From Acetatifactor muris (GTDB lineage: Bacteria; Bacillota; Clostridia; Lachnospirales; Lachnospiraceae): DNA of 64,000 nucleotides. This document shows positions 1-64,000 of the stretch, in pieces. How positions within the stretch are numbered: the stretch's first letter is position 1; each line of letters begins with the position of its first letter. A model generated the notes under the pieces. It was given only the letters and a program-made list of their open reading frames with translations, did no database searches and was not told the DNA's origin. The stretch covers positions 1 through 64,000 of the forward strand of contig JAMPHD010000009.1 of assembly GCA_023663635.1 (NCBI GenBank), given 5' to 3'. The position numbers were made by a program, and so were the translations under genes.

Positions 1-2
1 CA

Positions 3-185
3 TGGGATAAGATTAAGGAAATACAGTATTTAGGCGGTGGCATGGTGACATTTTTGGAAGCGGAAAACGAGGAAAAACTTTTATCATTTTATCGTAATAA
101 CCGTTTCTCACAGTTTGATACCAGACAGACCGCATCAGATACAGACGAACCGCATGAACTGGTACAGCTTTTAAGGCTGCTCTGA
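3..185 (+). CDS. C-terminal end of a protein, probably a GNAT-type N-acetyltransferase (partial)
   Basis: An open frame enters from the left edge and ends at a TGA at 183-185, giving 60 residues. The tail contains EAENEEKLLSFYRNNRF, which resembles the last helix-strand of GNAT acetyltransferases, where a residue run of the type 'ALxFYxKxGF' closes the acetyl-CoA fold. Only this end is visible, so the acceptor substrate cannot be stated. It could equally be a toxin-type GNAT of an antitoxin pair. The family call is an inference from one motif. Confidence 0.5.
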   Translation, partial: WDKIKEIQYLGGGMVTFLEAENEEKLLSFYRNNRFSQFDTRQTASDTDEPHELVQLLRLL

Positions 186-532
186 TATGGCAAGAGCGCA
201 GTTTGTCGAATGTCGAATCAGGTGGGGTAAATCCAATCGCGGGGGGTAAAAGGGGGTAAACATTTTTACCTCGGGGTAAAAGTCATCAAAGTATCGTAGC
301 GGCACAGGCGGCTATTAATAATTCATGACAATAGAATTCTGTTTTTGAATTCTATTGTAGATGCCATAGGAATTTTGGTACGATTGGCGAAAGTATAAAG
401 AAATGGCTTGAAAAGGGGCTGTTGCACTAACGGTTTAGAAATCCGGAGTGTAACAGCCTTTTTTAAAATTTTCTTTTATGGATGTCGCCTTGTCATAAAA
501 CTAATCATGTGTAATTCTCCATTCTGTTTGTA
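186..532. other. Gene-free stretch with GGGGTAAA repeats and a 12-bp inverted repeat
   Basis: No convincing gene is seen here. Between about 222 and 286 the motif GGGGTAAA occurs four times in near-tandem. At 328-339 and 347-358 there is a perfect 12-bp inverted repeat (ACAATAGAATTC with GAATTCTATTGT, 7-nt loop) without a T-run, so it is not an obvious terminator. Short pieces (GGCAAGAGCGCA near 189, ATTCATGACAATA near 321) recur together near 4590-4617, beside the relic of the toxin repeat, so this may be decayed mobile or repeat DNA. Confidence 0.45.
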
Positions 533-751
533 TTATAATATTACAATTAGCACAATAAGTATAATAGTAATAAAAAGACTAATAATGAAGTTTGTAAATG
601 GAAATTCAAGTTTTATTTCCGGGGAACAAACCCCCATAGAGTCTTCTGTTTTCCAAATCCAAGGCCCAAAATACATAGAACCTCTTCTCAAAGTATTAAG
701 TCCGGCCAACACAGCAAGTATTCCCAAAACAATCTTAATAATTAAAATCAT
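533..751 (-). CDS. Small two-span membrane protein, unknown function
   Basis: This 72-residue protein has a hydrophobic segment at its N-terminus (about residues 1-18) and another at its C-terminus (about 52-72), joined by a 30-residue hydrophilic loop rich in aromatic and charged residues. The ATG at 751 is chosen because AGGTAGGTG lies 6 nt upstream. An in-frame GTG at 760 falls inside that ribosome binding site and is unlikely. It is divergent from the SprT-like gene. I do not recognise the family. Its size and topology fit small integral membrane proteins found in accessory regions. Confidence 0.6.
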   Translation of the reverse strand: MILIIKIVLGILAVLAGLNTLRRGSMYFGPWIWKTEDSMGVCSPEIKLEFPFTNFIISLFITIILIVLIVIL

Positions 752-861
752 AAATATCACCTACCTTTATATCATTCATCAGAAAAATGAGTTTTTTTGC
801 AGATGAGGAATAGGCGAGACAAAAGAATTCATTTTCTCTACATTCCAATTATCCGTTTTCG

Positions 862-870
862 TGATATAAT
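862..870 (+). promoter_or_regulatory. Extended -10 promoter for the SprT-like gene
   Basis: TGATATAAT reads as an extended -10 (TGn-TATAAT) with TATAAT at 865-870 and no good -35 hexamer. It is 24 nt ahead of the ATG at 894. Confidence 0.55.
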
Positions 871-893
871 AAGCACAGAAAGGAGCTATGTGT

Positions 894-1364
894 ATGCATG
901 ACTTAAAACAAATTTCTAAAGTATGCATTGAAGAATTAAAAAAGGCAAATATTCCAATCCGAGATGATAAGATAGTTGAAATTAAGTCCGAAATGTTGGA
1001 CGAAAACTATGGATTATGTGAATACGATGGCTCTTACAATTTTGACATTGTTATTGATGAGAGGCTTTTGCGAGATGAATGTCCTTTGAATGAATTAAAG
1101 GAAGTTGTTATCCATGAGCTGCTTCATACCTGTTCAAGATGTCTTTCGCATAGTAATACATGGCGGAGGTATGCAAAAATCATGAATGATGAATATGGAT
1201 ATTCGCTGCTGAATTGTAAAGATGATGATTCCATCTTTCATCCGGAAGGACCTGTTCTGCACAGCTTTCAATGCCCCAAATGCGGAGCTGTCTATAATTC
1301 CCGCATGGCAGAAGAGTGGGACTGGCAGTGTGAATTTTGTTATTCGTGGATGGAAAAGATTTAA
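894..1364 (+). CDS. SprT-like zinc metalloprotease family protein
   Basis: The 156-residue protein has the metalloprotease motif HELLH at residues 74-78, followed by H86 in the context HSNTW. That is the expected spacing for the third zinc ligand of SprT-like proteins (helix HExxH, then H with an aromatic four residues on). The C-terminal 40 residues contain CPKCG and CEFC pairs, a zinc ribbon as in SprT/Spartan-type enzymes. These proteins are thought to act on chromatin- or DNA-associated proteins, but the substrate here is unknown. The ATG at 894 is preferred to the one at 888 because AGGAG at 881-885 is correctly spaced for it. The stop lies 10 nt before the next gene's ATG, so the two are probably cotranscribed. 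Confidence 0.8.
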   Translation: MHDLKQISKVCIEELKKANIPIRDDKIVEIKSEMLDENYGLCEYDGSYNFDIVIDERLLRDECPLNELKEVVIHELLHTCSRCLSHSNTWRRYAKIMNDEYGYSLLNCKDDDSIFHPEGPVLHSFQCPKCGAVYNSRMAEEWDWQCEFCYSWMEKI

Positions 1365-1374
1365 GGCAGAGCAG

Positions 1375-1880
1375 ATGGGTGATATTATTGATTTTGAGCT
1401 GAACGGAGGGAAGGGGAAAGCCGTGGATTCGTTTGCCATGGCTGATGCAGATTTTGAAGAAGCATCTAAGAGGCTTAAAGACAGCCAAGATAAGGAAACC
1501 CTGAAGGAGTTTCTAAAAGCCATGGGCGGTCTGGCAAAAGAAGCCTTTGAAAACCCGTATCTGAAAGAGCTGATGGACGGAGCAGACGAGCTGTACAAAG
1601 AATTCCGGAAAAGATATGAGGACATCTTTCATTCGGGCGACAGGCATTATTTTGGGATTTCTCCGATTTTTATTTTTTGCCTGATAATGCCCATTCGGAT
1701 TATGCCAGGCAGTATAAAGAACCGGAAGAACCGTATCCTTTTACCGGAAGGATGACATATGATGCTGATGAACTGGAAAAGATGGTTACAAACTGCTTGC
1801 AGGAAATAATACAGTTAAAGCCAAACGACAGTGACGGGCAGAAGACACGGTTGATGTATAAGGCGGAATCGCTCTTGTAG
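1375..1880 (+). pseudogene. Frameshifted hypothetical gene
   Basis: From the ATG at 1375 one frame encodes a charged, helical protein (about 93 residues to HSGDRHYFG), then drifts into an implausible hydrophobic tail. A different frame continues with a well-formed acidic sequence (PDNAHSDYARQYKEPEEPYP) to a TAG at 1878-1880. Adding one G to the GGG near 1654 joins them as HYFG-DFSDFYFLPDNAH, so a single-base loss is likely. The last codons (AESLL, stop) lie within the start of toxin repeat copy 1, so the original C-terminus may also be replaced. Family not recognised. A sequencing error in a homopolymer would give the same picture. Confidence 0.6.
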
Positions 1881-1903
1881 AGTCTGACATTTTTTGATAA
1901 AAT
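1875..1903 (+). promoter_or_regulatory. Toxin promoter, copy 1
   Basis: TTGTAG at 1875-1880 and TAAAAT at 1898-1903 are separated by 17 nt. The same pair and spacing occur in copies 2 and 3, although the spacer sequence varies slightly. Confidence 0.7.
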
Positions 1904-1915
1904 ACTTTTACGGGG

Positions 1916-2003
1916 TACTGCCATAACGGGATAGGCGGTCAGTCCTTCTCAGCAGAGGGGACTGCCCCTCTGACTACGGGTAAAACCGGGAAAGGAGGGA
2001 TTG
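1916..2003 (+). promoter_or_regulatory. Structured leader of toxin mRNA, copy 1
   Basis: The leader begins with TACTGCC...GCGGTCAGTCC (1916-1945), then a hairpin CAGAGGGG/CCCCTCTG (1953-1960 with 1965-1972, 4-nt loop) and a strong Shine-Dalgarno AAAGGAGGG. The CCCTC of the 3' arm could alternatively pair with the GAGGG of the Shine-Dalgarno, a possible translation switch. In copies 2 and 3 the arms and loop change but a 7-bp stem is kept. Confidence 0.6.
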
Positions 2004-2006
2004 CTT

Positions 2007-2099
2007 ATGAGTGACTATGAACTGCTGACGGTTGTTCTGATGATTCTTGGAATCATCGTGTCAATTCTGATAGCTTACATAAACCACACAAAAAAGTAA
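2007..2099 (+). CDS. Putative holin-like type I toxin, copy 1
   Basis: A 30-residue peptide: short acidic N-terminus (MSDYE), one hydrophobic membrane span (about residues 6-23) and a basic tail ending NHTKK. This is the layout of the Firmicutes holin-like toxin group (TxpA/BsrE/Fst type), which act in the cytoplasmic membrane. It has a strong Shine-Dalgarno (AAAGGAGGG, 7 nt before ATG), its own promoter and a terminator immediately after the stop. An antisense promoter faces it from 2188-2216. Copies 2 (2967) and 3 (10637) encode the same peptide apart from I to T in copy 3. Toxicity is inferred from family resemblance and gene arrangement, not from the sequence alone. Confidence 0.75.
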   Translation: MSDYELLTVVLMILGIIVSILIAYINHTKK

Positions 2100-2133
2100 C
2101 CGCCCTTTGGTCGAGGAATGCGGTTACTTTTTT
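2090..2133. terminator. Bidirectional terminator shared by toxin mRNA and antisense RNA, copy 1
   Basis: A perfect 14-bp inverted repeat, AAAAAAGTAACCGC (2090-2103) with GCGGTTACTTTTTT (2120-2133), provides a GC stem followed by a T-run on both strands. The toxin's last codons and stop lie within its left arm. Confidence 0.85.
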
Positions 2134-2181
2134 GTAACTAACTTTCGGAACTGACCGTCTATCGGCAGTATTCCCTTTTGT
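2090..2181 (-). ncRNA. Predicted antisense antitoxin RNA, copy 1
   Basis: A perfect sigma-A promoter on the minus strand (-35 TTGACA at 2211-2216, 17-nt spacer, -10 TACAAT at 2188-2193) would start an RNA near 2181 that runs toward the toxin gene and ends at the shared terminator, about 90 nt. It overlaps the toxin mRNA only at the terminator and last codons, as in the convergent par (Fst) locus of enterococcal pAD1. Its 5' region carries the same TACTGCC...CGGTCAGT motif as the toxin leader. There is no coding potential. Ends are predicted, not measured. Confidence 0.7.
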
Positions 2182-2187
2182 GCTTTT

Positions 2188-2216
2188 ATTGTAGCAGATT
2201 TTCCTGCTCCTGTCAA
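2188..2216 (-). promoter_or_regulatory. Antisense RNA promoter, copy 1
   Basis: TTGACA (2211-2216) and TACAAT (2188-2193), both read on the minus strand, are separated by exactly 17 nt. It is closer to consensus than the toxin promoter, as expected if antitoxin must exceed toxin. Confidence 0.85.
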
Positions 2217-2313
2217 ACGCTGCGAAGTGTTTCGCTGAAATCATTCTATACCGGATTCCGCGCGAAGGCAAGAAGTTTTTGTGGCATTGCGAAAGAAAGT
2301 GTGGTATGCTTGG

Positions 2314-2345
2314 CAAAAAATACGGGGAGGCATGTCCTCCCCTTT
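2314..2345. terminator. Terminator after the GRAM-like gene
   Basis: GGGGAGG (2324-2330) pairs with CCTCCCC (2336-2342) around a 5-nt loop. On the minus strand the stem is followed by GTATTTTTTG, giving a terminator for the gene ending at 2363. The plus-strand side also has a T-rich flank. Confidence 0.7.
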
Positions 2346-2362
2346 ACTTTTTGTCAACTGCA

Positions 2363-2746
2363 TTAGGAAACAGAAACGCCGGATTTATCAGCCAAAAACT
2401 CCAGCCACTTGTTCCGTTTCGTCACTGAAATCTTGTCCGTAATCGTTTGGCTGCTCTCTGCATCCTCATGAGTAATTGCAATCCCCATGGGAAAAAGACC
2501 CTGTGAACATTTTCCGAGCTTGTGGATGCTCTTGTACGGAATCGTAATGGCGCCGCCTGCAAGTCCTACCGTAACGATGAGTTTCTCCTCCGTGAAATAA
2601 GCCCATCCCTGTTTCCACTGACCGAGCTTTCCCACAAGCCTCTCCATACAGCTTGCCTGTAGAAAGTCGATCAGATTATCTTCCTGAGTCATCAGACCCG
2701 CCTTGACCAGATTTTCCTTTTGTTTTTCCAACCTTGCGTTTCCCAT
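2363..2746 (-). CDS. GRAM/PH-like domain protein
   Basis: A 127-residue soluble protein. The central part (WAYFTEEKLIVTVG, then IPYKSIHKLGK and MGIAITHEDA) has the alternating strands and closing helix (KRNKWLEFLAD) of GRAM/PH-like domains in small Firmicutes proteins. No enzyme motif is visible and the function is unknown. The ATG at 2746 has AGGAGGAATTGTT before it. Longer upstream frames would run through the promoter. It is a single-gene unit with a perfect promoter and its own terminator, lying between toxin repeat copies 1 and 2. Confidence 0.6.
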   Translation of the reverse strand: MGNARLEKQKENLVKAGLMTQEDNLIDFLQASCMERLVGKLGQWKQGWAYFTEEKLIVTVGLAGGAITIPYKSIHKLGKCSQGLFPMGIAITHEDAESSQTITDKISVTKRNKWLEFLADKSGVSVS

Positions 2747-2780
2747 AACAATTCCTCCTGTTTTGTCTTTAGTATCACAT

Positions 2781-2809
2781 ATTATAGAATTTTCGGCCTG
2801 TGGTGTCAA
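2781..2809 (-). promoter_or_regulatory. Consensus sigma-A promoter for the GRAM-like gene
   Basis: On the minus strand TTGACA (2804-2809) and TATAAT (2781-2786) match consensus fully with a 17-nt spacer. Strong constitutive expression is likely. Confidence 0.85.
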
Positions 2810-2835
2810 GTGCCGGCGGAAAGCCGGAATCGCTC

Positions 2836-2864
2836 TTGTAGAGTCCGACATTTTTTGATAAAAT
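2836..2864 (+). promoter_or_regulatory. Toxin promoter, copy 2
   Basis: TTGTAG (2836-2841), 17-nt spacer, TAAAAT (2859-2864), as in copies 1 and 3. Confidence 0.7.
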
Positions 2865-2966
2865 ACTTTTATGGGGTACTGCCATAACGGGATAGGCGGT
2901 CAGTCCTTCTTCACAGAGGGACTATCCCTCTGACTACGGGTAAAACCGGGAAAGGAGGGATTGCTT

Positions 2967-3059
2967 ATGAGTGACTATGAACTGCTGACGGTTGTTCTGA
3001 TGATTCTTGGAATCATTGTGTCAATTCTGATAGCGTACATAAACCACACAAAAAAGTGA
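2967..3059 (+). CDS. Putative holin-like type I toxin, copy 2
   Basis: The 30-residue peptide is identical in sequence to that of copy 1: acidic start, one membrane span and a KK end. It has the same Shine-Dalgarno AAAGGAGGG. The stop codon is TGA instead of TAA, within the left arm of the shared terminator. Sense and antisense promoters are both intact, so this copy appears functional. Confidence 0.75.
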   Translation: MSDYELLTVVLMILGIIVSILIAYINHTKK

Positions 3060-3140
3060 CCGCCCCAGCCAAAGGTAAGGTCACTTCTTTGTAAGTAATT
3101 TTATCGGGGCTGACCGTCTATCGGCAGTATTCCCTTTTGT
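3050..3140 (-). ncRNA. Predicted antisense antitoxin RNA, copy 2
   Basis: The minus-strand promoter TTGACA (3170-3175), 17 nt, TACAAT (3147-3152) would start an RNA near 3140 ending at the shared terminator around 3050-3090 (stem AAGTGACC 3054-3061 with GGTCACTT 3079-3086). The terminator loop differs from copy 1, which could make the antitoxins copy-specific. Confidence 0.7.
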
Positions 3141-3293
3141 GCTTTTATTGTAGCAGATTTTCCTGCTCCTGTCAAACGCTGCGAAGTGTTTCGCTGAAAT
3201 CATTCTATACCGGATTCCGCGCGAAGGCAAGAAGTTTTTGTGGCATTGCAGAAGATTTTTTTCGTCATTTTTCACAAATTTGTCCCAAACCCC

Positions 3294-3318
3294 TTGACAA
3301 TATATATATATATATAAT
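3294..3318 (+). promoter_or_regulatory. Promoter with (TA)8 tract between -35 and -10
   Basis: TTGACA at 3294-3299 is followed by A and eight TA units running into TATAAT at 3313-3318. The spacer is only 13 nt as written. Two more TA units would make it 17. A dinucleotide tract at this exact place is the classic layout for slipped-strand promoter phase variation. It drives the lipoprotein gene at 3372. Confidence 0.65.
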
Positions 3319-3371
3319 GGGCTTTCGTATGGAGTACTTACCCAAAATAGCGAAAGAAAGGAACATCAAAA

Positions 3372-4409
3372 ATGAAGAAGAAAATTTTAGCCGCGTTTGT
3401 TTGCGCGGCAACGGTACTCAGCCTTGCGGGGTGCGCAGACAACAAAAATGACCGCCCGATCGAAAGCGCAGCGAGCGTGAACACAAGCACCTCCCCTGCC
3501 CCGTCAACGCCGGAAACCGGCACAAGCAAGCCGGAAGTCTCATCGACAGACGCGGCAGACAGCACAAGCACGCCCGAGGTGAATTTGGCTGATTGGGATT
3601 ACAGAACATATAAAACTGATAGCGGCGAAAACTCGCTCCGAATCGCCAGTTACAAGGGAACGGACGAAAAAGTCGAGATTCCCGCAGAGATAAACGGTGT
3701 AGAGGTAACGCTGATATCGGGCGGCGCATTTCATAGCAACATAGATATCACAAGCGTGACCATTCCCGCAACCATTGTTGAAATTGACGAAGGGGCTTTT
3801 TCCGGTTGCCTGAATCTCAGTGAGATAATATTCGAGGGCAGCGCACCGATTTTGAAGGATGGTTCCAAGAATCCGCTTAATGCTTTTAAAGGAACGCCGT
3901 GGTTAGAGGCAAAGCAAGCGGAAAACCCCGACTTTTTCATCATTGGAGATGTTTTGTATAAGGGACTGGAGTGCGAGGGCGACATAACGATACCCGATGG
4001 CATGAAAAAAATTGCCGATTTTGCATTTTACCAAAATGCCAAGGTTACAGGCGCAACCATCCCCGACAGTGTGACAGAACTGGGCGAAATGGCATTCGAC
4101 TATAATAAGATAGAGTTGATATATAAAGGCACTGCTTACAAAGGGCGTAGCGATTACGAGACATTGCGTGAAACCATAGCGCAGAACGCGATTACCGCCG
4201 AATTCGGCAACGAGGATTGCATAATCACCGACAATGTACTTATGAAGGTAAATCCCAATGTGACAAAGCTTGAACTCCCCGACACCGTTACAGGCATTGA
4301 CGAAAAGGCGTTTGACGGCTGCAGTCACAGCATCGTCATCTCATTCAATGGCAAAAACTACAACTACGCGAGCATCGAAAAGCTCAAAGCCGACATGAGC
4401 GCAGAGTAA
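3372..4409 (+). CDS. BspA-type leucine-rich repeat lipoprotein
   Basis: A 345-residue secreted protein. A signal peptide ends in the lipobox LAGC (Cys at residue 21), then a Ser/Thr/Pro-rich linker to about residue 70, then LRR_5 (BspA/TpLRR) repeats with motifs such as ITSVTIPATIVEIDEGAFSG, VTGATIPDSVTELGEMAF and LELPDTVTGIDEKAF. Such proteins are anchored to the outer face of the membrane and bind host or bacterial surface ligands in some species. The ligand here is unknown. ATG at 3372 has AAAGGAACATCAAAA before it. It sits between toxin repeat copy 2 and the relic copy, and its promoter carries the variable TA tract. Confidence 0.85.
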   Translation: MKKKILAAFVCAATVLSLAGCADNKNDRPIESAASVNTSTSPAPSTPETGTSKPEVSSTDAADSTSTPEVNLADWDYRTYKTDSGENSLRIASYKGTDEKVEIPAEINGVEVTLISGGAFHSNIDITSVTIPATIVEIDEGAFSGCLNLSEIIFEGSAPILKDGSKNPLNAFKGTPWLEAKQAENPDFFIIGDVLYKGLECEGDITIPDGMKKIADFAFYQNAKVTGATIPDSVTELGEMAFDYNKIELIYKGTAYKGRSDYETLRETIAQNAITAEFGNEDCIITDNVLMKVNPNVTKLELPDTVTGIDEKAFDGCSHSIVISFNGKNYNYASIEKLKADMSAE

Positions 4410-4429
4410 TTTACCCGGCAAACCGGACT

Positions 4430-4575
4430 TACATAAACCACACGAAAAAGTAATCGCCCAGCCAAAGGATGCGGTTACTTTTTTGTAACTAACTTTCGGA
4501 ACTGACCGTCTATCGGCAGTATCATTCTATACCGGATTCAGCGCAAGGCAAGAAATTTTTGTGGTATTGCGGAGA
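4430..4575 (+). repeat. Relic (copy 4) of the toxin-antitoxin repeat
   Basis: Only the last codons of the toxin (ACATAAACCACACGAAAAAG, stop), the bidirectional terminator (arm GCGGTTACTTTTTT) and the antisense leader (CTGACCGTCTATCGGCAGTAT) remain. The toxin promoter, leader and most of its gene are gone, and the segment holding the antisense -35/-10 has been deleted precisely between CGGCAGTAT and CATTCTATACCGG. Toxin and antitoxin promoter were thus lost together. Confidence 0.8.
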
Positions 4576-4706
4576 AAAGTATGGTATGCTTGGCAAGAGC
4601 GCAATTCATGACAATACCCGGCGGGATGTCATAGAGATTAAATTGTAAAGAGGTCACCGGAGTAATTGGCGGGCATCTCTTTGGGCAGAGGGGAGTGCGG
4701 ACTGAT

Positions 4707-6194
4707 ATGTTAGCTTTAGCCAAGGCATCGGTTGCATGTTTTTTGTTTACGATCTATATGGTCAGTTTTTATTATCGCAAGCCGCATATTCCGGTCAAGT
4801 CAACGAAAATATTTCAATGCCTTATCGTTGTGGCATTGCTCAATTCCTCTTTTGACCTGATCACGCTCTATACGGTAAATCATAGGGATGTAGTGCCCGA
4901 ATTTGTAAATTTGGCGGTTCACGTTGTTTATCTGATGTCCATACTGGGATTTGTCTTCCTGCTGTTTCTATATATGCGGAGCTATTTGGAGACGAACCTG
5001 AAATTCTCTAAACCAACGAGATTTTTACATAGTCTGCCTTTGGTGTTGTCTGCCGTGGGCATCCTCGTACTGCCGATCACCTATGTGCAGGGCAAAACGA
5101 CCGCGTATTCCCTAGGGGCGAAGGCGTATGCGCTGTATGGAAGCCTGGTGGTCTATCTGGTGCTGATCCTGTATTACTGTCTGCGCTATTGGAAAATCTT
5201 AGATGGGGAAAAAAGAGTCGCGATCATACTTGCCGTTCCTCTTTTTGTCGTCACGGCGCTGGTACAGATGATGATTCCGGAAACACTGTTGGTGGTAGTA
5301 TGCTCGACGCTCATCCTTTTGGGACTGATATTGAGCAATGAGAATGTGGAAAAATATTTGGATGAGAAAACCGCGTTGTTCAACCAATATGCTTTTGAGA
5401 CCGTACTGGATGACTATGATTTTGAAAAGCAGAAGATCGTCGCGGCAGTGCTGTGTTTTTGCAAAACAGAGAACAGCATGGATTGGAACCGGGATGTGTT
5501 GATACTAAACGATATTTATAAAGAACTCAAACAATATCGTCTGTATGGATATCGGATAGGCGAAAATGGCGTGGTATTTATCGGCAGCGCGAAAGAGCGG
5601 CTTGCGGCGGCACTGGAAAAGATCAAACAGAAGACAGAGGATAAGTATGGCTCGGAAAACATCAGTATCGAGACGAAACTTTTGACAGGGAACGCTGTCG
5701 ATACGAAGTATAGCTGCATGCGCAATATTATTTCTTTCTGCACGGAGTCCGGAAGCCGTCTGGCTTATATTGATTATTTGACCAATATTTATAATCGTAA
5801 TGCGTTAGAGCGAGATCTGGCAAAACAACAGGACAGGAAATCGGTAAGTTATTTACTTGCCGATCTGAATAATTTGAAAATTGTAAACGATACCATCGGA
5901 CATTCCGCGGGAGACAAATTGCTGCAGGATTTTGCGGTCATGCTTGCGGACGCCGCCGGAGAGGAGGGCAGAGCCTATCGTCAGGGCGGGGATGAGTTTG
6001 CCGTCTTGTATGGAAAAGACGCCGGGACTTTTATCCGTGATCTGGAAAAGCGATGTGAAGATTATAATAAGGCCTGTGCGGTTCCGATCAGTTATGCCAT
6101 CGGTTACAGCCTGTTAGAGAATGACAACTTCCGCGATGACGCGGACAAGATGATGTATGCCGATAAGAGGAGGAAAAAGGGGATAGGGTCGTGA
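4707..6194 (+). CDS. Membrane-bound GGDEF protein (probable diguanylate cyclase)
   Basis: A 495-residue protein with 6-7 N-terminal membrane segments (about residues 5-210), then a cytoplasmic region. A first, degenerate GGDEF-like domain starts at DEKTALFNQYAFE and lacks a GGDEF motif. The C-terminal domain begins YIDYLTNIYNRNALERDL and has an intact GGDEF signature at residues 427-431 (RQGGDEFAVLY). It probably makes cyclic di-GMP in response to a membrane signal. ATG at 4707 is preferred to the GTG at 4695 because the GAGGGGAG ribosome binding site overlaps that GTG. No RxxD inhibitory site is seen just upstream of GGDEF, so feedback inhibition may be absent. Confidence 0.8.
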   Translation: MLALAKASVACFLFTIYMVSFYYRKPHIPVKSTKIFQCLIVVALLNSSFDLITLYTVNHRDVVPEFVNLAVHVVYLMSILGFVFLLFLYMRSYLETNLKFSKPTRFLHSLPLVLSAVGILVLPITYVQGKTTAYSLGAKAYALYGSLVVYLVLILYYCLRYWKILDGEKRVAIILAVPLFVVTALVQMMIPETLLVVVCSTLILLGLILSNENVEKYLDEKTALFNQYAFETVLDDYDFEKQKIVAAVLCFCKTENSMDWNRDVLILNDIYKELKQYRLYGYRIGENGVVFIGSAKERLAAALEKIKQKTEDKYGSENISIETKLLTGNAVDTKYSCMRNIISFCTESGSRLAYIDYLTNIYNRNALERDLAKQQDRKSVSYLLADLNNLKIVNDTIGHSAGDKLLQDFAVMLADAAGEEGRAYRQGGDEFAVLYGKDAGTFIRDLEKRCEDYNKACAVPISYAIGYSLLENDNFRDDADKMMYADKRRKKGIGS

Positions 6195-6206
6195 GGAGGT
6201 TATGAC

Positions 6207-6926
6207 ATGTTTCATATAGGGATTTGCGATGATGAAAAGGGAACCTGCGCCGGTCTGGAAGATTTGCTTTATGAGTATGGAAAAAGGCAGGGGATAAAAA
6301 TAGATGTGAATGTATGGTATACAGGAGAGAGCCTTTGTGAATTTCTGCAAAGAGAAAATGCAATGGATTTATTGTTTTTGGATATTGAATTAATCACCAC
6401 TGATGGGATTGCAGTGGGCAATTTTATTCGGGAAGAATTAGAGGATCCGGATACCATAATTGTATATATTTCTTCAAAGAGCAGTTATGCAATGAGTCTG
6501 TTTCGCGTTCAACCGTTGGATTTTTTGATCAAGCCGATAACCGGGAAAATGGTAGAAGATATTATGGATATCAGCATGAAAATATATGAGAAAAAGAATT
6601 GGGCGCTTGACTGTTACCATAAAGGTTGCCACTATAGAGTTCTCTATAAGGATATCCTATATTTTTATAGTCAAAATAAGACGATCCATATTGTAACAAA
6701 AAAAGAAGAGTTGGAATTTAATGGAAAATTAAAGGATCTTGCCCCAAAAGTGCCTTATAATTTTATAATGATACACCAGTCATACATGGTCAATTTGGAT
6801 TTTGTCGCAATGTGCTCTTATGAGTTGATGAAAATGTCTGACGGCACCTTGTTGAATATAAGCCAACCATATAGAAAAACGGTAAGGGAGCGGATTAAGC
6901 AAAGGCAGTGGGAGAATATGAAATAA
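6207..6926 (+). CDS. LytTR-family response regulator (AgrA-like)
   Basis: A 239-residue regulator. The N-terminal receiver domain has the acidic pair DD (8-9), phospho-acceptor D59 in LLFLDIEL and the conserved Lys in LIKPI. The C-terminal LytTR DNA-binding domain begins near HKGCHYRVLYKDILYFYSQN and continues through the basic tail PYRKTVRERIKQR. A GAGGAGGTTATGAC ribosome binding site precedes ATG 6207. It is one base from the downstream histidine kinase, forming a two-gene unit that probably controls the ABC transporter at 8300-10463. Confidence 0.85.
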   Translation: MFHIGICDDEKGTCAGLEDLLYEYGKRQGIKIDVNVWYTGESLCEFLQRENAMDLLFLDIELITTDGIAVGNFIREELEDPDTIIVYISSKSSYAMSLFRVQPLDFLIKPITGKMVEDIMDISMKIYEKKNWALDCYHKGCHYRVLYKDILYFYSQNKTIHIVTKKEELEFNGKLKDLAPKVPYNFIMIHQSYMVNLDFVAMCSYELMKMSDGTLLNISQPYRKTVRERIKQRQWENMK

Positions 6927-6927
6927 T

Positions 6928-8190
6928 ATGTTTGATGTCATTACCGCATTAAGTACAAATTTATTCCGTACGTTTATTGTAAAGAGATTTATATCTGTAT
7001 TCTTTTCTGTTAAAGAAGAAAATAGAGGCAGGGAAAGAAATTATTATTTGCTTTTTTTCTTTGTGACAACGGGATTCTATTTGGCTTTCCATTTTCCGCC
7101 GATAACGATCATGGCAAATTTGATCACTATGTTTATTATTACACAGGCATATGAGGGAGAAACCGGCAAAAAGTTACTGGCGGTTATTCTTATTTATGGG
7201 GTAAATATGGCGTGTGATATTGTGTCAATCTATTCTTTTTCCAATTATACCGTTGGGGGAGGATATAATGAGATTGCGGCATATGTAACGGTTTTTTTGA
7301 TCAGCATATGCGAAATTTTGGTGGAAAAGGTAATCATAAAGAATAAAAAGACGGCGTTTTCACCGCCATATGTGAACTTATTGATTGCAATTCCTGTCAT
7401 CAGCATTGCAATACTGTTTGTACTGATGATGAACAACCTTAATAACCGGGCAATATTGGTACTGACCGGCGCGGGCATATTGTTTATTAATATTTTGATA
7501 TTCTATTTGTATGGCGCGTTGTTGGATGTCTGTTTAAAGTTGGAAGAAAACCATTTGTTTGAAAGGCAAATTGCCGGTTATGCGAATCAGTTGGATTTGT
7601 TAATGCAGTCAGAGGAAAGAGTAACAGCCCTGCGTCATGATATGAAACATCATCTGAATGAATTGCTTATTAAGGCAAATAACGGTGAACGGGATGAAAT
7701 AATCACATACATTCAAGATATGGGAATATTTATGGAAAATAGTAATGAATATTCTCGAAGTGGAAACAAAGAAGTGGACAGTTTACTGAACTACATGTTA
7801 AATAATGCGGAAAAAGTCCTAAATAAAATAGAATATAAGATAAGCATTCCTAAAGATTTGGGAATCCGGCTTTTTGATATTAATATTATACTAGGAAACT
7901 TATTGGAAAACGCCATATCGGCTGCCGGCAATTCAGAGGAGAAATGGTTATCTGTTTTTATAAAATACGAAAAGGGAATATTGTTCATACACATTATGAA
8001 CAGTTATTCCGGCCAAATAATCAGGCAGGGCACGCATTATGTGACTACTAAAAAGGAGACACAGGGGCATGGGATCGGGCTGCAAAATGTCAAAAAAATA
8101 GTAGACAGTTACCATGGCACATTGGATGTAGAACATAAAAATAATATATTTGATGTAAAAATTATGATATATACAGTCAGCCTCAAATAG
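6928..8190 (+). CDS. GHKL-domain sensor histidine kinase (AgrC-like)
   Basis: A 420-residue kinase with about six N-terminal membrane segments (residues 30-200), a dimerisation/phosphorylation helix containing H236 in ALRHDMKHHLNE, and a C-terminal GHKL ATPase (N-box ILGNLLENAISAAG, G-box HGIGLQNVKKIV). This is the AgrC/ComD type that senses peptides in known members. No agrD-like pheromone or AgrB protease gene lies next to it, so the ligand may instead be an antimicrobial peptide exported or resisted by the adjacent ABC transporter. This is an inference from neighbourhood. Confidence 0.82.
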   Translation: MFDVITALSTNLFRTFIVKRFISVFFSVKEENRGRERNYYLLFFFVTTGFYLAFHFPPITIMANLITMFIITQAYEGETGKKLLAVILIYGVNMACDIVSIYSFSNYTVGGGYNEIAAYVTVFLISICEILVEKVIIKNKKTAFSPPYVNLLIAIPVISIAILFVLMMNNLNNRAILVLTGAGILFINILIFYLYGALLDVCLKLEENHLFERQIAGYANQLDLLMQSEERVTALRHDMKHHLNELLIKANNGERDEIITYIQDMGIFMENSNEYSRSGNKEVDSLLNYMLNNAEKVLNKIEYKISIPKDLGIRLFDINIILGNLLENAISAAGNSEEKWLSVFIKYEKGILFIHIMNSYSGQIIRQGTHYVTTKKETQGHGIGLQNVKKIVDSYHGTLDVEHKNNIFDVKIMIYTVSLK

Positions 8191-8205
8191 CAATTTATAA
8201 AATTC

Positions 8206-8263
8206 GCCGTTAAGTATATGAATTTCGACAAATCCCTTAAAGCTAAAGAAAAGATAGTATAAT
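8206..8263 (+). promoter_or_regulatory. Probable regulator-dependent promoter of the ABC transporter operon
   Basis: A TATAAT -10 is at 8258-8263, but the -35 position (CCTTAA) does not match. Upstream lie CCGTTAAG (8207-8214) and a related CCCTTAAAG (8234-8242). LytTR regulators bind pairs of short GTTAAG-like boxes, so activation by the adjacent AgrA-like protein is plausible. The box spacing (27 nt) is not the usual 21-22, so this is tentative. Confidence 0.4.
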
Positions 8264-8299
8264 TAAGAGAATCAAATTTTAGTTAAGGGATGAGATGAA

Positions 8300-9007
8300 A
8301 TGTTAAAAATATCGAATCTTACCAAAAAATATAAAGGGGTAACAGCAGTAGATCATTTTAATTTAGAAATCAGAAGCGGGCATATTTACGGTATTATCGG
8401 TCCGAATGGCGCGGGGAAAACGACTTTTTTTAAACTCCTTGCGGGATTGGCGGCACCTGATTCGGGGGAAATAATTGTATCGACAAAAGAGCCGATTGAA
8501 ACATTCAAAAGAAAAATGAGTTTTATGATCGAGAAACCTTATTTATACGAAGACATGACGGCGCTTGAGAATATTAAAATAATCGGCGGCATTAAAGGTG
8601 AGACTGATGAAGAAAACCTAAGACAACTGTTGGAACTTGTAAAGATTGACAAAACGGGGAAAAAGAAAGTAAAGCAATTCTCGCTGGGGATGAAACAGAG
8701 ACTCGGTATTGCCTGTGCGCTTGCATCAAATCCGGAGATATTGGTATTAGATGAACCAATGAATGGTGTTGATCCGGAGGGCATTGTTGAATTGAGAAAG
8801 ATGCTGCTTGGTTTATGTCGGGAAAAGAACATCACACTTTTAATATCAGGTCATATTTTGGGGGAATTATTTCAGGTATGTTCTGATTTTGTATTCATGA
8901 AGGGGGGACAGATCATAGATAAGATTGATAAAAAAACCTTGCGAAATTTATCTCTTGATCTTGAACAATATTATATGAGGGAGATAATTGGCAATGCGGA
9001 AAGGTAA
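8300..9007 (+). CDS. ABC transporter ATPase, bacitracin/lantibiotic-resistance type
   Basis: A 235-residue ATPase: Walker A GPNGAGKTT (about 35-43), Q-loop region, signature FSLGMKQR, Walker B ILVLDEP and switch-region GHIL in place of the usual THxL. Length and sequence are typical of BcrA/LanF-type ATPases that pair with small ABC-2 permeases to remove antimicrobial peptides from the membrane. Its end overlaps the next permease by 14 nt. With the two permeases and the upstream LytTR/GHKL pair it forms a likely sensing-and-defence module. Confidence 0.85.
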   Translation: MLKISNLTKKYKGVTAVDHFNLEIRSGHIYGIIGPNGAGKTTFFKLLAGLAAPDSGEIIVSTKEPIETFKRKMSFMIEKPYLYEDMTALENIKIIGGIKGETDEENLRQLLELVKIDKTGKKKVKQFSLGMKQRLGIACALASNPEILVLDEPMNGVDPEGIVELRKMLLGLCREKNITLLISGHILGELFQVCSDFVFMKGGQIIDKIDKKTLRNLSLDLEQYYMREIIGNAER

Positions 9008-9731
9008 TTTATATAAAGTTGAAATGTATCGTTTTATTCATTCTTTTTTCATGTTTGTATGCATGGTTACAATCTTTTTTGCAATCATTTTTTTAGCTGT
9101 TGATAATTCCGAAACTTTGCTTGGCGACGGCACGCAAATGGGAGCCATAAATTCCACAATGAAGGTAGTAAATCTGATGATCGTATTTTTGGTTTCTGCG
9201 GCGGCAGCAAATTATGTGGGCAGGGAATTTAAACAAAAGACAATCCATCATGAGATTATGGCCGGATACAGCTTATGGAAAATTTGCTGTGCGAAGGCGA
9301 TTACATGTGGGATTTGTGTTTCAATAATGCTGCAATTATGCATACTTCTGTTTTTTGCGTCTTTTTCAGGAGCATTGCGAATGTATCCGGTTGTACATAT
9401 TTTATTTATGTTTTTTATATTGTGTCATATTTGCACTTGTGCGGTTTTATATGTAATGCTTTGCAGAAATGGTGCGTTAGGCGGTTGTCTGGCATTTGTA
9501 AGATTTACATTACTTGAAGTGCTGATCTTATTTTCGGCGGAGCTGTTTGTGACACCGGATGTCTACAACGGATGTAAGGCATTATCGGTCATGAGTCAGT
9601 GGAGTGCGGTTACTAACACAGATCTTGTGATTTCACCGGTATATAGGATAAGCATTATCGGCGGAGCTGTTGTTGAATACATAGTATTATTAGTTATCAT
9701 ACAATTATCTTCAAAGAGAATAGATTTTTAG
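8994..9731 (+). CDS. ABC-2 permease subunit 1 (LanE/LanG-like)
   Basis: A 245-residue protein with six predicted membrane segments. It shares a motif with its downstream neighbour (NYVGREFKQKTIHHEIMAGY versus VYVGREFRHKTICYEIMSGH), so the two are paralogues forming a heteromeric channel, as in lantibiotic immunity transporters LanFEG. ATG 8994 is used with GAGGGAG 10 nt upstream, and the in-frame TTG at 8988 is less likely. Substrate is not determinable from sequence. Confidence 0.75.
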   Translation: MRKGNLYKVEMYRFIHSFFMFVCMVTIFFAIIFLAVDNSETLLGDGTQMGAINSTMKVVNLMIVFLVSAAAANYVGREFKQKTIHHEIMAGYSLWKICCAKAITCGICVSIMLQLCILLFFASFSGALRMYPVVHILFMFFILCHICTCAVLYVMLCRNGALGGCLAFVRFTLLEVLILFSAELFVTPDVYNGCKALSVMSQWSAVTNTDLVISPVYRISIIGGAVVEYIVLLVIIQLSSKRIDF

Positions 9732-9743
9732 GGGTAACTGAGA

Positions 9744-10463
9744 ATGAAGAAGAGTAATCTGTTTCGGATTGAGCTATATCGCTTTTTTCATTCAATATCA
9801 ATTATGAAATACGCTGTTTTAATTCCGCTGCTATTGTTTTTTATGAGCTATATCAATCTTGTCGGTTTGGAAAGTGAACTTACGGGAAAAACAGTATGGG
9901 CTTCAATGGCGCCGGACTTCTTGTATTTGCTTGCTTTCATCTGTACGATAATAGCGGTATATGTAGGCAGAGAGTTTCGCCACAAGACAATCTGTTATGA
10001 GATCATGAGTGGACATACTTTTTGCGAGATTGCTCTTTCAAAGACTATGAGCTGTGGCATGATCATACCGGTAGTTATGGTTATCTGTATGATGGTATAT
10101 CTGTTGTTTTTTCCGATCGCATTGTGCGAAGATTTTTACTTGCGGATTTTCTGCTTATTATTATTCTTCCTTCATGTATGTTCCTGCACGGTTTTATATG
10201 TCATCCTGTGTCGAAGTTCTGTAATTGGAGGAGTTTTTGCGTTTATCAAATTTTTGGTGATAGAAACTGTTCTTCAGTTGACGTTGTTTAAAGAAGGAGC
10301 TTGGATCAAGGGGTTACTTGTCCTTGAGCAATGGTATAGGTTATTGAATATTGAAGAATCATTATCAAAGGAATTGGTAATAAGTATTTTAACATCAATC
10401 ATAGCTGAGTATGGAATATTACAAGGAATGCTGTTGTGGCATTCTAAACGGCAGGATATGTGA
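9744..10463 (+). CDS. ABC-2 permease subunit 2 (LanE/LanG-like)
   Basis: A 239-residue paralogue of the preceding permease, with six hydrophobic segments and the shared cytoplasmic YVGREFRHKTI motif. It starts 12 nt after the first permease. Last gene of the operon: toxin repeat copy 3 begins about 40 nt after its stop. Confidence 0.75.
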   Translation: MKKSNLFRIELYRFFHSISIMKYAVLIPLLLFFMSYINLVGLESELTGKTVWASMAPDFLYLLAFICTIIAVYVGREFRHKTICYEIMSGHTFCEIALSKTMSCGMIIPVVMVICMMVYLLFFPIALCEDFYLRIFCLLLFFLHVCSCTVLYVILCRSSVIGGVFAFIKFLVIETVLQLTLFKEGAWIKGLLVLEQWYRLLNIEESLSKELVISILTSIIAEYGILQGMLLWHSKRQDM

Positions 10464-10506
10464 ATGGCGATATAAGCTCAATAAGCTCAAACAGCCGATA
10501 TATCCC

Positions 10507-10535
10507 TTGTAGCGTCCGACATTTTCTGATAAAAT
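10507..10535 (+). promoter_or_regulatory. Toxin promoter, copy 3
   Basis: TTGTAG (10507-10512), 17 nt, TAAAAT (10530-10535), conserved with copies 1 and 2 although the spacer has diverged. Confidence 0.7.
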
Positions 10536-10636
10536 ATTTCCATGGGGTACTGCCATAACGGGTAGGCGGTCAGTCCTTCTCAGCAGAGGGGACTATCCCT
10601 CTGACAACGGGTAAACCGGGAAAGGGGGAATTGCTT

Positions 10637-10729
10637 ATGAGTGACTATGAACTGCTGACGGTTGTTCTGATGATTCTTGGGATCATCGTGTCGATTCTGA
10701 CAGCGTACATAAATCACACAAAAAAGTGA
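10637..10729 (+). CDS. Putative holin-like type I toxin, copy 3
   Basis: A 30-residue peptide identical to copies 1 and 2 except I22 to T within the C-terminal end of the membrane span. The Shine-Dalgarno is slightly changed (AAAGGGGG). The amino-acid sequence is preserved while surrounding non-coding DNA has drifted, which argues that the peptide is under selection. Confidence 0.72.
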   Translation: MSDYELLTVVLMILGIIVSILTAYINHTKK

Positions 10730-10811
10730 CCGCCCCGTCCAAAGGTAAGGTCACTTCTTTGTAAGTATCTTTAATTTGGGCTGACCGTCTATCGGCAGTA
10801 TTCCCTTTTGT
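10720..10811 (-). ncRNA. Predicted antisense antitoxin RNA, copy 3
   Basis: Minus-strand promoter TTGACA (10841-10846), 17 nt, TACAAT (10818-10823). The RNA would end at the shared terminator whose arms are AAGTGACC and GGTCACTT. The AraC-type gene at 10887 is transcribed in the same direction and could read into this RNA. Confidence 0.7.
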
Positions 10812-10886
10812 GTTTTTATTGTAGCAGATTTCCCTGCCCCTGTCAAACACTGCGGAAGAAAGTATGCATACTTGGCAAAAGTGCAA

Positions 10887-11722
10887 TTAATGCCGGTTGC
10901 GCTTTCTATACTTCAAAGGAGAAATTCCCATGACCTTTTTGAAGGCATCGGAAAAATAATTACTGTTGGCATATCCGCATTGCGCGGCAACTTCCGTAAT
11001 GGTCAAATTTGTATTCATAAGTAAATCCATGGCGTGTGATATCTTTATTTCAGTGAGGAAACGAGAGTAAGTTGTACCCAGGCGGGAGGTAAACAGCCTG
11101 GAGAGATACGCGTCTGATATGTGCGCGGCTTTTGAGGTTTCCTTCAGGGAGGGATCTTCGGCATAGTGACACCGGATATATTGGATTGCCTCAGGTAAGG
11201 CAAAATGAGTATTCTCTAAAACAGGGTCCATCTCAGGGGAGAGCGACTGACCGCGCAACGCGGTCACGAAAAATTGCACCACAAGGCTTTCCATTACGGT
11301 TTCGGAGTAAGTGTCATAGTTATTCCATTCATATTCGATCAGTTTTACGATCTGATTGATCCGGTCGGTGGTTTCAGGGGTGAGGGTAATGCTGATCCGT
11401 TCATAAAGCATGTCAAATTGTTCCTGCCCAATGATCGCGCTGACGCGTTCTGCCACGGATTCCCGAAATTTAATATCAATATTTTCATAAATACCATCTG
11501 CGATATAGGTGGTACGATGTATGAGATCTCTGTGCATGAACTGAATCGTGCCGGGATGTACGGTCACGGTTTTATGTGGGGTAATTATGATGCGGTCTCC
11601 GGAGATCATATAGCCGATGCCGTACATATTTCCGTGTGATGTGGCAGCCGGCATGGAGTAATGGTTGTCGCGTTTTTGTGAGTTACTTTAAAATTGTAGT
11701 CATGAGGAATCGGTTCTGACAT
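10887..11722 (-). pseudogene. AraC-family transcription regulator, apparently frameshifted near its N-terminus
   Basis: The C-terminal 100 residues form a typical AraC DNA-binding domain with two helix-turn-helix motifs (ETSKAAHISDAYLSRLF and ITEVAAQCGYANSNYFSDAFKK) ending PLKYRKRNRH. The N-terminal half is a cupin-like sensing domain. The best-placed start is ATG 11722 with AGGAG upstream, reading MSEPIPHDYNFKVTHKN...LPHHTEI, but that frame stops unless two bases (TG) near 11624-11628 are removed, after which it continues as YGIGYMISGDR. As written only a shorter frame from ATG 11654 is open (255 residues) and lacks a good ribosome site. Either a pseudogene, a sequencing error or an N-terminally shortened regulator. 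It is divergent from the ABC exporter, its likely target. Confidence 0.65.
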
Positions 11723-11759
11723 AGGGATACTCCTTTGCTGGGTTCATAAGCAGATTTGT

Positions 11760-11945
11760 TTCGCAGTGCGCTCGAAAAACCTGCGGTTTTCCTCGCTCGC
11801 GGGTTTCGCCCTATACATTCAAACTCGCAAGCCGCGCTTTCAGCGCTTTATCGTCTGCTTCGCAGACGGCTTGCTCGTTAATGCCGCAGGAAAATCAAAT
11901 GCCCCTTTCAGGGGCGCTTGATTTTCCCCTGTGGCTATTATATCA
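11760..11945. repeat. Block of triloop hairpins between AraC regulator and ABC exporter
   Basis: Successive perfect hairpins are seen: AAAACC/GGTTTT around 11776-11790; an outer stem GCAAGCCG (11827-11834) with CGGCTTGC (11867-11874) enclosing GCGCT-TTC-AGCGC and CGTCTGC-TTC-GCAGACG; and a nested stem GGAAAATCAA (11889-11898) with TTGATTTTCC (11918-11927) capped by GCCCCT-TTC-AGGGGC. Three of them have the loop TTC. The first part (11760-11792) recurs inverted at 47806-47840. The block may be a REP-like element or a transcript-end insulator between divergent genes. Confidence 0.65.
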
Positions 11946-12039
11946 CAAAATCTGAAAAATGGGGTCATTTTCGCATATAAAAAGAGGTTTTTTCTTAAAA
12001 ACAGATGTATAATTGGGAAAATGCAGAGGAGGGATGTGG

Positions 12040-13719
12040 ATGAGAACTGTTGAGAAGATAAAGAATCCTAATCTGATGGAACCGATTCGGAAACATTGGT
12101 ATCTGTGCCTTTTATATCTGTTTTTTTCGTATGCGCTGACGCAGATATTGGTTCTTGGGAGCAGCAGGATCGCGGATGCGACGGACAGTTTGTTTGCCGG
12201 AGACTTTGTTGACGTGCAGGCATTTATGCTCCCTTTTATCATCCTTATGTTGTTGGGTGGCGCGGCGGCTTTCGGTAAGAGTTATTCCAAAAACACTTTC
12301 AGTATCGCCATGCAGACGGACATGCGCAATATGTTGGTGAATAAACTGGTAAAGATTCGCACCGCGTATTTTGATAAAGAGGGTACGGGTGCGCTTATGA
12401 ACAAACTTTTGTCGGACATGTATCAGATAGAGGCATTGTTTGCGGAATGTATCCCGGAGTTTCTGGTGGCGATGGTTACGATCACAACCGTATGCGCTTA
12501 TATCGGCATACAGAGCATTCGGTTATTGGTGGTGACGGTTATCTGCTACCCGCTGCTTTTTGGGATCGCCAACAGGCTGACCAAGATGGTGGGAAAAGTA
12601 GCCGCGGCGCGCCGACAATTATACGATGATCTGGAGAATTCCGCGTATGATGTCATTCAGGGTATTTTGGTGGGCAAGACCTTTAATTTGTATGAACTGC
12701 AAAAGAAACGTATTTTTGGGATTGCCGATGATATTGTCCAAAATGAATCACATCGCACCAAGGTGTTGGCCGTGAGTTTTGTCATGGGTGATCTGATCCG
12801 CTGGATACCCAAGCTCATCTGCTATTTATTTTGTCTGTATGAAGTCGGTAACGGAAGAATGACGATCGGCATGATTTTTGCCTATGTCATGTTGCTGGAT
12901 CAGATCGCAAGACCCATGGGAAGTATTCCGGGTCAAATTGCCTCTATCAGAGAATATGGTATTTCGGTTAAAAGATTGCAGGAAGTTCTTGATCAGGAGG
13001 AGGAAGTGTCCGGAACAGGTGATTTTGCGCCGGAAGGTGAGATTGTCATGGAGCTTGCGCATGTGAACTTCGGTTATTCTGAAGAAAAGCGGATTTTAGA
13101 GGATGTCAGCCTGTCTGTTCGGAAGGGGAGCAGCGTGGCGTTTGTCGGCAATTCCGGTGGCGGCAAGTCCACCGTTATGAAGATTTTGTGCGGATTTTAT
13201 TACCCTCAGGAGGGGCAGTACCGTATTTACGGACATGAATTTAAGGAATGGGATATAGGCGCCCTGCGTAAGCATATCAGCCTGGTATCTCAGGATGTGT
13301 TTCTCTTTCCCGACACGATCGCCGCAAACGTGGCTTATGGCAAGCCGGGCGCGACCATGGAAGAAATTGTTGCAGCCTGTAAAAAAGCAAATATTCATGA
13401 TTTTATCGCGCAACTGCCGCAGGGCTATGAGACGGAGGTTGGCGAGCGGGGAGCCAAGTTGTCCGGCGGACAGAAACAGCGCATTTCCATTGCCAGAGCT
13501 TTTTTGAAGGATGCGCCGATCCTACTGTTGGATGAACCCACTTCCGCGGTGGACGTGGAGACGGAGCAGGGGATTCAGGAGGTTTTGAAGGAGATTTCCC
13601 GCAACCGGACGGTAATTACGATCGCGCACAGATTAAACACGATCGCGGACGCGGACGAGATTTATGTGTTTGAGAATGGCAAAATAGTGAGAAGGGAGGC
13701 GCGGACAAATGGAATTTAG
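12040..13719 (+). CDS. ABC exporter half-transporter, subunit 1
   Basis: A 559-residue type IV ABC exporter: six membrane segments in the first 300 residues, then a nucleotide-binding domain with Walker A GNSGGGKST, signature LSGGQKQR, Walker B ILLLDEPTSAVD and H-loop AHRLNT, all intact. ATG 12040 follows GAGGAGGG by 7 nt. TATAAT at 12008-12013 is a likely -10. The gene overlaps the next half-transporter by 11 nt, so the two probably form a heterodimer (multidrug, peptide or siderophore type). Several such pairs lie beside AraC regulators, which fits the divergent gene here. Confidence 0.82.
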   Translation: MRTVEKIKNPNLMEPIRKHWYLCLLYLFFSYALTQILVLGSSRIADATDSLFAGDFVDVQAFMLPFIILMLLGGAAAFGKSYSKNTFSIAMQTDMRNMLVNKLVKIRTAYFDKEGTGALMNKLLSDMYQIEALFAECIPEFLVAMVTITTVCAYIGIQSIRLLVVTVICYPLLFGIANRLTKMVGKVAAARRQLYDDLENSAYDVIQGILVGKTFNLYELQKKRIFGIADDIVQNESHRTKVLAVSFVMGDLIRWIPKLICYLFCLYEVGNGRMTIGMIFAYVMLLDQIARPMGSIPGQIASIREYGISVKRLQEVLDQEEEVSGTGDFAPEGEIVMELAHVNFGYSEEKRILEDVSLSVRKGSSVAFVGNSGGGKSTVMKILCGFYYPQEGQYRIYGHEFKEWDIGALRKHISLVSQDVFLFPDTIAANVAYGKPGATMEEIVAACKKANIHDFIAQLPQGYETEVGERGAKLSGGQKQRISIARAFLKDAPILLLDEPTSAVDVETEQGIQEVLKEISRNRTVITIAHRLNTIADADEIYVFENGKIVRREARTNGI

Positions 13720-15415
13720 CGATGAGATCATCAGGCAGTGCGGCTCCGGAGAGGAGGATGGCACCAATGATCTGCGCATTCTGTGGCGAATGCTGAGGAT
13801 GATGAAAACAGGGTTTGTCAAATATCTGTTGGCCATTATATCAATGAGTGTGGTTTTGTCCCTCTTTGATATGATAACGGCGCTCTTGCTCAAAAATATC
13901 ATTTTCCGCGTGGCAAATTATGCCCAAGGGAATCTTTGGGCAGGGCTTTGGGAGGAAGTATTCATCTGCGTGGGCTTGGGATTACTGATGCTCTTTATTT
14001 ATGCAGTATCTTTCTATGTCTACACCATGGAGGCTAAAAAGGGTGGCGCCAATCTGCAGAAACTACTGTATTCCAAATGTATGCGTTTACCCTATTCCTA
14101 TTATGAACAGAATGGCAGCAGCGAGTTCATGTCCAAGGTGATCTATGACTGTGAAAGGGCAAGCGGCATTTATGGTTCGCGTTTCCGACGAGTTTTGATG
14201 CCCTTTTTGATGATGAGCTTTTACCTGATCGCCATGCTCATGCTGAGTTGGCAGGTAACGATCTGTCTCTTTGGCGCCGGCATGACGCTGTTTGTGATAA
14301 ACGGGCTGTTCATTAAACCCATGCAGCGCCTCAGCCGGGAAATGTCCGCCACAAATGTGTCTGTCACCGAGCGGATTTCCAACATTTTGGGCGGTATGGA
14401 GCAAATCAGGATTTTTTCCTTAAAGACCCAAATGGTGGACCAATATGTGACAGAAAATGAGAAGTACCGCAAAGAACAAAACAGGATGAATCTCATGTCC
14501 GCCAAATTGGATGGGTTAAATCAGCTTTTTGAACTTCTGGGTTCTCTGGTGTTTATCGCGTTGGGAATTATTTTTGTGAGCCGGGGGATCACTACTGTGC
14601 AAAATCTTGCGGCAGTGTATCTGTTATATGGTTCCATGAGTTGGAATCTGTTGCAGGTGGGACTCTATATTCCGTCCATGGCAAGTTATTTGGCCAATGC
14701 CAAGAGGGTGCTTGAATTTTTGGATCTTGCGGAGGAACCCGAAAAGTATGAGAGTCATTCGCAAATACGTTTTCAGGGTGAGGCGGAGATCAGTATTCGG
14801 GATGTGACTTTTTCGTATGACGGTATGCAGAATGTCTTGGAGCAATTTAATCTCGATATTCCAAGAGGAAAATGTGTGGCGCTCAAGGCGGAGTCCGGCA
14901 GGGGCAAGAGTACGCTCGCCAAGCTTATATTGGGGTTATACCCCGTTAATGCAGGTAAAATTTTTATCAGGGGGAAAGCGTATGAGGATTATTCTCTGAA
15001 TGAAGCGCGGCAGATGATCGGCTATGTGCCCCAGGAACCTTATCTCTATGATGTGAGCATTGCGGAAAACATTCGCTATGGGCAGCCCGATGCAGACAGG
15101 GAGGATATTATCAGGGCGGCGAAACTGGCGAATGCGCATGAGTTTATCACGCAATTGGAAAACGGTTATGAGACGCGCTGCGGCGAGCGGGGAAATCTGC
15201 TGTCCGGCGGTCAGCGGCAGAGAATTGCCATCGCCAGAGCCATTTTGAAGAACGCTCCCATCCTTATCCTGGACGAGGCTACTTCCGCGTTGGATCATCA
15301 ATCGGAAAGGCTGGTAAACGAGGCTTTGGACAGACTGATGATGGGACGGACTACCATTGTGATCGCCCATCGTGAGTCTACGTTGGCCCACGCGGACATG
15401 GTGGTGGAATTGTGA
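13709..15415 (+). CDS. ABC exporter half-transporter, subunit 2
   Basis: A 568-residue partner of the preceding exporter, with six membrane segments and an ATPase domain. Walker A is ESGRGKST, signature LSGGQRQR, Walker B ILILDEATSALD and H-loop AHRES. The catalytic Glu after Walker B is present in both subunits, unlike heterodimers with one degenerate site. Starts at ATG 13709 inside the previous gene. Cargo unknown. Confidence 0.82.
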   Translation: MEFSDEIIRQCGSGEEDGTNDLRILWRMLRMMKTGFVKYLLAIISMSVVLSLFDMITALLLKNIIFRVANYAQGNLWAGLWEEVFICVGLGLLMLFIYAVSFYVYTMEAKKGGANLQKLLYSKCMRLPYSYYEQNGSSEFMSKVIYDCERASGIYGSRFRRVLMPFLMMSFYLIAMLMLSWQVTICLFGAGMTLFVINGLFIKPMQRLSREMSATNVSVTERISNILGGMEQIRIFSLKTQMVDQYVTENEKYRKEQNRMNLMSAKLDGLNQLFELLGSLVFIALGIIFVSRGITTVQNLAAVYLLYGSMSWNLLQVGLYIPSMASYLANAKRVLEFLDLAEEPEKYESHSQIRFQGEAEISIRDVTFSYDGMQNVLEQFNLDIPRGKCVALKAESGRGKSTLAKLILGLYPVNAGKIFIRGKAYEDYSLNEARQMIGYVPQEPYLYDVSIAENIRYGQPDADREDIIRAAKLANAHEFITQLENGYETRCGERGNLLSGGQRQRIAIARAILKNAPILILDEATSALDHQSERLVNEALDRLMMGRTTIVIAHRESTLAHADMVVEL

Positions 15416-15427
15416 GAGAGAGCCCCT

Positions 15428-15457
15428 TTGACTTTTTTCTTCCGTCATCCGTTATAT
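15428..15457 (+). promoter_or_regulatory. Promoter of the ECF sigma operon
   Basis: TTGACT (15428-15433) and TTATAT (15452-15457) are 18 nt apart, with GAGGGGGTGAT ribosome site downstream. A sigma-A type promoter is the simplest reading. A separate ECF-type promoter was not recognised. Confidence 0.5.
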
Positions 15458-15478
15458 TAAGACAGAGGGGGTGATCCT

Positions 15479-15949
15479 GTGCTTGAGAAGATCATACGAA
15501 AGTATTATGACGAGATATTTCGCTATTGCTACCATCATGTGGCGAGTCGCGACGTGGCGGAAGATCTGTGTCAGGATACTTTTGTGAGTTTCATCGGGCA
15601 CTATGAGGAATATCGCCATGGGGACAGGGTGAAGAACTGTCTCTATAGGATTGCCGCCAATAAATGTTGCGACTGGTACAGGAAAAAGAAACCGCTCCTC
15701 TTGGAGAAGGATCCTGAGCAGGCAAGCGGGGAGTGTGTGGAGGAAACCGTAGTCATCAGGCAGATGGTCATGGAGCTGCCGGAGGAGTTTCGGGAGGCGA
15801 TCGTGCTGCGCTACTTTCAGGACCTGCGCTACAGTGATATCGCAGATGTTTTGAAGGTGAGTCCCTCGCTCGCCAAATACAGGGTCAAAAAGGGATTGGA
15901 GATGTTGTCCGCAATGGAAGGAGGCATTTATGGAGACCAAAAAGATTAA
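15479..15949 (+). CDS. ECF-type RNA polymerase sigma factor
   Basis: A 156-residue protein with sigma region 2 (FRYCYHHVASRDVAEDLCQDTFVSF) and region 4 helix-turn-helix (ELPEEFREAIVLRYFQDLRYSDIADVLKVSPSLAKYRVKKGLEML). No regions 1 or 3, as usual for ECF factors. Start is GTG 15479 after GAGGGGGTGATCCT. It overlaps the next gene by 20 nt, and the operon continues into an ABC-2 transporter, a common arrangement for envelope-stress or antimicrobial-responsive ECF factors in Firmicutes. The signal is unknown. Confidence 0.85.
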   Translation: MLEKIIRKYYDEIFRYCYHHVASRDVAEDLCQDTFVSFIGHYEEYRHGDRVKNCLYRIAANKCCDWYRKKKPLLLEKDPEQASGECVEETVVIRQMVMELPEEFREAIVLRYFQDLRYSDIADVLKVSPSLAKYRVKKGLEMLSAMEGGIYGDQKD

Positions 15950-16712
15950 GAGAGAACTCAGAAAATACGCGGCGACATGTAAGAAGATCACACCGCCGGA
16001 CAGGGAATCCGCAATACGGAGTCTCCTGCAGGGGAATGAGTCGGCTGCAGGAGACATTTCACGGACCAAAGGCAGTCTGTGGACCTTTGTGTTGGAGCAG
16101 ATCGGTTGGATGGAAAGATACTGCCTGTTGTGGCAGGTGGCATGGATCATTTTGTTCCGGTATATGATGGGGGACGGAGCGGCGTTCATCGGAGGGGGCA
16201 GTGAAAAGGAGATCCTGACGATGATCTCGATTCTCCCGCCCCTTCTCGTACTGCTGACGGTGGAGGAGATTGCGAAGGTGTATCAGAGAAGTATGTTGGA
16301 GATCGAGTACGCGACAAAGTATTCCCTGCGAACCGCCGTGATGATCCGCATGGCAGTGTTATGCGTGGCGCATCTTCTGATACTTTCGATATGTGTTCTC
16401 TGCCGGCAATCCCTGCCGGATTCGGATACGGGGCGGGTCCTCGTCTATGGTCTCACACCCATGATCCTTATGACCGGGGTTATACTGAAATTGATGCAAT
16501 ACTTTCAGGGAGACCGTCTGCGAAATGCGGCGGTGGGAGTCTGGCTGCTCATGACGGTTCTGCTGATCGTCGGAAACGCGAGGTATTTTGAGCGCTGTCA
16601 GCCCGTTTATTTTAAGGGTTGGTGTATGGCATGCGTGATCGGGATCGCGTTTGATATCCGACAGTTTATATGCCTGAATCAAAAGCTGAAAGAGTATGAA
16701 CAGATCGTGTAG
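15930..16712 (+). CDS. Six-span membrane protein, possible anti-sigma or transporter partner
   Basis: A 260-residue protein: about 65 cytoplasmic residues (basic, with one Cys), then six hydrophobic segments between residues 65 and 250. Its place directly after the ECF sigma gene with overlap suggests it controls the sigma factor or supports the downstream transporter. It lacks the HxxxCxxC zinc anti-sigma signature, so classic ZAS-type function is not supported. Family not recognised. Confidence 0.6.
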   Translation: METKKIKRELRKYAATCKKITPPDRESAIRSLLQGNESAAGDISRTKGSLWTFVLEQIGWMERYCLLWQVAWIILFRYMMGDGAAFIGGGSEKEILTMISILPPLLVLLTVEEIAKVYQRSMLEIEYATKYSLRTAVMIRMAVLCVAHLLILSICVLCRQSLPDSDTGRVLVYGLTPMILMTGVILKLMQYFQGDRLRNAAVGVWLLMTVLLIVGNARYFERCQPVYFKGWCMACVIGIAFDIRQFICLNQKLKEYEQIV

Positions 16713-16740
16713 CGGAAATGAACAGGAAAGGAATAGGAAA

Positions 16741-17502
16741 ATGGAACTGACACTAGATCGTGTGACCAAACAGTATAGGAATAAGATCGCGGTGGACCGT
16801 CTGAGCGCGACGCTGCGGGAAGGCGTCTATGGACTTCTCGGCGCGAACGGGGCGGGTAAGACCACGCTGATGCGCATGATCTGCGGCATTGCCAAGATCG
16901 ACAGCGGGGAGATCAGGCTCGATGGCGAGGAGACTGCGGAGATGGGCGGCAGATACCGCGATCTTTTGGGATATCTGCCGCAGGATTTCGGCTATTATCC
17001 CAATTTTACCGCCATGGAATTTATGTTATATATCGCGTCATTAAAGGGATTGCGCCGCGCGTATGCCAAAGAGCGGAGCCGATTTCTGTTGCGGAAGGTG
17101 GGCTTGGAGAATGAGACGCGGCACCGGATCAAGACCTTTTCCGGAGGTATGCGGCAGCGGCTTGGCATTGCGCAGGCGCTCTTAAACGATCCGAAGATCC
17201 TTGTGTTGGATGAGCCTACCGCGGGTCTGGACCCGAAGGAACGGGTGCGCTTTCGCAATATGATCGGGGAGTTGGGCAGGGAGCGGATCGTCATTCTCTC
17301 CACCCACATTGTGTCGGATGTGGAGGAGATTGCGGATTGGATCTTTCTGATGAGGAAGGGGCAGTTTATCGCGCAGGGAACCTTGGACGGTTTGAGGGAA
17401 CACTATCTGGAAGTGGCGGGTGCCGTTGACGCGGGGGAGTTTAATCTGGAAAGTCTTTATCTGTTTTATTTTGGGGAGGACGGGGAAGATGATGCGGTAT
17501 GA
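16741..17502 (+). CDS. ABC transporter ATPase
   Basis: A 253-residue ATPase with Walker A GANGAGKTT, Q-loop YLPQDFG, signature FSGGMRQR, Walker B ILVLDEPTAGLDP and switch His in STHIVSD. The ATG at 16741 has AGGAAAGGAATAGGAAA upstream. The frame is open further left, but those starts lack ribosome sites. Overlaps the permease by 14 nt and is part of the ECF sigma operon. Similar to ABC-2 type ATPases that pair with large single permeases. Confidence 0.82.
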   Translation: MELTLDRVTKQYRNKIAVDRLSATLREGVYGLLGANGAGKTTLMRMICGIAKIDSGEIRLDGEETAEMGGRYRDLLGYLPQDFGYYPNFTAMEFMLYIASLKGLRRAYAKERSRFLLRKVGLENETRHRIKTFSGGMRQRLGIAQALLNDPKILVLDEPTAGLDPKERVRFRNMIGELGRERIVILSTHIVSDVEEIADWIFLMRKGQFIAQGTLDGLREHYLEVAGAVDAGEFNLESLYLFYFGEDGEDDAV

Positions 17503-18691
17503 ATGGAAAAAGATATTTGAGCGCAGACTGAATGTGGTCGCCATGGTGTTGGGCTATGTTTTGATCGGTATATGTTGGTATTCCTTTCTGTCACAGGAGA
17601 GCTTTTATGACGTGGAGACAGGCAGTTACATAGAAGGGCCTGAGGCGATCCGCATGGACCGGGAGAGAGCCGCGCGGCAGACGGATGTGATCACGGAGGC
17701 GTATATGACGGAGCTGATCGGAGAAATACAACAGTATCATCAGGATCTGGAGAGCAATGAGGCCTATATTGAAATCATCAGGCCCTTGGGGGATATTTTT
17801 TATTTTGTGTCCCGAAATTATACGGATATGCGGGAGAAAAATACGGACATCGGCGCGTTGGAAGAAGTCGATCTGACGGACGGCGCGAGGTTCTATGAGC
17901 ATCGCATGGAGAAGATAAAATCTTATTTAAACTGTGATTTTTCTTATGGAAACTACACGGAGGCGGAGAAAGCGTATTGGATTCAAAAGGCGGAAAATAC
18001 AGATATTCCGTTCAGATGGGGCAGCAGGAAAGTGATGGACGGTCTGTTGGGGATGACTTTTGCGGGGCTGTATCTGCAGTTGGTGATCGTGATATGCGCG
18101 AGTTCCGTCTTTGCTCATGAGTATGAGTCCGGGGCAGCGCCCCTGTTACTCACGACAAAATATGGAAAGGATGGGCTGATCCGCTGTAAGATCGCGGTTT
18201 CCCTGCTCTTTACGGTGGGGTATCTGTCCGTCGCCGCATTGTTGACGGTGGGAGCGACCGCTATTGTCGTGGGACTGCCGGGGGCCGACCTGCCGGTGCA
18301 GCTGTGGAATTCCGTGATACCGTACAATCTCACCATAGGGCAGACCTGTCTGGGAGCCTTCGCCGTCAATCTTTTGATCGGCGTTACGGTCACGGCGGTG
18401 CTGTTGTGCTGCTCCGCAAGGCTGCGCTCTTCCCTCGCGACTCTGGTCGTCGGAGCCGCGCTCATCTTAGCGCCGGCATTTTTCCCCATGAGCAGGACAA
18501 GCGGCTTGTGGAACCATATCAATTATCTTTTCCCGGTCCGGGTATTTAACCTTGAGAATATGTTGGGATCCTATGTGAGCTATGCGGTGGGCGATGTGGT
18601 GATCCCCTATATCGGGATGGTGGTGATCGTGTACGCGGTGACCGGCATTGCGGCCCTGCTGTTGACCCGGAGAGGGCTCGTGAAAGCGTGA
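17489..18691 (+). CDS. ABC-2 type permease
   Basis: A 400-residue membrane protein. One N-terminal span (residues 15-33) is followed by an outward-facing domain of about 150 residues, then five further spans (about 190-395). This layout (large loop after TM1) is typical of ABC-2 permeases. Start is ATGATG at 17489 after GGGGAGGACGGGGAAG. It completes the sigma/membrane protein/ATPase/permease operon. Substrate unknown, and antimicrobial or cell-envelope export is the usual guess for this context. Confidence 0.75.
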   Translation: MMRYEWKKIFERRLNVVAMVLGYVLIGICWYSFLSQESFYDVETGSYIEGPEAIRMDRERAARQTDVITEAYMTELIGEIQQYHQDLESNEAYIEIIRPLGDIFYFVSRNYTDMREKNTDIGALEEVDLTDGARFYEHRMEKIKSYLNCDFSYGNYTEAEKAYWIQKAENTDIPFRWGSRKVMDGLLGMTFAGLYLQLVIVICASSVFAHEYESGAAPLLLTTKYGKDGLIRCKIAVSLLFTVGYLSVAALLTVGATAIVVGLPGADLPVQLWNSVIPYNLTIGQTCLGAFAVNLLIGVTVTAVLLCCSARLRSSLATLVVGAALILAPAFFPMSRTSGLWNHINYLFPVRVFNLENMLGSYVSYAVGDVVIPYIGMVVIVYAVTGIAALLLTRRGLVKA

Positions 18692-18719
18692 TGCGGTACG
18701 GGACGGGTGCGGCGCGTCT

Positions 18720-18893
18720 CTAATCCTCCGAAAATTGCCGCTCCACCCGGCGCGCGGTTTCCCTGATGGCATCCTCGTGGCCGGTCAACGCGGCAAAGGG
18801 CAGAAATTGGGCGGCCCGGTCCGCTGCCGGCATCTTGGGATGCTTTGCGGATTCGTGGTGGGGCAGTTTGATGATATCGTCGTATTTTCCCAT
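18720..18893 (-). CDS. Small YolD-like partner of the Y-family polymerase
   Basis: A 57-residue protein starting MGKYDDIIKLPHHESAKHP, with a central segment DRAAQFLPFAALTGHEDAI. The same N-terminal pattern (KYDDIINLPHHxSxKHPxM...RAAQFxPFAALTGxxxAI) occurs in small proteins encoded beside UV-damage polymerases in many Clostridia, often annotated YolD-like. The ATG overlaps the polymerase stop (TAATG), so translation is coupled. Usual relatives are about 100 residues with a longer C-terminus, and this one stops just after the conserved part. The role in lesion bypass is inferred from gene pairing only. Confidence 0.75.
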   Translation of the reverse strand: MGKYDDIIKLPHHESAKHPKMPAADRAAQFLPFAALTGHEDAIRETARRVERQFSED

Positions 18894-20425
18894 TAGGCCT
18901 TGTGTCCTCCGATCTGATTGTTGCGCTCGGTGCCGGTGGCGCCATCCTCCAGATTCATGCCCCTGAGGATGGCGTTTTTCCCGTATTTTTTCTTCACGGA
19001 CAGGACTGCCTCCTGCAGCGCGCGCTCCTTTTTAAGTCTTGTCTCCTCCTCGCGGTTTTGCCGGTCCAATGCATCATAATCCGTAAACAGATCCATCTGC
19101 ACATAGGCGTTTGATTCCTCCGTATGCAGGGCATCTTCGTCAGTCAGGCGGGTGGCGGCTATGGTGATCCGCCGCACCGACAGCCCGGGATCCGCAATGC
19201 GCTCATAGAGCTCCAATACCGCGTCCATGATCTGTCTTGTGGAGGAGGAAGGTCTGTCCAGATTGACCGTGCCATGAGCGTGCTTGGGGACTTGCCGCCC
19301 GTAGCGGTCTGTGGTCACTTCCCCTTTGTATTGTCTGCGGATTGTGGGATCGGTCAGATTTTCGATGTCGTATCCGATGGTGAGGGTCAGTTGGTCCGTG
19401 ACCAAATGCTTTTCCACCAGATCCAACACGAGCGCGTCCGTCATTTCTTTCACCACGATCCCGGCTTTGGCATGGTCATAGGGGCATTGCAGCACCTGCC
19501 CGGAACTCACGCTGTTGGCCTCGGGCTTATATTGCCTAATGAGATCGATGGTCACGGGTTCCCAACCCCATGCGTGATCGATCAAAAGTTCCGCGTTGAC
19601 GCCAAAGAGTTTATAGAGAAGGTCCTCATTGTAATAGCTTTCGGCATCTCCCACGGAGCATCTCGCAATATCGCCCATGGTAAACATGCCGTGCTCGGCC
19701 AATTTCTTGGCATATCCGTGGCCTACTCTCCAGAAATCGGTGATGGGCGTGTGTTCCCACAAGAGTTCTCTATAGCTCATCTCATCCAGTTCCGCGATCC
19801 GCACACCGCTTTGGTCGGGCTCCACATGTTTGGCCACAATGTCCATGGCGATCTTGCACAGATACAGATTGGTCCCTATGCCTGCGGTGGCAGTGATACC
19901 CGTCTGCGTCAGCACATCCCGGATGATCCGGGCGGCCAGTTCTCTTGCGGAGAGGGAGTAGGTTTTCAGATATGCGGTGACATCCATGAATACCTCGTCG
20001 ATGGAATACACATGCATATCCTCCGGGGCGATATATTTGAGGTAGATCTCGTAAATTTTGGCACTGTATTCCAGGTAGTGTGCCATGCGGGGCGTGGCAA
20101 TGATATAGGATAGCTCCAGTTCGGGATGTTCCCGCAGCTCGTCCGCGGAATGAGATTCCCCCGTAAACCGGCCGTGCGGGGCTTGGCTTTTTCGCAGGGC
20201 ATTGACTTCCCGGACCTTCTGCACTACCTCAAACAGCCGGGCCCGTCCCGGTATGCCGAACGCCTTTAGGGACGGGGAGACCGCAAGGCAGATGGTCTTT
20301 TCCGTCCTGGAGGCGTCCGCCACCACGAGATGGGTGTCCATAGGGTCGAGCTGCCGTTCCACACACTCCACGGAGGCATAGAAGGACTTCAGATCGATCG
20401 CGATGTAAATGTGGTCATTTTCCAT
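18893..20425 (-). CDS. Y-family DNA polymerase (UmuC/DinB-like translesion polymerase)
   Basis: A 510-residue protein. The catalytic motifs are present: first acidic site and steric region IAIDLKSFYASVE, second site YSIDEVFMDVT, and the helix-hairpin-helix region GVNAELLIDHAWGWEP, followed by the little-finger domain. Compared with canonical DinB (about 350 residues) it is longer at the C-terminus, as in the Firmicutes UvrX/YqjW-type group. It lays down nucleotides opposite damaged bases at the cost of fidelity. ATG 20425 follows AAAGGAGGCAATTCGGAC. A LexA-like box lies at the transcription start, consistent with SOS control. Confidence 0.85.
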   Translation of the reverse strand: MENDHIYIAIDLKSFYASVECVERQLDPMDTHLVVADASRTEKTICLAVSPSLKAFGIPGRARLFEVVQKVREVNALRKSQAPHGRFTGESHSADELREHPELELSYIIATPRMAHYLEYSAKIYEIYLKYIAPEDMHVYSIDEVFMDVTAYLKTYSLSARELAARIIRDVLTQTGITATAGIGTNLYLCKIAMDIVAKHVEPDQSGVRIAELDEMSYRELLWEHTPITDFWRVGHGYAKKLAEHGMFTMGDIARCSVGDAESYYNEDLLYKLFGVNAELLIDHAWGWEPVTIDLIRQYKPEANSVSSGQVLQCPYDHAKAGIVVKEMTDALVLDLVEKHLVTDQLTLTIGYDIENLTDPTIRRQYKGEVTTDRYGRQVPKHAHGTVNLDRPSSSTRQIMDAVLELYERIADPGLSVRRITIAATRLTDEDALHTEESNAYVQMDLFTDYDALDRQNREEETRLKKERALQEAVLSVKKKYGKNAILRGMNLEDGATGTERNNQIGGHKA

Positions 20426-20448
20426 GTCCGAATTGCCTCCTTTCCCCG

Positions 20449-20470
20449 GTAACGCATGTTTGGCATTGTA
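20449..20470 (-). promoter_or_regulatory. Promoter with LexA-like box for the polymerase operon
   Basis: On the minus strand TACAAT (20465-20470) is a -10, followed by CAAACATGCGTTAC (20449-20462), which matches the Gram-positive LexA site GAAC-N4-GTTC in AAC-N4-GTT but differs at both outer bases. SOS regulation is likely but unproven. Confidence 0.5.
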
Positions 20471-20519
20471 TTACAAAACTGCTTTTTGCGCCCGACATTC
20501 GCCGATTATTATATCACAC

Positions 20520-20548
20520 TTGTTTAAAGAGTATCCTTATGATATGAT
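20520..20548 (+). promoter_or_regulatory. Promoter for the small hypothetical gene
   Basis: TTGTTT (20520-20525), 17 nt, TATGAT (20543-20548), divergent from the polymerase promoter. Confidence 0.55.
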
Positions 20549-20648
20549 AGAAAAGGTTAAAAATCAAGAATTTTTTGGGCCGGGAATGGTAGTGCATATG
20601 TTGGTTTCCGGTTTGGAACCGGGGTATGTGAAAAGGAGATAAGTAAGA

Positions 20649-20924
20649 ATGGATGTATACATGGAACGTGAAAAAGATATAACATTGCAGGAATGGTTGA
20701 ATTATGTTAAAACGGATAAAGATTTGGTTTTAGAAGAATTTAGTGAGGGAATCAATCCTATTACAAAACAGAAATTAAAGATAAAAATCGAGGGAAGAGT
20801 ACTTTTTGACGATTGTGAGATCATATACCAAAAAGGACATATCGGTTGTGATAATCACTCAGAAAAAGTATTGGCTAAATTAAAGGAAATTGCGGCGGTT
20901 TTAGGCGCGGAAGTTTTTGAATAG
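20649..20924 (+). CDS. Hypothetical protein, 91 residues
   Basis: A soluble acidic protein (MDVYMEREKDITLQEWLNYV...), with a C-terminal helix SEKVLAKLKEIAAVLGAEVFE. No signal peptide, no membrane span and no motif I recognise. AAAAGGAGATAAGTAAGA precedes the ATG. The base composition is more AT-rich than its neighbours, which may mean it was acquired. A 35-codon open stretch follows between 20926 and 21024 but lacks a convincing start. Confidence 0.6.
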   Translation: MDVYMEREKDITLQEWLNYVKTDKDLVLEEFSEGINPITKQKLKIKIEGRVLFDDCEIIYQKGHIGCDNHSEKVLAKLKEIAAVLGAEVFE

Positions 20925-21051
20925 TGATATATGGCGGTGCGATAATTGACAGTTATGTGATGCGTATTAGTGAAATGGTGAATAAATTGAGCGCAGAGAT
21001 TCAGGAGGGTCAAAGAATGATTCTTTGAGTGCATATGTGGGAGAAAGTAAA

Positions 21052-21753
21052 ATGACCGCCTTTTTTGAGGAAGTGTTGGAGGAATTATCACATCCGGCGT
21101 TTGTGGAGAGGGTGTGCGCAAAATACCATTATGAAGAGAGCCGGATACCGGAGTTGCGGGCGGTAGCGCGGGAGCTGTCGGCGGTGACGCGGGAGGGCGC
21201 TTTTTGGGAGAGAAGAGAAAGTTCGGCGCAGGATTTTCCGATTCTGTGTCAAGCGGATGCCCCGGGGACGGCATATGAATGTGTGGTCATGTCTCTGGGA
21301 GCCGGACCGGATCGGCTGCAGGACGAATACAGCGCCGGGGGCCTTCTGTCAGAGAGCTATATGATCGAGGCGCTTGCGAGTGAAATGCTCTTGGACGGTT
21401 ACAGGGCATACAACCGATATATTGAAGAGCATACGGACAAACATGTGGCGAGATATCATTTCCCGGGCAGTGAGGAGATGTTCCCGATCGGAATGTTGCC
21501 CGGGCTGCTCAGTGAGATCACGCCGCAGATCACCTGTAATGAGGCCTTTTGTATGTCGCCCAAGAAGAGTGTGGCGTTCCTTGCGGAGCTGACGCGGGAT
21601 GAGAGTGTGCAGTGTGAGGGGATCTGTGTGGGATGCGGCAATCTGCGCTGTTCTAACAGGATGAAGGACGAGGACTCTGTCCGAAGGCGGATCGCGCGGC
21701 GGGCGGATATGCTGTTGCCCTACGGGTACAGCCGGATATTCGGGTTGATCTGA
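21052..21753 (+). CDS. MetH-activation-domain-like protein
   Basis: A 233-residue protein resembling the reactivation (AdoMet-binding) domain of B12-dependent methionine synthase: a central segment SYMIEALASEMLLDGYRAYNRYI is followed by PQITCNEAFCMSPKKSVAFLAEL. The C-terminal CEGICVGCGNLRCSNRM adds a Cys cluster that could bind a metal or Fe-S centre, as seen in free-standing clostridial relatives. A role in reductive reactivation of a corrinoid protein fits its place just upstream of the cobalamin operon. The ATG at 21052 is preferred (GGGAGAAAG upstream) over the TTG at 21025. Confidence 0.65.
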   Translation: MTAFFEEVLEELSHPAFVERVCAKYHYEESRIPELRAVARELSAVTREGAFWERRESSAQDFPILCQADAPGTAYECVVMSLGAGPDRLQDEYSAGGLLSESYMIEALASEMLLDGYRAYNRYIEEHTDKHVARYHFPGSEEMFPIGMLPGLLSEITPQITCNEAFCMSPKKSVAFLAELTRDESVQCEGICVGCGNLRCSNRMKDEDSVRRRIARRADMLLPYGYSRIFGLI

Positions 21754-21761
21754 TGTTTTCG

Positions 21762-21804
21762 ACAGGGGGACGCCGGTTCCGCCGGGGGGGCTGCCGGAAC
21801 CGAC
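21762..21804 (+). terminator. GC-rich stem after the MetH-activation-like gene
   Basis: CGGTTCCG pairs with CGGAACCG around a G-rich loop (about 21773-21803). There is no T-run, so it is a weak terminator candidate. Confidence 0.35.
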
Positions 21805-21809
21805 GCATA

Positions 21810-21838
21810 TTGACAGCCGCCCAAATATATGATATGCT
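21810..21838 (+). promoter_or_regulatory. Promoter of the cobalamin operon
   Basis: TTGACA (21810-21815), 17 nt, TATGCT (21833-21838), placed just upstream of the riboswitch. A TATAAT at 21852-21857 without a good -35 is an alternative. Confidence 0.55.
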
Positions 21839-21867
21839 CTACCCGATCGAATATAATTGAATAGGGA

Positions 21868-22050
21868 ACATACAGGTGTCGGAACAATGCGTGTCAACAG
21901 GCATTGGTTCCGGTGAAAAGGGAAACAGGTGCAAATCCTGTACGAACTCGTCACCGTAATTAGGGAGTAGAAGCCGATATATCACTGGGAAACCGGGAAG
22001 ATGGCCGATGTGATGATCTATGAGCCGGGAGACCTGCCTGCATGTTGTAC
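21868..22050 (+). promoter_or_regulatory. Cobalamin riboswitch (B12 element)
   Basis: The conserved blocks of the adenosylcobalamin aptamer appear in order: CAGGTGTCGG, GAAAAGGGAAACAGGTG (21914-21930), AAATCCTGT, CGTCACCGTAATTAGGGAGTA, TCACTGGGAAACCGGGAAG, and the B12 box GAGCCGGGAGACCTGCCT at about 22022-22039. It would repress the 20-gene operon downstream when adenosylcobalamin is plentiful. Confidence 0.93.
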
Positions 22051-22155
22051 GGAAACGTTTGTTTCAGGCCGCGAGTAATCGGTTGTACGTCTGACCCTGA
22101 AGGGGCATTTTGTCTTTGTGCATAAATGCGTCCGCAGGTTTATTGTGTATGAAAT

Positions 22156-22198
22156 CCTTTATCGCAGCAGCGTTTCTGTTACGATCAGGGATTTTTTT
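22156..22198 (+). terminator. Candidate riboswitch-controlled terminator
   Basis: CCT-TT-ATCG (22156-22164) can pair with CGAT-C-AGG (22182-22189) and is followed by GATTTTTTT. It lies between the B12 box and the first gene of the operon, so it is a likely expression platform. Confidence 0.55.
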
Positions 22199-22242
22199 AA
22201 TGCCATATTCCTGTTGATAGACAGGCGGAAAAGAGGAGAAAA

Positions 22243-24195
22243 ATGCGAGAGAAAAGACAGGGTAAAACGCAAAAGAAGATGGGAAAGAGATTATCCGTGG
22301 CGGCATTGGCAATAGCCATGCTCTGCTCCCTGGTGCTTTCGGGCTGCTCCAAGGGAGCTGACCCGGCGGAGGATCAGGCGGCGGCCGATGAGGTTGCGGC
22401 ATTGATCGATGCCATTTATGTGCAGGAGAGAACTGCGGATACCGATGCGCAATGCGCGCAGGCCAAGGCCGCGTGGGACGCTCTGACCCCGGCGCAGAGA
22501 GAATTGGTGGAGGGCGAAAATGCCGACCCTGATTATTTCGGACGGGATACCGGGGATGCCTCGAAGGATGACCCGCGGAACGGGGATGAGATCGGGGAAA
22601 ACGAGATTTTGGTGGTCAGTTTCGGCACTTCCTTCAACGACAGCCGCGCGGAGGACATCAAGGGGATTGAGGATGCCATACAGGAGGCCAATCCTGACTG
22701 GTCCGTGCGGAGAGCCTTTACGGCACAGATCATCATCAATCATGTGCAGGCCCGCGACGGCGAGTTTATTGACAATGTGGATCAGGCTCTGGAGCGCGCG
22801 GTGGCCAACGGGGTGAAAAATCTGGTGATACAGCCCACCCATCTGATGCACGGCGCGGAGTATGATGAATTGATGGAGGCAGTGGAGGGATATCAGGACC
22901 GGTTTGAGACCGTGCAGGTGGCGGAGCCCCTTCTGGGCGAAGTGGGCGCGGATGCCGGCGCGATCAATGCCGACAAGGAAATCGTGGCGAAGGCGCTCAC
23001 GGAGGCGGCGGTTAAGACTGCCGGGTATGACAGTCCGGACGCGGCCGGAGCGGACGGTGTGGCATTTGTGTTCATGGGACATGGCACTTCTCACACGGCG
23101 AAGGTATCTTACTCTCAAATGCAGTCTCAGATGGCGGCGCTCGGTTATGAAAATGTGTTCATCGGCACCGTGGAGGGAGAGCCCGAGGAGACCTCCTGTG
23201 AGGCAGTGATAGAGGCGGTGGCCGCGGCAGGTTACGGGAAGGTGATCCTCCGTCCGCTCATGGTGGTGGCGGGAGACCACGCCAACAATGACATGGCGGG
23301 GGAGGATGAGGATTCCTGGCTCAGCATGTTCAATGACTCCGGCAAATTTGAGAGTGTGGATACGCAGATCATTGGTCTCGGTTCCATTGAGGCCATTCAG
23401 AAACTCTATGTGGAGCATACGGCCAACGCGGTGCAGAAGGCAGCCCCGAGCGTGGCTGCGAAGGGCGACGGACAGGCGGCCGCCCTCGCGGACGGGGTCT
23501 ATACGGCGGAATTTACCACGGACAGCAGCATGTTTCGGGTAAATGAGGCCCTTGACGGCAAGGGTACGCTGACGGTGGCAGACGGGAAAATGACGATCCA
23601 CATTTCCCTCGGCTCCAAGAAGATCCTGAATCTCTACCCGGGGACGGCTGCGGATGCCGCCAAAGAGGGGGCTGAATTACTGCAGCCGACGGAGGATTCG
23701 GTTACATACAGCGACGGCATGACGGAGGAAGTATATGGATTTGACGTGCCCGTCCCCGTACTGGGGGAGGAATTTGATCTGGCTTTGATCGGGACAAAGG
23801 GGACCTGGTATGACCACAAGGTCAGCGTGTCCGATCCCGTTTTGCTTGATGTGGACGGCGAGAGCGCAGATTCATTGGCGGACGGCAGCTATACCATGGA
23901 TATTGTGTTTGAGGGAGGCAGCGGAAAAGCGGAGATTTCATCTCCCGTCACATTGACTGTGGCGGACGGGGCGGTGACGGCTCTGCTTCAGTGGAACAGT
24001 CCCAATTATGACTATATGATCGTGGAGGGCGAGAAATACCTGCCCGTCAACACGGAGGGAGATTCCGCCTTTGAGGTTCCCGTTGCAAAGTTTGACGAGG
24101 CCATAACGGTCATCGGCGATACCGTGGCGATGAGTAAACCTCATGAGGTGGAGTACACTATCACGTTTCTCTTCGACACCATGGCATCCAAATAG
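22243..24195 (+). CDS. cbiK: Exported CbiK-type chelatase lipoprotein with two C-terminal beta domains
   Basis: A 650-residue lipoprotein (lipobox LSGC, Cys 35). After an Asp/Ala-rich helical stretch, residues about 120-400 match anaerobic cobaltochelatase CbiK: start ILVVSFGTSFNDSRAEDI, His-containing IQPTHLMHGAEYDEL and FMGHGTSHTAKVSYSQM, then PLMVVAGDHANNDMAG. CbiK inserts Co2+ into sirohydrochlorin. The C-terminal 230 residues contain two related units (LADGVYTAEF...TLTVADGKMTIHISL and LADGSYTMDI...TLTVADGAVTALLQW), resembling tetrapyrrole-binding NEAT-like or iron-transport-associated beta domains. Because it is lipid-anchored outside the membrane and followed by a BtuFCD-like importer, it may load, unload or capture external tetrapyrroles rather than supply the cytoplasmic pathway. 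First gene under the B12 riboswitch. Confidence 0.8.
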   Translation: MREKRQGKTQKKMGKRLSVAALAIAMLCSLVLSGCSKGADPAEDQAAADEVAALIDAIYVQERTADTDAQCAQAKAAWDALTPAQRELVEGENADPDYFGRDTGDASKDDPRNGDEIGENEILVVSFGTSFNDSRAEDIKGIEDAIQEANPDWSVRRAFTAQIIINHVQARDGEFIDNVDQALERAVANGVKNLVIQPTHLMHGAEYDELMEAVEGYQDRFETVQVAEPLLGEVGADAGAINADKEIVAKALTEAAVKTAGYDSPDAAGADGVAFVFMGHGTSHTAKVSYSQMQSQMAALGYENVFIGTVEGEPEETSCEAVIEAVAAAGYGKVILRPLMVVAGDHANNDMAGEDEDSWLSMFNDSGKFESVDTQIIGLGSIEAIQKLYVEHTANAVQKAAPSVAAKGDGQAAALADGVYTAEFTTDSSMFRVNEALDGKGTLTVADGKMTIHISLGSKKILNLYPGTAADAAKEGAELLQPTEDSVTYSDGMTEEVYGFDVPVPVLGEEFDLALIGTKGTWYDHKVSVSDPVLLDVDGESADSLADGSYTMDIVFEGGSGKAEISSPVTLTVADGAVTALLQWNSPNYDYMIVEGEKYLPVNTEGDSAFEVPVAKFDEAITVIGDTVAMSKPHEVEYTITFLFDTMASK

Positions 24196-24204
24196 GTGTA
24201 CGAC

Positions 24205-25413
24205 ATGGGGAGAAGAAAAGCGGCGATCATACTTTTGGCAGGGCTGCTGTGGCTTTCGGGCTGCGGTGGTCCTTCTTCCGATTCCGAGGGGGCGGCGGTA
24301 ATCGAAACGCCGACACCGGGAGCAACGGCTGAAATGACGGCGGCCGGAGATACGGAAGGCGGAGAGACGGCGCCCGGGGTTCTTGTATACGAGGGCAGCA
24401 TGGAGCTGCGATATGCGGAAAATTTTGCGGTGGACTATTATGCGGGCGGCTATACGATGCTGACCACGACCATGGACGGCGCGCAATTTTTGATCGTGCC
24501 GGAGGACGGGGAGATACCGCAGGACTTGGATCCGGAGATCGTGGCACTCAAGCGCCCCGTGCAGGACATTTATCTGGTGGCATCCGCCGCAATGGATATG
24601 TTCTGCGCGATGGACGGGTTGGAGACCATTGCGTTTTCAGGTCAAAAGGAGGACGGGTGGTATATTGAGCCCGCAAGACAGGCCATGCAGAGAGGGGACA
24701 TTCTCTATGCCGGCAAGTACAGCAAGCCGGATTATGAACTGCTCGTCTCAAACGGTTGCGCGCTGGCCATAGAAAACATGATGATATCCCATTCTCCCGA
24801 GGTGGTGGAAAATTTGGAGAATTTCGGCATCCCCGTGATGATAGAGTATTCCAGTTATGAATCCCATCCCCTTGGACGGGTGGAGTGGGTGAAGTTTTAC
24901 GGGGCATTGCTCGGAAAAGAAGAGGAGGCGGAGACGATCTTTGCGGAGCAGACGGCGATCCTCGAGAAAGTGAGCGCGTCCGACCAAACGGATAAGACGG
25001 TGGCTTTCTTCTTTATCACCTCCAACGGCATGGTGCAGGTGCGGCAGTCCTCCGACTATGTCCCCAAGATGATCGGGCTGGCGGGAGGAAAATATATTTT
25101 TGAGGATCTGGGGGATCCGGAGACCAATCGCTCCACCCTCAACATGCAGGTGGAAGATTTTTACGCCGGCGCTAAGGACGCGGATTTTCTGATCTATAAC
25201 AGCTCCATCGACGGAGGCGTGTCCGACATGGAGGAGTTGATCGATAAATGCGGGCTGCTCGCGGATTTCAAGGCCGTGCAGGAGGGAAATGTGTGGTGTA
25301 CCACCAATGACATGTATCAACAGTCTCTCTCTATTGGTCTGCTGATGGAAGACATACATGAGATGCTGCGGGGGGAGATGGAAGAGATGCATTACCTCTA
25401 TCCCGTAAAATGA
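24205..25413 (+). CDS. ABC transporter substrate-binding lipoprotein (BtuF/FhuD-like)
   Basis: A 402-residue lipoprotein (signal ending WLSGC). The body shows the two-lobe helical-backbone fold of vitamin B12/siderophore/haem binding proteins: IVALKRPVQDIYLVASAAMDMFCAMDGLETIAFSG in the first lobe and WVKFYGALLGKEEEAETIF around the connecting helix. AGGTG lies 7 nt before ATG 24205, and the GTG at 24196 is less likely. It supplies ligand to the adjacent FecCD-type permease and ATPase. Riboswitch control points to a corrinoid, cobinamide, tetrapyrrole or cobalt chelate as ligand. Confidence 0.82.
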   Translation: MGRRKAAIILLAGLLWLSGCGGPSSDSEGAAVIETPTPGATAEMTAAGDTEGGETAPGVLVYEGSMELRYAENFAVDYYAGGYTMLTTTMDGAQFLIVPEDGEIPQDLDPEIVALKRPVQDIYLVASAAMDMFCAMDGLETIAFSGQKEDGWYIEPARQAMQRGDILYAGKYSKPDYELLVSNGCALAIENMMISHSPEVVENLENFGIPVMIEYSSYESHPLGRVEWVKFYGALLGKEEEAETIFAEQTAILEKVSASDQTDKTVAFFFITSNGMVQVRQSSDYVPKMIGLAGGKYIFEDLGDPETNRSTLNMQVEDFYAGAKDADFLIYNSSIDGGVSDMEELIDKCGLLADFKAVQEGNVWCTTNDMYQQSLSIGLLMEDIHEMLRGEMEEMHYLYPVK

Positions 25414-25485
25414 TATAGATCATATGGTTCAAGGGGTTTCCCATGAAACATACGAGCAAATACATGACGGAAAGGACATGGCCAT

Positions 25486-26508
25486 ATGAGGCGACACGGG
25501 AACGGCAGGTATATCGCGGCGTTGGGACTGCTCGGCGTCGGCGCGCTGTTTTTCTATATTCTGAATATCCGGCTGGGGAGCGTACAGATCGCGTCGGCTG
25601 ATCTCGCGGGGGCGCTTTGGGGGCGGGAGTGCGATGAGACGGTCAGGCGGATCGTGTGGGACATCCGACTGCCGAGGGCGACGGCGGTATTGATCTTGGG
25701 CGGCGCGCTCGCCCTCTCGGGGTATCTGTTGCAGACTTTTTTTAACAATCCCATCGCCGGTCCCTTCGTGTTGGGAATCTCCTCCGGCGCCAAGATGGTG
25801 GTGGCGTTGGTGATGGTATTTTTCCTGGGCAGAGGGGTCAGGCTGACCTCGGCGGCTCTGATTTCGGCTGCGTTTGTGGGGGCCATGCTGTCCATGGGAT
25901 TTGTGCTTTTGATGTCCCGAAGGATTCAGAGTATGTCCCTGTTGGTGGTCAGCGGCGTGATGATCGGTTACATCTGTTCGGCGGCCACGGAACTGGTGGT
26001 GATCCTGGCCGATGACGCGGATATTGTCAATCTTCACAATTGGTCGCAGGGGAGTTTCTCGGGAATGACATGGGAGAATGTGCAGGTCATGGCCGTGGTG
26101 GTCGCCGTGACATTCGCGGCGGTCTTTTGGATGTCCAAACCCCTTAGCGCCTATCAGTTGGGGGATGCCTACGCGCGGAATGTAGGGGTGAATCTGCAGA
26201 TCTTGCGCGGTTGCATCGTGGTGTTCTCGGGGATTCTGTCCGCCTGTATCGTGGCATTTGCCGGGCCGATCTCCTTTGTGGGGATCGCGGCGCCATGGCT
26301 GGTCAGGAAACTTTTGCGCACCACAGAGCCCGGATGGATGATACCCGCCTGTTTTGTGGGGGGCAGCGTATTTTGTCTGTTCTGTGATCTGATCGCCAAG
26401 ACGCTGTTCGCGCCCACGGAGCCGGGAATCAGCACGGTGACGGCGATCTTTGGCGCGCCGGTGGTGCTGTGGATCCTGAAGGGGCGCAGGAATGGTCGGA
26501 GAGAGTAG
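25486..26508 (+). CDS. FecCD/BtuC-family ABC permease
   Basis: A 340-residue permease with about ten membrane segments. Family motifs include RLPRATAVLILGGALALSGYLLQTFFNNPIAGPFVLGISSGA near the start and FAGPISFVGIAAPWLVRKLLRTTEPGWMIPA, the cytoplasmic coupling region, near residue 260. Works with the binding lipoprotein and the next ATPase as a type II importer. Confidence 0.88.
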   Translation: MRRHGNGRYIAALGLLGVGALFFYILNIRLGSVQIASADLAGALWGRECDETVRRIVWDIRLPRATAVLILGGALALSGYLLQTFFNNPIAGPFVLGISSGAKMVVALVMVFFLGRGVRLTSAALISAAFVGAMLSMGFVLLMSRRIQSMSLLVVSGVMIGYICSAATELVVILADDADIVNLHNWSQGSFSGMTWENVQVMAVVVAVTFAAVFWMSKPLSAYQLGDAYARNVGVNLQILRGCIVVFSGILSACIVAFAGPISFVGIAAPWLVRKLLRTTEPGWMIPACFVGGSVFCLFCDLIAKTLFAPTEPGISTVTAIFGAPVVLWILKGRRNGRRE

Positions 26509-26579
26509 AGTTATCGTCGGGCACGGATGGCATCAGGCGCGGCGACGATACGAAGGGAAAGCAATACGAAGGGAAGACG

Positions 26580-27365
26580 ATGGCAGATTATTATTTTCGC
26601 ACGCAAAAGATGTGTGTAGGATACGATGGCAGACCGTTGATCCGGGACATGGAGATCTCATTGGAAAAGGGTGAGATATTAAGTTTGATCGGTCCCAACG
26701 GCGCGGGCAAATCCACGGTCTTAAAAAGTATCGCCGGACAACTTAGGCTTTTGGGCGGGACGGTGTATCTGGGGGATGAGCTGTTGTCCGGAATGCGCAT
26801 GAAAGATCTGGCAAAGAGGATGTCGGTGGTGTTCACGGACAAGGTGAGGGCGGAGCTTAAGAGCTGTCGGGATGTGGTGGCGACCGGAAGATACCCGTAT
26901 ACCGGGCGGCTTGGCATCCTGTCCGGGGAGGATGAGCGGATCGTGGATGAGGTGATGGAGCTCACTCACATGTCGGATATCGGAGACAGGGATTTTGACA
27001 GGGTCAGTGACGGCCAGAGACAGCGGGTGATGTTGGCCCGGGCCATCTGTCAGGAGCCGGACATCGTGGTGTTGGACGAGCCCACGTCCTGGCTGGACAT
27101 CCGATACAAATTGGAATTTCTGTCCCTGCTGCAGGAGATGCGGGACAGAAGGGGACTGACCGTGATCATGTCTCTGCACGAATTGGAACTGGCGCGGATC
27201 GTGTCCGACAAAATACTCTGCCTGAAGGGGGAGTATGTGGAGAGATTCGGCGCGCCGGAGGAGATTTTCAGATCGGATTTTATAGAGAAACTGTTTGGGA
27301 TCGATGAGAGAAACTTCGCGGACAATCCGAAGTTTCTGACATACATCCGGGGGATGGAGCAGTGA
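26580..27365 (+). CDS. ABC importer ATPase (BtuD/FecE-like)
   Basis: A 261-residue ATPase with Walker [10 protein letters not shown], signature VSDGQRQR (Asp in place of the usual first Gly, common in this family), Walker [13 protein letters not shown] and switch His in [11 protein letters not shown] 26580 follows GAAGGGAAGACG. Completes the BtuFCD-like importer upstream of the biosynthetic genes. Confidence 0.87.
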
Positions 27366-27375
27366 GGAGAGATAC

Positions 27376-28860
27376 ATGGCCAAGGTGATCATGGTTCAGG
27401 GCAGCATGTCCGGAGCGGGAAAAAGTCTGTTGGTGGCCGGGCTGTGTCGGATCATGAGACGTGACGGATACAGGGTGGCCCCCTTTAAATCGCAGAATAT
27501 GGCGCTCAATTCCTTTGTGACCGGGGAAGGTCTGGAGATGGGGAGAGCGCAGGTCATGCAGGCGGAGGCTGCGGGGATCCCGCCGTTGGTCTGCATGAAT
27601 CCGATCTTATTAAAGCCCACCGATCACATCGGCTCACAGGTGATCGTGAACGGACGGATTCTGGGCAATATGGGGGCGAGGGAGTATTTTGCCTATAAGC
27701 GCAGACTGATCCCGGACATTAAGAGGGCGTTCAGGCAATTGGAGGAGATGGCGGACATCATCGTGATCGAGGGCGCGGGGAGCCCTGCGGAGATCAATCT
27801 GCGGGAGAATGACATTGTCAATATGGGGCTGGCCGGGATGGTGGACGCTCCGGTGCTGTTGGTGGGCGATATTGACAGAGGCGGTGTGTTCGCGCAACTC
27901 TTGGGCACATTGATGCTGCTTGAGGAGGATGAGAGAAGCAGGGTCAAGGGGCTCATCATCAACAAATTCAGAGGCGACCGGTCCCTCTTGGATTCCGGCA
28001 TTGAAATTTTGGAGCAAAAGGGCGGTATCCCCGTCATGGGGGTGGTCCCCTATATGGAGCTTAAGTTGGAGGACGAGGACAGTCTGACGGAACGCTTTGG
28101 GCAAAGAGCGGAGGACAGGCCCGGCACGGCGGCCAAGATCGATCTGGCGGTCGTCCGATATCCGAGAATATCGAATTTTACGGATTTTAACGTGTTTGAA
28201 CAGATACCGGATGTGTCCGTGCGCTATGTGTCCTCGGCGGAGGAATTGAGAAGTCCGGACATGGTCTTTCTGCCCGGCAGCAAGAATACCATGGACGATC
28301 TGCGGTGGATGCGTGAGAACGGTCTTGAGGCCGCAGTGCGGGCGTTGGCGGACCGGATACCGGTCTGCGGTATCTGCGGGGGCTATCAGATGTTGGGAGA
28401 GCGGATCTCGGATCCCGGAGGCGTGGAGGCGGGCGGTACCGTGAGAGGAATGGGGCTGCTGTCCGTGACGACCGTTCTGGGAGATGAGAAAGTATGTCGC
28501 AGGACTCGGGGCAGGGTGAACCGGATGGAGGGATTCTTTTCCGCGCTCTCAGGGATGGAGTTCGAGGGATATGAGCTGCATATGGGGAGAAATGTTACAG
28601 ACCCCGGGGTAGTGTGTGTGACCGGGGACAATCCCAATGTGTGCGGGACTTATATTCATGGGATATTTGACCGGGCCGGGGTGGCCACCGCTTTGGTGGA
28701 GGCGCTCGCGCGCCGCAAGGGAATCCCGGTGGACACCGGATCCTGTATGGATTATATGCAGTTCAAGGAACAACAGTATGACAGGCTGGCGGATACTTTA
28801 TCGGATCATCTGAACATGGAGGATATCTATGGAATACTCAGGGAGGCACATATCGACTGA
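27376..28860 (+). CDS. cbiP: Cobyric acid synthase
   Basis: A 494-residue amidotransferase that amidates adenosyl-cobyrinic acid a,c-diamide at side chains b, d, e and g using glutamine and ATP. It has the P-loop-like GSMSGAGKS near residue 9, the substrate region [12 protein letters not shown], and a C-terminal type I glutaminase domain with catalytic Cys 334 in [12 protein letters not shown] and a later His in [12 protein letters not shown]. Full length for the family. The next gene starts inside its end (32-nt overlap). Confidence 0.93.
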
Positions 28861-29923
28861 CCGCTTGGAGGAGATATTTCGGACGGTGGAGGAGCCGGAC
28901 CGGGAAATATACGCGAAGATATTGGCAAATTGGGACGCGACTGCCAAGCCTCTGGACGGATTGGGGCGGTTTGAGGAGATCCTCGCGCGGATCGGCGCCA
29001 TATTGGGGACGGAGGAGCCTGACATCCGTAAAAAAGCCGTCATCATCATGTGCGCGGACAACGGCATCGTGGAGGAGGGCGTCAGTCAGTCCGGTATGGA
29101 AGTCACCACGGCCGTGGCGCGGCAGATGGCGAGGGGAAATTCCTCCGTGGGCAAAATGGCGGCGGTCATCGGGGCGGATACGATTCCCGTGGATATCGGG
29201 ATGTATCACCCGGAGCCGATCAAGGGCGTATGGAACAGGAAGATCAGGCGGGGCACCGGGAATTTTCGCAGGGAGCCGGCCATGACAAGGGAGGAGGCTC
29301 TCGAGGCGATCCTGACCGGCATGGAGATCGCCGCGGACTGCAAAGAGAAGGGATATGGCATTCTGGCCGCCGGCGAGATGGGGATCGGCAATACCACCAC
29401 GAGCAGCGCGGTGGCGGCGGCATTGTTAAAATGTGAGACGGAGGCGGTGACCGGCAGGGGCGCCGGACTAAACGATGAGAAATTCCGGAACAAGCAGCGG
29501 ATCATTGCGGAGGCGGTTGAAAAATATCGGCTCTATGAGGCGGATCCCCTCACGGCGCTCGAGACGGTGGGCGGATTGGACATTGCGGGTCTTGCGGGCC
29601 TGTGTATCGGCGGGGCGCTCAGCCATATTCCGGTGGTGTTGGACGGCGTGATCAGCATGACGGCGGCGCTTGCGGCTGAGCGGATTGCGCCAGGCACGGC
29701 GCGTTTCCTGATCCCGTCCCACAAGGGCAGGGAGCCGGCGGTGGAGAGACTGACCCGTGCGCTGGGTCTGGAGCCTGTGATAGACGGCGGGATGGCATTG
29801 GGCGAGGGCACGGGAGCGGTCATGATGCTCTCCCTGATCGACATGGCATGGAGCGTATACCGCGACAGGACATTATTTTCGGATATCCGGGTGGAACCAT
29901 ATGAGAGGTATGAAAAGATATGA
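28829..29923 (+). CDS. cobT: Nicotinate-nucleotide:5,6-dimethylbenzimidazole phosphoribosyltransferase
   Basis: A 364-residue enzyme that makes alpha-ribazole phosphate from the lower-ligand base and nicotinate mononucleotide. Signature segments: [44 protein letters not shown] and the catalytic Glu in [27 protein letters not shown] precedes ATG 28829. No bluB is in the window, so the base may be made elsewhere or taken up. Confidence 0.93.
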
Positions 29924-30462
29924 TGATACTGATCGTCGGAGGGAGCGGCAGCGGCAAGTCCTCCTATGCGGAACGGATCGCCTGTGAGCTTGGAGCAGAC
30001 GACTCGGGCGGCATTCCCAAATATTATCTGGCCACCATGCGGATTTGGGATGAGGAAGGGCAGAGGAAGGCAGACAGACATCAACAAATGCGGGAGGGAA
30101 AAGGTTTCCTCACGGTGGAACAGGCCACGGATATTTCGGATGCCCTGCATCGGATGACGGCGGGGGAGAAAGTGATCTTATTGGAGTGCGTCTCCAATCT
30201 GACGGCAAACGAGATGTTTGCGGAGGGAGAGATGAGGGCGCGCAGCCGGGTGGAGGAACGCGTCCTGCGGGACATCGGATGTCTGCGAAATATGAGCACG
30301 CATTTGGTGGTGGTGAGCAACAATGTGTTTGAGGACGGGACGGTGTATGATCCGTCCACCATGGAGTATATCCGGGCGATGGGAAGGATCAATACAGGTC
30401 TGGCGGCATTGGCCGACCGGGTAGTGGAAGTGGTGGCGGGCATTCCCGTCAGGGTAAAATAG
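29920..30462 (+). CDS. cobU: Adenosylcobinamide kinase / adenosylcobinamide-phosphate guanylyltransferase
   Basis: A 180-residue protein with P-loop GGSGSGKSSYAE, the RHQQMR segment that carries the GMP-accepting His, and the C-terminal VVVSNNVFEDGTVYDPSTMEYIRAMGRIN region in place of the usual 'NEVGxGIVPxxxxxRxFRDxxG'. It phosphorylates adenosylcobinamide and transfers GMP to it. Overlaps cobT by 4 nt (ATGA). Confidence 0.88.
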   Translation: MMILIVGGSGSGKSSYAERIACELGADDSGGIPKYYLATMRIWDEEGQRKADRHQQMREGKGFLTVEQATDISDALHRMTAGEKVILLECVSNLTANEMFAEGEMRARSRVEERVLRDIGCLRNMSTHLVVVSNNVFEDGTVYDPSTMEYIRAMGRINTGLAALADRVVEVVAGIPVRVK

Positions 30463-30497
30463 AAAACACTCGTGACAGAGTGGCAGGAGCGGACGAT

Positions 30498-31268
30498 ATG
30501 CAGGTGATCAGATCCTTTTTGGCGGCAGTGTCCATGTATTCCAAGATTCCGGTCCCGGGGTTTGAGTGGCGGGAGACGGACGGAAAATACGCGTTTTGTT
30601 TCTTCCCGTGGATCGGGGCCCTGATCGGCGGCCTGATCTTTGGGTGGAACTGTCTGTGTGACAGATATTCCATCGGCATCTTGGCCCGTGTGGCGCTTGA
30701 TATGGCGATTCCGCTCTTTATCACGGGCGGGTTTCATGCGGACGGTTTCATGGACACCATGGACGCCATACATTCCTATGGCGCAAGGGAGAAAAAACTG
30801 GAGATCCTAAAGGACTCCCACATCGGAGCTTTCGCAGTCATCATGCTCGCCGCATACGGACTGGTGTACGCGGGGGCATTTTCGGAGATACGGGGTCAGG
30901 CATTGCTTAAGACCGCCTGTGCGTCTTTCTTTTTGTCGCGCTGCCTGTGCGGGATCAGCGCCGTTTCTTTTCCGCCCGCGAGAAAGGAAGGGATGCTTTA
31001 CCGCGCTGCGGACCGGTCTTCAGGGAATGTTGTGAAAGTCGCCTTATATATCCAGAGCGCAGCCTGTATCTTTCGGATGTATCTGTGGTCGCAGACGGTA
31101 GGCCTGATCGCGGGAGCGGCGGCCGGATTGACGTGGATCTATTATTTCCGGCGCGGCAGGAGAGAATTTGGAGGGATCACCGGCGATACAGCAGGGTATT
31201 TTGTGTTGTTGTGTGAGGGCTGCATGTTGGCGGTTACGGCCTGTGTGAGTATCGGTATGGGAGGTTAG
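30498..31268 (+). CDS. cobS: Adenosylcobinamide-GDP ribazoletransferase (cobalamin synthase)
   Basis: A 256-residue integral membrane enzyme joining adenosylcobinamide-GDP to alpha-ribazole. Recognised by FLAAVSMYSKIPVPG at the start, the acidic active-site motif GGFHADGFMDTMDA (family form GGLHEDGLADTxDG), and six to seven membrane segments. ATG 30498 has AGGAG 8 nt upstream, and the GTG at 30480 is less likely. Confidence 0.9.
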   Translation: MQVIRSFLAAVSMYSKIPVPGFEWRETDGKYAFCFFPWIGALIGGLIFGWNCLCDRYSIGILARVALDMAIPLFITGGFHADGFMDTMDAIHSYGAREKKLEILKDSHIGAFAVIMLAAYGLVYAGAFSEIRGQALLKTACASFFLSRCLCGISAVSFPPARKEGMLYRAADRSSGNVVKVALYIQSAACIFRMYLWSQTVGLIAGAAAGLTWIYYFRRGRREFGGITGDTAGYFVLLCEGCMLAVTACVSIGMGG

Positions 31269-31276
31269 GATCAGGG

Positions 31277-31669
31277 ATGAAATTGGTGATAGGCGGGATT
31301 GCTCAGGGCAAATTGGAGTATGTTCTGCAAAAATATGCCGTGTCGAAGGAGCGGGTGTGGTCCGGTGCGCTGCCGGATCGGGCGGAACGGTCGGACCGGA
31401 ATAAGGGCACGGTCGTTCTCTACAAATTTCAGGATTGGGTGAAAGCCCGTATCGCGTGCGGCGGCTGCCCGGAGGAGGAGATCCTGCGTTTTTTGGATGA
31501 ATGTAAGGACTGTATCATCATCAGTGATGAGATCGGAAACGGAATCGTGCCCACAGACCCCGTAGAGCGCGCCTACAGGGAGCGCACGGGGCGGATTCTG
31601 GTACAGCTTGCAGGGCGGGCAGAGGAGGTGGAGCGCGTCATATGCGGAATCGCGCAGAGGATCAAATGA
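31277..31669 (+). CDS. Degenerate CobU-like protein
   Basis: A 130-residue protein with two CobU hallmarks: a P-loop-like start MKLVIGGIAQGKLEYV and the C-terminal IISDEIGNGIVPTDPVERAYRERTGRILVQLAGRAEEVERVICGI, which is the canonical CobU ending. It lacks the RHxxRR segment with the GMP-binding His and has Leu in place of Ser/Thr after the P-loop Lys, so full kinase/guanylyltransferase activity is unlikely. Kept in frame and coupled to cobC (ATGA overlap), so it is probably a functional accessory protein rather than debris. Together with the preceding cobU it may split the two roles. Confidence 0.7.
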   Translation: MKLVIGGIAQGKLEYVLQKYAVSKERVWSGALPDRAERSDRNKGTVVLYKFQDWVKARIACGGCPEEEILRFLDECKDCIIISDEIGNGIVPTDPVERAYRERTGRILVQLAGRAEEVERVICGIAQRIK

Positions 31670-32286
31670 ATGCAAGGCAGATTACGGTGGCATGGATCAG
31701 ACATGGCGAGACACCGTCCAACCGGGAGGGAAGATACCTTGGCGCTAAGGACGAGAGCCTCTCGGAGAGCGGGGCGGCGGCATTATCGGCCGACAGGAAC
31801 CGTATGAGGTATCCCCAAATTCAATATCTGTTTACAAGCCCCATGCGAAGATGTGTGGAGACCGCTAAAATCCTCTACCCCGAACTGCGCCCCATCGTCA
31901 TTCCGGAGTGGACGGAGACGGATTTCGGACGGTTTGAAAATAAGACCTATGACGAGTTAAAAGAGGACCTTTGCTATCGGGCGTGGCTTGACAGTGGGGG
32001 AACGGCGGATATTCCGGGCGGGGAGAGCAGAGCGCATTTTATCCTGCGCTGTCGCGCCGGCATGGCCGGAATGTATGGGGAGCTGATGCGCATGGCGGAG
32101 GGCTCGGGCAATGAGCCGATCCGTGCCGGCGCCATCGTGCATGGAGGCACGATCATGGCATTGCTTGCCTCCCTCTCGGGGGAGGATTATTACGAACATC
32201 AGGCGCCATGCGGCGGAGGATATCTGTGTAGGATGGAAGGGCCGTGTGACCAAGAGATGCGGATAAGGATCGTGAACCGGCTATGA
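31666..32286 (+). CDS. cobC: Histidine phosphatase, probable alpha-ribazole phosphatase
   Basis: A 206-residue phosphoglycerate-mutase-like phosphatase: catalytic RHGETPSN near the N-terminus, TSPMRRCVETAKILYP, ETDFGRFENKTYDEL and the second His in IVHGGTIMALLA. Removes phosphate from alpha-ribazole phosphate or adenosylcobalamin phosphate. ATG 31666 (AGAGGATCAA upstream) overlaps the previous stop. The ATG at 31642 is an alternative. Confidence 0.85.
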   Translation: MNARQITVAWIRHGETPSNREGRYLGAKDESLSESGAAALSADRNRMRYPQIQYLFTSPMRRCVETAKILYPELRPIVIPEWTETDFGRFENKTYDELKEDLCYRAWLDSGGTADIPGGESRAHFILRCRAGMAGMYGELMRMAEGSGNEPIRAGAIVHGGTIMALLASLSGEDYYEHQAPCGGGYLCRMEGPCDQEMRIRIVNRL

Positions 32287-33269
32287 GATATCATATGATT
32301 GCTTTTGGAATGGGATTTTGGTTGGATCTGCTCTTGGGGGATCCCCATTGGATGCCGCATCCGGTCCGGATGATCGGAGGGCTGATCTCCGGCATGGAGA
32401 GACGGCTGCGCAGAGGCTCCGACAGGCAGGGGACCGGGGAGGAGAGAAACCGGGCAGAGCTTTGGCGGGGCGGTCTGTTAGTGGCGGCGGTGTGCGCCAT
32501 AACGACAATCGTTGCGGCCTGTCTGCTGATCGGGGCATACCGGATCCGGCCATGGGTGGGAGCGGCGGTGGAGTGTGTGATGACTTATCAAATTCTGGCG
32601 GTGAAGAGCCTGAGGATGGAGAGTATGAAAGTGTACCGCTGTCTGAAGATCGGGGACTTGCCACAGGCGAGGGCTGCTGTCTCCATGATCGTGGGAAGGG
32701 ATACGGAGCATCTGGATGAGGAGGGCATCGCAAAAGCCGCCATAGAGACGGTGGCAGAGAATACCTCCGACGGCGTGATCGCGCCGATGCTGTATCTGGC
32801 GATCGGAGGGCCCATACTCGGATGGCTCTATAAGGCAGTAAATACCATGGATTCCATGGTCGGATACAAAAATGACCGCTATCTGTATTTTGGGCGGGCG
32901 GCGGCCAAGTTGGATGACCTTGTCAATTTCCTGCCGGCGCGGATCAGCGCCGGCCTGATGATCGCCGTCTCCTTTCTCGGGGGACGTGACTTTTCCGGCA
33001 GGGATGCATGGAGGATCTTCCGGAGGGACCGCGGGAAACACGCAAGTCCCAATTCCGCTCAGACGGAGGCGGCGTGCGCAGGGGCACTGGGAATCCGGCT
33101 CGCGGGGGACGCCCGATATTTTGGCAGGACGGTGTCCAAACCCTATATCGGGGACGCGACGCGCGGGGTGGAATGTGAGGATATCAGGCGGGCCAACCGA
33201 CTGATGTACGGGACTGCGTGGCTGTGTGAGATCCTGTGTCTGGCGGTCTTGGCGGCGCTGTGTCTGTAG
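32283..33269 (+). CDS. cbiB: Adenosylcobinamide-phosphate synthase
   Basis: A 328-residue membrane enzyme that attaches aminopropanol phosphate to cobyric acid. Family segments: GFWLDLLLGDPHWMPHPVRMIG, ETVAENTSDGVIAPMLYLAIGG, KAVNTMDSMVGYKNDRY and SPNSAQTEAACAGALGIRLAG. Four to five membrane spans. Coupled to cobC by an ATGA overlap. Confidence 0.92.
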   Translation: MRYHMIAFGMGFWLDLLLGDPHWMPHPVRMIGGLISGMERRLRRGSDRQGTGEERNRAELWRGGLLVAAVCAITTIVAACLLIGAYRIRPWVGAAVECVMTYQILAVKSLRMESMKVYRCLKIGDLPQARAAVSMIVGRDTEHLDEEGIAKAAIETVAENTSDGVIAPMLYLAIGGPILGWLYKAVNTMDSMVGYKNDRYLYFGRAAAKLDDLVNFLPARISAGLMIAVSFLGGRDFSGRDAWRIFRRDRGKHASPNSAQTEAACAGALGIRLAGDARYFGRTVSKPYIGDATRGVECEDIRRANRLMYGTAWLCEILCLAVLAALCL

Positions 33270-33289
33270 GGATAAAAGGAGGTGAGGGG

Positions 33290-34357
33290 ATGGCCGTTCA
33301 CGGCGGAGATATTTACAGGAATAAGGTGACGCTTGATTTTTCCATCAATGTCAATCCACTGGGGATGCCGGAGGAGGTTCGGGCGGCATTGCGCGGGGCC
33401 GTGGATCGGTGTGTCGGATACCCGGATCCGGAGGCGGATGATTTGACCAAGTCGGTCAGCGCTTATCTGTCCGTGCCTAAAGAATATCTCCTATTCGGAA
33501 ACGGGGCATCGGAGTTGCTGTCTGCGATCGTTCACGGCATCAGACCCCGCAGGATCGTGATCCCCGTGCCCTCCTTTTACGGCTACGAATACGCGGCGGG
33601 CATGGCGGATGGAGAGATTGTTTATCACGAGATGAAACGGGAGGACGGTTTTGGGGTGACGGAGGAACTTTTGGAGGTTCTGACGGAGGATGTGGACATG
33701 GTGTTCCTCGCCAATCCCAACAATCCCGTGGGGAATGTCGTGGAGGAAGACCTGCTGAGGAAAATCCTGCGGCACTGCGGGGAGCGGGGCATTTATGTGG
33801 TACTGGATGAATGTTTTGCGGAGTTTGTCGCGGCGGGGCATTCCGGGAGTGGAATCAGTTCCGGGGATGCTCTGCACTCCGGGAGTGGTCTTCACTCCCT
33901 TGTGGCCGATATTGACCAATACAGTCACTTGATCGTTCTGCGTGCATTTACCAAAATCTTCGCGATCCCCGGGGTCCGTCTGGGATATCTGGTATGCTCT
34001 GACCGGGCGACGCTCGGCAGGATACGCAGACAGCTTCCGGAGTGGAATCTCTCCTGCTTTGCGCAGGCGGCGGGGTGTGTCTGCGCGGAGCAGACGGATT
34101 TTGTGGCGAGAACGCAAAAGTTTGTGGCAAAGGAGCGTCTGTTTTTGGAGGAGGGATTGAGGCGAAAGGGGATCAGGACTTTTCCCGCCGTCGCCAATTT
34201 CATCCTCTGCTATAGTGAAAGACCTCTCTATGAGCATTTGTCGGAGAGGGGGATATTGATCAGAGATTGCAGCAATTTCAGGGGATTGGGCAAAGGGTTT
34301 TACCGGATCGCGGTGAGAGACCGAAAGGAAAATGAGATCTTGTTGGAAAATTTGTGA
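33290..34357 (+). CDS. cobD: L-threonine-O-3-phosphate decarboxylase (with a repeat insertion)
   Basis: A 355-residue PLP enzyme producing aminopropanol phosphate. Seen: HGGDIYRNKVTLDFSINVNPLG, NPNNPVGNVV, VVLDECFAEFV and the PLP-lysine region RAFTKIFAIPGVRLGY. Between DECFAEFVAAG and the conserved SLVADIDQY there is an extra low-complexity stretch, HSGSGISSGDALHSGSGLHS, encoded by a duplicated segment at 33838-33897, which relatives normally lack. ATG 33290 follows AAAGGAGGTGAGGG. Confidence 0.9.
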   Translation: MAVHGGDIYRNKVTLDFSINVNPLGMPEEVRAALRGAVDRCVGYPDPEADDLTKSVSAYLSVPKEYLLFGNGASELLSAIVHGIRPRRIVIPVPSFYGYEYAAGMADGEIVYHEMKREDGFGVTEELLEVLTEDVDMVFLANPNNPVGNVVEEDLLRKILRHCGERGIYVVLDECFAEFVAAGHSGSGISSGDALHSGSGLHSLVADIDQYSHLIVLRAFTKIFAIPGVRLGYLVCSDRATLGRIRRQLPEWNLSCFAQAAGCVCAEQTDFVARTQKFVAKERLFLEEGLRRKGIRTFPAVANFILCYSERPLYEHLSERGILIRDCSNFRGLGKGFYRIAVRDRKENEILLENL

Positions 34358-34380
34358 GAGGACGGAAAGGAAAGCTTTCT

Positions 34381-35022
34381 ATGGGAAAAGAGCAAATTAA
34401 AATCGAGCTCTTATCGCCGGAGGAGATCGAGAGACGAAGCTTTGAGATCATCACCGCCGAACTGGAGCAGAGGGGTATCCGCATCCCCGAAGAGGAGGAG
34501 GCGATCGTCAAGCGTGTGATACATACCGGCGCGGATTTTGACTATGCCGATACTCTTCGTTTCTCCGAGGGAGCGGTGCCGAGGATACGGGAATTGATCC
34601 GGGGAGGCGCGGACATTGTGACGGATACCAATATGGCGCTGGCGGGGATCAACAAAAAGTCTCTGGCGAGATTCGGCGGGGAGGCGCGCTGCTTTATGGC
34701 GGATGAGGATGTGGCGTGCCAGGCGCGGTTGAGAAATATGACCAGGGCAGCCGTCAGCATGGAGAAAGCGGCGGCCGGCGGGAGAAAGACGGTGTTTGCG
34801 ATAGGCAACGCGCCCACCGCCCTAATCCGTCTGTACGAGATGGCGCAGGAGGGAAAGTGGAGACCTGACTTCATCATCGGGGTGCCGGTGGGTTTTGTCA
34901 ATGTGGAGGCGGCCAAGGAGCTGATCTTGGAGACGGACATCCCTTATATCATCAATGTCGGGAGAAAGGGCGGGAGCAACATCGCGGCGGCTGTCTGCAA
35001 TGCGGTGCTGTACAGCCTGTGA
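34381..35022 (+). CDS. cbiC: Cobalt-precorrin-8 methylmutase
   Basis: A 213-residue enzyme that moves the C11 methyl to C12, giving cobyrinic acid. Catalytic His in VKRVIHTGADFDYADTL; other family segments are IVTDTNMALAGINKKSL, FAIGNAPTALIRLYEM and GVPVGFVNVEAAKE. AAAGGAAAGCTTTCT precedes ATG 34381. Confidence 0.92.
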   Translation: MGKEQIKIELLSPEEIERRSFEIITAELEQRGIRIPEEEEAIVKRVIHTGADFDYADTLRFSEGAVPRIRELIRGGADIVTDTNMALAGINKKSLARFGGEARCFMADEDVACQARLRNMTRAAVSMEKAAAGGRKTVFAIGNAPTALIRLYEMAQEGKWRPDFIIGVPVGFVNVEAAKELILETDIPYIINVGRKGGSNIAAAVCNAVLYSL

Positions 35023-35025
35023 CCA

Positions 35026-35106
35026 TGGAAGGGACGTAAGAGCGTGGAAGGGACGTAAGAGATGGAAAGGGTGGAAGGGATGGAAAGGACGGAAAGGGTG
35101 GAAACG
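35026..35106 (+). repeat. Purine-rich tandem repeats leading into cbiD
   Basis: Two 19-bp copies of TGGAAGGGACGTAAGAG (35026 and 35045) are followed by five 9-bp units of the type (A/G)TGGAA(A/G)GG that encode MER-VEG-MER-TER-VET at the CbiD N-terminus. Each unit also resembles a Shine-Dalgarno plus start, so copy number could alter translation initiation. Confidence 0.7.
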
Positions 35107-36222
35107 GTGCGATATGGATTTACGACCGGGAGCTGCGCGGCGGCCGCAGCCAAAGCCGCAGCCTATATGCTGCTGGCGGGGCATCCCAAGACAGAGATAT
35201 CCATAGAGACTCCCAAGGGCATCCTGTACCGGGCAGAGATTTTGGATATTCGACGCGAAGAAAAGGAAGTGAGCTGCGCGGTGGAAAAGGATGGAGGGGA
35301 CGATCCGGACATCACGACAGGAGCGTGGATCTATGCCAAAGTCAGTTGTCTCGCGGAGAACGGGGAGATCCTCATTGAGGGCGGACCCGGGGTGGGACGC
35401 ATCACAAGACCCGGACTGGATCAGCCGGTGGGCAGTGCCGCCATCAACCATGTGCCCAGGGAAATGATCCGCAGGGAAGTGTTAGAGGTCTGCAGACTCG
35501 CCGATTATACGGGGGGCCTGAGGGTGGAGATCTTCGTGCCCAAGGGGGAGGAGCTGTGCGGACACACCTTTAATCCGAGACTCGGCATTGAGGGAGGCAT
35601 CTCCATCTTGGGCACGAGCGGCATCGTGGAACCCATGAGCAGTCAGGCGCTGCTTGACACCATCCGGGTGGAACTGCGCCAGAGAAGGGCCATGGGCTTT
35701 GACCATGTGGTGGTCTCACCGGGAAATTACGGTCAGCAGTTTATGCGCCGGGTCTATGGCTATGACTTGGACGGGAGCGTCAAGTGCAGCAATTTCATCG
35801 GAGCCACCATCGATATGGCGGTGGAGTGCGGTTTTCGGAAAATGCTCTTGGCGGGTCACATAGGCAAGCTGATCAAGGTGGCCGGCGGAATCATGAACAC
35901 CCATTCTAAGGAGGCGGACTGTCGGATGGAACTTCTGGCGGCGTTTGCCATAAGAGAACAGGTGGAGCCCAGGCGGGTCAGGGCAATATTGGACTGCGCC
36001 ACCACGGAGGAGGCAATCCCCATTTTGAGGGAGAGCGGCAGAGAACGACAGGTCATGGAGCGGGTCGCGGAGCGCGTCTGTCACTATATGGAACTTCGGG
36101 CCGGAGGGAAGATGAAGGCGGATTGTATTTTATATGCCAACGGGTTCGGCGAGTTGGCAGGGAGCAAGGGGGTGAAGGCATGGTTTACTTCGTCGGAGCA
36201 GGACCGGGGGCAGCGGATCTGA
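35062..36222 (+). CDS. cbiD: Cobalt-precorrin-5B C1-methyltransferase
   Basis: A 386-residue SAM-dependent enzyme. Family segments: RYGFTTGSCAAAAAKAAAY, ITRPGLDQPVGSAAINHVPR, LGIEGGISILGTSGIVEPMS and AGHIGKLIKVAGGIMNTHS. The true start is uncertain because the first 15 codons are a tandem repeat offering ATG 35062, GTG 35071, ATG 35080 and GTG 35098. The conserved part begins only after them. It overlaps the next gene by 43 nt. Confidence 0.9.
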   Translation: MERVEGMERTERVETVRYGFTTGSCAAAAAKAAAYMLLAGHPKTEISIETPKGILYRAEILDIRREEKEVSCAVEKDGGDDPDITTGAWIYAKVSCLAENGEILIEGGPGVGRITRPGLDQPVGSAAINHVPREMIRREVLEVCRLADYTGGLRVEIFVPKGEELCGHTFNPRLGIEGGISILGTSGIVEPMSSQALLDTIRVELRQRRAMGFDHVVVSPGNYGQQFMRRVYGYDLDGSVKCSNFIGATIDMAVECGFRKMLLAGHIGKLIKVAGGIMNTHSKEADCRMELLAAFAIREQVEPRRVRAILDCATTEEAIPILRESGRERQVMERVAERVCHYMELRAGGKMKADCILYANGFGELAGSKGVKAWFTSSEQDRGQRI

Positions 36223-38108
36223 TCACGGTCAGGGGAATGCGTCTGTTGGAGCGGGCGGACGTGATCGTTTACGCGGGATCTTTAGTCAATCCGGAGCTGT
36301 TGGACTATGCGCGGGCGGACTGCGAAATTCACAACAGCGCGAAACTGACGTTGGAGGAAGTGATACGGGTCATAGCCGGCGCGGAGGCCGCAGGGAAGAC
36401 CACCGTTCGTCTCCACACGGGGGATCCGAGCGTTTACGGGGCAGTCAGGGAACAGATGGACGAATTGGACGGATTGGGCATTCGTTACGAGAGCTGTCCG
36501 GGGGTGAGCGCCTGTTTTGGGGCGGCGGCATCCCTGAACATGGAATATACCCTGCCGGGAGTCGCGCAGTCCCTGATCGTCACCCGAATGGAGGGGCGGA
36601 CCGCGGTGCCCGAGAGGGAGAGCATCGAGAGCTTTGCGGCCCATGGGACATCCATGGCGATCTATCTGAGCGCGGGCATGATCCGGGAGCTGAGCAGCCG
36701 CCTGATCGAGGGCGGATATGAGAGGACCACACCGGCGGCCCTTGTCTACAAGGCCACATGGGCGGAGGAAAAAGTATTTGTCTGCACGATAGAGAGTCTG
36801 TATGAGGTATCGGCGCGGGAGGGCATCGACAGGACGGCGCTGATATTGGTGGGAGACGCGATCGCCCATCAGCATTACCAAAAATCCAGACTGTACGCGG
36901 CCGATTTCTCCACCGGTTTCAGGAGGGCGGAACAGATCATGAAGAGGACAGAGATACAGTTGAGTATCATCAGTTTTACGGAGAGCGGATTTCGCCTCTC
37001 GCAAAAGATCGCGAAGGCGCAAAGCGGGGAGAATGCCGACAGGACGAAAGCAGACAGAGAGCATTTTCACTGCCATACAGAGTGTAGCGTTTACACAGAA
37101 TGCAATATTTATACAAAGTGTAGCATTTACACAAAGTGCAGCGCGTGCGAAAACGATGCGGGCCGGCTTGGCATCCCCTATGTGCGCTCCTCCGTGGAGG
37201 AGTGGGTCGGGCAGCAGATGCGGAACGGACATGCCCTGCTGTTCATCGGGGCCTGCGGGATCGCGGTCCGGTCCGTGGCCCCTTTCCTGACGGACAAGAC
37301 GCGGGATGTTCCGGTATTGGTGATGGATGAGAAAGGCAGATATGTCATTCCCATCCTGTCGGGGCATCTGGGGGGCGCGAACGAACTGGCCGGCTATATC
37401 GCGGCGCGGATGGGGGCGGAGCCGGTGATCACGACGGCCACGGATGTCCGGCAAAAATTTGCGGTGGATCTCTTTGCCAAGGACAATGATCTCGATATTG
37501 CGGACAGGGCGGGTATCGTTCGGGTGTCCTCAAAAGTGTTGGCGGGCAGGGAAGTCACGATCTCCATAGAGCCGGGGCATGAGAGTCTTGTGGAGAGGAT
37601 ACGGGACCGGACGGAGGACGACACCCTTCGGATCGTGCCGTATCCGCCGGAGGATTTCGCGGATATCGCGGTCACTTCCAAGGAGAGCGTGAATGCGGCG
37701 ATCCGCCTGATCCCCCGGGAATATGTCGTCGGGATAGGCTGTAAAAAGGGAAAGGATGTCGGGGAAATCCGACAGATCATCACCCGGAAAACCGCTGAGT
37801 TCGGCATTGAAAATTCTCAAATCCGGGCGGCCGCCTCCATCTCCCGCAAGCGGGAGGAGCCGGGGATCGTGGAGTGGTGCGGGGAAATGGGGATTCCCTT
37901 TCTCACCTATACGGCGGAGGAACTGCGAGAGGTGCAGGGTGATTTTACGGCGTCCGCCTTTGTGGAGGAGCAGGTGGGTGTGGACAATGTCTGCGAGAGA
38001 GCGGCGCTCAGAGCCTGTGGCGATCTCGGGAAAACCGGAGACCTGGCAGTCCGTAAATATGCGGAGAACGGCGTGACGATCGCCATCGCCAAGATCCTGC
38101 GTTTTTGA
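36180..38108 (+). CDS. cbiFG: Fused cobalt-precorrin-4 methyltransferase and cobalt-precorrin-5A hydrolase
   Basis: A 642-residue fusion. Residues 1-250 are CbiF (C11 methylation): MVYFVGAGPGAADLITVRG, RLHTGDPSVYGA and CPGVSACFGAAASLNMEYTLPG. From about residue 260 it is CbiG (opens the delta-lactone): GACGIAVRSVAPFLTDKTRDVPVLV, PILSGHLGGANELAGYIA and C-terminal VVGIGCKKGKDVGEIR. Inside the N-terminal CbiG domain lies a 24-residue Cys-rich tandem repeat (residues 300-323). ATG 36180 with AAGGGGGTGAAGGC upstream is used. CbiF and CbiG catalyse successive steps, so fusion may channel the unstable intermediate. Confidence 0.92.
   Translation: MVYFVGAGPGAADLITVRGMRLLERADVIVYAGSLVNPELLDYARADCEIHNSAKLTLEEVIRVIAGAEAAGKTTVRLHTGDPSVYGAVREQMDELDGLGIRYESCPGVSACFGAAASLNMEYTLPGVAQSLIVTRMEGRTAVPERESIESFAAHGTSMAIYLSAGMIRELSSRLIEGGYERTTPAALVYKATWAEEKVFVCTIESLYEVSAREGIDRTALILVGDAIAHQHYQKSRLYAADFSTGFRRAEQIMKRTEIQLSIISFTESGFRLSQKIAKAQSGENADRTKADREHFHCHTECSVYTECNIYTKCSIYTKCSACENDAGRLGIPYVRSSVEEWVGQQMRNGHALLFIGACGIAVRSVAPFLTDKTRDVPVLVMDEKGRYVIPILSGHLGGANELAGYIAARMGAEPVITTATDVRQKFAVDLFAKDNDLDIADRAGIVRVSSKVLAGREVTISIEPGHESLVERIRDRTEDDTLRIVPYPPEDFADIAVTSKESVNAAIRLIPREYVVGIGCKKGKDVGEIRQIITRKTAEFGIENSQIRAAASISRKREEPGIVEWCGEMGIPFLTYTAEELREVQGDFTASAFVEEQVGVDNVCERAALRACGDLGKTGDLAVRKYAENGVTIAIAKILRF
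37077..37148 (+). repeat. Four 18-bp tandem repeats inside the CbiG part
   Basis: Four in-frame 18-bp units of the type ACAAAGTGTAGCATTTAC (37077, 37095, 37113, 37131) encode TECSVY, TECNIY, TKCSIY and TKCSAC. They insert five Cys residues into the CbiG N-terminal domain and are AT-rich compared with the surrounding gene. Confidence 0.85.
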
Positions 38109-38148
38109 GGTTCTGTATTTGGAAAAAGTTTGAAAAGAAGGCAGGGAA

Positions 38149-38928
38149 ATGATGAACAACAGAATTTATATCGTGGGGATGGGGCCCGGCAGAGAGGATA
38201 TGATGACCGGGGAGGCCATATCGGCCCTGGAACAGGCGGATGTGATCGTGGGCTATACGGTCTATCTGGAGTTGCTGGGCAGCCGCTTTCGGGATAAGGA
38301 ACTGCTGTCCACCCCCATGCGCAGGGAGGAAGAGCGGTGCCGCCTGTGTTTTCGGGAGGCTGAAAAGGGGAGAAGAGTGGCCCTCGTCTGCAGCGGGGAC
38401 GCGGGAATTTACGGACTGGCCTCGCTGATGTATGAGATCGGCAAAGAGTATCCGCAGACGGAGTTGGTCATGGCGGCGGGGATCACGGCGGCGTGCAGCG
38501 GGGCGGCGGTTCTGGGCGCTCCCTTAAACCATGATTTCTGCGCCATCAGTCTGAGCGACCTGCTGACGCCGTGGGAGAAGATCGAGCGAAGGCTGCAGGC
38601 GGCAGCACAGGGGGATTTTGTCATCGTGCTCTATAATCCGGCCAGTCACAAGAGGCGGGATCATCTGCGGAGAGCCTGCGACATCCTCCTTCGCGATATG
38701 GAGGAGGAACGGATCTGCGGCTATGTGGAAAATATCGGGCGGGACGGGACCAAAGCGATGATCTGTACGTTGAAGGAATTGCGGGACAGGGAGGTCAATA
38801 TGTTTACCACGGTATTTGTCGGGAGTTCCGGGACGGAGGTCATAGGCGGCAAAATGGTCACAAGGCGGGGCTATCCGCAGGAGCGGGCCGCGTATGGAGA
38901 GGAAACACAGGAGCGATCGGAGGAGTAA
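38149..38928 (+). CDS. cbiH: Cobalt-precorrin-3 C17-methyltransferase
   Basis: A 259-residue tetrapyrrole methylase that causes ring contraction. Family segments: IYIVGMGPGREDMMTGEA, VALVCSGDAGIYGLASLMYE, APLNHDFCAISLSDLLTPWE and YNPASHKRRDHL. It starts ATGATG at 38149 after GAAGGCAGGGAA. No CbiL (C20 methylase) gene precedes it, though its product would be the substrate. Confidence 0.9.
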   Translation: MMNNRIYIVGMGPGREDMMTGEAISALEQADVIVGYTVYLELLGSRFRDKELLSTPMRREEERCRLCFREAEKGRRVALVCSGDAGIYGLASLMYEIGKEYPQTELVMAAGITAACSGAAVLGAPLNHDFCAISLSDLLTPWEKIERRLQAAAQGDFVIVLYNPASHKRRDHLRRACDILLRDMEEERICGYVENIGRDGTKAMICTLKELRDREVNMFTTVFVGSSGTEVIGGKMVTRRGYPQERAAYGEETQERSEE

Positions 38929-38978
38929 GTACAAGCGATCGGAGAAGTGAGCATAGGAGTGATCGGAGGAGTGATCGG
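38912..38978 (+). repeat. Purine-rich tandem repeats between cbiH and cbiJET
   Basis: AG(C/T)GATCGG occurs at 38912, 38934, 38958 and 38970, embedded in GGAGGAGT-rich units of about 22 bp that also supply the last codons of cbiH and the ribosome binding site of the next gene. Confidence 0.7.
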
Positions 38979-38979
38979 A

Positions 38980-41058
38980 TTGAGAGAGCCATGGAAAGAG
39001 ATATTGCTGTTCGGGGGAACCACGGAGGGAAGAAAGCTGTCGGAGACTCTCGCGAAGGCCGGAGTCGGGCATACCCTGTGTGTGGCGACGGAATACGGGG
39101 AGGAAGTTCTTTCCGCGCATCCCCTTGTCACCGTGCGTCGGGGCAGAATGGATCGCGAAGAGATCAGAAAATTCGTGGAGGAGGGAAATTTCGCCGCGGT
39201 GGTGGACGCTACCCATCCCTTTGCGAGAGAAGTCACCGACAATATCAAAGCCGCATTGCAGGAACTGCGTGGGACGGGAAAAAACGTTCCATACCTGCGC
39301 CTGAGGCGACAGGGCATGACGGAGCGGGAGGAGGACATCCGATATTTTGAGACCCATGAGGCATGTGCCAAGGCGTTGGAGGAGACGGAAGGGAATATCT
39401 TACTGACCACCGGCAGCAAAGAATTGTCAGGATATTGCAGATCCGATAAGGTAAAGGAGCGGCTCTTTGTCAGGGTGCTGCCGAGCGAGGAGAGCATTGC
39501 GGCCTGTGCGGACCGGGGGATTCGCGGCAATCGGATCATCGCCATGCAGGGGCCTTTTACCGCGGAGATGAACGAGGCTCTCATGCGCCAATATGAGATA
39601 TCCTGTCTGGTGACCAAGGAGAGCGGTACATCCGGGGGCTACGAAGATAAACTGCGGGCGGCCCGCAAGGTGGGGGCGCAGGTGTTTGTCATCGGCTGTC
39701 CTGCGGAGGAAGAGGGGTATTCTTTCTCGGAAGTATGCGGCAGACTGGCCGGGCTGACGGGGAAGAAATTGCAGGACAGATCTTGGGAGATCATACTTGC
39801 GGGCATCGGCATGGGACATCCCGACTGCGTGACGGGAGAAGTCAGGCGGGCGATCCGCAGGGCGGACATTCTGTTCGGGGCGGAGAGACTTTTGGAAAAT
39901 CTGCGCGCACAGGCGGAAAAACACGCTTTTTATAAGGCGGAGCAGATTCTGCCTCTCCTGCGGAGCAGGGAGATAGGGGGAACGGCGGTGATCCTCTTCT
40001 CGGGGGACAGCGGTTTTTACAGCGGCTGCAGATCCCTGTACGCGGCACTGCAGACGGAGATCAGAGAGAAAAGGCTTGGGGCGTCTCTGCGCGTATTGCC
40101 GGGCATTCCTTCCGTGGCATATCTGGCGGCCTGTATCGGGGAAAGTTGGCAGGACGCGGCTGTCTGCAGCACACATGGGACGGACTCATGCGATCCGGCG
40201 CGGCAGATCCGGGATCACGCGAAGACCTTTCTGATCACTTCCGGGGTAAAGGACGTGAACCGCTTGGGTGAGCGGCTGTTGGCGGCGCATATGGAGGACT
40301 GTGAGATCGTGACGGGATATCGGCTCTCCTATCCGGAACAGCGGATAGAGCGGCATACTCCCGCGGAATGCCGAGAGCTGCGGGAGGAGGGGCTGTATAC
40401 CTGCTTTGTGCGAAATCCTCGCGCATCGGGGAGGCGACTGACCCCCGGCAGAGCGGACGGAGAGTTCTTTAGAGACAGAGTACCCATGACCAAAGAGGAA
40501 GTGCGGGAGATCAGCCTGTGCAAGCTGCGTCTGCGTGAGGACTCGGTGGTCTATGACATCGGCAGCGGCACGGGATCCGTGGCGGTGGAGGCAGCAGGGC
40601 TCTCGGACGCGATCCGGGTGTATGCGGTGGAGCGCAAGCCGGAGGCAGTCGCCCTGATCGACCGCAATAAAGAAAAGTTTGGCTTGGAAAATCTGACGGT
40701 GGTTCAAGCCGAGGCTCCGGAGGGCCTTGCCGGTCTGCCCGTAGCCACCCATGCCTTTATAGGGGGCAGCGGCGGCAGATTGCAGGAGATCCTTAAGACG
40801 CTTGAGCAGATCAATCCCAATATGCGGGTGGTGATCAACGCGGTCAGTATGGAGACCATCGGTGAGATTCGGGAGATTTTGACTCAAAATGATCGGGACG
40901 CAGAGGTTGTGCAGCTGCAGGTGAGCAGGGCAAAGAAGGCGGGAGGACATCACCTGATGCAGGCGGAGAACCCGGTCTGGGTCTGTACCTTTGACCTGAC
41001 GAAAGACGCGGACCGGATTCCCGGGGCGCAAGATGATATAGGAGAGGTATCGGTATGA
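38980..41058 (+). CDS. cbiJET: Fused cobalt-precorrin-6A reductase and precorrin-6Y C5,15-methyltransferase/decarboxylase
   Basis: A 692-residue triple fusion. CbiJ (about 1-250): ILLFGGTTEGRKLSETLAKAG, VVDATHPFAREVTDNI and AMQGPFTAEMNEALMRQY. CbiE (about 265-480): EIILAGIGMGHPDCVTGEVRRAI, ILFGAERLL, LFSGDSGFYSG and LPGIPSVAYLAA. CbiT (about 500-690): MTKEEVREISLCKLRL, VVYDIGSGTGSVAVEAA and FIGGSGGRLQEIL. These act on consecutive intermediates. The TTG at 38980 is the favoured start because GGAGGAG lies 8 nt upstream; GTG 38947 and 38971 are alternatives inside the repeat. Confidence 0.9.
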   Translation: MREPWKEILLFGGTTEGRKLSETLAKAGVGHTLCVATEYGEEVLSAHPLVTVRRGRMDREEIRKFVEEGNFAAVVDATHPFAREVTDNIKAALQELRGTGKNVPYLRLRRQGMTEREEDIRYFETHEACAKALEETEGNILLTTGSKELSGYCRSDKVKERLFVRVLPSEESIAACADRGIRGNRIIAMQGPFTAEMNEALMRQYEISCLVTKESGTSGGYEDKLRAARKVGAQVFVIGCPAEEEGYSFSEVCGRLAGLTGKKLQDRSWEIILAGIGMGHPDCVTGEVRRAIRRADILFGAERLLENLRAQAEKHAFYKAEQILPLLRSREIGGTAVILFSGDSGFYSGCRSLYAALQTEIREKRLGASLRVLPGIPSVAYLAACIGESWQDAAVCSTHGTDSCDPARQIRDHAKTFLITSGVKDVNRLGERLLAAHMEDCEIVTGYRLSYPEQRIERHTPAECRELREEGLYTCFVRNPRASGRRLTPGRADGEFFRDRVPMTKEEVREISLCKLRLREDSVVYDIGSGTGSVAVEAAGLSDAIRVYAVERKPEAVALIDRNKEKFGLENLTVVQAEAPEGLAGLPVATHAFIGGSGGRLQEILKTLEQINPNMRVVINAVSMETIGEIREILTQNDRDAEVVQLQVSRAKKAGGHHLMQAENPVWVCTFDLTKDADRIPGAQDDIGEVSV

Positions 41059-42437
41059 ATACAGACAGGATCATGATCGCCGCGCCGGGGAGCGGAAACG
41101 GCAAGACAACCGTCACCTGCGCATTGCTGCGCACATTAAAGGAGCGCAGCCTTGGGGTGATCTCCTATAAATGCGGGCCGGATTACATCGATCCCATGTT
41201 CCATGAGAAAGTGTTGGGTATTCCCTCCAAAAATCTGGACACCTTCTTCACCGGTGAGACCGGGACGAGGGAGCTCTTTATAAAGGGTACACGGGGGAAA
41301 GACTTCGCCGTTTTGGAGGGAGCCATGGGTCTGTATGACGGCTTGGGAGGCATAAGGGAAGAAGGTTCCGCTTATCATCTGGCCAAGGTGACGCGGACAC
41401 CGATCCTGCTGGTGGTGGATGCCAAGGGGATGGGACGCTCCATCATACCCCTGATCGCGGGATTTTTGCAGTATGACAGGGAGGGGTTGATCAGGGGCGT
41501 TCTGTTGAACAGGATCTCCCAAAGATATTACGAGACGATACGGCCGGTGATAGAGGCGGAGTTGGGCATCAGCGTGGCGGGCTTTCTGCCGGAGCGGGAG
41601 TCCTTTCACATGGAGAGCAGACATCTGGGCTTGAGAATGCCGGATGAAGTGAGCGGCATGCGGGACAAATTGCGGGAGATTTCGGAGGCATTCGCGGAGA
41701 CGGTCTCTGTGGAGGAGATCATCCGGATTGCCCGGAATGCCGGGGAGTTGGACGAGGAGCCGGGAAAGGAGATCACACAACCGCGGCATACGGAGCCGGG
41801 GCCGGTGATCGCCGTGGCGAGGGATGAGGCGTTCTGTTTTTATTACGCGGACAATCTGCGGCTGCTTGAGGAATACGGCGCGAGGCTTTGCTTTTTTTCG
41901 CCGCTGCGGGATGCGGGAGTGCCCGAGGGGTGTCACGCGCTGCTGTTCGGCGGCGGGTATCCGGAGCTGTACGCGACCCGGCTTGCGGCCAATGAAGGAA
42001 TGCGCGACTCGGTGAGACGGGCCGCTGAGGGCGGTATGCCCGTGGTGGCGGAATGCGGCGGCTTTATGTATATGCACAGCGCCCTCACGGACAGGGAGGG
42101 AGTGTGCCACGCGATGGCGGGCGTACTGCCGGGGACATGTTTTTATACGGGCAGGTTGGTCCGTTTCGGCTATGTTGAACTTAAGGAGTCCAAAAGTTTC
42201 TTTCTGCCGGAAGGCGGGAGCATCAAAGGCCATGAGTTCCATTACTATGACAGCACCGACAACGGAAGGGATATGATCGCGACAAAACCCGTGACAGGAA
42301 AAGAATATTATTGTATGATGGAAGATGAGAGAAGACAGATGGGCTTTCCCCATCTGTACTATCCGTCCAACCCCGCTTTTGCCGAGCGGTTTGTCGGGAA
42401 GGCGGAACACTATGGGAAAGGTATCGGATCTGTGTAG
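41055..42437 (+). CDS. cbiA: Cobyrinic acid a,c-diamide synthase
   Basis: A 460-residue glutamine amidotransferase. N-terminal ATP-binding APGSGNGKTTVTCALL and YKCGPDYIDPMFH, middle VLEGAMGLYDGLGG, and C-terminal glutaminase with nucleophile Cys in VVAECGGFMYMHSAL and His in IKGHEFHYYDS. Overlaps the previous gene by 4 nt (ATGA). Confidence 0.92.
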   Translation: MNTDRIMIAAPGSGNGKTTVTCALLRTLKERSLGVISYKCGPDYIDPMFHEKVLGIPSKNLDTFFTGETGTRELFIKGTRGKDFAVLEGAMGLYDGLGGIREEGSAYHLAKVTRTPILLVVDAKGMGRSIIPLIAGFLQYDREGLIRGVLLNRISQRYYETIRPVIEAELGISVAGFLPERESFHMESRHLGLRMPDEVSGMRDKLREISEAFAETVSVEEIIRIARNAGELDEEPGKEITQPRHTEPGPVIAVARDEAFCFYYADNLRLLEEYGARLCFFSPLRDAGVPEGCHALLFGGGYPELYATRLAANEGMRDSVRRAAEGGMPVVAECGGFMYMHSALTDREGVCHAMAGVLPGTCFYTGRLVRFGYVELKESKSFFLPEGGSIKGHEFHYYDSTDNGRDMIATKPVTGKEYYCMMEDERRQMGFPHLYYPSNPAFAERFVGKAEHYGKGIGSV

Positions 42438-42686
42438 ATGGAAAATTCGTATCGCTTTTTTGCAAACAGGGACTGTCAATATTTTCCCTGCCATAAGGGC
42501 TTGGAGGAGCTGAACTGTCTGTTTTGCTACTGTCCCTTTTATCTGAGGGAGGACTGTCCCGGAGATCCGCAGTATTTGGAGAGGGGCGAAGGGGAAGGAT
42601 TCAAAAGGATCAAGAATTGCGCGGACTGTACTTTTCCCCACCGACCGGAGAACTATGACAGGATCATTCAGCTTTTGAAGGGATAG
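42438..42686 (+). CDS. Cysteine-rich small domain protein
   Basis: An 82-residue protein with Cys at regular places (DCQYFPCHKG, CLFCYCPFY, DCPG and NCADCTFPH), probably a metal-binding zf-like fold. This small family repeatedly lies at the end of clostridial cobalamin operons, but its role is unknown; cobalt or zinc handling is conceivable. The ATG immediately follows the cbiA stop, with only a weak ribosome site, so it depends on coupling. Confidence 0.75.
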   Translation: MENSYRFFANRDCQYFPCHKGLEELNCLFCYCPFYLREDCPGDPQYLERGEGEGFKRIKNCADCTFPHRPENYDRIIQLLKG

Positions 42687-42698
42687 GAGGAGAGTGTG

Positions 42699-43457
42699 AT
42701 GTTGCAGTTTTTGATCTGCTTTATAGCGGGGATCGGCGCGGGCTTGGGCACGGGTTTCGCGGGCATGAGCGCAGCGGCCGTGATCAGCCCGATGCTGATC
42801 ACTTTTCTGGATATGCCGGCCTATGAGGCGGTGGGCATTGCGTTAGCCAGTGATGTTTTGGCCAGTGCCGTAAGCGCCTACACTTATGGGAAAAATAAAA
42901 ATCTGGATATCAGAAACGGTATAGTGATGATGCTCTCCGTTCTGACGTTCACGTTGGTGGGAAGTTGGGTGGCCAGTCGGGTGCCCAATACTACCATGGG
43001 AAGCTTTTCCGTATTTATGACCCTTCTCTTGGGCATCAAGTTCATCGTCAGGCCTGTGATGACCACCAAGGAATCCATGAATGAGGTCAGTCCCCGGAAA
43101 CGCTTTGTGCGCTCTCTTATCAGCGGTATTGCGGTGGGATTCATCTGCGGCTTTATCGGCGCGGGTGGCGGCATGATGATGCTCCTGCTGTTGACGGGGG
43201 TCTTGGGCTATGAGCTGAAGACGGCTGTGGGCACCAGTGTGTTCATTATGACTTTTACGGCGTTGACCGGAGCCGTCAGCCATTTCGCCATCGGCGGTAT
43301 GCCTGATCTGTGGTGTCTGGTGTGCTGTGTGGGCTCCACCCTGCTGTGGGCCCGGATCGCGGCAAGGTTTGCCAACAGGGCGAGCGCCGCCACGCTGAAC
43401 AGAGCCACCGGAGTTGTGCTCACGGTGTTGGGCATTGCGATTTTGGTGTTGGGATAA
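42699..43457 (+). CDS. TauE/SafE-family permease
   Basis: A 252-residue membrane protein with eight or so spans and the duplicated family motifs GIGAGLGTGFAGMSAAAVISPML and GFICGFIGAGGGMMMLLLLTGVLG. The family moves sulfur-containing anions and, in some operons, may move metals. As the last gene of a cobalamin operon, cobalt transport is possible but speculative. AGGAGGAGAGTGTG precedes ATG 42699. Confidence 0.8.
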   Translation: MLQFLICFIAGIGAGLGTGFAGMSAAAVISPMLITFLDMPAYEAVGIALASDVLASAVSAYTYGKNKNLDIRNGIVMMLSVLTFTLVGSWVASRVPNTTMGSFSVFMTLLLGIKFIVRPVMTTKESMNEVSPRKRFVRSLISGIAVGFICGFIGAGGGMMMLLLLTGVLGYELKTAVGTSVFIMTFTALTGAVSHFAIGGMPDLWCLVCCVGSTLLWARIAARFANRASAATLNRATGVVLTVLGIAILVLG

Positions 43458-43602
43458 AACGGCCCGTTTGACAGCGGATTTGCGGTGCCTTAAAGGCGGT
43501 TTCGGTCTCCCCAATCACACTCTTTTGGGTAATTATTGTTATGATTATAATATCACAAGCGGAGAAAGTCAATTCCGCGGATTTTGGAAAGGAGAGATTG
43601 TC

Positions 43603-44181
43603 ATGCAGAAAGATTTAGGAGTAAAACCGTATTTGTTCCCCATGCCGACTTATATGATAGGAACCTATAATGAGGACGACACGGTTGATGTGATGATGAT
43701 GGCGTGGGGCGGCATCTGTGCCGAGGATATGGTTGCGCTAAACCTTGAGGCGGAGCACAAAACCGTCGCCAATATCGAAACGCGCAAAGCCTTTACCCTT
43801 GCCATACCGGGAACGGATACGCTGAAGGAATCCGACTTTTTGGGAATTGCGACAGCTAACAAAATGGCAGATAAATTTGCGCGCACCGGACTTCATGCGG
43901 TGAAGAGCGGGCGTGTTGACGCGCCGGTCATCACGGAGTATCCCGTTACGCTTGAGTGTGAGGTAGTGGAGATGCAGAACCAGCCCTACGGACTGCGGGT
44001 TCTTGGCAGGATCGTCAATGTGTTGGCGGACGAAAAGGTTCTGAATGATGCCGGAAAGATCGATGCCGCGAAGTTGAATGCTTTTGCCTTTGACCAGATG
44101 CAGAACGGCTATTACGCGGTGGGGGAAAAGGTCGGACAGGCATGGCACAGCGGAGCGGGACTGATGAAAGATCGGGATTGA
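43603..44181 (+). CDS. Flavin reductase-like FMN-binding protein
   Basis: A 192-residue protein of the flavin reductase/DIM6-NTAB group: PMPTYMIGTYNEDDTVDVMMMAWGGICAEDMVALNL (FMN-phosphate site), NIETRKAFTLAIP, then MADKFARTGLHAVKSGRVDAPVI. Binds FMN in the cytoplasm; partner oxidoreductase unknown. GGAAAGGAGAGATTGTC precedes ATG 43603. An independent promoter with TATAAT about 43546-43551 makes it separate from the cobalamin operon. Confidence 0.82.
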   Translation: MQKDLGVKPYLFPMPTYMIGTYNEDDTVDVMMMAWGGICAEDMVALNLEAEHKTVANIETRKAFTLAIPGTDTLKESDFLGIATANKMADKFARTGLHAVKSGRVDAPVITEYPVTLECEVVEMQNQPYGLRVLGRIVNVLADEKVLNDAGKIDAAKLNAFAFDQMQNGYYAVGEKVGQAWHSGAGLMKDRD

Positions 44182-44206
44182 CAATATTTCATTTCTCTGC
44201 TAAAGT
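44178..44206 (+). promoter_or_regulatory. Promoter of the antiporter transcript
   Basis: TTGACA (44178-44183), 17 nt, TAAAGT (44201-44206). The -35 overlaps the flavin reductase stop. Transcription would begin right at the 5' edge of the fluoride aptamer. Confidence 0.6.
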
Positions 44207-44208
44207 AT

Positions 44209-44268
44209 GGAGAGGGAATGAGGTTCTCCCTTGGGCAACCAAAACCGCTTTTACAAAGCTGATGACTT
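44209..44268 (+). promoter_or_regulatory. Fluoride riboswitch (crcB motif)
   Basis: The conserved parts of the crcB aptamer are in order: GGGAATGAGGTTCTCCC (consensus GGnGATGrnGTTCnCC, one mismatch), AAAACCGC, then GCTGATGACTTCTG (consensus GCTGATGACTCCT). Fluoride binding would stabilise the aptamer and let transcription continue into the antiporter gene. Confidence 0.85.
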
Positions 44269-44327
44269 CTGTGATCACAACTGTCACGGAAGGGCATCGG
44301 CTTTTTTATGTTCACAAGGAGGAAATA
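44256..44327 (+). terminator. Terminator of the fluoride riboswitch
   Basis: AGCTGATG and TTCTGTGA (from the 3' part of the aptamer) pair with TCACGGAA and CATCGGCT (44284-44302), followed by TTTTTT. The mutually exclusive pairing makes this the expression platform. Confidence 0.8.
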
Positions 44328-44330
44328 TTT

Positions 44331-45533
44331 ATGTTGACATCGCTTGCGCTTATTTTTCTTGTCGGTCTTGCCATGGCTGCCATCTGCCAAAAGATCAAAC
44401 TCCCCCGCATTATCGGGATGTTGGTCACGGGGATTGTTTTGGGACCGTATGCACTGAATCTTTTGGATATTTCGATCCTGGGCATATCGGCCGATCTGCG
44501 GCAGATGGCATTGGTGATCATTTTGATCAAAGCCGGATTGTCCCTGAATATCAGCGACCTAAAGAAAGTAGGGCGTCCGGCGGTCTTAATGTCCTTTTTG
44601 CCGGCAGTATTTGAGATATTGGCGTTTGTCCTGTTTGCGCCCTCTGTTCTCGGAATCACATTGATTGATGCCGCTATCATGGGGGCTGTCCTTGGAGCGG
44701 TATCGCCGGCGGTTGTCGTTCCGAGAATGGTGCAGCTCATGGAAAACAAATACGGGACCGGGAAGGGCATTCCGCAGCTTATCCTGGCAGGAGCGTCTTT
44801 GGATGATGTCTTTGTCATTGTACTGTTTTCGACGTTTGTTGGAATGGCACAGGGAAATTCAGTAAACATTATGGACTTTATCAATATTCCCGGATCGATC
44901 GTTTTGGGTATATTGACAGGGGCGGTTGCGGGATTTTTCCTGTCTGCTTTCTTTGAGACAAAATATGCGCATAAGCACTATATACGCAACAGTGTGAAAG
45001 TTATCATTGTTCTGGGAATGTCGTTTATGCTGATCGCTTTGGAGGAGTGGTTGAAAGATGTCGTCCCCGTTTCGGGACTTCTTGCGGTCATGAGCATGGC
45101 TTGTATGTTACAGCTAAAAAGTGTTGTTTCGGTCTCGGCCCGTCTCTCCGAAAAATTTGGCAAGCTGTGGATCGCTGCCGAGGTTATTCTGTTCGTGCTT
45201 GTGGGAGCCGCTGTTGATATCCGATATACTTTGGAGGCCGGATTTGGCGCTGCCCTTTTGATCGTGATCGCGCTCCTGTTTCGTTCTGCGGGCGTTTTCC
45301 TGTGTTTAACGGGCACAAAGCTCAATTTAAAAGAAAAGATATTTTGTGTCATCGCCTATCTGCCAAAGGCCACGGTTCAAGCCGCCATCGGTTCCGTTCC
45401 GCTGTCTTTAGGTCTGCCCTGTGGAAATATGGTGCTGTCGGTGGCTGTATTGTCGATCCTGATCACCGCGCCGTTGGGCGCACTTGGCATGGATATGACA
45501 TATCGGCGTTTGTTGGAAAAAGAAATATTTTGA
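44331..45533 (+). CDS. CPA-type cation/proton antiporter under fluoride control
   Basis: A 400-residue membrane protein with about 12 spans. Family features: ICQKIKLPRIIGMLVTGIVLGP near the start, GAVLGAVSPAVVVPRMVQ (unwound helix TM4-like) and ILAGASLDDVFVIVLFSTF with the ASLDD motif containing the ion-binding Asp pair. Members of the CPA2/KefB-like group exchange Na+ or K+ for H+. Antiporters are a known minor class of fluoride-riboswitch targets, perhaps offsetting ion imbalance or exporting F- with protons. AAGGAGGAAATATTT precedes ATG 44331. No CrcB/Fluc or CLC-F gene is seen nearby. Confidence 0.85.
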   Translation: MLTSLALIFLVGLAMAAICQKIKLPRIIGMLVTGIVLGPYALNLLDISILGISADLRQMALVIILIKAGLSLNISDLKKVGRPAVLMSFLPAVFEILAFVLFAPSVLGITLIDAAIMGAVLGAVSPAVVVPRMVQLMENKYGTGKGIPQLILAGASLDDVFVIVLFSTFVGMAQGNSVNIMDFINIPGSIVLGILTGAVAGFFLSAFFETKYAHKHYIRNSVKVIIVLGMSFMLIALEEWLKDVVPVSGLLAVMSMACMLQLKSVVSVSARLSEKFGKLWIAAEVILFVLVGAAVDIRYTLEAGFGAALLIVIALLFRSAGVFLCLTGTKLNLKEKIFCVIAYLPKATVQAAIGSVPLSLGLPCGNMVLSVAVLSILITAPLGALGMDMTYRRLLEKEIF

Positions 45534-45543
45534 AAACGACCAT

Positions 45544-45572
45544 TTGTATAGTAAAGTCTGAAAAAATATGAT
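45544..45572 (+). promoter_or_regulatory. Promoter of dcd
   Basis: TTGTAT (45544-45549), 17 nt, TATGAT (45567-45572). Confidence 0.6.
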
Positions 45573-45661
45573 AGAATCTTAGGCAGATGCGGGATGAAAT
45601 GTATAGATCATACCGACGGGATTTCATGAGGACAGAAAGTAGAACAGGCGGAGGAGACGAT

Positions 45662-46192
45662 ATGATATTATCGGACAAAACGATACGGTCTTTAATGGAA
45701 GAAGGCACTTTGGTCATAAATCCGGTGGAGCCGCAACAGATACAGCCCGCCAGCATCGACATCAGATTGGGCAATACATTCAGCATAGTGGAGGACTCTT
45801 CTTCGGGGATCGTCACCTTGGACAGGCAGATCGTATATAAAGAGATCAGGGCGGAGCGGTATCTTTTGCTGCCGGGACAGTTTGTCCTGGCCACGACAAT
45901 GGAGTACATTAAACTGCCGGATGATCTGACGGCGTTTGTGGAGGGCAGGAGTTCTCTGGGACGCATGGGCCTGTTCATTCAAAACGCGGGATGGGTTGAC
46001 CCGGGCTTTGAGGGAGAGATCACTCTGGAATTGTATAATGCCAACAGATGCGCGATCGAACTGCAATCCGGCAGAAGGATCGGACAGTTGGTATTTGCGC
46101 GGATGGACCGGGCGGCGGCGAATCCCTACTCGGGCAAATATCAGGGGCAGAGAGGGGCGACCGGCTCAAAGATTTACCTGGATGAGTCGTGA
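45662..46192 (+). CDS. dcd: dCTP deaminase, possibly bifunctional with dUTPase
   Basis: A 176-residue trimeric nucleotide deaminase: MILSDKTIRSLMEEG, PASIDIRLGNTF, GRSSLGRMGLFIQNAGWVDPGFEGEITLEL with the catalytic Glu and RIGQLVFARMD. The NAGWVDPGF segment carries Ala-Gly where monofunctional enteric enzymes have Ala-His-Arg; Ala-Gly is typical of bifunctional DCD-DUT enzymes that yield dUMP directly. Bifunctionality is an inference. GGAGGAGACGAT precedes ATG 45662. Confidence 0.85.
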   Translation: MILSDKTIRSLMEEGTLVINPVEPQQIQPASIDIRLGNTFSIVEDSSSGIVTLDRQIVYKEIRAERYLLLPGQFVLATTMEYIKLPDDLTAFVEGRSSLGRMGLFIQNAGWVDPGFEGEITLELYNANRCAIELQSGRRIGQLVFARMDRAAANPYSGKYQGQRGATGSKIYLDES

Positions 46193-46226
46193 AGGAAATG
46201 TCGGTTATGCGGAAACGGAGGCGGTC

Positions 46227-47765
46227 ATGAAACTGAATGAACTTTTGGCTTATAATTCCATTGTGGTGCAGTGCCACGACAATCCGGACGCGGATGCTCT
46301 GGCGAGCGGCTTTGGAGTGTACACTTATTTAAAAGAGAAGGGCAGGGATGTGCGTCTGGTCTATGGTGGGCGCTATCCCATTCAGAAGAGTAATCTGATG
46401 CTGATGGTGTCGGAACTGCAGATCCCGGTGGAGTATGTGGAGACATTGGAGCGGCCGGAGCTGCTTGTCACGGTGGACTGTCAATACGGCGAGGGAAATG
46501 TGACACGGTTCGAGGCGGGGGAGGTTGCCGTCATAGACCATCACCGGATCAGCGGAGAGCTGCCGGCAAAGAATGAGGTCAGGAGCAATCTGGGATCCTG
46601 TTCCACCGTGGTGGCGGAACTTTTAAAACAGGAGGGCGTGGATTTTAACGACAACAAAAGTCTGGCCACGGCGCTCTATTACGGTCTGATGACGGATACC
46701 GGCAATTTTACGGAGATTTCCCATCCGCTTGACAGGGATCTGCGGGATGACGCGGTGTTTGACAGGAGCCTGATCGTCCGTTTCCGCAATGCCAATCTGT
46801 CTCTCAGGGAGTTGGAGATCGCGGGAGCCGCCCTGATGAATTACCAATATCATGAGGATTATCGCTATGCGGTGGTGGAGGCGGAGCCCTGTGATCCCAA
46901 TATCCTCGGCATGATCAGCGATCTGGTGTTGGAGGTGGACGCCGTGGACACCTGTCTGGTATACAATGTGCAGCCTTTTGGCGTCAAACTCTCCGTGCGA
47001 AGCTGCGTAAAAGAAGTAAAGGCAAGCGAACTGGCGGAGTTTATCACGGAGGGGATCGGCTCCGGGGGCGGACATTCGGAGAAGGCCGGAGGATTTATTC
47101 AAACGGAACTGTTGGAGCGGGAATATCTGCATTTGCAAAAGACTCACGGTATCTTGGACAAGGCCGTACAGGAGGGGATCACGGACTTTCTGGTGCATCG
47201 CATGAACGATTATTTTGACGACATTGAGATCATCCGCGCAGGGGAGTTTGAGATCGATCTGTCCGATATGCGGGCCTACGGAAAGAAAAAGATTCCCATC
47301 GGATATGTGGAGGCGAGAGAGCTGTTTCCCGTGGGCACGGAAATCTGCATCCGCACACTGGAGGGGGATCTGGACGTGGAGATCAGCGAGGACCTCTATA
47401 TCATGATCGGCGTTTTGGGGGAGGTGTACCCCAATGAGAGGGCCAAGTTCGAGCGCAGTTATCAAAAATTGGACAGCCCCTATATTTTCAGGGGGGAATA
47501 TGAGCCCACGGTGAAGGATGTATTGGAGGGAAAACATGTGTCGCTCATCCCCTATGCCAAGTCCTGTCTGTCCATGGGAGAAGTGCATATTTATGTCAAA
47601 GAGTTGGATCATCGCGTGAAAGTCTTTACCGCGTGGGACGACGACAAGTATATTTTGGGGCGTGAGGGAGATTATCTTGCGGTCCGCACGGACGACCTGC
47701 ATGACATCTATGTGATCGAGAGGAATATCTTCCGGGAAACTTACGCGCCCTTGTCGGAGGGTTAG
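46227..47765 (+). CDS. DHH-family phosphoesterase with extra C-terminal domain
   Basis: A 512-residue protein. DHH motifs: CHDNPDADALASG (I), LVTVDCQY (II), VAVIDHHRISG (III), ALYYGLMTDTGNF (IV) and the DHHA1 glycine loop GIGSGGGHSEKAGGF. Enzymes of this type cleave short oligonucleotides (NrnA) or c-di-AMP/pApA. After residue 340 there is an unusual beta-rich region of about 170 residues (IPIGYVEARELFPVGTEICIRTLEGDLDVEI...) that NrnA lacks. ATG 46227 follows GGAGGCGGTC. Cotranscribed with dcd. Confidence 0.8.
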   Translation: MKLNELLAYNSIVVQCHDNPDADALASGFGVYTYLKEKGRDVRLVYGGRYPIQKSNLMLMVSELQIPVEYVETLERPELLVTVDCQYGEGNVTRFEAGEVAVIDHHRISGELPAKNEVRSNLGSCSTVVAELLKQEGVDFNDNKSLATALYYGLMTDTGNFTEISHPLDRDLRDDAVFDRSLIVRFRNANLSLRELEIAGAALMNYQYHEDYRYAVVEAEPCDPNILGMISDLVLEVDAVDTCLVYNVQPFGVKLSVRSCVKEVKASELAEFITEGIGSGGGHSEKAGGFIQTELLEREYLHLQKTHGILDKAVQEGITDFLVHRMNDYFDDIEIIRAGEFEIDLSDMRAYGKKKIPIGYVEARELFPVGTEICIRTLEGDLDVEISEDLYIMIGVLGEVYPNERAKFERSYQKLDSPYIFRGEYEPTVKDVLEGKHVSLIPYAKSCLSMGEVHIYVKELDHRVKVFTAWDDDKYILGREGDYLAVRTDDLHDIYVIERNIFRETYAPLSEG

Positions 47766-47787
47766 GCTTTTATTTGTAGAAGAGGTG

Positions 47788-47796
47788 TGGTATAAT
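47788..47796 (+). promoter_or_regulatory. Extended -10 promoter of the DUF3160 gene
   Basis: TGGTATAAT (TGn plus TATAAT at 47791-47796) without a -35 match. The dispersed repeat then lies in the 5' untranslated region. Confidence 0.5.
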
Positions 47797-47805
47797 ATAC
47801 GCGGT

Positions 47806-47840
47806 GGAAAACCGCAGGTTTTTCGAGCGCGCACTGCGAA
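47806..47840 (+). repeat. Dispersed hairpin repeat shared with 11760-11792
   Basis: AAAACC-GCA-GGTTTTT hairpin followed by CGAGCGC..ACTGCGAA, about 33 bp, also found inverted in the hairpin block at 11760-11792. CTTGCGAGTTT occurs next to both copies but in a different order. Confidence 0.7.
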
Positions 47841-47879
47841 GATGGTATACTTGCGAGTTTAAATATCGGAGGGCATGAG

Positions 47880-50096
47880 ATGAAGATCAGAAGACGGATA
47901 GCTATGATACTGTTGGTTTCACTTGTGATGACGAGCGCGTGCGCGTCGTCAAAGGAGAAGGATCATGCCGGGCCGGAGATCCTGCAGGATCCGTCCGGTG
48001 AGACTTTGGCGGAGAGCGGATCCGTACAGGGAGACCGCGATATCCGTCCGGCTGACATAGAGGGCAGACCGTTTCTGGTACGGGAGCTCGGCACGGCGGG
48101 CGCGGAGGGCGTGACGCCCAATGTGGAGCCGTATGTCCTAGAAGCTGACCTGAGCAATGTGGAGAACCTTGCGCAGTTTTACTTTTATGATGAGAATATG
48201 ATCGCCAAGCTTGCGGAGAACGGGTTTGTGGTGTGCGGAGAGGCAGGCAGGGAATTTTTTGAGGTATATGAGAACAACCGATACAGTCAGCGTCCCAATT
48301 TTGTGACGGTGGACTCCATGATGCACACCTATCATCTGTATTTCAGCCATCTGCTCAAGAGTGTGGAGCGGGAGTATCTGGCGGATGCCTTGGCAGAGCT
48401 GAGCGGGAATATGTTGGCAACTTCCATCGGTCAATATGAGAGCTTAAAGGGCAGCGAGTGGGAGAGCGCGGCCAAGCGCAATGTGGCGTTTTTCACGGTG
48501 GGCGCCAAGCTGCTCAATGAGGATACGGCGGTGGAGGACTATGTGAGAGATATGGTGGAGTTTGAACTGGATCATATCGGCAGCGCTGAGGGGATTGAGG
48601 AATCGCGGGTCACCGGCGACCTTGAGGATTACACGCAATATATTCCCCGCGGATACTATGAGGGGGATGCCAAACTGGAAAAATACTTTCGGGCGATGAT
48701 GTGGTATGGGCGCATACATTTCAGACAGGACAGTGAGGACATGGACAGGAGCGCGCTGCTCATCGCCAAGGCGCTCGCGGACGACGCGGAGACGTATGGC
48801 ATTTGGGAGTCCGTCTACGCGGTGACATCTTTCTTTGTGGGGGCGAGCGATGACTTGGGCGTGTGCGAGTACGCGCCCGTGATGCAGGAGGTGTACGGCG
48901 AAACTTTTGCGGTGGAGGATCTGATCGGAAACACGGAGGCTTTCGCGGAGTTTCGGCTGAAGGCAGCCGCCCTCAAAGCGCCTCAGATCAATTCCATACC
49001 TATATTTGACGGACAGGAGAATGTGATCCCGGGATTCCGTTTTATGGGACAGCGTTTTACCATTGACGCGGCCGTGATGCAGCAGTTGGTATACAGTAAA
49101 GTACAGGCGGACACATCCGGCGGACTGCGGATGCTGCCGGACGTGTTGGATGTGCCGGCAGCCCTCGGAAGCGATCTCGCGCTGTCCATTCTAAGAGAGC
49201 AAGGCGACACGGAATATGAGGGCTATATGGAAAATATGGATTCTCTGCGGCAGGGTCTTGCCCGGGAGAATGAGACGCTCTGGTCTGCCAGCCTGTACGC
49301 CAACTGGCTGAATACCCTTCGCCCTCTGTTGGAGGTAAAGGGGGAGGGATATCCCACGTTCATGCAGAGCGGGGAGTGGCTCAAGAAAGATCTGGAATGT
49401 TTTGCGGGGAGTTTCACGGAGCTGAAACATGACACCGTTCTGTACTCCAAGCAGGTGATGGCGGAGATGGGCGGCGATTATGACCTGGAGATCGACGATA
49501 GGGGCTATGTGGAGCCGGAACCCGTGGTGTACGCGAGATTTGCCGCGTTGGCGGATCTGACGGCGCAGGGGCTTGAGGATTACGGTATGGTGAGCGCCGC
49601 CGACAAAGAGAATCTGGCGCTCTTATCCGAGCTCGCCGGGCAACTGATGGTGATATCCGATAAAGAATTGCGGGAAGAGACCCTCACGGATGAGGAGTAT
49701 GAGCTCATCAAGGGCTATGGGGGCAATATCGAGCATTTTTGGTATGAGGTCATGACGGCGGACGATTCGGATGCCATATATACGGAAGGGTATTCATCGG
49801 CCTTGGTGGTGGATATTGCCACGGATCCCAACGGGTCGGTGTTGGAGGCGGCAACGGGCCATCCCTCCGAGATCTATGTGGTGGTCAGGGTGGACGGTAA
49901 GCTCAAGATCGCCAGGGGCAGCGTATACAGTTTCTATCAGTTCGAGTGGCCCATGGATCAGCGCATGACGGATTCCGAGTGGCGTGTGATGATGGGATAT
50001 CAGGCGGACGAGGAAGGGATGTACCGCTCGGGTGAGCAGCCGGTCGCCAAACCGGATTGGACGGGCAGCTACCGACACAGATATGAATGGGAATAA
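47880..50096 (+). CDS. DUF3160 lipoprotein
   Basis: A 738-residue exported protein with lipobox TSAC (Cys 21). The body matches the DUF3160 family: NFVTVDSMMHTYHLYFSHLLKSVE near residue 140, RAMMWYGRIHFRQ around 280, FMGQRFTIDAAVMQQLVY near 390 and a C-terminal ALVVDIATDPNGSVLEAATGHPSEIYVVV. The family is widespread in Clostridia and other phyla, mostly helical, function unknown. It is followed 4 nt later by a CapA-like protein, so the two may act together at the cell surface. Confidence 0.8.
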   Translation: MKIRRRIAMILLVSLVMTSACASSKEKDHAGPEILQDPSGETLAESGSVQGDRDIRPADIEGRPFLVRELGTAGAEGVTPNVEPYVLEADLSNVENLAQFYFYDENMIAKLAENGFVVCGEAGREFFEVYENNRYSQRPNFVTVDSMMHTYHLYFSHLLKSVEREYLADALAELSGNMLATSIGQYESLKGSEWESAAKRNVAFFTVGAKLLNEDTAVEDYVRDMVEFELDHIGSAEGIEESRVTGDLEDYTQYIPRGYYEGDAKLEKYFRAMMWYGRIHFRQDSEDMDRSALLIAKALADDAETYGIWESVYAVTSFFVGASDDLGVCEYAPVMQEVYGETFAVEDLIGNTEAFAEFRLKAAALKAPQINSIPIFDGQENVIPGFRFMGQRFTIDAAVMQQLVYSKVQADTSGGLRMLPDVLDVPAALGSDLALSILREQGDTEYEGYMENMDSLRQGLARENETLWSASLYANWLNTLRPLLEVKGEGYPTFMQSGEWLKKDLECFAGSFTELKHDTVLYSKQVMAEMGGDYDLEIDDRGYVEPEPVVYARFAALADLTAQGLEDYGMVSAADKENLALLSELAGQLMVISDKELREETLTDEEYELIKGYGGNIEHFWYEVMTADDSDAIYTEGYSSALVVDIATDPNGSVLEAATGHPSEIYVVVRVDGKLKIARGSVYSFYQFEWPMDQRMTDSEWRVMMGYQADEEGMYRSGEQPVAKPDWTGSYRHRYEWE

Positions 50097-50100
50097 GCGG

Positions 50101-51582
50101 ATGAAAAAAGCGATCACAGTCATAATGGCGTCGGTCTGTGCCGGCGCCGTTTTATATCTGCTGTGGCTGTGGGGAGTTTTCCTGCCGGGGTGGATCGTGT
50201 GGGACAGCGGGACATGGGAAGGCCAAGGGGGAGCATATGAGATCTCTCTGCAGCGGGGCAGAGTGCGTGTGACCAAGAGTGACATTGAGGGTGATGCCAA
50301 AGGCGGTGCCTCGCGCGATCCCTTGATCTGGACATCCCCGGACGGCGTAAAGGTGCAGGCCGTGTTGTCCCGCGACATCGATGGAGACTCACGGGAGGAG
50401 CTGATCCTGCTGTGTTGGAAGATTGGACGATACGGCAAATACAGGCCATTCTGGGTCGGGCAGGACGAGCGGAAATGGTCACAGCATATTTATGTGTATG
50501 AATATGGCGAGGGAGAGATCAGACCCAAGTGGATGTCCTCCTACATCGGTCAGGATGTGGTCCGGATGGAGACGGGGAACAGAGGGACTTCTTTTGAGCA
50601 TCTGCTGCTCACGGATCCGGAGGGCATGGTGAGCAGTTGGGTGTGGAACTCATGGGGCTTTACCCGAGAGGAGACGGAGGTCACTTTTGTGGCGTTCGGG
50701 GACAATCTGATCCACGCGCCCATCTATGGATACGGACTGAGAGCAGGAGGATCCTTTGACTTTCTGTTCGAGGGAGTGGCGGATGAGATCGCGAACAGTG
50801 ACGTGGCGGTGATCAATCAGGAGACGCCGCTCACGGACGATCCGGCCATGTATGGGGATTATCCCAGATTCGGCACTCCGGCGCAGGTGGGACAGGCCAT
50901 CGCGGACGCGGGCTTTGACATTGTGACCTGCGCGACCAACCATGCCTTGGACAGAGGGGCAGAGGGCGTGGATTTCACGAAACGGTTTTTGGAGGAGAAC
51001 GGACTCAGATGTCTCGGGATACAGGCGAGCGATGAGAAGGACTGCGCCCCTGTTGAGATCATGACGAGAAACGGTATGCGCTTTGCGCTCGTTAATTATA
51101 GTTACGGGACCAACGGGATAGCGCTCCCCGAGGAGAATCCTTTCATGGTGCGGCTGCTTGCGGATGAAAATATAGTCAGGGAAGAACTTGCGGGCGCGGC
51201 GGAAGACGCCGATATGGTGATCGTCTTCGCGCATTGGGGCACGGAGTATGCCGGGGAGCCGGACGATTTTCAAAGGGAGTGGGCGCAGGTGTTTCTGGAG
51301 TGCGGGGTGGATGTGGTCATCGGCACCCATCCCCATGCGCTGCAGTCGTATGAGATGCTCAGGGGAGAGGACGGGCATGAGATGTTGATCTATTATTCTC
51401 TGGGAGATTTCGTCAGCACGCGCATAGAGGAAGATCATCCGCAGGGCGGTATGGCCCGATTCACGATATCCCTTACCTCCGAGGGCTGTCGGGTCACGGA
51501 ATACGACCTGCAGCCGCTTGAGATCACCCGCGGGGAGGACGGAGCGTATCGGGTAAAGCCGTGGCGGGAAGGTGCGGAGTGA
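50101..51582 (+). CDS. CapA-family metallophosphatase-like membrane protein
   Basis: A 493-residue protein with one N-terminal membrane anchor (residues 5-25), a 170-residue extracytoplasmic beta-rich region, and a CapA (PGA_cap) domain from VTFVAFGDNLIHAPIYGYG, with VAVINQETPLTD, TCATNHALDRG, VIVFAHWGTEY and VVIGTHPHALQSYE. The His/Asp/Asn set fits a calcineurin-like metal site. CapA relatives support polyglutamate capsule release or anchoring, and many gut homologues have unknown substrates. ATG 50101 chosen, with 50083 an alternative. Confidence 0.82.
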   Translation: MKKAITVIMASVCAGAVLYLLWLWGVFLPGWIVWDSGTWEGQGGAYEISLQRGRVRVTKSDIEGDAKGGASRDPLIWTSPDGVKVQAVLSRDIDGDSREELILLCWKIGRYGKYRPFWVGQDERKWSQHIYVYEYGEGEIRPKWMSSYIGQDVVRMETGNRGTSFEHLLLTDPEGMVSSWVWNSWGFTREETEVTFVAFGDNLIHAPIYGYGLRAGGSFDFLFEGVADEIANSDVAVINQETPLTDDPAMYGDYPRFGTPAQVGQAIADAGFDIVTCATNHALDRGAEGVDFTKRFLEENGLRCLGIQASDEKDCAPVEIMTRNGMRFALVNYSYGTNGIALPEENPFMVRLLADENIVREELAGAAEDADMVIVFAHWGTEYAGEPDDFQREWAQVFLECGVDVVIGTHPHALQSYEMLRGEDGHEMLIYYSLGDFVSTRIEEDHPQGGMARFTISLTSEGCRVTEYDLQPLEITRGEDGAYRVKPWREGAE

Positions 51583-51632
51583 TATCCGCGAGCCTCAGAC
51601 GCAATCCGGCACAGTTCGCGTCACGGCGCTCA

Positions 51633-53033
51633 CTATAACACGGTCGTCTGCAGCCAGACGGGCAGCGAGGTCTCGTACACCATCATGCAGAGGGCAGCCA
51701 CGATGCAGAACAGTATGGCCGCAAACAGGCAGTTTTTGAACTTTTCGGGGATCTTGAACCGGAGCGGGATTTTCTCCAACCCACGGCTCACATAATACAT
51801 AAAGGGGATGATCCCGGGCAGGATATAGCGTCCCTGCGCCTGATAATCCACCGTATAGGCGTAGCGGACCAACAGGATGAAGGGCATGAGCATACAGAAG
51901 ATCATGGCCCCGTGAAAGAACGCGCGCCGCCATTTGGGGTCGGAGCGCAACACGGCAGCGCTATTATCGCGGTCTCTGCATAGGACGGCGCAGAGCAGTC
52001 CCGTCAGACATATCAGTTTATAGAAAGTGTAGATGCGTCTCCGGCCGAACAGGGAGGCGGATCCATAGCTTGCGATGGACGTCCGGATCAGATCTTTAAA
52101 GAAATCTGTCCGAAACAGCATATCAAACAGGCTTTCCCCTCTGTCGTCCGGGGACTCCCGCAGGATGCCGTAGGATCTGATAAAGTTTTCCTTGGTGGCA
52201 AGGCCGATGATATCCCCGTCGTAGAGGATATAATTGCGCACAAAGGACCAGCCCGTACAGAGGATCACCACGGCGGCGATGGGAAGGCCTTTTCGCAGAA
52301 AGCCTCTAAAGTCAAAGCGCCACCCGCCGTCCTCACGGTTGAGAAACCGGGCCGCAAACAGTACGATGCTGCCCAAAATAAAGCCATAGGCATTGTAATA
52401 GGACAGGGTACAGAGTATAATACCTATTGTCAGAAAGATCCGGGAACGCAGGGCAAAGTCATCCTCATAGCCGCAGACCAACCCGTAGAGTATCAGCGCC
52501 GTGGAGAAGAGGCACATGGAGTCCGGGTTGACATAGGTATGCAGGAACAGGCTCTGGGGCAAAAACATCACCAGGAAACAGAACAGCCACTTCACCCGCT
52601 CGTCCCGAAACAGTTTCTTTCCCAACAGCAGGACGATATAAGCCATCCCCAGGCCGGTGGCCACATTGACCATTCGGGCGGCATACAACAGGATCAGCGG
52701 GGAATCCGTGAACAGATTCACAAGGCGCATGACATAGCCCTGCGCCATATAGGGCAGCAGGGTATAGAAACCGTAGGTCCATTTGACATCCTGACTGAGG
52801 AGCTTTTCCTCAAAGCCGGTGGGGAGGGTGCCGTGGTTGCAGATATACAGGGGCACCATGTAGCGGGAATGCTCGTCCGGAGGATTGCACATGGAGGGCG
52901 GCGTGTCGTGAAGCGGTTGGTTGAGCGCGATGGTCAGCGCCACGGTCAGATATATGGTAAAATACAGCAGAGTGATCACATGGGAGACTGTTTTGGGAAG
53001 ATTTTTTTCCTGATTTGTTTGCATGAGTTGCAT
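51633..53033 (-). CDS. DUF2142 multi-pass membrane protein (glycosyltransferase-like)
   Basis: A 466-residue membrane protein with 10-12 spans. After the first span it has PPDEHSRYMVPLY, the DUF2142 hallmark resembling the acidic first loop of GT-C glycosyltransferases that use polyprenyl-linked sugars. Likely acts on cell-wall or capsule glycans, substrate unknown. GAAAGGACCTC precedes ATG 53033. Its 5' untranslated region holds 18-bp tandem repeats. Confidence 0.72.
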   Translation of the reverse strand: MQLMQTNQEKNLPKTVSHVITLLYFTIYLTVALTIALNQPLHDTPPSMCNPPDEHSRYMVPLYICNHGTLPTGFEEKLLSQDVKWTYGFYTLLPYMAQGYVMRLVNLFTDSPLILLYAARMVNVATGLGMAYIVLLLGKKLFRDERVKWLFCFLVMFLPQSLFLHTYVNPDSMCLFSTALILYGLVCGYEDDFALRSRIFLTIGIILCTLSYYNAYGFILGSIVLFAARFLNREDGGWRFDFRGFLRKGLPIAAVVILCTGWSFVRNYILYDGDIIGLATKENFIRSYGILRESPDDRGESLFDMLFRTDFFKDLIRTSIASYGSASLFGRRRIYTFYKLICLTGLLCAVLCRDRDNSAAVLRSDPKWRRAFFHGAMIFCMLMPFILLVRYAYTVDYQAQGRYILPGIIPFMYYVSRGLEKIPLRFKIPEKFKNCLFAAILFCIVAALCMMVYETSLPVWLQTTVL

Positions 53034-53092
53034 GAGGTCCTTTCTGTTGCGGCGGCCGGACTGCGGATATGGAACCGCCGCATATATCGGTC

Positions 53093-53146
53093 TTAATGAA
53101 CTTTCTTGTTTTAATGAACTTTCTTGTTTTAATGAACTTTTTTATT
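53093..53146 (-). repeat. Three 18-bp tandem repeats in the DUF2142 leader
   Basis: TTAATGAACTTTCTTGTT occurs at 53093, 53111 and (diverged at its end, merging with the -10) 53129. On the minus strand they form most of the 5' untranslated region of the DUF2142 gene. Confidence 0.85.
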
Positions 53147-53172
53147 GTACATAATCCGAAATATTTTGTCAA
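53144..53172 (-). promoter_or_regulatory. Consensus promoter of the DUF2142 gene
   Basis: Minus strand TTGACA (53167-53172), 17 nt, TACAAT (53144-53149). Confidence 0.85.
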
Positions 53173-53199
53173 TCAATGCCGTCAGGGAGGAAAGAGCGG

Positions 53200-54078
53200 A
53201 TGTATGAGTTGGTACAGATAAGTGACAGGTGTTATTATATTGACTGCCCCGCGAAGATCGGGGTCTGCAGAGCGGAGGGGCAGGATGTCTGGCTGATCGA
53301 CAGCGGCAATGATAAGGATGCCGGCAGAAAGGTAAGACAGATCCTGGACCGGAACGGGTGGCATCTGAAGGGGATACTGAACACCCATTCCAATGCGGAT
53401 CACATTGGGGGCAATCGGTATCTGCAGAGTCAGACCGGCTGCAAAATTTTTGCGGGCAGAGTGGAAAAGGCATTCACGGAGTATCCGATCCTGGAGCCCT
53501 CCTTCCTGTACGGCGGATTTCCCTGTAAGGATCTGCGCCATAAATTCCTGTTGGCGCAGGAGAGCGAAGTATCGGACTTTGAAGATGAGGATTTTCCGAG
53601 GGATATCGAGGTGATCCCTCTGCCCGGACATTTCTTTGATATGGTGGGATTCAGGATTCCGGACGGGACGGTCTTTCTGGCGGACTGCATCAGCAGCAAG
53701 GAGACATTGGACAAGTATGCCGTGTGTTTCATCTATGACGTGGAGGCATATCTCGGGACTCTGGACATGGTGGAGCGGATGGAGGCATCCGTGTTCGTGC
53801 CGGCCCATGCGGCGGTATCGGGGGATGTGAGGGAACTTGTGAGGTATAATCGGGATAAGGTACATGAGATAGCGGAGGAATTGGTGGCCGCCTGTGCCGA
53901 ACCCATATCCTTTGAGCGGATATTGCAGAAAATATTTGAGCGATACAGACTGACCATGAATTTTGAACAATATGTGTTGGTGGGCAGCACGGTGCGATCC
54001 TACCTGTCATGGCTGAAAGACGGCGGACGGCTGCAGACTTCCTTCAGCGACAATATGCTGCTGTGGGAGCGGGCCTGA
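53200..54078 (+). CDS. MBL-fold protein with an altered metal motif
   Basis: A 292-residue metallo-beta-lactamase-fold protein: WLIDSGNDKDAGRKV, ILNTHSNADHIGGNRYL, LPGHFFDMVGFRI, VFLADCISS and FVPAHAAVSG. The core motif reads HSNADH where HxHxDH is expected, so the second His is Asn; one zinc site may be weakened. The fold and remaining ligands are intact. Substrate unknown. GGGAGGAAAGAGCGG precedes ATG 53200. Confidence 0.8.
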   Translation: MYELVQISDRCYYIDCPAKIGVCRAEGQDVWLIDSGNDKDAGRKVRQILDRNGWHLKGILNTHSNADHIGGNRYLQSQTGCKIFAGRVEKAFTEYPILEPSFLYGGFPCKDLRHKFLLAQESEVSDFEDEDFPRDIEVIPLPGHFFDMVGFRIPDGTVFLADCISSKETLDKYAVCFIYDVEAYLGTLDMVERMEASVFVPAHAAVSGDVRELVRYNRDKVHEIAEELVAACAEPISFERILQKIFERYRLTMNFEQYVLVGSTVRSYLSWLKDGGRLQTSFSDNMLLWERA

Positions 54079-54112
54079 CCAAATGCTGTGGAAGCGGGCC
54101 CGATCAGATATC

Positions 54113-54152
54113 GGAGGAGGACGCCTGACCAACGGGTCAGGTGTCCTCCTCC
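54113..54152. terminator. Long stem-loop between convergent genes
   Basis: A 16-bp stem, GGAGGAGGACGCCTGA (54113-54128) with TCAGGTGTCCTCCTCC (54137-54152), one G-T pair, 8-nt loop. It includes the stop codon of the CNNM gene. No T-run on either side, so it may block RNA decay or cause weak termination. Confidence 0.5.
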
Positions 54153-55483
54153 ACGCTCTCTTCACTCTCCGTCTCCGGGTCGTCCGTCTCGCCTTCCGCC
54201 TGTTTTGGGGGGAGGGTCAGAAGGACTTTGGAGATACGGGTCTGATCAATGCCCTGCACTTTCAGTCTGATGCCGTTTTCCAGACAGACTTCCTCATTGT
54301 CCTCGGGCAGACGGTTCAGATACTCGATCAGGATACCGCCGATGGAGTCATAGTCCTCGCTGTCGAGATCGGTGTCCAACGCGTCATTGATGTCGTCCAG
54401 TTTCATGCTTGCCTCCACCAGATAAGTGCGATCATCCACCTCCTGGATCAGCTCTTCCTCGTCCTCGTCATATTCATCGCGGATCTCTCCGACGATCTCC
54501 TCCAACAGATCTTCCAATGTCAGCATACCCACCGTCGCGCCGTACTCGTCCAGAACGAAGGTCATATAGGTGGTCTTCTCCCGAATCTCCAAGAGCAGAT
54601 CGGCCACCTTCTTAAATTCGTAGGTATAGTGGGCATCTCTCAGGATATTTTCCACCCGGAAATTCTCCGTGTTCTCTGTCAGGATAAAATCTTTGATGTT
54701 GATCAGACCGATGATATTGTCCTTGTCCTCCCGGTAGACCGGCAGACGGGTGTATAGGGATTCCCGAAAGACGCTCAGCACCTTGTCATAGGAATCCTCC
54801 ACGCTGACGGTGACCATATTGATGCGGGGGATCATGATGTCCTTGGCCACGGCATCGGAAAAGTCGAACACATTATAGATCATCTCTCTCTCTTCGCTCT
54901 CGATGACGCCGTCCTCGTGGCTCACGTCCACATAGGTCTTTAACTCGTTCTCCGTCATGGGATTGCTCTTCCTGCCGGGATCGATATGTAGCAGCCTTAA
55001 AATGGCCTGCGCCACCTTGTCCACGATGTAGATCACCGGAGTCAGGATCTGCATGAGCCCGTAGATGATGCCCGAGTAGAACAACGCGAGCTTTTCGTTG
55101 GAGAGCATGGCCCATGTCTTGGGGACGATCTCACCGAGGATCAGGATGGTGATCGTCAAAATTCCCGTGGCAATGCCCACTGCCAGATTGACTCTCATGG
55201 CCAGAGTGGTGGCCAGTGAGGATGCCGACAGATTTACGATATTGTTGCCGATCAGGATGGCGCTTAACATCTTGCTGTATTGGTCGAGGATCTTGTTGAC
55301 CGTGATCGCCCGCTTATTGCCTTCCTCCGCGAGCGTGCGCATACGCACACGATTGACCGTGGTGAGCGCGGTCTCCGCCGAGGAGAAAAAAGCGGATAGA
55401 AATACCAGAATGATCAGAACGATAAACTGTATCACGTTGTCCGACTGAAATGCCGGAGAGTTTTGTATGGCACTTGGGTCCAA
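54137..55483 (-). CDS. CNNM/CorC-family membrane protein (hemolysin-like)
   Basis: A 448-residue protein: DUF21/CNNM membrane domain with 3-4 spans (FLSAFFSSAETALTTVNRVRMRTLAEEG, LAVGIATGILTITILILGEIVPK), two CBS domains (MIPRINMVTVSVEDSYDKVL... and FVLDEYGATVGMLTLEDLLEEIVGEI) and a C-terminal CorC/HlyC transporter-associated domain. CNNM/CorC proteins take part in magnesium export and regulation. Starts with TTG 55483 after AAAGGAGTGAACTATTT. Acidic C-terminal tail. Confidence 0.88.
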   Translation of the reverse strand: MDPSAIQNSPAFQSDNVIQFIVLIILVFLSAFFSSAETALTTVNRVRMRTLAEEGNKRAITVNKILDQYSKMLSAILIGNNIVNLSASSLATTLAMRVNLAVGIATGILTITILILGEIVPKTWAMLSNEKLALFYSGIIYGLMQILTPVIYIVDKVAQAILRLLHIDPGRKSNPMTENELKTYVDVSHEDGVIESEEREMIYNVFDFSDAVAKDIMIPRINMVTVSVEDSYDKVLSVFRESLYTRLPVYREDKDNIIGLINIKDFILTENTENFRVENILRDAHYTYEFKKVADLLLEIREKTTYMTFVLDEYGATVGMLTLEDLLEEIVGEIRDEYDEDEEELIQEVDDRTYLVEASMKLDDINDALDTDLDSEDYDSIGGILIEYLNRLPEDNEEVCLENGIRLKVQGIDQTRISKVLLTLPPKQAEGETDDPETESEESVEEDT

Positions 55484-55524
55484 AAATAGTTCACTCCTTT
55501 ACCGTATGATTGTTATTACATGCA

Positions 55525-55554
55525 ACTATACATTATAGGCAGGTATGTTGTCAA
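55525..55554 (-). promoter_or_regulatory. Promoter of the CNNM/CorC gene
   Basis: Minus strand TTGACA (55549-55554) with TATAGT (55525-55530), 18-nt spacer. Confidence 0.55.
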
Positions 55555-55621
55555 GTTTTTGAGACAAAGGGAATATAATTTTATGGAAATCCAATGCTTG
55601 TGAGGGAAAGGAGAGGAGATC

Positions 55622-56023
55622 ATGCAGGGGGAAATATCGGTGAAGAGAAGAGAAACGGCGGACGCGGGAGGGATACCGTTTTTTTTTCTTTTGAAAAGTT
55701 TGTTGTTTTCATACATATTGACGGCGGCGCTGCTCTTGCTGTTGGCCTTTGTGCTGTTTAAGATGGAGCTCACGGAGAGGCCCGTGGCCGTGGCGATCAT
55801 CGCGATCTATGTGGCGGCAACCTTTTTTGCGGGATTTGTGACCGGCAAAAAGCTGCAGAACAGGAAGTTTCTATGGGGATGCGTGATGGGGACAGCCTAT
55901 TTTGTGGTGTTGGCGCTGGTATCCCTGGCGGTGCGGCAGAGTCCGCAGGCGCTTGGCAATTCCTTTTTTACCACTCTGGCGCTGTGCGCGGGGGGCGGCA
56001 TGCTCGGCGGAATGCTTAGTTGA
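55622..56023 (+). CDS. TIGR04086-family (YrzE-like) membrane protein
   Basis: A 133-residue protein with four membrane spans (about 22-45, 52-72, 80-103 and 112-132). It matches the small TIGR04086/DUF3792 family widespread in Firmicutes, often upstream of the SCIFF-SecDF cluster as here. Function unknown. GAAAGGAGAGGAGATC precedes ATG 55622. Confidence 0.75.
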   Translation: MQGEISVKRRETADAGGIPFFFLLKSLLFSYILTAALLLLLAFVLFKMELTERPVAVAIIAIYVAATFFAGFVTGKKLQNRKFLWGCVMGTAYFVVLALVSLAVRQSPQALGNSFFTTLALCAGGGMLGGMLS

Positions 56024-56099
56024 CAGGGCAGGCAAACTGTGTTATACTGATAAAAATTTGTTGCCATGACAGGTTAATCATACAAGGAGGCTATCCAAG

Positions 56100-56243
56100 A
56101 TGAAACACATCAAAACTTTGACTACAAGAGATCTGAAGGAGTCCGTGAAGAAGGGCGGCTGCGGCGAGTGCCAGACTTCCTGCCAGTCCGCGTGCAAGAC
56201 ATCCTGCACCGTAGGCAATCAGAGTTGCGAGAAGATCAAATAA
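56100..56243 (+). CDS. scfA: SCIFF ranthipeptide precursor
   Basis: A 47-residue peptide beginning MKHIKTLTTRDLKESVKKGG and then six Cys (residues 21, 24, 28, 32, 36 and 43) within a Ser/Thr/Gln-rich core, C-G-E-C-Q-T-S-C-Q-S-A-C. This is the six-cysteines-in-forty-five (SCIFF) family, near-universal in Clostridia, whose Cys residues are linked by thioethers to neighbouring side chains. The final role of the mature peptide is unknown. AAGGAGGCTATCCAAG precedes the ATG. The maturase follows. Confidence 0.95.
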   Translation: MKHIKTLTTRDLKESVKKGGCGECQTSCQSACKTSCTVGNQSCEKIK

Positions 56244-56274
56244 TCGGAAATAAATTAAATCGAGACTAGCGATA

Positions 56275-56299
56275 AGCAGCGATCTTATTCGCTGCTTTC
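56275..56299 (+). promoter_or_regulatory. Hairpin between SCIFF precursor and maturase
   Basis: AAGCAGCGA (56275-56283) pairs perfectly with TCGCTGCTT (56290-56298), 6-nt loop, with only a weak T-run. It could partly terminate or stabilise the precursor mRNA, giving more precursor than enzyme. Confidence 0.6.
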
Positions 56300-56355
56300 G
56301 TTGCGTCATAGTCAATTCCCGCGATAATTACAATGATCCGGATGAGAGGGGTATC

Positions 56356-57771
56356 ATGATACATCAGTACAAAAGTAACGGTTACAATATCGTGATGGAT
56401 GTGAACAGCGGGTCCGTGCATGTGGTGGACGATATCGTGTATGATATGATCCCGTTGGTGGAGCCGTTGGTGAACGAGGGGATCAGGGACGCTGACACCA
56501 TTCGCGCCGCCGTCCTGCATCTGTCGGGTTCGGACTGTCCCGCGGAGGAGATGTCCGAGGCCGTGGACGAGGTGTTGGAACTGGAGCGGGCAGGTCAGCT
56601 CTTTGCCCCGGATATCTATGAAAATTATGTGTTTGACTTCAAGAACCGCGAGACGGTGGTGAAGGCATTGTGCCTGCATATCGCCCATGACTGTAATCTG
56701 GCGTGCAGGTATTGCTTTGCCGGAGAGGGGGAATACCACGGGGAGAGGGCCCTCATGAGTTTGGAGGTGGGCCGGAAAGCCTTGGATTTCCTGGTGGCCA
56801 ATTCCGGAAACCGCGTGAATCTGGAGGTGGATTTCTTCGGCGGGGAACCGCTGCTGAATTGGGATGTCGTGAGACAACTGGTGGAGTACGGGCGCAGTCT
56901 GGAGGAGCCGCATCACAAGAAATTCCGTTTCACGCTGACCACCAACGGTGTGCTCTTAAATGATGAGATTCAGGAATTCGTAAACCGTGAGATGGCCAAT
57001 GTGGTGCTGAGCATTGACGGACGGCCCGAGGTACATGACCGGATGCGGCCTTTCCGGGGCGGGCAGGGAAGTTATGAGATGATCGTGCCCAAATTTCAAA
57101 AAATGGCGGAGAGCCGCGGACAGATGAACTATTATGTGCGGGGAACTTTCACGCGCTACAATCCGGATTTTGCGGAGGATGTGCTGCATCTCGCGGATCT
57201 GGGTTTTAAACAGATTTCCGTGGAGCCGGTGGTGGCCGGACCCGGGGATGATCACGCCATAACGGAGGCGGATGTCCCGGGACTGCTCGCCGAATATGAC
57301 AGGTTGGCCGCCGAGATGATCCGGCGCAGAAAAGAAGGTCGGGGTTTCAATTTCTTTCATTTTATGATAGACTTGGAGGGCGGACCCTGCGTGGCCAAGA
57401 GACTCTCCGGATGCGGCTCGGGAACGGAGTATCTGGCCGTGACCCCTTGGGGAGATCTGTATCCCTGCCATCAGTTTGTGGGGAAGGATGAATTTCTCAT
57501 GGGCAATGTGTATGAGGGAGTCCTGCGGCAGGACATCAGGGATGAGTTCAAGTGCTGTAATGTCTATGCCAAGGACAAGTGTAAAAAATGTTTCGCAAAG
57601 TTCTATTGCAGCGGCGGATGCGCGGCCAATTCCTATAATTTCCACGGCAATATCAATGATGCCTATGATGTGGGATGCGAGCTGCAGCGCAAGCGTGTGG
57701 AATGCGCCATCATGCTGAAAGTGGCCGAGATGGAAGAACGGGAACAATCGGGACAAGACCGGGAACAATAG
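56356..57771 (+). CDS. scfB: SCIFF radical SAM maturase (thioether-forming)
   Basis: A 471-residue enzyme. N-terminal RRE-like precursor-binding region (IHQYKSNGYNIVMDVNSGSVHVVDDIVYD), radical SAM core with CNLACRYCFAGEG (4Fe-4S Cys triad) and FFGGEPLLNW, and a SPASM-type C-terminal domain with further Cys (GCGSGTEYLAVTPWGDLYPCHQFVG, CKKCFAKFYCSGGCAANSY) binding auxiliary clusters. It forms Cys-to-carbon thioethers in the SCIFF peptide. Separated from its substrate gene by 112 nt. Confidence 0.93.
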   Translation: MIHQYKSNGYNIVMDVNSGSVHVVDDIVYDMIPLVEPLVNEGIRDADTIRAAVLHLSGSDCPAEEMSEAVDEVLELERAGQLFAPDIYENYVFDFKNRETVVKALCLHIAHDCNLACRYCFAGEGEYHGERALMSLEVGRKALDFLVANSGNRVNLEVDFFGGEPLLNWDVVRQLVEYGRSLEEPHHKKFRFTLTTNGVLLNDEIQEFVNREMANVVLSIDGRPEVHDRMRPFRGGQGSYEMIVPKFQKMAESRGQMNYYVRGTFTRYNPDFAEDVLHLADLGFKQISVEPVVAGPGDDHAITEADVPGLLAEYDRLAAEMIRRRKEGRGFNFFHFMIDLEGGPCVAKRLSGCGSGTEYLAVTPWGDLYPCHQFVGKDEFLMGNVYEGVLRQDIRDEFKCCNVYAKDKCKKCFAKFYCSGGCAANSYNFHGNINDAYDVGCELQRKRVECAIMLKVAEMEEREQSGQDREQ

Positions 57772-57819
57772 AAATCATAAAGGGCCCGTGACGGGTGACA
57801 ATGAGAAAGGACGAGAGAG

Positions 57820-60090
57820 ATGAAGAAGAGCAAAGCAATCGTGATCCTGCTCTGTGTGGTCCTGCTTTTGGCGGGAATCACCTATGTGGATCTGCGCGGT
57901 GTGGACGCGGAGGGTTCAGGCAGCGCATCGGACATCAAGCTGGGATTGGATCTGGCGGGCGGTGTCAGCATCACCTATCAGGTGGTGGGAGATGAGGCGC
58001 CGGACTCCACGGACATGCAGGACACCATCAACAAGTTGCAGAAACGTGTGGAGAATTACAGCACGGAGGCGATCGTATACCAGGAGGGCAGCGACCGGAT
58101 CAACATTGAGATCCCCGGGGTGAGCGATGCCAATGCCATCCTGCAGGAGTTGGGCAAGCCCGGCGCCCTGTATTTTATCGCGCAGACGGACGAGGACGGC
58201 AACAGCAACTATTCATGGCAGAGTGTCATCAATGCGGACGGCACCACCGGCGGGGAATATCGCCTGAATAAGACCTTGGAAGAGCTTGAGGCGGAAGGGT
58301 CCGTCAAGCTGATGGGCACCGACGTAAAGGATGCCAGAGCAGTCACCTACCGCGATTCCATGCAAAATTCCACCTTTGCGGTGGAGCTGACCATGACGGC
58401 GGAGGGCACGGAAAAATTCGCGAAAGCCACGGAGAACGCCTACACCAAAAACGAGACTCTGGCCATTTACTATGACGGCGTATTTGTCAGCGTACCCACG
58501 GTGGAGAGCGTGTTCACGGACGGCACCGCGCTGATCAGACCCATGGAATCCGCGGAGGCGGCGGAGAATCTTGCCTCCACCATCCGCATCGGCGGATTGA
58601 AACTGGAACTGGAGGAGCTGCATTCCAAGGTGGTGGGCGCCCAGTTGGGCGTTGAGGCCATCGACACCAGCTTAAAGGCCGGGGCCATCGGACTGGTGAT
58701 CGTGATCGTGTTCATGATCGCCGTGTACTTTATCGCGGGTCTGGCCTCCGCGCTGGGATTGGGAATGTATGTGGCGCTGATCGTACTTTTGTTGAACGGT
58801 TTCAGTGATATCATCACTCTGACGCTCTCCGGTGTGGCGGGTATCATATTGTCCATCGGTATGGCCGTGGACGCCAACGTGATCATCTTCGCCCGTATCC
58901 GCGAGGAGATCGCGGCCGGCAAATCCGTGCAGAGCGCCATCAAATCAGGTTTCGACAAAGCGCTGTCCGCCATCGTGGACGGCAATATCACCACCCTGAT
59001 CGCGGCTGCCGTGCTGCTCTTCCTGGCACCCGGCTCCATTAAGGGATTCGCCCAGACATTGGCGCTTGGTATCGTGCTTTCTATGTTCACGGCTTTGGTG
59101 GTGACCAGATATATACTGATGGCGTTTTATGCTTTGGGCTTTAAGGACGCCAAATGGTACGGCGTTGCCAAAGAGCATAAGGCGATCGATTTTCTCTCCA
59201 AGAAGGGCATTTTCTTCGGCATATCCGTTGCGGTGATCGCGGCCGGCTTTGTGGTGATGGGTGTGAACAAGGTCAACACGGGAGATATGCTGAACTACAG
59301 TCTGGAGTTTAAGGGCGGCACGGCCACCACGGTCAACTTCCGCGAGAGCATGACCCTGCAGGAGGCCACGGACAATGTGGTGCCTCTGATCGAGAGCGTG
59401 ACGGGCAGCGCCGTGCAGGTTCAAAACGTCCAGGAGTCCAACGAGATCATCTTCAAGACCAACAGCCTGAGCGTGGATCAAAGAGAGGCCCTGAACGCGG
59501 CTCTGATGGAGAATTTCGGCGTGGAGGAGTCCATGATCGAGTCGGAGACCATCAGTTCCACCATCAGTGACGAGATGAAGACGGACACGATCCTGGCGGT
59601 GGTGGTTGCCATCGTGTGTATGCTGATCTATATCAGAATCCGCTTTAAGGATCTGCGTTTCGGCATCAGCAGTATCGTGGCGCTGATCCATGACGTGTTG
59701 GTGGTAATGGCCTTCTACGCGGTGGCAAAAGTCTCCGTGGGCAATACCTTTATCGCATGTATGTTGACCATCGTGGGTTATTCCGTCAACGCCACCATCG
59801 TGATCTTTGACCGTGTGAGAGAGAATATGGCGACCATGGGTAGGAAGGATGATCTGAAGGATGTGGTGAACAGGAGCATCACCCAGACGTTGACCAGAAG
59901 TATCTTCACGTCCCTGACCACCTTTATCATGGTGGCATGCCTGTATGTATTGGGCGTGATGAGCATCCGCGACTTCGCGCTGCCTCTGATGGTGGGCATC
60001 ATCTGCGGCACCTATTCCTCCGTGTGTATCACCGGCGGACTCTGGTATGTGCTGCGGAAGAAATTCCCGCCCAAGGAAAGTGCGAAATAG
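57820..60090 (+). CDS. secDF: Fused SecD-SecF protein translocase subunit
   Basis: A 756-residue membrane protein. SecD half: first span, then DIKLGLDLAGGVSITYQVVG, large P1 domain with IEIPGV, and conserved IGMAVDANVIIFARIREE. SecF half from about 455: FSKKGIFFGISVAVIAA-like first span, YSLEFKGGTATTVNF and VGYSVNATIVIFDRVREN. Twelve spans in total. It uses the proton motive force to help secreted proteins leave SecYEG. Its place directly after the SCIFF maturase is a conserved clostridial linkage. Confidence 0.92.
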   Translation: MKKSKAIVILLCVVLLLAGITYVDLRGVDAEGSGSASDIKLGLDLAGGVSITYQVVGDEAPDSTDMQDTINKLQKRVENYSTEAIVYQEGSDRINIEIPGVSDANAILQELGKPGALYFIAQTDEDGNSNYSWQSVINADGTTGGEYRLNKTLEELEAEGSVKLMGTDVKDARAVTYRDSMQNSTFAVELTMTAEGTEKFAKATENAYTKNETLAIYYDGVFVSVPTVESVFTDGTALIRPMESAEAAENLASTIRIGGLKLELEELHSKVVGAQLGVEAIDTSLKAGAIGLVIVIVFMIAVYFIAGLASALGLGMYVALIVLLLNGFSDIITLTLSGVAGIILSIGMAVDANVIIFARIREEIAAGKSVQSAIKSGFDKALSAIVDGNITTLIAAAVLLFLAPGSIKGFAQTLALGIVLSMFTALVVTRYILMAFYALGFKDAKWYGVAKEHKAIDFLSKKGIFFGISVAVIAAGFVVMGVNKVNTGDMLNYSLEFKGGTATTVNFRESMTLQEATDNVVPLIESVTGSAVQVQNVQESNEIIFKTNSLSVDQREALNAALMENFGVEESMIESETISSTISDEMKTDTILAVVVAIVCMLIYIRIRFKDLRFGISSIVALIHDVLVVMAFYAVAKVSVGNTFIACMLTIVGYSVNATIVIFDRVRENMATMGRKDDLKDVVNRSITQTLTRSIFTSLTTFIMVACLYVLGVMSIRDFALPLMVGIICGTYSSVCITGGLWYVLRKKFPPKESAK

Positions 60091-60091
60091 A

Positions 60092-61682
60092 ATGAATGTG
60101 GTAAAAAAGATTCAAAAATGCATGAGCAGACTCAGCAATCCGGCGGAATGGGCCGTATTGGCGATCAGCGGTCTGATGATCGCGTTTGTCGCGGTGAATG
60201 TATTTTTGTTCAGGATCGATGGCTATACCTCCGATGTGGAGCGGGATCGGGTGATATTGGGAGTTGTGTCTGCCCTGTTGCCGCTCGGGGGGGGTATGGG
60301 GCCTGACGCGGCCGCTCAATTGGCTCTATGGTAAGATCCGTTTTTTGGATGTGATCCTGTTGCTGTTGACATTGGGATTTTCCTGCGGATTCTGCGCGGT
60401 CTTCTTGAAGGGGGCGAATCTTTTGCCATCCTCGGATTGCAGTTCCGTGTTTGAGATTGCCATATGGATGTCTGAGGGCAATATGCAGGCAGTGGTCCCC
60501 AAGGGATCCTATCTGTCTCTCTATCCCTTTCAGACAGGCATGATCTTTATCTTTGAAAAGATGATTCGTATTTTTCATACCACCGACCCCCTGTTTTTTC
60601 AGGGGGTCAATGTCCTGTATGTGGCATTGGCCATCACGTCCGGCTTTGGGATCGTCAGATTACTGTGCGGCCGGATAGAGATCATATTGCCGTATCTTTT
60701 GTTTGCGGGCAGTTATTTTCCCATGCTGCTCAACACGGGGCGGATATATGGGGATGTCCCGTCCATGGCGCTGATGATGTTCGCCACATGGATGTTTCTT
60801 TTGTTTGAGCGAAACGGAGAAAGGCGCATCCGCATACTGTACGGTATTTTGGGATTGGCGGGCACGGTGTTGGCGAGTACCTACCGAAGGAACACTTTGA
60901 TCTATGTGTTGGCAGTCACGTTGGCCTTTGGGCTCCGGCTGATCCGGAGATTTCGGTGGACGGATATGCTGTTGGCGGTCTGTGTGTTGGTCCTGTCCGC
61001 TTATTCCACGGGGATCACACAGAAGTATTATGAATATTACGCGGATAACACCATGGGAGAGGGCATGCCCGCCATGGCGAGTCTCGCCATGGGGGTTCAG
61101 GACTCGGGAGGGATTCCCGGCGGGAATAACGGTTTCCATGTGAGCGCCTTTTTGGATTGCGATTATGATGTGGAGGCCACCGTGGCGGTGAGCAGGGAGG
61201 CCTGGCTGGGATCGTGGAGAGAATTCGCGGATCATCCGGATATCCTGTTGGATTTCTTTTATCGCAAGCTGTTGCTGCAATGGGGCAATCCCACCTGCGG
61301 GTGTTTTTGGCAGTTGGCATCTCTGTTTCAGGAGCCGCAGTCAGACTTTGCGCTGAGCGTTCTCTACAGCCAATACGGGTCACGTCATGACAGACTGGTG
61401 TCCTACATGAATTGGTGGCAGAGCGCCCTGTACGGCATGTTCTGTGTGGCATTTGTCCGCATTGTCCGGGACAGGGTGAGGGACGGTGAGAGGATCTCTC
61501 CATTGAGTTTTATTCCGCTCATCACGTTTATCGGCGGATTTCTGTTTTCCATGATCTGGGAGGCGGGACCGAGATATGTCATGGCATATCCCTTCCTGCT
61601 GCTCCCTTTCATGTTGTCCAATCTGCGTAAACCGGGGAGTGTTCAGAATGGAAAAGTGGATGGTGGCGGCCAGGAAGGCTGA
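60092..61682 (+). pseudogene. GT-C-like membrane glycosyltransferase gene interrupted at a G8 tract
   Basis: The frame from ATG 60092 (MNVVKKIQKCMSRLSNPAEW, first membrane span) runs into a tract of eight G at 60287-60294 and stops at 60334. A second frame (open from 60264) continues with WGLTRPLNWLYGKIRFLDVILLLLTLGFSCGF and a further ten or so membrane spans to 61682. Removing one G joins them as LLPLGG-VWGLTRPLNWLYG, giving a protein of about 529 residues that resembles polyprenyl-sugar-using mannosyltransferase-like proteins. It could be phase-variable by G-tract slippage, a true pseudogene or an assembly error. It overlaps recJ at its 3' end. Confidence 0.65.
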
Positions 61683-63438
61683 TTTTGCAAAATGGGCGAG
61701 AGACTTCGGCATCAGCCCCGTGGTGGCGCGTATCCTGCGAAACCGGGGACTGACGGAGGAGACTCAGGTGGAGAAATTCCTGCGCGGCACATTGGCGGAC
61801 TGCCATTCCCCTTGGCTCCTAAAAGATATGGACAGGGCCGTGGAGAGAGTGTGGCGGGCGGTCGAAAGAGAGGAAAAGATCCGTGTCATAGGGGATTATG
61901 ACGTGGACGGTATCTGCTCTGCCCATATCCTGACCAAGGGGTTGCGCCTGGCGGGCGGATTGGCTGACACTGCCATTCCCCATCGCATACATGACGGATA
62001 CGGCCTCAACGATCGGCTGATCGAGGCGGCGGGGGAGGACGGCATCCGCCTGATCGTCACCTGTGATAACGGGATTGCGGCGGCGGAGCAGATCGCGTTG
62101 GCGAATACCTTGGGCATCGATGTGGTGGTGACGGACCATCACGAGGTTCCGTATGTGACGGATCGGGCCGGCGGCAGACGGGAGATATTGCCGGAGGCGG
62201 TGGCCGTGGTGGATCCCAAGCGGTCGGACTGTCCCTATCCCTTCAAGGGCATCTGCGGCGGCGTGGTGGCCTATAAGTTCATGCAGGCGTTTCTTGAGGA
62301 CGGAGAGCGGGTCACGGCATATGCGCCGGACGCAACCGCCGTGCGGGAGAGCATGGAAGAATTTTTGGAGTTCGCGGCTTTTGCCACGGTCTGTGACGTG
62401 ATGGAGCTCGCGGATGAGAACCGCATTTTGGTCAAAGAAGGCTTAAAACGACTGCAAAACAGCCGAAACAGAGGCCTGCGGGCGCTGATAAGGGTGAACG
62501 GACTGGAGGCGGGAAAACTCTCCGCGTACCATCTGGGTTTTGTGCTGGGTCCCTGTCTGAATGCCACAGGAAGACTGGACACGGCCAAGAGAGCCTTGGA
62601 ACTTTTGCAGAGCGACAGCGACACGGAGGCCATGAGCGCGGCGAGAGAGTTGGTGGAGATGAACGACAGCCGCAAAAATCTCACCTCGCAGGGCGTGGAG
62701 GCGGCGGAGCAGTATATTGTCCGACACCACATGGAGAATGATAAGGTACTGGTGATCTATCTGCCCGAGGTACATGAGAGTCTGGCGGGGATCATCGCCG
62801 GCCGTGTGCGGGAGCGGCATGACCGTCCCGTGTTCGTGCTGACCAAGGGGGAGGAGGGCGTCAAGGGTTCCGGGCGCTCCATTGAGGCCTGGCATATGTA
62901 TGACGGCATGACGCAGGTAAAAGAGCTTTTTACCAAATACGGCGGCCATAAGATGGCGGCGGGTCTCTCCATGGCGGAGGAGAATGTGGAGCGGCTCAGA
63001 CGGGAGCTGAATGAGCGCTGTGAACTGACGGAGGAGGACTTTGCCCCGGTCGTACATATCGATGTGCCCATGCCCCTGTCCTACGCAAGCGAAGATCTGG
63101 CGAGGGAGTTGGAGATCTTGGAGCCCTTCGGTGTGGGGAATCCCCAACCGCTCTTCGCGCAGAAGAATCTGGTCTTTCTGTCGGCCGCAAAGATGGGCGC
63201 CGGCGGCAACAGCGCCGGATTCCGGGTGCGGACGCCGGAGGGGACCGTGGAGCGACTGGTGCTTTTCCGCAATTTGGAGGGTTTTGAGGAGTTCCTCGCG
63301 GACAAATACGGGCCTGAGAGCGTGGGAAGGCTGTATGCGGGGCAGGGTTCTTATGAGATCTCCGTGGTGTATAAGTTGGGACTCAACACCTATCGGGGCA
63401 GGACGGAGAAACAGTTTGTCATGCAGTATTTCTGCTGA
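61648..63438 (+). CDS. recJ: Single-stranded-DNA-specific exonuclease RecJ
   Basis: A 596-residue DHH-family 5'-3' exonuclease: motifs RVIGDYDVDGICSAHIL, LIVTCDNGIAAAEQI, VVVTDHHEVP and FAAFATVCDVMELADENR, then DHHA1 with GSGRSIEAWHMYDGM and KYGGHKMAAGLSM, and an OB-like C-terminal domain. Works in recombination and mismatch/base repair. ATG 61648 after GGGGAGTGTTCAG overlaps the previous gene by 35 nt. Full length. Confidence 0.93.
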   Translation: MEKWMVAARKADFAKWARDFGISPVVARILRNRGLTEETQVEKFLRGTLADCHSPWLLKDMDRAVERVWRAVEREEKIRVIGDYDVDGICSAHILTKGLRLAGGLADTAIPHRIHDGYGLNDRLIEAAGEDGIRLIVTCDNGIAAAEQIALANTLGIDVVVTDHHEVPYVTDRAGGRREILPEAVAVVDPKRSDCPYPFKGICGGVVAYKFMQAFLEDGERVTAYAPDATAVRESMEEFLEFAAFATVCDVMELADENRILVKEGLKRLQNSRNRGLRALIRVNGLEAGKLSAYHLGFVLGPCLNATGRLDTAKRALELLQSDSDTEAMSAARELVEMNDSRKNLTSQGVEAAEQYIVRHHMENDKVLVIYLPEVHESLAGIIAGRVRERHDRPVFVLTKGEEGVKGSGRSIEAWHMYDGMTQVKELFTKYGGHKMAAGLSMAEENVERLRRELNERCELTEEDFAPVVHIDVPMPLSYASEDLARELEILEPFGVGNPQPLFAQKNLVFLSAAKMGAGGNSAGFRVRTPEGTVERLVLFRNLEGFEEFLADKYGPESVGRLYAGQGSYEISVVYKLGLNTYRGRTEKQFVMQYFC

Positions 63439-63483
63439 TGGGACGGTATGCGGAGTAACGTTGGAATTTTAGAATTAAATTAT

Positions 63484-63512
63484 ATTTTAGACACATTTTA
63501 GACACAATTTGT
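63484..63512 (+). repeat. Short direct repeat TTTTAGACACA
   Basis: TTTTAGACACA occurs twice, 14 bp apart, in an AT-rich patch after recJ. It may be a recombination or protein-binding site. No element is attached to it here. Confidence 0.4.
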
Positions 63513-63570
63513 CTTTATCATAGTATTCAGATAGTTGAGAAATCACTATCTCCCCCCCTCATAAGAAAGC

Positions 63571-63601
63571 GGAAAAGCCTCGGCCATGCCGGGGCTTTTC
63601 T
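63571..63601 (+). terminator. Intrinsic terminator after recJ
   Basis: AAAAGCC-T-CGGC pairs with GCCG-G-GGCTTTT around CAT (about 63573-63599), with a T-run on the plus strand. Confidence 0.85.
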
Positions 63602-63701
63602 GTCGGGAATCGTGGCGCCGCAAAAAAAGGTGGTAGAAACCGGCAAAATGGAGTAAAATAGATAAGAATGGTATCATAGGGTTTGTTCGGGCAGGAGGGA
63701 A

Positions 63702-64000
63702 ATGGACGAAATGGGCGGCAGATCGGCGCGATTATCACAGTTGCTTGAGAGAATGGAATATGAGTGTGTGCAGGGGAGTATGGAGCGCTCCGTGAGCGGA
63801 GTGGTCTATGATTCGCGCAAGGTGGAAGAGGGATGCCTGTTCATCTGCATCAGAGGAGCCAATTTTGACGGCCATGCTTTTGCGGCGGATGCCGTGAGAC
63901 AGGGCGCCCGGGCATTGGTGATCTCAGAGTCCGTGGAGGGCTTGGAGCAGGAGGACGTGACCCTGATCCGGGTGCGGGATACCCGCTATGCCATGGCGTT
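63702..64000 (+). CDS. murE: UDP-N-acetylmuramoyl-tripeptide synthetase MurE, N-terminal part
   Basis: The frame is open to the window edge (99 codons). It reads MDEMGGRSARLSQLLERM...VSGVVYDSRKVEEGCLFICIRGANFDGHAFAADAVRQGARALVISE, the typical N-terminal UMP-binding domain of MurE, which adds the third residue (usually diaminopimelate or lysine) to the peptidoglycan precursor. AGGAGGG lies just before ATG 63702, with the ATG at 63711 as an alternative. The ATPase and ligase domains are beyond the window. Confidence 0.85.
   Translation, partial: MDEMGGRSARLSQLLERMEYECVQGSMERSVSGVVYDSRKVEEGCLFICIRGANFDGHAFAADAVRQGARALVISESVEGLEQEDVTLIRVRDTRYAMA

Follow-up and report, generated by a model that had tools for sequence, protein, structure and literature searches.

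The window (the whole 64,000-nucleotide (nt) stretch of DNA analysed here) carries, close to its start, a lipoprotein gene preceded by a promoter element with an alternating TA tract between its two hexamers. The locus comprises the following features:

3255–3293, plus strand: upstream part of the promoter module, which starts at the end of a neighbouring cassette and, by alignment, is common to the orthologous locus in genome G044
3294–3299, plus strand: −35 hexamer TTGACA, read from the sequence
3300–3316, plus strand: tract A + (TA)8, with (TA)8 itself at 3301–3316
3313–3318, plus strand: −10 hexamer TATAAT, made up of the final two TA units and the AT that follows them
3357–3362, plus strand: probable ribosome-binding site AAAGGA (Shine-Dalgarno, by reading), 9 nt 5′ of the ATG
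3372–4409, plus strand: gene for a 345-aa lipoprotein with BspA-type leucine-rich repeats (LRR_5), assigned by Pfam match, with orthologues in G044 and G075

Promoter and target gene

The sequence at 3290–3320 reads CCCCTTGACA A (TA)8 ATGG, and the spacer occupies 3300–3312. The first-pass annotation had placed TTGACA and TATAAT 13 nt apart, separated by A plus TA units, and had reasoned that two more units would bring the spacer to 17 nt; the sequence and the arithmetic agree exactly. For n TA units the spacer is 2n − 3 nt, and whole units step it through 13, 15 and 17 nt, with n = 10 giving 17, inside the 16–18 nt range. A simple sequence repeat thus lies between an intact −35 and −10, as in phase-variable promoters of the hif type. 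No TTGACA faces the tract from the opposite side within 3301–3330, as a hif-like bidirectional promoter would require. Downstream, the predicted transcription start (approximately 3325), AAAGGA and the ATG at 3372 follow in the normal order. On the plus strand of 2800–3800 there is no other sigma-A-like promoter scoring at least 9/12 with 16–18 nt spacing.

A whole-genome scan shows that 3301–3316 is the sole tract of at least seven TA units in the 2.99-Mb genome, for which a first-order Markov model with the window's composition expects 0.003; shuffles of the window produced none.

The product of the 3372–4409 gene has a signal peptide in which a LAGC lipobox can be read directly and, like BspA-type LRR_5 surface proteins, exceeds the gathering score of the family (PF13306; E = 1.2e-21, 77.4 bits against 27.7). 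The earlier identification of the target as a BspA-like lipoprotein therefore holds, and the protein is presumably exposed at the cell surface. Weaker LRR_5-like matches occur elsewhere in the same genome, all of them, unlike the gene at 3372–4409, without a tract of at least seven TA units, so the tract is not general to BspA-like genes.

A repeated cassette lies at 1860–2316, 2821–3255 and 4430–4596, and also near 10750–10854. It contains a 30-aa hydrophobic open reading frame (ORF) (MSDYELLTVVLMILGIIVSILIAYINHTKK, 2967–3059) followed by a hairpin, together with a converging minus-strand promoter (3175–3147), and this layout resembles that of a type I toxin-antitoxin unit. The small-ORF cassette has no significant Pfam match, and related copies are present in many genomes of the genus. 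We considered the TA tract as a part of the cassette and rejected this: repeat D1 stops short of the tract, at 3255, and other copies of the cassette exist, yet the genome has no further tract of at least seven TA units. An Rfam search returned nothing above threshold.

Orthologues and locus context

Only 2 of 138 genomes of the window's genus, G044 and G075, hold an orthologue of the lipoprotein gene, and a peptide-pattern search of a bacterial and archaeal genome collection returned contigs matching theirs in length; both orthologues are about 91–93% identical to the window gene at the DNA level. In G044 the promoter block is kept from window position 3255 onwards, with nine TA units and a spacer of 15 nt. 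The flanks of the −35 and −10 (TTGACAA...ATGGG) are conserved between this genome and the window around nine and eight units, respectively, a single such pair and a comparison between species, approximately 9% apart at the gene, from collections with one genome per species. An LRR_5 lipoprotein of genome G004, which might have given a second tract-length comparison, has no relative in the genus at E ≤ 1e-25. In G075 the region 5′ of the gene has been replaced, and TTGTAA-16-TACAAT stands there instead, without a TA tract.

The surroundings also differ, with small-ORF repeat cassettes adjoining the gene in the window and toxin genes in G044 (L015:694–990 and 2752–3705), where a ParE-like toxin gene lies upstream and an AbiEii toxin gene downstream of the lipoprotein gene. 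These differing surroundings suggest that the lipoprotein gene is an accessory unit that moves. No relative of the lipoprotein was found in viral contigs, and TTGACAW(TA)≥8 occurs in just 5 of 2.9 million of them, which argues against a common phage-borne cassette.

Recurrence across Clostridia

The arrangement recurs well beyond this locus. Surveys of Lachnospiraceae and of other Clostridia together yield approximately 25 sites in which TTGACA adjoins at least six TA units, against 2 matches to a reversed-pattern control. TTGACA-N0-4-(TA)6 matches 14 sites in 12 of 397 Lachnospiraceae genomes (reversed pattern, 1 match), and TTGACAW(TA)6 matches 12 sites in 9 of 393 Clostridia genomes (control, 0). 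One further site, L143, was added from five genomes of the genus g485, of which G763 also gave one control match, and another, L150, from a 47-genome search of the order.

Within the window's own genus, ten genomes have tracts of at least seven TA units. Promoters account for four of these tracts and long open frames for another five, with L051 unassigned. The four promoter tracts represent three independent loci, all with lipoproteins downstream, two of them LRR_5. The tracts in long open frames, (TA)7–10 at around position 1500 of L050, L052, L055, L056 and L057 in other genomes of the genus, are possible frame-shift switches. At L070:1500–1540 the perfectly palindromic sequence CTTGACAT(TA)9ATGTCAAG makes two promoters face each other across a single shared tract, as at hif; the other side of the palindrome lacks a divergent gene. 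At L065:1500–1590 a TA-spacer promoter lies directly 5′ of a TnpB-like gene, identified by eye, where an insertion has perhaps taken over a switchable promoter.

The surveyed tracts comprise 6–11 TA units and give spacers of 9–19 nt. Among sites ending in TATAAT, spacers of 9, 11, 13, 15, 17 and 19 nt occur 2, 3, 6, 6, 2 and 3 times, respectively. Ten units, with a spacer of 17 nt, are found only in two paralogous copies in G142 (L073 and L081, both n = 10), which make up one of the two 17-nt entries and come from a genus with one genome; L143 attains 17 nt with nine units and a 3-nt lead. Ordinary promoters of the control set mostly have a spacer of 17 nt, in a search confined to 16–18 nt.

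Whole TA units can reach a spacer of exactly 17 nt only from an odd lead between TTGACA and the tract, and an odd lead is therefore the 17-compatible register. At sites whose lead length the search left free (0–4), 21 of 23 leads are odd (P = 4e-7 against an expectation of 40% (2/5); P = 3e-5 against 50%), as whole-unit slippage from a 17-nt promoter predicts. The two even-lead sites, L066 and L150, have no called gene downstream.

The genes behind these promoters mostly encode exported proteins. Of 24 independent genes with a TA promoter, 17 have an exported product, compared with 96 of 835 background ORFs (Fisher P = 5e-11) and 5 of 46 genes behind ordinary promoters (P = 6e-7), with accessory-gene status left uncontrolled in both comparisons. 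Both the background ORFs and the ordinary promoters were taken from the window and from 40 arbitrary 20-kb stretches, mostly of the same genomes. ORF choice and export call followed one automatic rule with a crude, unbenchmarked hydropathy classifier, whose calls, inspected by eye, were wrong for at least L075 (a false positive) and L073 (a false negative). The products include LRR_5 lipoproteins, a GA-module protein and C39-like peptidases.

A candidate length-dependent switch and its alternatives

We propose, with a probability of about two in three, that the LRR_5 lipoprotein gene has a sigma-A promoter with (TA)8 as part of its spacer, and that changes in tract length by slippage switch the gene. 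Slipped-strand mispairing during replication would add or remove whole TA units, shifting the spacer in 2-nt steps (11, 13, 15, 17 and 19), and RNA polymerase would make good contact with both hexamers only near 17 nt (n = 10, perhaps 9 or 11). The tract in this assembly, with n = 8 and a 13-nt spacer, would then be an off or low state, n = 9 a weak one and n = 10 the on state; general sigma-70 knowledge underlies this ordering of the 13-nt and 17-nt spacers. Cells of one population would differ in tract length and expression level, and variable surface display would presumably benefit them. The spacer-switch idea, already raised in the first-pass annotation, gains comparative support from the nine-unit orthologue, the recurrence, the register and the exported targets; it does not extend to the other LRR_5 loci of the genome or to G075, where the tract is absent.

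The most serious competitor, which we nevertheless consider unlikely, is a static or decaying promoter, whose AT-rich spacer drifted over evolutionary time and left the gene weak or off in this lineage, with no functional switching in populations. The differences in n are seen only between species, one orthologue (G075) has replaced its promoter, and many tracts give spacers of 9–13 nt, beyond the usual range; the concentration of sites at 13–15 nt could likewise signify decay. Drift of this kind does not readily account for recurrence in many families, where exported genes and a single register are strongly favoured. Decay is also unlikely to preserve a perfect TTGACA and TATAAT, but here the search pattern itself demanded TTGACA.

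Improbable, in our judgement, is a tract that serves as a binding site, for example for a silencer that reads TpA steps or for another AT-specific regulator, its length being incidental. Xenogeneic silencers in other phyla do target TpA-rich DNA, and the downstream genes are accessory and exported. However, tracts of 6–11 units abut TTGACA in the same register, and no conserved dyad is seen beyond the tract, the perfect palindrome at L070 being the exception. Transcription of the lipoprotein gene from another start, with the TA element resembling a promoter only by chance, is very improbable. In its favour, a 13-nt spacer should, by general sigma-70 knowledge, make a very poor promoter; against it, the plus strand at 2800–3800 offers no other candidate of at least 9/12, the element is preserved in G044 and its chance expectation is tiny.

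Returning to the switch reading, we lean slightly towards its extension to a whole class, in which TTGACA-W-(TA)n-TATAAT would mark contingency loci dispersed across Clostridia, with TA slippage switching exported proteins (lipoproteins, LRR_5, GA-module and C39-like). Known phase variation in gut Firmicutes operates mostly through invertible DNA. A switch that resides in a spacer repeat can be read straight from sequence reads, so existing metagenomes could show whether commensal Clostridia vary their surface proteins by this route, and a simple search for TTGACA-W-(TA)n-AT picks out candidates one genome at a time.

Comparison with known systems

The kind of switch proposed here is already known and apparently undescribed in Clostridia: a literature search of open-licence papers found no repeat-mediated phase variation described for Lachnospiraceae or Clostridia. 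In the Neisseria meningitidis porA promoter, a poly-G spacer sets the transcription level (PMC3899988). It shares with our promoter a simple repeat between −10 and −35, whereas its mononucleotide tract changes in 1-nt steps and the tract here is dinucleotide TA.

The closest parallel is the Haemophilus influenzae hifA/hifB fimbrial promoter, in which (TA)9–11 alters the −10/−35 spacing (van Ham et al. 1993, according to PMC2651432 and PMC3899988). Both have a TA repeat between −35 and −10, whole-unit changes that alter the spacer, and a surface target. The Haemophilus element is a bidirectional pilus promoter, whereas here a single promoter serves one lipoprotein gene in a different phylum, in an odd register (13/15/17) unlike that of hifA/hifB. 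Phase variation is documented for hifA/hifB and proposed for our locus. Because the same arrangement recurs 5′ of exported proteins across Clostridia, the lipoprotein promoter is probably an on/off switch like that of the Haemophilus pilus.

Follow-up and report, generated by a model that had tools for sequence, protein, structure and literature searches.

A run of eight guanines at a frame change in an accessory GT-C glycosyltransferase gene of Acetatifactor muris, a candidate slippage switch

In the genome of Acetatifactor muris (assembly GCA_023663635.1), a gene encoding an enzyme of GT-C glycosyltransferase fold is interrupted at a run of eight guanines, and frame breaks recur at other G8 runs of the same genome and at G runs in related genes of the genus. 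The gene lies in the window, which denotes here the whole stretch of 64,000 nucleotides that was analysed (contig JAMPHD010000009.1, positions 1 to 64,000, forward strand). The best reading of these observations, to which a probability of about 0.57 is assigned, is phase variation of an accessory GT-C gene through its G tract. The G8 would be a slippage-prone tract whose length is changed by single bases through replication slippage, with the gene alternating between an open and an out-of-frame configuration, of which the assembly would have captured the latter (OFF) state. In the ON state, the enzyme would transfer a lipid-borne sugar to an envelope glycan or protein; in the OFF state, translation from 60092 would end at 60332-60334 with an 80-residue stub and no GT-C enzyme, and a second slip would reopen the frame. 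We infer the reversibility of this change, the occurrence of an ON state in the species, the type of substrate and a surface phenotype.

The features of the window that bear on this reading are the following:

57820..60090, forward strand: secDF-like gene, upstream of the GT-C gene
60092..60334, forward strand: 5' frame of the GT-C gene, with ATG at 60092 and 65 residues ahead of the tract, including one hydrophobic span
60287..60294, forward strand: G8 tract, at which the frame changes
60288..61682, forward strand: 3' frame, 464 residues, open through the tract to its stop, predicted GT-C glycosyltransferase fold
60435..60437, forward strand: codon of an invariant Asp (Asp 50 of the 3' piece), present in 5 of 5 aligned sequences
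61648..63438, forward strand: recJ, downstream, overlapping the 3' end of the GT-C gene

The letters of the window contain exactly eight G at the frame change, in agreement with the first-pass annotation, which had described a glycosyltransferase-like gene broken by this tract. Past the tract, the 5' frame adds 15 out-of-frame residues before its stop, for a total of 80. The same annotation had held that the frames before and after the tract are both coding, and this is borne out by codon-usage scores that switch frame at the tract: upstream, the 5' frame scores 0.41 versus -0.74 for the other frame, and downstream, the 3' frame scores 0.24 versus -0.19. In the translations of the open reading frames of the window, no further stops occur inside either piece in its own frame. 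By coordinate arithmetic alone, the 1591 bases from ATG to stop and the one-base difference between the two frames yield a protein of 529 residues if the tract is shortened by one base, the length that had been proposed earlier. A homopolymer located within the gene, with coding frames differing on its two sides, is a feature that the locus shares with simple-repeat phase-variable loci.

The structure of the encoded protein was modelled from the 464-residue 3' piece aligned with four homologs, at moderate confidence (pLDDT 64.8, pTM 0.68). When the Foldseek candidates were compared with VIA-align, the top 41 rows were all GT-C-type enzymes or complexes (Z 8.4 to 18.4), including Pmt4, AglB, OST, ALG3, PglB, ArnT, PimE, AftA, and EmbB; the best row was Pmt4 (Z 18.4, 303 residues, rmsd 4.0), and the first unrelated protein followed at Z 6.8, leaving a clear gap below the GT-C rows. 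Foldseek alone gave no match at E 0.001 or better (best E 0.07, with OST as the best rows), and Pfam, NCBIfam, and PDB sequence searches returned no family for the window protein or for its closest relative, L007. A weak PMT_2 match was obtained for the homologs L002 and L004, that of L004 (2.2e-5) lying just below the curated cut-off. Besides Asp 50, a GGFLFSMIWE block is invariant across the five aligned sequences, and by analogy with GT-C enzymes we take Asp 50 to be the candidate active-site Asp in the first large extracytoplasmic loop. The modelled membrane fold and the acidic residue in this loop (5 of 5 sequences) are characteristics of the GT-C superfamily that the protein would have in common with PMT/Pmt4, STT3/PglB/AglB, ArnT, ALG3, PimE, AftA, and EmbB; unlike the named GT-C sequence families, it has no significant family match. 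Since the fold comes without a sequence-family match, the product is, on the basis of the model, called a GT-C glycosyltransferase without an assigned substrate. The initial description as a GT-C-like protein is thereby upheld; the surface-glycan role attached to it is suggested by fold and family, and receives no support from the neighbouring genes.

The upstream gene, named by reading the sequence, is presumably secDF-like. Among 29 other recJ loci, secDF was present within 1.5 kb in eight, and a GT-C gene between secDF and recJ was found in none (0/29), so the GT-C gene is an accessory gene lying between the two. The neighbours were considered as a clue to function, which was rejected because secDF and recJ are uninformative on a glycan role. 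As recJ overlaps the end of the GT-C gene, it could be subject to a putative polar effect of the frame break.

Relatives of the gene are widespread in the genus. The own genome contains seven matches to the 3' piece, itself included, and out of 138 genomes in the genus at least 87 have one with an E-value no higher than 1e-20; from these, a subset smaller than all matches was collected, comprising 150 loci and 145 distinct members. On the sense strand, 11 of the 145 have seven or more consecutive G within the gene, leaving aside a C7 on the sense strand of an open gene (L228) and a run in an upstream gene (L269). Six of the 11 are broken exactly at the tract, namely the window gene (G8) and members of the genomes G053 (L019/L133, G9), G019 (L134, G7), G014 (L136, G7), G155 (L177, G9), and G132 (L194, G8), and five are open across it (L244, L254, L266, and L278 with G7; L279 with G8); as L133-L136 and L194 had been chosen because their frames looked short or split, the proportion becomes 3/8 when L134, L136, and L194 are removed. 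Among the remaining 134 members, inspection and frame coverage brought three breaks to notice, in L135 (at several positions), in L145 (close to a contig end), and in L146; this procedure may miss N-terminal breaks in members lacking a tract. A scan of the 145 members for frame changes with a coding-model Viterbi procedure was dropped, as many of its 121 calls fell at gene borders or in open genes.

Two of the broken relatives carry the tract at or near the place homologous to that of the window, with a length differing in one of them, as in simple-repeat loci. The G9 of L177 lies out of frame at homologous codons, within two residues of the window's place, the distance from the shared DGYT motif to the tract being 22 residues in the translation of L177 and 23 in that of the window. 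The G8 of L194 lies near the same place and is likewise out of frame, and the P-x-x-D motif after the tract follows at 44 residues in L177, 46 in the window, and 51 in L194. Among the 145 collected members, no open copy with a tract at the exact place of the window was found. In a FastTree phylogeny, the window gene falls in a subclade of 10 members: four have a break at a tract, two are broken in other ways (L135 in several places, and L145, both lacking a tract), and four are open; this subclade is either switching or undergoing loss.

The specificity of the break for long G tracts was assessed across the assembly (2.99 Mb, 44 contigs, 99.92% complete, 0.1% contaminated). Counting both strands, the genome has six G8 runs and none longer; besides the one in the window, they are distributed over contigs C4 (two), C6, C21, and C39:

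Contig C4, 18585 (L042:1501-1508): LicD gene broken at G8, by inspection and Pfam
Contig C4, 23724 (L043:1501-1508): family-2 glycosyltransferase gene broken at G8, by inspection and Pfam
L044: G8 in an open frame without family match
L045: G8 in an open MBOAT acyltransferase gene
Contig C39 (L046:1501-1508): anti-sigma-like membrane protein gene broken at G8, directly behind an ECF-sigma-like open reading frame, both named by reading the sequence
L047: G8 in the GT-C gene of the window, broken

The frame thus changes at four of the six, with an identical offset in all four broken genes. Of 53 G7 runs in the genome, 43 lie in an open frame taken as coding; in every one of the 43 the sense strand carries the G, and a single one lies at a frame change. 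Among 34 A8 runs, 30 were examined and none breaks a gene (0/30), the two flagged by score being gene borders. The contrasts of 4/6 with 1/43 and of 4/6 with 0/30 each give a Fisher p of 0.0003, and the breaks are accordingly concentrated at the long G tracts rather than at other runs, as in a simple-repeat locus. The sole G7 at a frame change (L122:1508-1514, contig C39) belongs to the gene of a large membrane protein that gave no match in Pfam or NCBIfam, and another G7 run (L074) sits ahead of a likely start. Intact G7 runs were also observed at the end of the signal peptide of exported proteins in the same genome (L065, L118, L120, and L121), where a slip, being near the 5' end, would be most effective. 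A slippage switch in the anti-sigma-like gene of L046, if true, would act on a whole regulon.

G runs are also unevenly distributed. The first 40 kb of contig C4, called the capsule locus from a reading of its open reading frames and picked only after two G8 runs had been noticed there, contains six runs against 1.66 expected by synonymous-codon shuffling, a number reached in 0 of 300 shuffles, and it accounts for 7 of the 59 G7 and G8 runs of the genome, where 0.8 would be expected. Five G7 runs share 25 kb of this contig with the broken LicD and family-2 glycosyltransferase genes. By the same shuffling, the 47 open reading frames of the window, a set excluding the GT-C gene itself because it overlaps recJ, contain no G or C run of length seven or above where 6.6 are expected. 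The GT-C family overall has 11 G runs against 16.3 expected, i.e., no excess. Tracts in excess of the number predicted from codon use are a common, though not strictly defining, sign of simple-repeat phase-variable loci; the capsule locus shows this sign and the GT-C family does not.

A sample of 29 runs of at least eight G was taken from 29 relatives, one from each; many were intergenic or at gene ends, and ten were judged to be in-gene. Three of these ten break the gene, in two solute-binding lipoproteins (L080 and L083) and an exported protein with Ig-like matches (L105); the remaining seven leave it open, in HisD, a UvrA-like ATPase, a tRNA methyltransferase, CbiJ, AIRS, a GHMP kinase, and a membrane protein without family. 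Across the 16 coding runs of at least eight G, all seven broken genes are envelope-related, the anti-sigma-like gene included, compared with two of the nine open ones (p 0.003; without the anti-sigma-like gene among the envelope genes, p 0.04), a division that rests in part on naming by eye. Such a gene bias is expected from selection, not from sequencing errors, and fits a switch and a tolerated loss alike.

Several runs of at least eight G in the relatives G006 and G132 lie in what read as genes of mobile elements; long G runs across the genus are therefore not limited to surface genes. In these two genomes, homologous proteins carry tracts at the same codons, with a G10 that is open in G006 (L131:1500-1509) and a G11 that is out of frame in G132 (L141:1500-1510). 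Three relatives (L092, L094, and L106, near base 1501) have a G8 or G9 directly before the start of related sigma-factor-like genes, at the Shine-Dalgarno position, where tract length could tune translation. In six others (L081, L090, L093, L095, L103, and L104, near base 1501), a conserved intergenic element consists of ATGTATT, G8 or G9, and in most cases TTACGCATATTATAAT, with the tract shortly upstream of TATAAT; an Rfam scan of three such elements returned no match.

The main rival to the slippage switch is one-way inactivation, in which a dispensable accessory gene slipped at its most mutable site and became a young pseudogene, the tract being a hotspot rather than a selected switch. The absence of G runs in excess of synonymous shuffling in the family and the accessory position of the gene beside recJ favour this account, as does the subclade, where six of ten members are broken; L135 and L145, broken without a tract, resemble gene loss and, together with the lack of a family-wide excess, weigh on the switch reading. 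Eight guanines are also short for an efficient switch, the Bifidobacterium breve case discussed below having G10 and G11; the tracts of Campylobacter, Neisseria, and Helicobacter are usually longer. One-way loss is nevertheless considered rather unlikely, because it must accommodate four events in one genome that all fall at G8, two of them within a capsule locus with more G runs than expected, an out-of-frame tract at the homologous place in two species, and two pieces of the gene that are otherwise intact.

An assembly or sequencing error, with a tract that is in frame in the organism, had been named as the alternative in the first-pass annotation and is now disfavoured, to the point of being improbable. 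Homopolymers are a common site of consensus errors, and the shared offset of the four broken G8 genes is expected from a single-base length error, as it is from a recent one-base gain, and it weighs on the switch reading too. An error of this kind should not, however, leave A8 runs untouched (0/30) and affect one coding G7 run in 43, and in the relatives the breaks at eight or more G fall in envelope-related genes and spare the HisD, UvrA-like, tRNA methyltransferase, CbiJ, AIRS, and GHMP genes, which argues against plain assembly error; GT-C members of five other species are broken at tracts as well, and the assembly is otherwise good by its completeness and contamination scores. Recoding, in which ribosomal or transcriptional slippage at the run supplies some full-length enzyme, is very improbable. 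Slippage at a run of G is plausible, but the downstream frame is +1 (equivalently -2), so the common -1 ribosomal slip enters the wrong frame, and the breaks in the family occur at differing places and run lengths, while programmed sites are usually conserved. Non-programmed transcriptional slippage has been reported in the available part of one source (PMC6260861). The idea of a contingency locus, put forward in the initial annotation, is therefore retained as phase variation of the GT-C gene through indirect evidence: the concentration of breaks at G8, the further envelope genes that are broken, the out-of-frame homologous tract, and the open relatives that bear tracts, with reversibility as its conjectural part.

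As far as the accessible text of the cited papers goes, the closest published case among the literature examined is that of the sortase-dependent pili of Bifidobacterium breve, a replication-slippage switch at a G tract for which length mixtures and their effects were measured (PMC9187656). Both are gut Gram-positive bacteria in which an in-gene G tract yields two frames, both cases concern a surface structure (presumably so for the GT-C gene), and equivalents occur in other species of the genus; in contrast, the B. breve tracts are G10 and G11 in measured populations, and the present one is a G8 in a GT-C enzyme gene known from assembly sequence. Poly-G contingency genes of Campylobacter, Neisseria, and Helicobacter, in the portions available of PMC6321876 (PhasomeIt), PMC5953494 (Neisseria phasome), and PMC2823697 (H. 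canadensis), likewise place several G runs per genome in envelope and glycosylation genes, but these belong to other phyla and their switching has been demonstrated by isolates or deep sequencing. From what is accessible of the respective sources, prokaryote genomes generally contain fewer poly(C) and poly(G) runs than expected (survey PMC2831843), examples of phase variation in gut bacteria are inversion-based (review PMC11868660), Bacteroides capsules are phase-variable (review PMC12413058), and the phase-variable capsule of Akkermansia uses an inverton, slippage being raised merely as a possibility (PMC13343947). In Mediterraneibacter gnavus, also of the Lachnospiraceae, no bimodal capsule promoter expression is described in the available text (PMC13121745); a translational G-tract switch would escape a promoter reporter of this kind. 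Among the titles listed by the literature searches, none describes phase variation by homopolymers for Lachnospiraceae. The mechanism is of a known kind; what would be new is this instance, together with a possible genus-wide set.

A broader proposal, put forward tentatively, is that the genus may carry an unrecognised phasome of short G tracts, in which capsule genes (LicD and the family-2 glycosyltransferase), GT-C enzymes, exported lipoproteins, and a sigma/anti-sigma pair would switch by slippage, cells of one strain would differ in surface sugars and in the sigma regulon, and long G runs would have been eliminated from ordinary genes but retained in the capsule locus. If the switch is real, cells of a single strain of a common type of gut commensal would differ in their surface glycans, through a mechanism for which most descriptions come from pathogens in other phyla. 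Annotation of consensus genomes would then be misleading, since OFF genes would be listed as pseudogenes, and selection exerted by phages, antibodies, or diet could be followed cheaply from tract lengths in metagenomic reads.
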